Positions 1 to 17,156 of a stretch of DNA of 17,156 nt are shown here, piece by piece. Below the pieces are notes generated by a model. That model was not told the origin of the DNA, did no database searches, and was given only the letters and a program-made list of their open reading frames with translations. This stretch comes from Campylobacteraceae bacterium (GTDB taxonomy: Bacteria > Campylobacterota > Campylobacteria > Campylobacterales > Sulfurovaceae). The stretch lies in contig JALWNF010000115.1 in NCBI GenBank assembly GCA_026995985.1, forward strand, positions 1 to 17,156, read 5' to 3'. How positions within the stretch are numbered: the stretch's first letter is position 1; each line of letters begins with the position of its first letter. A program made the position numbers and the translations under genes.

Positions 1-1153
1 CATTTACAACCACCCCTGTCACCTCATGCCGTGAACCTTTTTTCATGACTCTAGTCTTTTTAGGGTGCAGAACAAACCCCTCCTCTTTAGTAATTTTCTC
101 TACCCAATAGAGCATATTGTTAATCTTCTCATAACTATCAGAAGAAAAAGTCATATCGTCAGCATAACGCGTATAGGTAAAGCCCAATGAGGTAGCAATG
201 CCACTCATTCGTTTATCTAACTTTCGACAGATAAGGTTTGTAATCATAGGACTTGCAGGAGAGCCTTGTGGTAAGTAGCGTCTTCCTGTATATAAAAAAA
301 GCTTTTCACCATCTAAAACAACCTCTTTTTGTTCTGCCTCTGTGGTAAGTAGTGCAAAGATGGTTGCTAACTCTGATGAGTAACCCAAAGATTTAAAAAG
401 CCCTTTAACACGACCATAAGAGAGCGTAGGAAAAAAGTTTTCTAAATCACAATTAATCACTACAGCTTTTCCAATATGAGGCTTAGCGTTACTTACAATA
501 CTTCTCTTCACCACAAAACCATGAGCTTCATCACTTACAGCCACTTTGTTGAGAATGTTCTCTAAAATCCAATATTGCAGACGTTTTAAGTAGGGTTTAG
601 GAGCTGAGATTTCACGAAAACCTCCACTCTTTTTTGCCATTTGAAAATGGACATAGTTTGTTTGGGTAGAGAGCTTTTGAGTATAGGTCAAAAATCGAAG
701 CTCTTTAAGAGTTACTCCCATTTTAGAGGCTAAATCTTTTGCATCTTTAATCAGAAAGAGGTTATTTGCAGTGAGTAGCTCTTGATTGCTCTGTTGTTCT
801 TTTAAATCGGCTATAAAAGATGTTCCTATAAAACCTATCTCTTTCTCTTTTTTCTCTTTTCGTTTGGCTAACTTCTCTTGCTCTTGTTTTTCTCGTTTGG
901 CTTTGGTCTCTTCACGCCTAGCTAGAGCATCTGCCATACGCTGTTTATGTATCTCTTTAATCACCGATTCAGGGTTTCTAATCTTTCGAGAGAGTCCATT
1001 TAGCTCTTTTTGTAGAGCTGTCTTTTTTTCAATGAGTTCTTGTGCTACCTTTGGTTTAGAGCTGTCCCAAAAACCAAGGCGTTTCATCTCACTTAATATG
1101 TAGCTATCTTTGGAGGTCTTTTTTATTTCGTCGTAGAGTTCTTGACGTGTCAT
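1..1153 (-). CDS. Retron reverse transcriptase, C-terminus cut by window edge
   Basis: Translating the minus strand from the ATG at 1153-1151 gives 384 residues without a stop, running off the left edge. A ribosome binding site AGGA lies just upstream. Residues 1-108 form a Lys/Glu/Arg-rich extension, probably coiled coil around 65-107. The polymerase core follows: KSGGFREISAPKPYLKRLQ near 175-193, the retron motif NAKPH (N222-H226, NAxxH), catalytic D236 in INCDLENFFPTL, PQGSPASP at 295-302, YADD at 330-333 and HEVTGVVVN with VTG at 378-380. NAxxH together with VTG marks retron enzymes rather than group II intron or DGR enzymes. By family knowledge it reverse-transcribes its cognate RNA into branched msDNA and usually works with a toxic effector in phage defence. 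The cognate RNA lies directly upstream (1212-1426). The missing C-terminus should hold the thumb, which recognises the msr, and perhaps a fused domain; the effector is not visible. Retron identity is firm, the retron type is not. Confidence 0.95.
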   Translation of the reverse strand, partial: MTRQELYDEIKKTSKDSYILSEMKRLGFWDSSKPKVAQELIEKKTALQKELNGLSRKIRNPESVIKEIHKQRMADALARREETKAKREKQEQEKLAKRKEKKEKEIGFIGTSFIADLKEQQSNQELLTANNLFLIKDAKDLASKMGVTLKELRFLTYTQKLSTQTNYVHFQMAKKSGGFREISAPKPYLKRLQYWILENILNKVAVSDEAHGFVVKRSIVSNAKPHIGKAVVINCDLENFFPTLSYGRVKGLFKSLGYSSELATIFALLTTEAEQKEVVLDGEKLFLYTGRRYLPQGSPASPMITNLICRKLDKRMSGIATSLGFTYTRYADDMTFSSDSYEKINNMLYWVEKITKEEGFVLHPKKTRVMKKGSRHEVTGVVVN

Positions 1154-1211
1154 ATATATATTCCTAATTTTTAAAAGTGTTTGATTTTTAATGAAGTATT
1201 TGGAGAGTTAA

Positions 1212-1426
1212 AAAGTATAAGAGTCTTCGTTGATTCAAATATTAGCCTATTCAACTCGACACAAATAGCACTACTATATGCACTATTTGTTTTTACAAAA
1301 CCACTACGAAATATGCATATAGTAGTGCTATTTGTAATAGTAAAGAATAGGTTAATAAAGCTTTGTTAGACTCTATACAAACATAGCGATACACTATGCA
1401 CATTGCAAGGTTCTCTTATACTTTCT
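1212..1426 (-). ncRNA. Retron msr-msd RNA
   Basis: Transcribed towards the reverse transcriptase, 58 nt upstream of its start codon. From its 5' end: a1 AAAGTATAAGAG (1424-1413); a 7-bp hairpin with one G-U pair and loop UAU (1398-1382); a second hairpin closed by TTTGT/ACAAA with inner TAG/CTA (about 1382-1362); then the msd. The msd begins with a base stem CCTATTC/GAATAGG (1351-1345 with 1252-1246), followed by a perfect 22-bp stem (1335-1314 with 1282-1261) and a 31-nt apical region that can extend the stem through TATTT/AAATA. The 3' end is a2 CTCTTATACTTT (1223-1212), the exact complement of a1. This is the canonical order a1-msr-msd-a2. The branching guanosine may be the G at 1406, in TTGC, 7 nt after a1; this is only a candidate. 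A 62-codon plus-strand reading frame over this region is a shadow. Confidence 0.92.
1261..1335 (-). repeat. Perfect 22-bp inverted repeat forming the msd stem
   Basis: Bases 1261-1282 and 1314-1335 are exact reverse complements separated by 31 bases. Inside the loop, TTTGT and ACAAA can form a small second hairpin. Outside, 1246-1252 pairs with 1345-1351, and three more pairs follow one mismatch. This is the template of the msDNA hairpin. Confidence 0.95.
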
Positions 1427-1433
1427 GAAAAGG

Positions 1434-1439
1434 ATTATA
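1434..1439 (-). promoter_or_regulatory. -10 box of the retron transcript
   Basis: The minus strand reads TATAAT here, placing a start point near 1426, directly before repeat a1 of the retron RNA. There is no good -35 hexamer, only AT-rich sequence, as is usual for sigma-70 promoters in Campylobacterota. It probably drives both the RNA and the reverse transcriptase. Confidence 0.75.
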
Positions 1440-1513
1440 GTATTTTCTATATTAATTAAAACTTAATTTTAAAATTTAATATCTATTTTTTTAGAATTTT
1501 GGCTAAGGTAAAT

Positions 1514-1519
1514 TATACT
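1514..1519 (+). promoter_or_regulatory. Probable -10 box for tsaE-lptB
   Basis: TATACT lies 34 bases before the tsaE start codon within AT-rich sequence. With the retron promoter on the other strand it makes a divergent promoter region at about 1430-1520. Confidence 0.5.
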
Positions 1520-1553
1520 AAAATACAAAATTTAAAAAAATGGGTCAAAAGTT

Positions 1554-1967
1554 ATGAAAAAAATTATAGCCTCACTAGATGAGATAGATAGTGTTGTAAG
1601 CTATCTAAATGAGCTTCTACCAACCTCTGCTATTGTCTTTCTAACAGGAGATTTAGCCTCAGGAAAAACCACCTTAACAAAAGCTATAGCAAAGGCAAAA
1701 GGGATTGAGAGTGAAGTGACCTCTCCTACCTTTTCATTGCAACAGTGTTACGATGAAAACCTATTTCACTATGACCTCTACCGAATAGAAAATGATGAGT
1801 TTATGGAGCTAGGACTCTTTGAAGAGTTTGACAAAGAGGGGTGGCACATGGTAGAATGGGGCGATGAATCTCTTAAGAGCTTTTTATTAGGTGCAGGTTA
1901 TGATGTCTTTACTGTAACCATTGAGCCTTTTGAAGAGAAAAGAATATATAGGATTGAAAAAAACTGA
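1554..1967 (+). CDS. tsaE: tRNA threonylcarbamoyladenosine biosynthesis ATPase TsaE
   Basis: TsaE is the P-loop ATPase that works with TsaB and TsaD to make the universal t6A modification at position 37 of ANN-decoding tRNAs in the cytoplasm. The 137-residue length is normal. The Walker A motif GDLASGKTT is at residues 32-40, followed by family blocks SPTFSL (about 57-62), HYDLYR and the Walker B-like EWGDE. The gene ends in TGATG, overlapping the next start codon by one base, so it should be translationally coupled to lptB. The tsaE-lptB pairing is familiar in Campylobacterota; there rpoN often follows, from memory, but here it does not. The start ATG has only a weak ribosome binding site, and no other start fits the family's N-terminus better. 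Confidence 0.93.
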   Translation: MKKIIASLDEIDSVVSYLNELLPTSAIVFLTGDLASGKTTLTKAIAKAKGIESEVTSPTFSLQQCYDENLFHYDLYRIENDEFMELGLFEEFDKEGWHMVEWGDESLKSFLLGAGYDVFTVTIEPFEEKRIYRIEKN

Positions 1968-2698
1968 TGCACACTCTACATACACTTGAAGCTAAACACC
2001 TCTCTAAGACTATTAAAAAGACAACCATTGTTCATGATGTCTCTGTAAAAGTCTCCTCTCGTGAGATTGTTGGTCTGTTAGGACCAAATGGGGCAGGGAA
2101 GACAACATCTTTCTATATGATATGTGGACTAACCGATGCCACCTCTGGTTCTGTTTTTATAGATAGTGATGAGGTAACTAAAATGCCTTTAAGCACTCGT
2201 GCAAGACTTGGCATAGGGTATCTACCCCAAGAGGCTAGTGTATTTAAAGACTTAACTGTTGAAGATAATCTCTTAATAGCAGCAGAGGCTATGAAGCTTA
2301 AGCGTAAAGTAGCATTTGAACGTATAGAGAATCTTTTAAACCTATTTAATATTGAACCTATTCGTAAACGTTATGGGGTTCAACTCTCAGGTGGCGAGAG
2401 ACGACGTGTTGAGATAGCTCGTGCCTTGGTAGCTGAACCAAAGTTTCTACTTCTTGATGAACCATTTGCAGGGGTTGACCCAATTGCAGTTGAAGATATT
2501 CAAGGAATTATTAGAGAGCTTATCAAGTTAAATATGGGGGTACTAATTACTGACCATAATGTTCGTGAGACTTTGGGCATTTGTGATCGTGCTTATGTTA
2601 TGCGTTCAGGTGAGATGTTAGCAAGTGGAACAAGTGAAGAGATTAAAAAAGATCCAAATGTTATTAAGTACTATTTAGGAGAGAATTTTCACTTTTAG
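1967..2698 (+). CDS. lptB: LPS export ABC transporter ATPase LptB
   Basis: LptB is the cytoplasmic ATPase of the LptB2FGC complex, which extracts lipopolysaccharide from the inner membrane and drives it across the periplasm on the Lpt bridge. At 243 residues it has the family's normal length. All ABC motifs are present: Walker A GPNGAGKTT (39-47), Q-loop Q88 in GYLPQEASVF, signature LSGGE (140-144), Walker B LLLDE (161-165) with FAGVDP after it, and switch histidine H197 in ITDHNVRE. YLPQEASVF and the FAGVDPIAV stretch are typical of LptB rather than of other small ABC ATPases such as LivG. Its start overlaps the tsaE stop by one base. No clear hairpin terminator follows before the atpB promoter. 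Confidence 0.95.
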   Translation: MHTLHTLEAKHLSKTIKKTTIVHDVSVKVSSREIVGLLGPNGAGKTTSFYMICGLTDATSGSVFIDSDEVTKMPLSTRARLGIGYLPQEASVFKDLTVEDNLLIAAEAMKLKRKVAFERIENLLNLFNIEPIRKRYGVQLSGGERRRVEIARALVAEPKFLLLDEPFAGVDPIAVEDIQGIIRELIKLNMGVLITDHNVRETLGICDRAYVMRSGEMLASGTSEEIKKDPNVIKYYLGENFHF

Positions 2699-2805
2699 AA
2701 CTTTGTGCATGTCACTAAAATACTCAAACTATCTCTTATGTTTCTATCTTTTACAATTAACCTTTAATTATCGTAACCATAACGAAAAACTAAGCCTTTC
2801 TAAGC

Positions 2806-2811
2806 TATAAT
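2806..2811 (+). promoter_or_regulatory. -10 box for atpB
   Basis: TATAAT lies 33 bases before the atpB ATG, giving a short leader that contains the ribosome binding site AGGATGG at 2834-2840. It indicates that atpB is transcribed separately from tsaE-lptB. Confidence 0.7.
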
Positions 2812-2844
2812 CCACCAAATTATTTTGTAACACAGGATGGATAA

Positions 2845-3522
2845 ATGGAAGGTGTATGGACTTTTTTGGGTGCCTTTACAGGGCATGGAACAGCTGTAGT
2901 TGTAGCACACTTAATCTTAGTAGCAGGGCTTATTTTGTTACTTGCTAAATATGCAACATCAACTCTAAGAGCAGTACCAACAGGAGCGCAAAACTTTATG
3001 GAGGCTTTTATAGAGGGTACAATAGCTATGGGTAAAGATACTATTGGTGAAGAGAAAGCAAGAGAGTACCTACCACTTGTCTTAACTGTTGGACTTTTTG
3101 TTTTAATTTCAAATGTTATTGGTATTATTCCTGGTTTTGAGTCTCCAACTTCAAATATTAATGTTACTTTACCATTGGCACTTGTAGTATTTATCTACTA
3201 TAATTACGAGGGTATTAGAATACATGGTGTTAAAAAGTACTTTGCACACTTTATGGGGCCAGTTCCTCTACTTGCTCCTTTGATGTTCCCTATTGAGATT
3301 GTATCTCATATCTCAAGAGTTATCTCACTTAGTTTCCGTCTTTTTGGTAACATCAAAGGTGATGACCTCTTCTTATGGGTACTTTTAATGTTAGTTCCAT
3401 ACTTCGCTCCACTACCAGCATATCTGTTACTTTCATTCTCTGCACTGTTACAAACATTTGTATTTATGATTCTTATCTATGTGTACCTTGCAGGTGCAGT
3501 AGCAATGGAAGAAGACCACTAA
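2845..3522 (+). CDS. atpB: ATP synthase F0 subunit a
   Basis: Subunit a is the membrane stator that forms the two half-channels carrying ions to and from the c-ring. The 225-residue protein is strongly hydrophobic, with about five or six membrane segments. The conserved block [14 protein letters not shown] contains the essential arginine (R165, equivalent to E. coli Arg210), and the C-terminal helix carries Gln in [15 protein letters not shown]. Its length is typical of the short Campylobacterota form. Subunits b', b and delta are about 13 kb downstream in the same window, so the ATP synthase genes are split, as known for this phylum. A promoter and a good ribosome binding site precede the ATG. 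A small membrane protein gene follows after 32 bases. Confidence 0.96.
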
Positions 3523-3554
3523 TGGGGTCTTCTTTTAGACAAAAGGTTTAGACG

Positions 3555-3824
3555 TTGAAACTCTCATCTCCTCTTTTGTCTCTTCTTATAAATTTTCTAC
3601 TTGGTGCTTCTTGGGCTTTTGTTTTTATGGGTGCTGTTGCTTTCTTTTATATATTTTTACATGTTGGTATTTTCTACTCTATATTTGGTTCATTTCTAGG
3701 GGCTATTCCAGGTCTTTTTTTAGTGCTTTTGATTGAGTATTTTATTATGCGTCAAGAGAAGTTAGATGAGCTAAAAAAACAGACTAAACTACTTGAAAAA
3801 TTAGTAGAACAAAAAGAGTCATGA
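3555..3824 (+). CDS. Small membrane protein of unknown function
   Basis: I do not recognise this 89-residue protein. It starts with TTG at 3555 after an AAAGG-type ribosome binding site; the first in-frame ATG would remove the first membrane segment. Two or three hydrophobic stretches (about 4-33, 34-46 and 49-64) are followed by a charged tail, MRQEKLDELKKQTKLLEKL, that should form a cytoplasmic amphipathic helix or coiled coil. It sits 32 bases after atpB and overlaps the following thiE-like gene by four bases (ATGA), so it belongs to the same transcript. Its place suggests a role at the membrane, possibly linked to ATP synthase in the way AtpI is, but AtpI normally precedes atpB and no sequence similarity is obvious. 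That is speculation. Confidence 0.75.
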   Translation: MKLSSPLLSLLINFLLGASWAFVFMGAVAFFYIFLHVGIFYSIFGSFLGAIPGLFLVLLIEYFIMRQEKLDELKKQTKLLEKLVEQKES

Positions 3825-4366
3825 TAGCCTATGCTATTACTGACCCTACCACTTTAAACTTTGACTCTTTAAGTTCTGATTTGCAACGTTTCGCTAAAAA
3901 GGCAGATATGATTGTATATCGTGATAAGTCAACTACAGAGTATCAAAAAAATGCTTCTCTATTTATTGCAGAAGCTAAAAAACATAACTTCTCTAAAATA
4001 TTACTGCATAGCGATTATGAGTTAGCTCATAAATTAAAAGCAGATGGTGTTCACTTGAGCTCTTTGCAGTTTTCAGATATTAAAAAGGCAAAAGATTTAG
4101 GACTCTTTGTAGTTATAAGTACTCATAGTTTAAAAGAGGCATTAGAGGTTCAAAAGTTAGGGGCAGATTTGGTAACCTTTAGTCCTATTTTTAATACACC
4201 AAATAAGGGTAAGCCTAAAGGGATAGGGGAGCTTAAAGAAGTTATCTCTAAACTCTCTATAGGAGTTATTGCTTTAGGTGGAATTGTAGGTAGTGAGCAG
4301 ATAGAGGCTTGTCAAAAGAGTGGGGCTTTTGGATTTGCTTCTATTCGATATTTTGGATTAGAATAG
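3821..4366 (+). CDS. thiE: Thiamine-phosphate synthase / TenI family protein
   Basis: A TIM-barrel protein of the ThiE/TenI family. ThiE joins hydroxymethylpyrimidine pyrophosphate to thiazole phosphate to give thiamine phosphate; TenI relatives aromatise the thiazole or have unclear roles. Visible blocks are YAITDP (4-9), VYRDKS (32-37, matching the QLRxK pyrophosphate-binding block), HSD (63-65), DGVHLS (75-80), a phosphate-loop-like SPIFNTPNKGKPKG (121-134) and ALGGI (151-155). At 181 residues it is shorter than E. coli ThiE (about 211), mainly at the N-terminus and in the loops, so the exact activity is uncertain. The start overlaps the stop of the small membrane protein by four bases (ATGA). 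Its end lies two bases from the end of convergent ychF. Confidence 0.75.
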   Translation: MIAYAITDPTTLNFDSLSSDLQRFAKKADMIVYRDKSTTEYQKNASLFIAEAKKHNFSKILLHSDYELAHKLKADGVHLSSLQFSDIKKAKDLGLFVVISTHSLKEALEVQKLGADLVTFSPIFNTPNKGKPKGIGELKEVISKLSIGVIALGGIVGSEQIEACQKSGAFGFASIRYFGLE

Positions 4367-4368
4367 GT

Positions 4369-5472
4369 TTAAACATTAAATCTAAAATGTATTATGTCCC
4401 CATCTTGTACAATATACTCTTTTCCCTCAAGTCTATTTTTACCTGCCTCTTTAGCTCCTGCTTCACCACCAAATTTTATAAAATCTTCATATGAGATAAC
4501 CTCTGCTCGAATAAAACCTTTTTCAAAATCGTTATGAATAACAGCTGCAGCTTTTGGAGCAGTTGTACCTTTTTTAATAGTCCATGCACGAACCTCTTTT
4601 ACTCCTGCTGTAAAGTAGGACATAAGTCCAAGTTTATCAAACCCTTTATGAATAATCTGCTCAAGTCCACTCTCTTTGACTCCAAGGTCAGATAACATCT
4701 CTTTACGTTCATCATCATCAAACTCAACCATCTCCTCTTCCATTTTTGCACAGAGTTTAATAACCTCTGAGTTTCTCTCTTTGGCATACTCTTTGAGTCT
4801 TGTTACAAACTCATTATCCTCTTCTAGGCTATCTTCATCTACATTTGCACCATACATAATCTCTTTAGCTGTAAGTAGGCGTAACTCTCTGTTTATCTCT
4901 TTAAACTCATCACTATTAACTCCTTCAAACATTGAGACAGGTTTTCCCTCTGAGATATGCTCTAAAAGAGCCTCTGCTACTGCTAGTTGAGCCTTTGCTT
5001 TTTTATCATTTCCACGAGCTTTTTTAGTAAGTAGACCAATTCTCTTCTCCACAGAGTCCAAATCAGCAAAAAGTAGCTCCTGCTCTATAATCTCAACATC
5101 ACGAATAGGGTCAATGCTTCCTTCAACATGAACTACATTTGGGTCTTCAAAACATCTTACAATATGTAAAATAACTTCTGTTTCACGGATATTACTTAAA
5201 AACTTATTTCCAAGACCCTCTCCTTTACTAGCACCCTTAACAAGACCAGCAATGTCAACAAAGTCTAAAGTAGAGTATTGAACTCTCTCTGGGTTTACAA
5301 TCTTTGCTAACTCTTCGAGTCGTCTATCAGGTACAGGTACAACTGCTTTGTTAGGCTCAATTGTACAGAAAGGGTAGTTTGCACTCTCTGCATTTTGTGC
5401 TTTTGTTAGGGCGTTAAATGTAGTTGATTTACCTACGTTTGGTAATCCTACAAGTCCGATGCTTAATCCCAT
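4369..5472 (-). CDS. ychF: Redox-regulated ATPase YchF (Obg family)
   Basis: YchF/OLA1 proteins are P-loop NTPases of the Obg family that prefer ATP, bind ribosomes and are linked to stress responses. The 367-residue length is the family norm. The P-loop GLPNVGKST is at 9-17, then the switch I region with YPFCTIEPN, then DIAGLVKGASKGEGLGNKFL as the G3 region. The long middle part is the helical insertion, and the C-terminal TGS domain includes AWTIKKGTTAPKAAAVIHND and the end block VQDGDIIHFRFNV. The ribosome binding site AAGGA lies before the ATG. It is the last gene of the minus-strand pepA-vanZ-like-ychF group, starting 62 bases after the VanZ-like gene, and may also have its own promoter there. 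Confidence 0.97.
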   Translation of the reverse strand: MGLSIGLVGLPNVGKSTTFNALTKAQNAESANYPFCTIEPNKAVVPVPDRRLEELAKIVNPERVQYSTLDFVDIAGLVKGASKGEGLGNKFLSNIRETEVILHIVRCFEDPNVVHVEGSIDPIRDVEIIEQELLFADLDSVEKRIGLLTKKARGNDKKAKAQLAVAEALLEHISEGKPVSMFEGVNSDEFKEINRELRLLTAKEIMYGANVDEDSLEEDNEFVTRLKEYAKERNSEVIKLCAKMEEEMVEFDDDERKEMLSDLGVKESGLEQIIHKGFDKLGLMSYFTAGVKEVRAWTIKKGTTAPKAAAVIHNDFEKGFIRAEVISYEDFIKFGGEAGAKEAGKNRLEGKEYIVQDGDIIHFRFNV

Positions 5473-5534
5473 AATATTCCTTAGTTAAAATAGTTATGGA
5501 ATTTTAGCTAAAAGTTTGTGAAAGGGGGGTTATC

Positions 5535-5912
5535 TTATTTTTTTAAAAAGTCCCTAACCTCTTTTGCAAAAGAGTAGCTAAATTGAAAGAGTAGAATTCC
5601 TGCTACATCAGCAAAAATATCTTCAATAGATGTAGAGCGTGTAGGTAGGTAGTATTGAACAAACTCTATAAAGATACCAAACAGAAGCAAGGCACTCATA
5701 TTTCTAAAGCGTTGAGCCATATCTGATGAGGCACGGTTAAGTAAAAAAGATAGGACAAAAAAGGCAAAAAGGTGTTTTAGCTTATCTGCATAGTAGTACT
5801 CTTTAAAAAATGGGTCATTAGGAATAACAGCAAAGATAAAAACAACAATAATAGTAAATAAAAAGAAAAGGATTTTATAGACTCCCTTTCTTCCTGAAAA
5901 ATTCATGCTCAT
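5535..5912 (-). CDS. VanZ-like family membrane protein
   Basis: A 125-residue protein with about four membrane segments (roughly 12-30, 45-58, 72-88 and 98-113). It carries the VanZ-family pattern: DKLKH (43-47) at the start of the second helix, EFVQ (83-86), then TR followed by STSIEDIFADVAG with D98. VanZ itself gives low-level teicoplanin resistance, but most small VanZ-like proteins have no known function and are not evidence of resistance. It starts six bases after the pepA stop, so the two are surely co-transcribed. A second possible start, Met3, would shorten it by only two residues. Confidence 0.8.
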   Translation of the reverse strand: MSMNFSGRKGVYKILFFLFTIIVVFIFAVIPNDPFFKEYYYADKLKHLFAFFVLSFLLNRASSDMAQRFRNMSALLLFGIFIEFVQYYLPTRSTSIEDIFADVAGILLFQFSYSFAKEVRDFLKK

Positions 5913-5918
5913 CTCTAC

Positions 5919-7373
5919 TTACTTAGCAAGTTTCTCAACTAGTCTAGTCATCATTCTGACACCATAACCTGAAGCTCCAACAGGGTTCTCACCCCAAGTG
6001 TGTTCTACATATGCAGGTCCTGCAATATCAATATGTGCCCACTTATCTTTGTTCTCTTTTTCAATAAAATTATCTAAAAAGATACCAGCTGTAATCGCCC
6101 CACCATAAGGGGTGTTTGAGATATTTGAGATGTCTGCAACATTTGACTTTAGAGATTTTCTAAGATGTCTGTTAAAGTCTAGTTTAGTTGCTAATTCACC
6201 TGCCTCTTTAGAAGCCTCTATAACCATATCTTTTGGGGTATCACAATTTCCCATTACAGCAGATGTATATTGCCCTAGAGCTACTACAGAAGCTCCTGTA
6301 AGTGTTGCTAAATCAAATATATAGTCTGCCTCTACCTCTTGTTGTGCATAGGCTAAAACATCAGCAAGAACCAGACGCCCCTCTGCATCTGTGTTTCTTA
6401 CCTCAATAGTTTTTCCACTTTTAGAGATAAGCACATCATCAGGCTTATAGGCATCTCCACCTATCATATTTTCAACAGCGCCAACAAACCCGTGAACCTC
6501 AACAGGTAGATTCATTTTGCTAACTGCTTTTAAAATACCCAAAACAGCAGAAGCACCACTCTTATCAAGCTTCATATTTACCATAGAGGTAGATGGTTTA
6601 AGACTAAGTCCACCTGAATCGTAAGTAAGTCCTTTACCTATAAGGGAGATAACAGCTTTTGGATTTTTAGGTTTATGTGCTAAGTGAATAACACGTGGCT
6701 TATGCCTAGAGGCACGTGCAACAGCAAGTAGAGCTTCCATCTTCTCTTTTTTTATCTCTTTTGGTTTTAATATTTTACATTCAAGATTTAGCTCTTCTGC
6801 TAATCCTTGAGCAATTTGTGCTAAAGTATCAGGGTAACAATCATTAGGAGTAGTGTTAACAATATCTCTTGTAAAGTTGGTTGCATCGGCTGTGATTTGT
6901 GCTAATTTAATAGCATCTTCACACTCTTGTTTATCTAGTTCAAAACCATGGTACTCCTCTAGTGAAATAGTTACATCTTTGAGTTTTTGTTTTGATTTTT
7001 TTGTTTTATATTTGTTAAAACTATAAGCTCCTAAAAGTAGACCCTCTACCATAGCTCTAAGGTTATGAGTAGACTCTTTGTTTTCAAAATAACAAGCCAC
7101 TTTAAGGCTCTTATATTTAGTTGATTTTAGTCTTTGAATTGCTTTTGCCATAGCAACTCTTAGATTTTTATCATTGATTTTTTCTACACCAATAAATAGT
7201 CTGTTTTTCTCTACAAGAAGATAGCTCTCATCTTGTTCTGCTTTAAAATTAGCTTTTTTTAGCAGTTTTCTATTTTTTACAAAATTGTGTTTGAAGTTTT
7301 TATCAACAATTAAAATAACTTCTACATCTGCATCTATTTCACTTATTGGGCTTATGGTTAGTTCAAAATTCAT
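5919..7373 (-). CDS. pepA: Leucyl (cytosol) aminopeptidase, M17 family
   Basis: A two-zinc aminopeptidase that removes N-terminal residues, Leu preferred, from peptides in the cytoplasm; M17 enzymes work as hexamers. At 484 residues it has normal length. The catalytic C-terminal domain contains GKGLTYDSGG with metal ligands K247 and D252, catalytic K259, D270 in NMKLDKSGAS, and the family signature NTDAEGRL with D329 and E331 as ligands and R333 as the bicarbonate-binding arginine. All key residues are intact. The N-terminal domain is more variable and lysine-rich. Some relatives (E. coli PepA) also bind DNA as regulators, but nothing here shows that. It is the first gene of a minus-strand group with the VanZ-like gene and ychF, and 65 bases separate it from the end of trpB. 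Confidence 0.96.
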   Translation of the reverse strand: MNFELTISPISEIDADVEVILIVDKNFKHNFVKNRKLLKKANFKAEQDESYLLVEKNRLFIGVEKINDKNLRVAMAKAIQRLKSTKYKSLKVACYFENKESTHNLRAMVEGLLLGAYSFNKYKTKKSKQKLKDVTISLEEYHGFELDKQECEDAIKLAQITADATNFTRDIVNTTPNDCYPDTLAQIAQGLAEELNLECKILKPKEIKKEKMEALLAVARASRHKPRVIHLAHKPKNPKAVISLIGKGLTYDSGGLSLKPSTSMVNMKLDKSGASAVLGILKAVSKMNLPVEVHGFVGAVENMIGGDAYKPDDVLISKSGKTIEVRNTDAEGRLVLADVLAYAQQEVEADYIFDLATLTGASVVALGQYTSAVMGNCDTPKDMVIEASKEAGELATKLDFNRHLRKSLKSNVADISNISNTPYGGAITAGIFLDNFIEKENKDKWAHIDIAGPAYVEHTWGENPVGASGYGVRMMTRLVEKLAK

Positions 7374-7438
7374 ATTTTCTTTCCTTATTAAATATCTAAC
7401 TTGGTTTTGTTTTAATAGTGTTGTTGAGGGATAATACC

Positions 7439-8698
7439 CTACTTGAATTGTTCTGATAAAATAGTTTGTGCTTGTATCATATCTTTATCACCTCGTCCAG
7501 AGAGATTAATTAAAATGGTTTTCCCCTCTACCTCTTCTGGTTTCATCTTTTTTAGGTAGGCAATAGCATGAGAGGACTCAAACGCAGGAATAATCCCCTC
7601 AGCTTGTGAGAGCCAAACAAAAGCCTCTAGTGCCTCCTCATCAGTAATATGGTCGTAAGTAACAAGATTGTTATCTTTAAGGTAGGCGTGTTCTGGTCCA
7701 ATTCCAGGGTAGTCAAGACCAGCACTAATAGAGTGAGCCTCTTGAATCTGACCATCTTCATCTTGGAGTAGGTAGCTTAGTTGTCCATGTAACACACCAG
7801 GACTTCCCTTTTTTAGGGAGCAACCATGTTTATTTGTCTCAACTCCTAAACCTCCAGCTTCAATCCCTATACACTCTACAGACTCCTCATCTATAAAGTG
7901 GTTAAAGATGCCAAGAGCATTAGAGCCTCCACCAATACAAGCTATAACTTTATCTGGTAGAGAGGACTCAACAGCCTCTAGTTGCTGTTTAGCCTCCCAG
8001 CCAATAATAGATTGAATATCACGAACCATCATAGGATAGGGGTGAGGTCCTGCTACTGTTCCTATAATATAGTAAGTATCTCTAGCATTGGTTACCCAGT
8101 GTCTAATCGCATCATTCATAGCATCTTTTAGACTTTGGCTTCCAGATTCAACTGCATGAACTTTAGCTCCAAGAAGTTTCATTCTAAAGACATTTAACTC
8201 TTGGCGTTTAACATCTTTAGCCCCCATAAAAATCTCACACTCTAAGCCAAAAAGTGCAGCTACTGTAGCTGTTGCTACACCATGTTGACCAGCACCAGTT
8301 TCAGCAATAACCTTTTTTTTGCCTAAACGTTTAGCTAGGACAGCTTGTGCAATACAGTGGTTAATCTTGTGAGCCCCTGTATGGTTAAGGTCTTCACGCT
8401 TTAGGTATATCTTTGCATTTAACTCTTTTGAGAGGTTACTTGCAAAGTATAAAGCAGAGGGGCGACCAACATAGTTTTTATAGTAGTAGTCAATCTCTTC
8501 CCAAAAATCTTTATCAAAACGTACAGCTTCATAATCTTGGCGTAATTGCTCAAGTATAGGCATAAGTGTTTCAGGAACAAAACGACCACCAAATCTATGT
8601 TTATCTTTCTCTTTTCCAAAGTGACCAAGCTCATCTGGGTCATGTTTACTAGGAGTAGGAATATATATTTTTTCATTTAAAGGCAAATTTTCTTGCAT
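7439..8698 (-). CDS. trpB: Tryptophan synthase beta chain
   Basis: TrpB is the PLP enzyme that condenses indole with serine to give tryptophan, normally in an alpha2beta2 complex with TrpA. The 419-residue protein has the PLP lysine K111 in HTGAHKINH, catalytic Glu E133 in ETGAGQHG, the phosphate loop GGGSN (256-260) and the C-terminal [11 protein letters not shown] block. Length and motifs fit the ordinary TrpB1 type. After the PLP lysine it reads INHCIAQ where most family members have a second Asn (KxNN). There is an N-terminal extension of roughly 30 residues before GGRFVPE. No trpA or other trp gene is adjacent, so its partner must lie elsewhere. A TATAAT box at 8734-8729 and a GAGAG ribosome binding site precede it. 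Confidence 0.96.
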
Positions 8699-8728
8699 TC
8701 GATTCTCTCAATATTAAATAGTTGATGG

Positions 8729-8734
8729 ATTATA
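8729..8734 (-). promoter_or_regulatory. -10 box for trpB
   Basis: The minus strand reads TATAAT here, about 31 bases before the trpB ATG. No leader peptide, attenuator hairpin or trp operator was recognised in the short leader. Confidence 0.65.
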
Positions 8735-8819
8735 ACCTATGAGAGGTTAATATATGGATTAGTATAAACTATTATATATAGTGCTATTAATTAAAAATAT
8801 ATCACACAATATAGAAAAG

Positions 8820-8861
8820 ATGTTTCTTTATGTTTTTTTTTAATTGTTTTATGTTTCTTTA
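8820..8861. repeat. 11-bp direct repeat ATGTTTCTTTA, 31 bp apart
   Basis: Two exact copies occur at 8820-8830 and 8851-8861 in T-rich DNA, 14 bases upstream of the -10 box at 8875. The centre-to-centre distance of 31 bp is close to three helical turns. This would fit a pair of protein-binding sites, but in such biased sequence chance is possible. Confidence 0.4.
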
Positions 8862-8874
8862 AGTTAAAATATAT

Positions 8875-8880
8875 TATAAT
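8875..8880 (+). promoter_or_regulatory. -10 box for a possible small RNA
   Basis: TATAAT lies 6-7 bases before the start of the folded element at 8886-9020 and points into it. No coding sequence follows on this strand before 9636. Confidence 0.55.
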
Positions 8881-8885
8881 TTCTA

Positions 8886-9020
8886 TACGACGACATATAG
8901 GGTGGCACTTTAGCTCTCCCCTATTTCCTGAATTAGTATTATGTCCCCTTTAAGAGGGCGTTCTCTAAAACTGTCTATAGTGCCACCAGATAATGAATAT
9001 ATTTTCAATATGTCGTTGTG
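8886..9020 (+). ncRNA. Candidate structured RNA or mobile-element remnant
   Basis: This non-coding stretch folds strongly on itself. The outer stem pairs 8887-8898 with 9008-9019 (nine contiguous Watson-Crick pairs plus one G-U and two more pairs). An inner stem pairs GGTGGCACT at 8901-8909 with AGTGCCACC at 8979-8987. A small hairpin TGAA/TTCA sits at 8994-9007, giving a three-way junction. The centre holds CCCTT/GAGGG (8946-8958) and TTAG/CTAA (8910-8913 with 8965-8968). A plus-strand -10 box immediately precedes it. I cannot match it to SRP RNA, tmRNA or RNase P; at about 135 nt it is short for 6S RNA. The centre (CCTGAATTAGTATTATGTCC) also resembles, from memory, the flanks of IS200-like REP-associated transposase genes, so a MITE- or REPIN-like remnant is the main alternative. 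Confidence 0.5.
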
Positions 9021-9042
9021 CTAGAAAGATTACAAAGAGTGT

Positions 9043-9537
9043 CTATTTTGACTTTTCAAAATATCCTTTTTCTTTGTTTTTAACTACTCTTTTGTAATCT
9101 TTAATTATTCCATTCATGGATATATATACTCCTCCTTTCTGAATATTCTGTAAATATCCAAAGGCAGCCCCTAAATTAAATGCCGATTCTATAGGATTTA
9201 CAGAATATGGTACCATTGCACCTGTCAATATGATTTTTTTATTTTTCTCCTTTTTTGCAATATATTGAGCAGTTTTGTGCATGGTATCTGTTCCATGAAC
9301 TATAATAATGTGCTCTATTTTAGTCTCTTTTATAGATTGAACAATGATTTCTCGGTCTTCATCAGTCATATAAAGACTATCTTTTCCTATAATATTTTTT
9401 ATTTTAAACTCTGTTAATACTGCTTTAGCAATTGATTTTATAGCTCTACCTGTTGGTTCAATATCTAAATTACCTGTTATTGGGTTATAGACTTTATTAA
9501 AGGTGCCACCTGTATTTAAAATTAATATTTTTTTCAT
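9043..9537 (-). CDS. Single-domain asparaginase-like protein
   Basis: The 164-residue protein matches only the N-terminal domain of type I/II L-asparaginases, which hydrolyse asparagine to aspartate and are normally about 330 residues. The active-site threonines are visible: NTGGTF (T9 and T12), HGTDTM (T83, D84) and the lysine-loop region LTGAM (104-108). The C-terminal dimer-contact domain is absent, and no continuation can be read beyond the stop before the element at 9020. From memory, short proteins ending in a similar YKRVVKN-KGYFE pattern occur across Campylobacterota, so this is probably a real one-domain family rather than a broken gene; activity is uncertain. I place the start at the ATG at 9537, which has a GAGAG-type ribosome binding site; an upstream GTG at 9564 lacks one. 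Confidence 0.75.
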   Translation of the reverse strand: MKKILILNTGGTFNKVYNPITGNLDIEPTGRAIKSIAKAVLTEFKIKNIIGKDSLYMTDEDREIIVQSIKETKIEHIIIVHGTDTMHKTAQYIAKKEKNKKIILTGAMVPYSVNPIESAFNLGAAFGYLQNIQKGGVYISMNGIIKDYKRVVKNKEKGYFEKSK

Positions 9538-9635
9538 ACTTTTCTCTCTTTTCTTTTTTATCACTTTATTTTTTTATTTATATTCTATCTCAATCGTGAT
9601 AAAATGCCACATCAATTTTAATTGGAGATTAATCA

Positions 9636-10457
9636 ATGATAATGAAAGGCAAAAAAGGTATCATCCTTGGAATTGCAAATAAAAAGTCTATTGCTTATGG
9701 AATAGCACAAGCTTGTAGAGAGCAAGGAGCAGAGGTAGCTATTACATTTTTAAATGAGCGTTTTGAGAAAAAGTTAGCACCTGTGGCAGAGGAGCTTGGT
9801 TGTGGTGAGAGATTTTACCCATGTGATGTAACTAAACCAGAAGAGATAAAAGCACTTAAAGATAGTATTCAAAAAGATATGGGTCAGATAGATTTTATTG
9901 TTCACTCTATTGCTTTTGCACCAAAAGAGGGGCTTATGGGTCGTTTTCATAATATCTCCAAAGAGGCTTTCAATACAGCTATGGATATTTCAGTCTACTC
10001 ACTTATTGAGCTTGTAAGAGAGTTAAAGCCTGTTTTATCTAATAACTCATCTGTGCTTACACTTACTTACTATGGTGGGGTAAAATATATTCCAAACTAT
10101 AATCTTATGGGGATTGCAAAAGCAACATTGGAGATGACAGTAAAGTATTTGGCAGAGGATTTAGGTCGTGATGGTATTCGTGTAAATGCTATCTCAGCTG
10201 GTCCTATTAAGACTCTAGCAGCAGCAGGAATTGGAGAGTTTGGGTTTATGTTAAAGTGGAATGCAGCTCACTCACCACTTAAGAGAAATGTAACCATCAA
10301 AGATGTTGGAAACTCTGGAATGTATCTTCTTTCAGACCTTAGTGCAGGTGTTACAGGTGAGATTCACTATGTAGATGGTGGATTTAATATTATGGGAATG
10401 CCATCTGTTGAGACTAACGAAGATGGTAAACAGGTTATTGCTTGGAATGGTGAATAG
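9636..10457 (+). CDS. fabI: Enoyl-[acyl-carrier-protein] reductase (NADH) FabI
   Basis: FabI catalyses the last, reductive step of each fatty acid elongation cycle, and its family is the target of triclosan. It is a short-chain dehydrogenase-like Rossmann protein of 273 residues. The nucleotide site is ILGIANKKSIAYGIA (10-24), with CDV near 63-65 and HSIAFAP (90-96). The catalytic triad pattern is Y145, Y155 and K162 in YYGGVKYIPNYNLMGIAK, with the spacing known from E. coli (Tyr146, Tyr156, Lys163). RVNAISAGPIKTLAAAGI follows as the substrate-loop block. The ATG at 9636 is favoured because GGAG at 9624-9627 is eight bases upstream; Met3 is the alternative. A possible -10 box, TAAAAT, is at 9600-9605. 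It is followed after six bases by rlmB. Confidence 0.96.
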   Translation: MIMKGKKGIILGIANKKSIAYGIAQACREQGAEVAITFLNERFEKKLAPVAEELGCGERFYPCDVTKPEEIKALKDSIQKDMGQIDFIVHSIAFAPKEGLMGRFHNISKEAFNTAMDISVYSLIELVRELKPVLSNNSSVLTLTYYGGVKYIPNYNLMGIAKATLEMTVKYLAEDLGRDGIRVNAISAGPIKTLAAAGIGEFGFMLKWNAAHSPLKRNVTIKDVGNSGMYLLSDLSAGVTGEIHYVDGGFNIMGMPSVETNEDGKQVIAWNGE

Positions 10458-10463
10458 AGTTTT

Positions 10464-11219
10464 ATGAAAGACTCACTAGAGTATCTTGCTAAACGGGCTT
10501 TTTTTGATAAAATCATTACTATTTATGGACGTAATGCAGTCTTAGAAGCCCTAGAAGATAAAACACTTCAAATATATAAGCTACACTTTTCTAACTCTAA
10601 TAAAAGAGTAGCTCAACTTGAAAAGATGATTACTCTAGCTAAAAAGAGAGGCATAGAGATAGCCTATCATGACAAAAAAGCACTTTCGCGTATCTCTAAA
10701 AATGCCAAACAGGATCAAGGGGTAGCTCTTGATATTGTTTTAGAACAATCTCTAACCCAAGAGGAGTTTTTAGTTCAAAATAGCTCTTTTAGAGTTTTAG
10801 CACTCGATGGCATTCATAATCCTCAAAACTTAGGTATGATTATTCGCTCTGCAACAGCAGGAGATATTGATGCTATTTTACTCCCTACTAAAAACTCAGC
10901 TCAAATTACACCTTTAGTTATTAAGGCTTCTGTTGGTACAGTTTTTAAAATGCCTATTATCAAGGTAAAAAATCTAGCAAAGAGTTTAGAAGCATTTAAA
11001 GATACAGGAGCCTCTATCTATACGCTCTCTTCCCATGCCAAAAAAAGTTATAAAGATGAAGAGTATGGAGAAAAAATCGTTTTTGTATTGGGTAATGAGA
11101 GTGATGGAGTAAGTAAAGAGGTAGAGGCTTTGAGTACAGCTTCTATTGCTATTCCTATGAGGCGAGGTGTTGAGTCTCTAAATGTAGCTGTTACGGCTTC
11201 ACTTTTGGCATTTTTGTAA
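10464..11219 (+). CDS. rlmB: 23S rRNA 2'-O-methyltransferase RlmB / TrmH family
   Basis: A SpoU-class (SPOUT) RNA methyltransferase of 251 residues. An N-terminal L30e-like RNA-binding domain (about 17-90, beginning IYGRNAVLEAL) precedes the knotted methyltransferase domain. That domain shows motif 1 NPQNLGMIIRSA (119-130, with catalytic R128), motif 2 LGNESDGVS (209-217) and motif 3 IPMRRGVESLNVAVTAS (230-246). The domain order and motifs fit RlmB, which methylates G2251 of 23S rRNA, but other TrmH-family enzymes with the same layout modify different sites, so the target base is inferred. It starts six bases after fabI with only a weak ribosome binding site, suggesting coupling. It ends two bases from the convergent Uma2 gene. 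Confidence 0.88.
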   Translation: MKDSLEYLAKRAFFDKIITIYGRNAVLEALEDKTLQIYKLHFSNSNKRVAQLEKMITLAKKRGIEIAYHDKKALSRISKNAKQDQGVALDIVLEQSLTQEEFLVQNSSFRVLALDGIHNPQNLGMIIRSATAGDIDAILLPTKNSAQITPLVIKASVGTVFKMPIIKVKNLAKSLEAFKDTGASIYTLSSHAKKSYKDEEYGEKIVFVLGNESDGVSKEVEALSTASIAIPMRRGVESLNVAVTASLLAFL

Positions 11220-11221
11220 TA

Positions 11222-11770
11222 TTATCTCCTAAACTTCTCAAATACAGCTTCAAAATCTATTGAGGCTTGACACTCTAAGTCACTAAACTCATACTCCTCT
11301 AAAGAGAAATCACCCTGTTTAATGTACTCATTTCCCTCTAGTTTATAGATTTTAGCTTTTAAATCATTTGGATAGACTAAAACATAGTAAGGGACTCTCT
11401 CCTCTTTATAGATTTCAAACTTATACTTCTCATCTCTTTTAGCTGTAGATTTACTAATAATCTCAACAACAATCAGAGGGGACTTTGTAATGTAGGCATC
11501 ATTGGGTTCATTACAAATGAGTGAAATATCTGGTTTTAGTACCGTTATTTCATCTATTTTCCAATTTTGTTCTACAACAACTAAACATCTTTTACATTTT
11601 TTTGTAGATGAAAAAAGTTCACTAATTATTCCCCCTGCAATGGCTTGATGCATAATCATAGGAGAGGGAGCCATAGCATAGGCAATTCCATCTATAAGCT
11701 CCCACTCTCCGTCCCAACGTTTATAGTCATCATAGGTATAGCACTCAATGGCTTGTGCTAAAGGTGGCAT
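11222..11770 (-). CDS. Uma2 family (DUF820) putative endonuclease
   Basis: This 182-residue protein has the PD-(D/E)xK nuclease-like pattern of the Uma2 family: E24 in WELIDG, KPD at 79-81 (D81), then IVVEIISKST with E103, and lysines K115/K117 in RDEKYKFEIY followed by PYYVLV. Uma2 proteins are very common in cyanobacteria and scattered elsewhere. They are probably mobile and their cellular role is not established. The strong ribosome binding site AGGAGAG lies just before the ATG. It is alone on the minus strand between plus-strand rlmB and the esterase gene, which fits an independently acquired gene. I see no repeats or transposase beside it. Confidence 0.85.
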   Translation of the reverse strand: MPPLAQAIECYTYDDYKRWDGEWELIDGIAYAMAPSPMIMHQAIAGGIISELFSSTKKCKRCLVVVEQNWKIDEITVLKPDISLICNEPNDAYITKSPLIVVEIISKSTAKRDEKYKFEIYKEERVPYYVLVYPNDLKAKIYKLEGNEYIKQGDFSLEEYEFSDLECQASIDFEAVFEKFRR

Positions 11771-11822
11771 AGTCTCTCCTAGATTTTTTTATTTTATTAT
11801 ATCAGAATTCAAAGTGAAATGT

Positions 11823-11828
11823 TATAAT
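11823..11828 (+). promoter_or_regulatory. -10 box for the YqiA-like esterase gene
   Basis: TATAAT lies 21 bases before the ATG at 11850, leaving a short leader with an AAGG ribosome binding site near 11840. Confidence 0.65.
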
Positions 11829-11849
11829 GACAAATAAAAAAGGCAATAG

Positions 11850-12422
11850 ATGATAATCTATATACACGGCTATGGAAGCTCTGGAAAAGGGGTAAAAGCT
11901 AAACTCTTTAAAGAGTATTTTAAGAGCCAAGACACCCCTTATATCTCTCCCTCTCTATCTTATGTTCCTGAATTGGCAATAGATACACTTGAACAGTTGA
12001 TTGAATCTTGTGATGATGAGGTAATGCTTATTGGCTCCTCTTTAGGTGGATTTTATAGTATCTATTTAGCTGAAAAGTATGGACTAAAGGCTGTACTTAT
12101 TAACCCTGCTGTTGACTCTCCTACTACTTTAAAACGGAGAATTCTACCACTAAATGGCATGGCAACAAACTACTTCGACAATAGTTGCTATGAGTGGACT
12201 CAAAAACATATTAATATGTTGTTAAACTATAGAGTAAAAGAGATTAAAAATGGAGAGTACCTTTTGCTATTACAAAAAGGTGATGATGTTTTAGATTATA
12301 AAGATGCTTTAGAGAAACTACCTAATGCTAAAAGTATAGTGCAGGAGGGTGGAACACACACCTTTGAAGGGATTGAAAGATACTTTGAAACTATTTCTAA
12401 TTTTTTTTTAGATAAGAAATAA
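11850..12422 (+). CDS. YqiA-like alpha/beta-hydrolase (UPF0227 family esterase)
   Basis: A compact cytoplasmic alpha/beta-hydrolase of 190 residues resembling E. coli YqiA, a short-chain ester hydrolase of unknown physiological substrate. The oxyanion-hole block IYIHGYGSSGKGVKA starts at residue 3. The nucleophile elbow is GSSLGG with S64. The acid is in LLQKGDDVLDY (D145 or D146), matching the QTGDEVLDY block of YqiA. The catalytic histidine is H170 in GGTHTFEGIE. No signal peptide is seen. It has its own -10 box and stands alone between the Uma2 gene and the fmt promoter. The family assignment is good; the substrate cannot be told from sequence. Confidence 0.87.
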   Translation: MIIYIHGYGSSGKGVKAKLFKEYFKSQDTPYISPSLSYVPELAIDTLEQLIESCDDEVMLIGSSLGGFYSIYLAEKYGLKAVLINPAVDSPTTLKRRILPLNGMATNYFDNSCYEWTQKHINMLLNYRVKEIKNGEYLLLLQKGDDVLDYKDALEKLPNAKSIVQEGGTHTFEGIERYFETISNFFLDKK

Positions 12423-12528
12423 ATTTGGTAAAACTCTTTTAGCTGTTTTATAACCTAAGTCTTTTATAAATAAAATCTTATAGTTTTTGATTTGAGAGAT
12501 AGAGGTTCTATTACTATACTATTTTTGC

Positions 12529-12534
12529 TATACT
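12529..12534 (+). promoter_or_regulatory. Probable -10 box for fmt-birA-parA-parB
   Basis: TATACT lies 30 bases before the fmt start and is followed by a strong GAGGAG ribosome binding site. With the close packing downstream it probably drives the four-gene run. No better promoter was seen before parA. Confidence 0.55.
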
Positions 12535-12563
12535 TCCGACAAATAAAAAAATGAGGAGTATAA

Positions 12564-13475
12564 GTGAAAAGAGTAGTCTACATGGGGACACCTCACTATG
12601 CAAAAGAGATACTTCAAGTACTAATTGATGATGAGGCAGTAGAGATACCTTTGGTCATAAGTCAACCAGACAGAAAAGCAGGGCGAAAAGGGGAGTTAAA
12701 AGCTCCAGAGGTTAAACTCTTAGCCCAAGAGTATAACCTAAATCTACTTCAACCTGAAAAGCTCTCAGATGAAGGAGTCTATGAGGCAATTGTTGAGGCA
12801 GAGCCTGACTTTATAGTTGTTGCTGCCTTTGGGCAACTCTTGCCTAAAAATATTTTAGATATTGCTCCATGTATAAATCTTCATGCCTCTTTGCTCCCAC
12901 AATATCGTGGGGCAAGTCCTGTGCAACAGTCACTACTTAATGGTGATGAGTTTACAGGAGTAACGGCTATGCTTATGGAGGAGGGGCTAGATAGTGGACC
13001 TATTTTAGGGTATCGTTACTGTAAAATTCCATCAACTATGTTACTACCTGAACTAATGGGTAGGCTAAGTAGTGATGCTTGTGCATTAACTATTGAGACT
13101 ATTCACCGTTTTTATACTCTTAAACCAATAAAACAGAACCATGCAGTAGCAACATATTGTAAAAAGATTAAAAAGAGTGATGGTTTAGTAGATTTTAGTA
13201 GTGCCTTAAAACTCTACAATAAATATAGAGCCTTTGAGGGGTGGCCTGGTATCTTTGTTGAGAATGGAACAAAGATTAAAGATGTTAAGCTAGTAGAGAT
13301 AGAGAGTCAAAATAAGATAGGTACTATTTTGGAGATAAAAGAGAGTAGCATTGTTGTTGGGTGTAAAGAGGGCTCTTTAGAGATAGGAACACTGCAACCT
13401 ATATCTAAAAAGGCTATGGAGGCCAAGGCATACTGTGTTGGAAGAGGATTAAAAGTTGGAAATACTCTATTTTAA
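12564..13475 (+). CDS. fmt: Methionyl-tRNA formyltransferase
   Basis: Fmt transfers a formyl group from 10-formyltetrahydrofolate to initiator Met-tRNA. The protein has 303 residues, normal for the family. It opens with RVVYMGTP, and the formyltransferase active site is N105, H107 and D143 in INLHASLLPQYRGASPVQ and MEEGLDSGPIL. The C-terminal OB-fold domain that grips tRNA covers about 205-303, beginning near IKKSDGLVDFSSA. The start codon is GTG, chosen because GGAG lies directly upstream and the family's N-terminus begins there. The 3' end overlaps birA by 20 bases. Confidence 0.96.
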   Translation: MKRVVYMGTPHYAKEILQVLIDDEAVEIPLVISQPDRKAGRKGELKAPEVKLLAQEYNLNLLQPEKLSDEGVYEAIVEAEPDFIVVAAFGQLLPKNILDIAPCINLHASLLPQYRGASPVQQSLLNGDEFTGVTAMLMEEGLDSGPILGYRYCKIPSTMLLPELMGRLSSDACALTIETIHRFYTLKPIKQNHAVATYCKKIKKSDGLVDFSSALKLYNKYRAFEGWPGIFVENGTKIKDVKLVEIESQNKIGTILEIKESSIVVGCKEGSLEIGTLQPISKKAMEAKAYCVGRGLKVGNTLF

Positions 13476-14091
13476 TAGTTTAGAGTCTACTCAACTCTAT
13501 TTAATTGAGCAGATAAAAAATGGAACTCTATCAGCTCCAATCTGTGTAGTGGCTAAAGAGCAGACAGCAGGAGTTGGTAGTAGAGATAACTCTTGGGAGG
13601 GAGGAGAGGGTAATCTATTTTTCTCTTTTGCCCTAAGAGTTGAGGATTTGCCAAAAGATTTACCTTTAAGCTCTGCATCTATCTACTTTTCATTTATTAT
13701 GAAAGAGGTACTTAAAGAGAAAAGTGATGATATTTGGTTAAAGTGGCCTAATGATTTATATCAAGATTCATCAAAAGTTGGTGGAACCATAACAAAAAAA
13801 ATAGATAATACTCTTCTTTGTGGAATGGGTATAAATATGCAAAAAAATTCAAATCGATTTAAAGCCTTAAATATCAATGTTGAGCCTATAGATTTGTTAA
13901 ATGAGTACTTGGAAGCATTAGAAAACTACCCAACTTGGAAGCAAATATTTAGTCTATATAGGATAGAATTTGAAAGAAATAAAGGGTATTTTACCCATAT
14001 AGATGGTGAGTTAAAATCCCTTAAAGATGCAATTCTATCGGAAGATGGTTCACTAATAATTGAAAATAAGAGAGTATATAGTATAAGATGA
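13456..14091 (+). CDS. birA: Biotin--[acetyl-CoA-carboxylase] ligase
   Basis: BirA activates biotin to biotinyl-AMP and attaches it to the carrier lysine of acetyl-CoA carboxylase or other biotin enzymes. At 211 residues it is the short form without the DNA-binding N-terminal domain of E. coli BirA, so it should not act as a repressor. TAGVGSRDNSW (37-47) corresponds to the GRGRRGR-type biotinyl-AMP loop, here unusually poor in arginine. KWPND (96-100) and KVGG (107-110) form the rest of the active site. The start is TTG at 13456, inside the end of fmt, preceded by GAGG in the fmt coding sequence. The stop overlaps the parA start by four bases (ATGA), so the genes are coupled. Confidence 0.9.
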   Translation: MEILYFNSLESTQLYLIEQIKNGTLSAPICVVAKEQTAGVGSRDNSWEGGEGNLFFSFALRVEDLPKDLPLSSASIYFSFIMKEVLKEKSDDIWLKWPNDLYQDSSKVGGTITKKIDNTLLCGMGINMQKNSNRFKALNINVEPIDLLNEYLEALENYPTWKQIFSLYRIEFERNKGYFTHIDGELKSLKDAILSEDGSLIIENKRVYSIR

Positions 14092-14912
14092 GTGAAGTAA
14101 TAACAATAGCAAATCAAAAGGGTGGTGTAGGTAAAACTACAACAGCTGTTAACCTTGGAGCTGCACTAGCACACCATGGAAAAAAAGTTCTTATAATTGA
14201 TGCTGACCCTCAAACAAATGCTACAACAAGTTTAGGCTTCAACCGTAATGATTATGAGTATAATATCTATCATGTTTTAATTGGTATAAAAAAGATGTCA
14301 GATGTTATCTTGCACTCTAAGTTTAAAAACTTAGATATAGTTCCTGCAAATATTGGTCTAGTTGGAATTGAAAAAGAGTTTTACAATCCTAAAAGAGAGA
14401 ATCGTGAGCTTCTATTGAAAAAAGCACTTCAACCCATTAAGAAGAACTATGACTATATTTTAATTGACTCACCTCCTGCATTAGGCCCAATAACCATTAA
14501 CTCGTTGGGGGCTGCTGATTCAGTCATTATTCCTATTCAATGTGAGTTTTTTGCATTAGAGGGATTAGCACAGTTACTTAACACTATTAATCTTTTAAAG
14601 AGGTCTATTAACCCTAAATTAGATATTAAAGGTTTTTTGCCTACTATGTACTCTTCTCAAAATAATCTCTCTAAACAGGTTTTAGAGGACTTATCTTACC
14701 ATTTTAAAGAGAAACTCTTTTTGAGTAGAAAAAAAGAGGTTTTAATAGTACCTAGAAATATTAAGGTTGCAGAGTCTCCAAGCTATGGAAAACCTGTAAT
14801 TGAATATGCAAAAAAATCTAAAGGGGCTACAGCCTATCTTGATTTGGCTAAATCTATTTTGAAATCTAAGAAGAGTATAAAAAAACAAACATTAAAAAAG
14901 GTAAAAGGCTAA
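14088..14912 (+). CDS. parA: Chromosome partitioning ATPase ParA (Soj)
   Basis: ParA is the Walker-type ATPase that binds DNA non-specifically when ATP-bound and moves ParB-parS complexes to segregate the chromosome origin. The 274-residue length without an N-terminal DNA-binding domain fits the chromosomal Soj type. The deviant Walker A motif KGGVGKTT is at 11-18 with signature K11. DADPQTNAT (38-46) and IDSPPALG with D127 complete the nucleotide site. The C-terminus is lysine-rich (KSKKSIKKQTLKKVKG). It starts inside the end of birA (ATGA overlap), and parB follows after three bases. Confidence 0.96.
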   Translation: MSEVITIANQKGGVGKTTTAVNLGAALAHHGKKVLIIDADPQTNATTSLGFNRNDYEYNIYHVLIGIKKMSDVILHSKFKNLDIVPANIGLVGIEKEFYNPKRENRELLLKKALQPIKKNYDYILIDSPPALGPITINSLGAADSVIIPIQCEFFALEGLAQLLNTINLLKRSINPKLDIKGFLPTMYSSQNNLSKQVLEDLSYHFKEKLFLSRKKEVLIVPRNIKVAESPSYGKPVIEYAKKSKGATAYLDLAKSILKSKKSIKKQTLKKVKG

Positions 14913-14915
14913 AAG

Positions 14916-15773
14916 ATGGCACTAGGTAGAGGTCTTGGGGCAATATTAGAAGAGGTGAGTCAAGCTTATGATAGTGAGATTGGTTCATCTTCGTATGATT
15001 GTGAAGCTATACGAGAGATAGATGTTGCTGAAATCTCTCCTAATCCTTATCAGCCACGAAAAACTTTTAATAAAGAGGCTCTTCAAGAGTTAAGTGAATC
15101 AATCTCTCGTCATGGTCTTTTGCAACCTATTGTAGTTATTGAAAAAGATAATGGTTATCTTTTAGTTGCAGGAGAGAGAAGACTACGTGCTCATAAGTTG
15201 GCAGGTTTAGAGACTATCAAGGCTATAGTAGCTGATGTTGATATTGATGATGTTAAGATGAGAGAGTTAGCACTTATTGAAAATATTCAACGAGAGGATT
15301 TAAATGCTATTGAGTTAGCACACTCTTATGATGAGCTTATAAAGGTGTATAATATTACTCATGATGAACTCTCATCTGTAGTCAATAAGAGTCGTTCACA
15401 AATTACTAATACACTTAGGCTATTATCTCTATCTAAATATGTTCAAGATAAACTAACTCAAGGTATTATTTCACAAGGTCATGCAAAAGTTTTAGTTGGC
15501 TTTAGTGAAAAAGAGCAGAAAGTTTTAGTTGATACAATTATTGGTCAAAAACTCTCTGTTAGAGAGAGTGAGTTGTTAGCAAAAAAGAGAAAACTAGAAG
15601 AAAAAGAGCAGAGAGTTGCTCCTATATCTAAAAAGAGGCTCTTTGTAAAAGATTATAAAAATAAGATAAAAGAGAAACTTCCTTTTGATTTTAAAGTAAA
15701 AAATAATGCTTTGGAGATTAACTTCAAAAGTATAGAAGAGATAGAGAAGTTCCTAAATATGTTACCAAAATAG
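14916..15773 (+). CDS. parB: Chromosome partitioning protein ParB (Spo0J)
   Basis: ParB is a CTP-binding sliding clamp that loads at parS sites and spreads along origin-proximal DNA. The 285-residue protein begins with the ParA-stimulating end MALGRGLGAIL. The CTPase domain has NPYQPR (43-48), GLLQPIVV and the GERRLRA box (86-92), then ENIQREDLNAIE (122-133). The helix-turn-helix covers roughly 147-170 (LSSVVNKSRSQITNTLRLL), and the C-terminal dimerisation domain ends the protein. No full parS palindrome was found in the window. The downstream atpF' gene has its own promoter. Confidence 0.96.
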   Translation: MALGRGLGAILEEVSQAYDSEIGSSSYDCEAIREIDVAEISPNPYQPRKTFNKEALQELSESISRHGLLQPIVVIEKDNGYLLVAGERRLRAHKLAGLETIKAIVADVDIDDVKMRELALIENIQREDLNAIELAHSYDELIKVYNITHDELSSVVNKSRSQITNTLRLLSLSKYVQDKLTQGIISQGHAKVLVGFSEKEQKVLVDTIIGQKLSVRESELLAKKRKLEEKEQRVAPISKKRLFVKDYKNKIKEKLPFDFKVKNNALEINFKSIEEIEKFLNMLPK

Positions 15774-15856
15774 ACAAATGAATACTCTCTTTAATTAAGC
15801 GATTGAAATCCCATTATTATAACAAAATATTAATCAAGTCATTACTTTTTCCAAGA

Positions 15857-15862
15857 TATAAT
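15857..15862 (+). promoter_or_regulatory. -10 box and strong ribosome binding site for the ATP synthase operon
   Basis: TATAAT at 15857-15862 is followed by GGAGGAG at 15877-15883, five bases before the atpF' ATG. This is the strongest ribosome binding site in the window, as expected for an abundant complex. Confidence 0.75.
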
Positions 15863-15888
15863 ACCCAAAATTTTTTGGAGGAGTTTGA

Positions 15889-16311
15889 ATGCTTGACTTG
15901 AATCCAGGTTTAATGTTGTTTGTTCTTGTTGTATTCTTCTCTCTTCTGTTTTTGCTAAACACAATGCTTTTTCAGCCTCTTTTAAAGTTTATGGACGATA
16001 GAGATGCGACAATTGCAAAGGATTTAAAAAATGCAGAAGAGATGGCAGATAACAGTAGTGGACTAAATGCAAAAGCTAATGAAATCTTAGCTACAGCAAA
16101 AGCTGAAGCAAATGCAATAAAAGAGAAAGCTATTTCTGAAGCGAAGGCTTTAGCAGAGAGTAAAATAGAGAGTAAGTTGAAAGAACTTGAAGTAAGTAAT
16201 GCTACCTTTTTAGCAGAGCTTGAAGCTGAGCAAGAGAAGCTAAAAAGTGCATTAACTGCTGAGCTACCAACGTTTAAAGAGACTTTACACTCTAAATTGA
16301 GTAGCTTGTAG
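15889..16311 (+). CDS. atpF': ATP synthase F0 subunit b'
   Basis: One of two related peripheral-stalk subunits that hold the catalytic F1 head still against the rotor. The 140-residue protein has a single N-terminal membrane helix (about 8-28, LMLFVLVVFFSLLFLLNTMLF), then FQPLLKFMDDRDATI, then an Ala/Glu/Lys-rich helix to the end that should form a heterodimeric coiled coil with subunit b. The start follows a strong ribosome binding site. Separate b' and b genes occur in Campylobacterota, cyanobacteria and alphaproteobacteria. The next gene begins eight bases after its stop. Confidence 0.93.
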   Translation: MLDLNPGLMLFVLVVFFSLLFLLNTMLFQPLLKFMDDRDATIAKDLKNAEEMADNSSGLNAKANEILATAKAEANAIKEKAISEAKALAESKIESKLKELEVSNATFLAELEAEQEKLKSALTAELPTFKETLHSKLSSL

Positions 16312-16319
16312 GAGAGATA

Positions 16320-16856
16320 ATGAGAGTAAAAAAAACTGTATTAATTGCAACTATTTTAATACCATCTTTAATTATGGCTGGACATAGTGAGCACCATAGT
16401 GTAACTATGTTTAATTCTGATTTTTTCTATAGAGTTTTAAACTTTACTATTTTTGCAGGACTTATCTACTATTTGGTTGCAAACCCTATTAAAGAGTTTT
16501 TTGTAGGACGCTCCCAAGGTATTGCTAACCAATTAAAAGAGATTGAAGAAAAACTTCAAGCTTCTAAAAATGAGCGTTTAGCAGCAGAAGAGAATCTAGC
16601 TAAAGCTGAGGAGAAGGCAAAAGAGATAGTAGCAGATGCTACTAATGAGGCTAAGGTTTTAGCTACTAAGATTGCTGAAAAGAATGCTGCTCTTCTTAGT
16701 CAACTAGAGAAACAAGCTCTTGAGAAGCAAGAGCTAGAGACTAAAAAAGCAATGAGAAATACGATAGATGAAGTACTTAATAGTGGAATTACTAATGATG
16801 ACATTACATTAGATGAGTCTAAAGTTATCTCTCTAATCTCAAAAAAGGTGGCATAA
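16320..16856 (+). CDS. atpF: ATP synthase F0 subunit b
   Basis: The second peripheral-stalk subunit, 178 residues. It begins with a signal-peptide-like stretch (residues 1-21, VKKTVLIATILIPSLIMAG) followed by a short polar segment rich in His, a second hydrophobic helix (about 37-56, VLNFTIFAGLIYYLVANPI), then FFVGRSQGI and a long charged helix. The extra N-terminal hydrophobic stretch, absent in E. coli b but seen in related bacteria as I recall, may be cleaved or act as a second anchor. Its stop codon directly abuts the atpH start, suggesting coupled translation. Confidence 0.94.
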   Translation: MRVKKTVLIATILIPSLIMAGHSEHHSVTMFNSDFFYRVLNFTIFAGLIYYLVANPIKEFFVGRSQGIANQLKEIEEKLQASKNERLAAEENLAKAEEKAKEIVADATNEAKVLATKIAEKNAALLSQLEKQALEKQELETKKAMRNTIDEVLNSGITNDDITLDESKVISLISKKVA

Positions 16857-17156
16857 ATGGAAGAGTTAATTGCTAAACGATATGTCAATGCACTTGTTGA
16901 CTCAACAAATAAAGAAGAGAGAGATAACTTTTCTAAAATACTCTTAGCAATAACAGAGGCATTTTTAGATTCAAATGTTATTGAGAAGTTATCTTCTCCA
17001 TTAATCTCTAATGAAGTAAAGACATCAATGGTTATTGAGAGTCTAGGAGAGGTTGATGATAAGTTATTAAACTTTATTAAAATTATTGGTGAGAATGGTC
17101 GATTAGACCTCTTACCAACAATTGCAAAAGTTTTAAAACAAGCTATTCAAACTGAA
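16857..17156 (+). CDS. atpH: ATP synthase F1 subunit delta, 3' end cut by window edge
   Basis: The first 100 residues are readable and end exactly at the window edge; the family is about 175-180 residues. The start block MEELIAKRYVNALVDS matches the conserved AKRYAxAL opening of delta, and ENGRLDLLP matches the conserved NGR region in the middle. Delta links the top of the F1 head to the b/b' stalk. The ATG directly follows the atpF stop codon. By conserved order atpA, atpG, atpD and atpC should follow outside the window. Confidence 0.93.
   Translation, partial: MEELIAKRYVNALVDSTNKEERDNFSKILLAITEAFLDSNVIEKLSSPLISNEVKTSMVIESLGEVDDKLLNFIKIIGENGRLDLLPTIAKVLKQAIQTE

Follow-up and report, generated by a model that had tools for sequence, protein, structure and literature searches.

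A putative type XIII retron of Sulfurovaceae (Campylobacterota) with a covarying msr-msd RNA and a partner protein of predicted clamp fold

The reverse transcriptase of the locus

The analyzed stretch of DNA (17,156 nt, hereafter the window) cuts a gene at each of its ends (positions 1 and 17,156). Near its left end, on the minus strand, an a1 strand, an msr hairpin, an msd and an a2 strand follow one another in this order and precede the start of a reverse transcriptase (RT) gene at position 1153 (Table 1). The RT frame comprises 384 codons and runs off the contig, its remainder lying beyond base 1; full-length relatives measure 482 aa (locus L004) and 518 aa (locus L002). The motif set of retron RTs consists of NAxxH, YxDD and VTG, and all three were found exactly at the residues given in the original prediction, which had read a retron at this place: NAKPH at 222-226, YADD at 330-333 and VTG at 378-380.

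Table 1. Features of the retron locus and its right flank, in window coordinates.
Feature	Position	Strand	Evidence
Retron RT, N-terminal 384 aa	2..1153	-	PADLOC RT_XIII, RVT_1, motifs, full-length relatives
a2 strand of the retron RNA	1211..1223	-	Pairing with a1
ACGAAG, invariant, adjoining a2	1225..1230	-	Identical in 11 of 11 rows of the cross-phylum alignment
msd, a long template hairpin built of an outer stem, an inner stem of 24 pairs and a terminal hairpin	1240..1357	-	Inverted repeats, covariation
msr hairpin	1381..1399	-	Eight pairs, formed in 100% of cells; both sides change in two
ACCUUGCA, invariant, just 3' of a1	1404..1411	-	Identical in 11 of 11 rows of the cross-phylum alignment
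a1 strand of the retron RNA	1413..1425	-	13-pair helix with a2, five of its pairs altered on both sides within the family
TATAAT as a possible -10 box	1434..1439	-	Sequence; not in the promoter scan
tsaE-like gene (named by eye) flanking the insertion on the right	1554..1967	+	Neighbour comparison in the genus

When the window RT was scanned with the PADLOC models, RT_XIII scored 505 bits (E 5.4e-152) and the next best model 258 bits. An RVT_1 domain was also present. Among NCBIfam models, the retron ones reached 217 (Ec67, cut-off 450), 201 (St85, cut-off 235) and 174 bits; no NCBIfam model, retron ones included, passed its own cut-off, as is to be expected given that no NCBIfam model for type XIII was among the results.

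A group II intron or another RT element, preceded by a hairpin arising by chance, would share the RVT_1 domain. Yet the group II model TIGR04416 yielded 59.1 bits against a cut-off of 300, and the search of the PDB with the orthologous RT of L004 was led by retron RTs, with Retron-Eco1 (Ec86) as the closest solved enzyme by sequence (E 7.4e-47) and the best entry named as group II reaching only 4.7e-6. In the RT phylogeny (24 rows), the 11 type XIII rows, comprising the window, eight loci of the same family, Desertivirga and Methylobacterium, formed a single clade (support 97/99), apart from 11 other retron RTs from Campylobacterota and from two group II rows. Placement in such a phylogeny had been proposed as a check of the original prediction, and it grouped the window RT with retrons and not with group II introns. 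The tree retained 24 of 29 rows, and its group II side rests on two rows because five of seven were left unaligned by phmmer to the core query and dropped; long branches mark three of the other retron rows, and the composition of the Methylobacterium row is unusual. As the tree has no row for DGR enzymes, the case against these rests on the family scores and on the RNA. Judged by sequence, the window RT stands nearer to the RTs of retrons than to enzymes of the group II or DRT kind, and, with an RNA found beside the RT in three phyla (see below), the group II explanation is extremely improbable.

Structure and conservation of the msr-msd RNA

The RNA region (251 nt) folded with a free energy of -74.4 kcal/mol (z -7.8), a value that none of 200 shuffled sequences reached, so that folding, another of the proposed checks, showed a structure far more stable than chance. 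Inverted repeats account for the a1/a2 helix (12 of 12 exact pairs; 1413-1424 with 1212-1223), the inner msd stem (22 of 22 pairs; 1261-1282 with 1314-1335) and the outer msd stem (12 of 13 pairs; 1240-1252 with 1345-1357). Together with the fold, they confirmed that a complete RNA with its elements in canonical order lies directly upstream of the RT, as originally predicted. G1406, within the invariant motif that follows a1, is the candidate 2'-5' branching guanosine, and ACGAAG would be the probable start of the reverse-transcribed template. The proposed -10 box stood in part: the hexamer TATAAT is present, and the sigma-70 scan did not list a promoter there. An exact TATAAT occurs at the equivalent place (within 1 nt) in six of 12 copies of the same family, and L009 has one elsewhere. 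No match at Rfam gathering scores was obtained anywhere in the window.

The structure was then compared among relatives. In a first alignment of ten loci (nine distinct rows), RNAalifold returned 75 pairs, 42 of them with changes on both sides that preserve pairing (13.9 in shuffles), and 94.0% of cells paired, versus 32-48% with the partners slid. In an alignment restricted to 11 Sulfurovaceae copies, 97.4% of 814 cells paired and 27 of 74 pairs changed on both sides (13.2 when shuffled, 0-6 when slid); one of five covariation measures, that of further pair types, was not above shuffles (38 vs. 38.7). The inner msd stem varies in sequence yet stays paired, with both-side changes in 15 of its 24 pairs in this family alignment. 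Two RNAs kept outside the derivation of the structure, those of L112 and L113, formed 72 and 70 of the 74 pairs, respectively.

The conservation extends beyond the phylum. A cross-phylum alignment of 11 rows (nine from the same family, Desertivirga from Bacteroidota and Methylobacterium from Alphaproteobacteria) showed no variation, across Campylobacterota, Bacteroidota and Alphaproteobacteria, in ACCUUGCA after a1 or in the ACGAAG that precedes a2. By plain alignment, the pairs derived from the family formed only in part: in Desertivirga at 63% (45/71, first alignment) to 76% (54/71, cross-phylum alignment) and in Methylobacterium at 65% (47/72, cross-phylum alignment), against 27-52% in the slid controls overall and 29-52% in those of the cross-phylum alignment. 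A covariance model built from nine Sulfurovaceae rows only and run on 27 sources located the RNA immediately upstream of the RT gene both in Desertivirga (71.8 bits, E 1.7e-15) and in Methylobacterium (77.8 bits, E 5.7e-17). The other matches in these sources were the window and L003, which are training or near-training sequences, plus two further weak matches in the window (E 0.5 and 0.6); none was found in the other retron, group II or empty-site loci. The msr-msd RNA adjacent to the RT, with its a1/a2 pairing and msd hairpin, is conserved by covariation: the relatives keep through compensatory changes the two features whose loss would have spoken against the original prediction.

Partner genes in orthologous and related loci

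Nine related loci were found in named genomes. The window's relatives are termed Sulfurovaceae here, as the genome search assigns them to the family of the window; their records carry the titles Campylobacteraceae (four), Sulfurovum (two) or Sulfurovaceae (two). L004 is the orthologous locus, with an RT 97% identical and the same neighbours (tsaE, lptB and atpB, named by eye). There, the RT is followed by a 1017-aa protein (WGR_XIII, E 4.4e-182) and then by a 545-aa protein (SWIM_XIII, E 1.1e-232). The corresponding Pfam domains scored under their cut-offs (WGR, 21.1 bits, cut-off 22; SWIM, 16.1 bits, cut-off 19.6). The order RNA-RT-WGR-SWIM was observed in six complete loci of the same family (L002, L004, L006, L007, L008 and L009), L003 and L005 ending before the locus is complete, while in Desertivirga and Methylobacterium the order is WGR-SWIM-RNA-RT. 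WGR_XIII was matched in L002, L004, L006-L010 and L074, and SWIM_XIII in L004, L010 (Desertivirga arenae) and L074 and in the genomes of L002 and L006-L009. L074, on a Methylobacterium bullatum plasmid, holds a complete type XIII locus (WGR, SWIM, RNA and RT) at 2760-9788, where the gene table of the record lists nothing.

When seven complete loci were compared two by two, conservation was lowest for the WGR-HEAT protein in 21 of 21 pairs (26-29% identity to Desertivirga) and highest for the SWIM protein in 20 of 21 (55-57%), a pattern that fits a diversifying sensor or adaptor and a conserved actor directed at DNA. The structure model of the WGR protein gave only matches of HEAT/ARM-solenoid type, with low TM-score. 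Separately, three loci (L007:13301-14749, L008:9719-11167 and L091:2138-3589) encode a WGR protein of 482-483 aa, either close to the retron genes or immediately behind them; the copy scanned, that of L008, appears beta-propeller-like.

SWIM proteins related to the type XIII partner were also detected next to other genes. At L089:2551-7469 and L090:3163-7406, a 447-aa SWIM protein (SWIM_XIII 196-207 bits), which aligns to that of L004 only from residue 140 on, lies beside a DUF6493-DUF7824-DUF7825 protein, and no RT match was found in the stretches examined. This pair may be a relative, from outside retrons, of the two type XIII effectors, and its occurrence without a retron suggests that the retron may have adopted an older two-gene system.

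Distribution, insertion site and decayed copies

Among 175 genomes of the family, an RT match was obtained in 32, in nine of them over the full query length and with at least 74% identity; the RNA was matched in 14 genomes, including all nine with a full-length RT. Of the five others, two (G142 and G143) carry a complete RNA with no RT gene beside it, one (G158) a complete RNA at a contig end, and two (G156 and G161) parts of the RNA at contig ends. In a sample of the phylum, six of 397 genomes exceeded the threshold and only the window's own exceeded 500 bits; the other five scored 215-291 bits and were best matched by retron types XI, XI, XII, I-C and I-C (the enzyme of G013 being scanned as L019). 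Since many genomes are incomplete, no absence is claimed for those lacking a match. No relative was found in 88 pattern stretches from viral contigs, and none of 50 phage records with matches covered 80% of the query; of 351 plasmid records, one covered at least 80% (Methylobacterium bullatum).

In the genus, 25 of 30 loci have a trpD-like gene (named by eye) upstream of tsaE, and in 24 of the 25 no more than 150 nt separate the two. In L004, the retron lies between these two genes and is thus an insertion there. Other copies occupy different places; L002, for instance, adjoins genes resembling a type I restriction system (by eye). At the tsaE locus of G161 (L038; 98% protein identity), an NhaA-type antiporter gene (by eye) stands upstream in place of trpD or the retron, and a further contig of this genome ends in part of the retron RNA. 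Elsewhere in the window (9043-9564), a 173-aa frame resembles a shortened L-asparaginase (by eye).

The original prediction expected an effector beyond base 1 of the window. Such genes do follow the RT in the orthologous locus L004, while neither WGR nor SWIM was found in the window's own genome; this assembly is 82% complete and in 275 contigs, so their absence from it carries no interpretation. It would also be compatible with a decayed retron whose RNA is intact and whose protein genes are lost, as in two relatives. L112:12220-13057 (G142:C32) is an orphan msr-msd: its full, well-paired RNA is accompanied by an RT reduced to a short fragment and, with no WGR match, by the end of SWIM alone, beside a TnpB-type fragment. 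L113:879-1101 (G143:C91) has a complete RNA and no RT, WGR or SWIM match in the stretch examined, including 879 nt downstream to the contig end. In the window, however, the RT frame stays open over its 384 residues, shares 97% identity with that of L004 and has intact motifs, and the contig of this fragmented genome simply stops, which makes decay very unlikely.

Predicted fold of the SWIM protein

An AlphaFold2 model of the SWIM protein (mean pLDDT 73.4, pTM 0.64) showed a two-domain PCNA-type clamp fold at residues 34-365, the first clamp domain being weaker. From this model, we consider it likely that the protein folds like a PCNA-type sliding clamp. The clamp reading rests on this one model, as neither Pfam (25 of 53 families listed, none of them a clamp family), nor the PDB profile search (no clamp), nor hhalign of the SWIM family against 30 DnaN sequences of the order (nothing; probability 0.6%) provided a link. 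In contrast to PCNA-type clamps, with which identity is 8-11%, the SWIM protein has a long helical insertion (approximately 66-136) and extra C-terminal segments that include the SWIM finger. The net charge of residues 34-365 is -3, and none of the conserved residues in helix 189-195 is basic.

Two readings of this protein within a type XIII retron were weighed. It could be an ordinary DNA- or RNA-binding accessory, the clamp being a fold resemblance or a model error and the toxicity residing in WGR-HEAT. The single structure model, the lack of a sequence-level link to clamps and the 447-aa SWIM proteins beside DUF6493-DUF7824-DUF7825 proteins all speak for an accessory role, which we regard as a plausible alternative, somewhat short of probable. 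The other reading, tentative and on balance unlikely, is that of a PCNA-like clamp effector that would form a ring or half-ring on DNA, be kept from DNA by a complex of RT-msDNA and WGR-HEAT, and load and block replication when msDNA is lost or altered in infection. No such mechanism, with a clamp as retron effector, was met in the literature searched.

Proposed mechanism and significance

A structured, covarying msr-msd RNA followed by a type XIII RT lies in the window, and WGR-HEAT solenoid and SWIM proteins complete the locus in L004. The RT scores, the tree and the RNA covariation support the original interpretation as a retron, to which the present analysis adds the type (XIII), two effectors and the predicted clamp fold. 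On sequence grounds, the element is almost certainly a type XIII retron of Sulfurovaceae. The window RT and the L004 partners match the PADLOC definition of the type (RT_XIII, WGR_XIII, HEAT-ARM_XIII, SWIM_XIII), and nothing departing from it was found in this comparison. The RNA follows the same plan, a1-msr-msd-a2, as that of Ec86. Relative to Ec86, the L004 RT has approximately 115 more residues before the aligned part (query 134 vs. chain 19), and the effectors differ: WGR-HEAT and SWIM proteins in type XIII, a protein of nucleoside-deoxyribosyltransferase type in Ec86.

Retrons combine an RNA with an RT and belong to the systems known to protect bacteria from viruses. In characterized retrons, the RT and msDNA hold effectors inactive until infection (PMC8867640, PMC12548924); by analogy, the type XIII RT-msDNA would likewise restrain its effectors. 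In the open-access literature, outside which Mestre et al. 2020 and Khan et al. 2024 lie, type XIII was met by name in PMC11953036 alone, which counts it among the defences predicted for a Variovorax strain, and the type looks little studied. The same literature yielded nothing relevant on retrons with a sliding clamp or with PCNA among the matches listed, nothing pairing a SWIM zinc finger with a sliding clamp, and, among the matches listed for WGR, SWIM and MolR, nothing useful.

By extension from retrons in general, the RT would prime from the 2'-OH of the guanosine just after a1 (candidate G1406) and copy the msd into a branched msDNA of approximately 120-130 nt that stays bound to it. Less certainly, the RT-msDNA complex may keep both partner proteins inactive; the solenoid of WGR-HEAT, which evolves fast, could sense a trigger, be it a protein of the phage or DNA ends; and the SWIM protein, slow to evolve and with a predicted PCNA-type clamp, might then act on DNA, blocking replication or host or phage clamp traffic and leading to abortive infection. 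As a whole, a type XIII retron is very likely the best explanation of the locus, and for an effector directed at DNA or replication in particular we see even chances.

The window locus is a well-preserved type XIII member, and its clamp-fold partner is a new clue to the mode of action of the type. With an RNA delimited and tested by covariation, and a covariance model able to detect it across three phyla, the msDNA of type XIII can be sought directly; the locus also contributes one more retron RNA, of campylobacterotal origin, that could be tried for genome editing. The predicted clamp fold turns effectors of unknown activity into a testable idea, with DNA replication as the target. If the clamp effector is real, a two-domain clamp of archaeal and eukaryotic type would be working as a bacterial immune effector.
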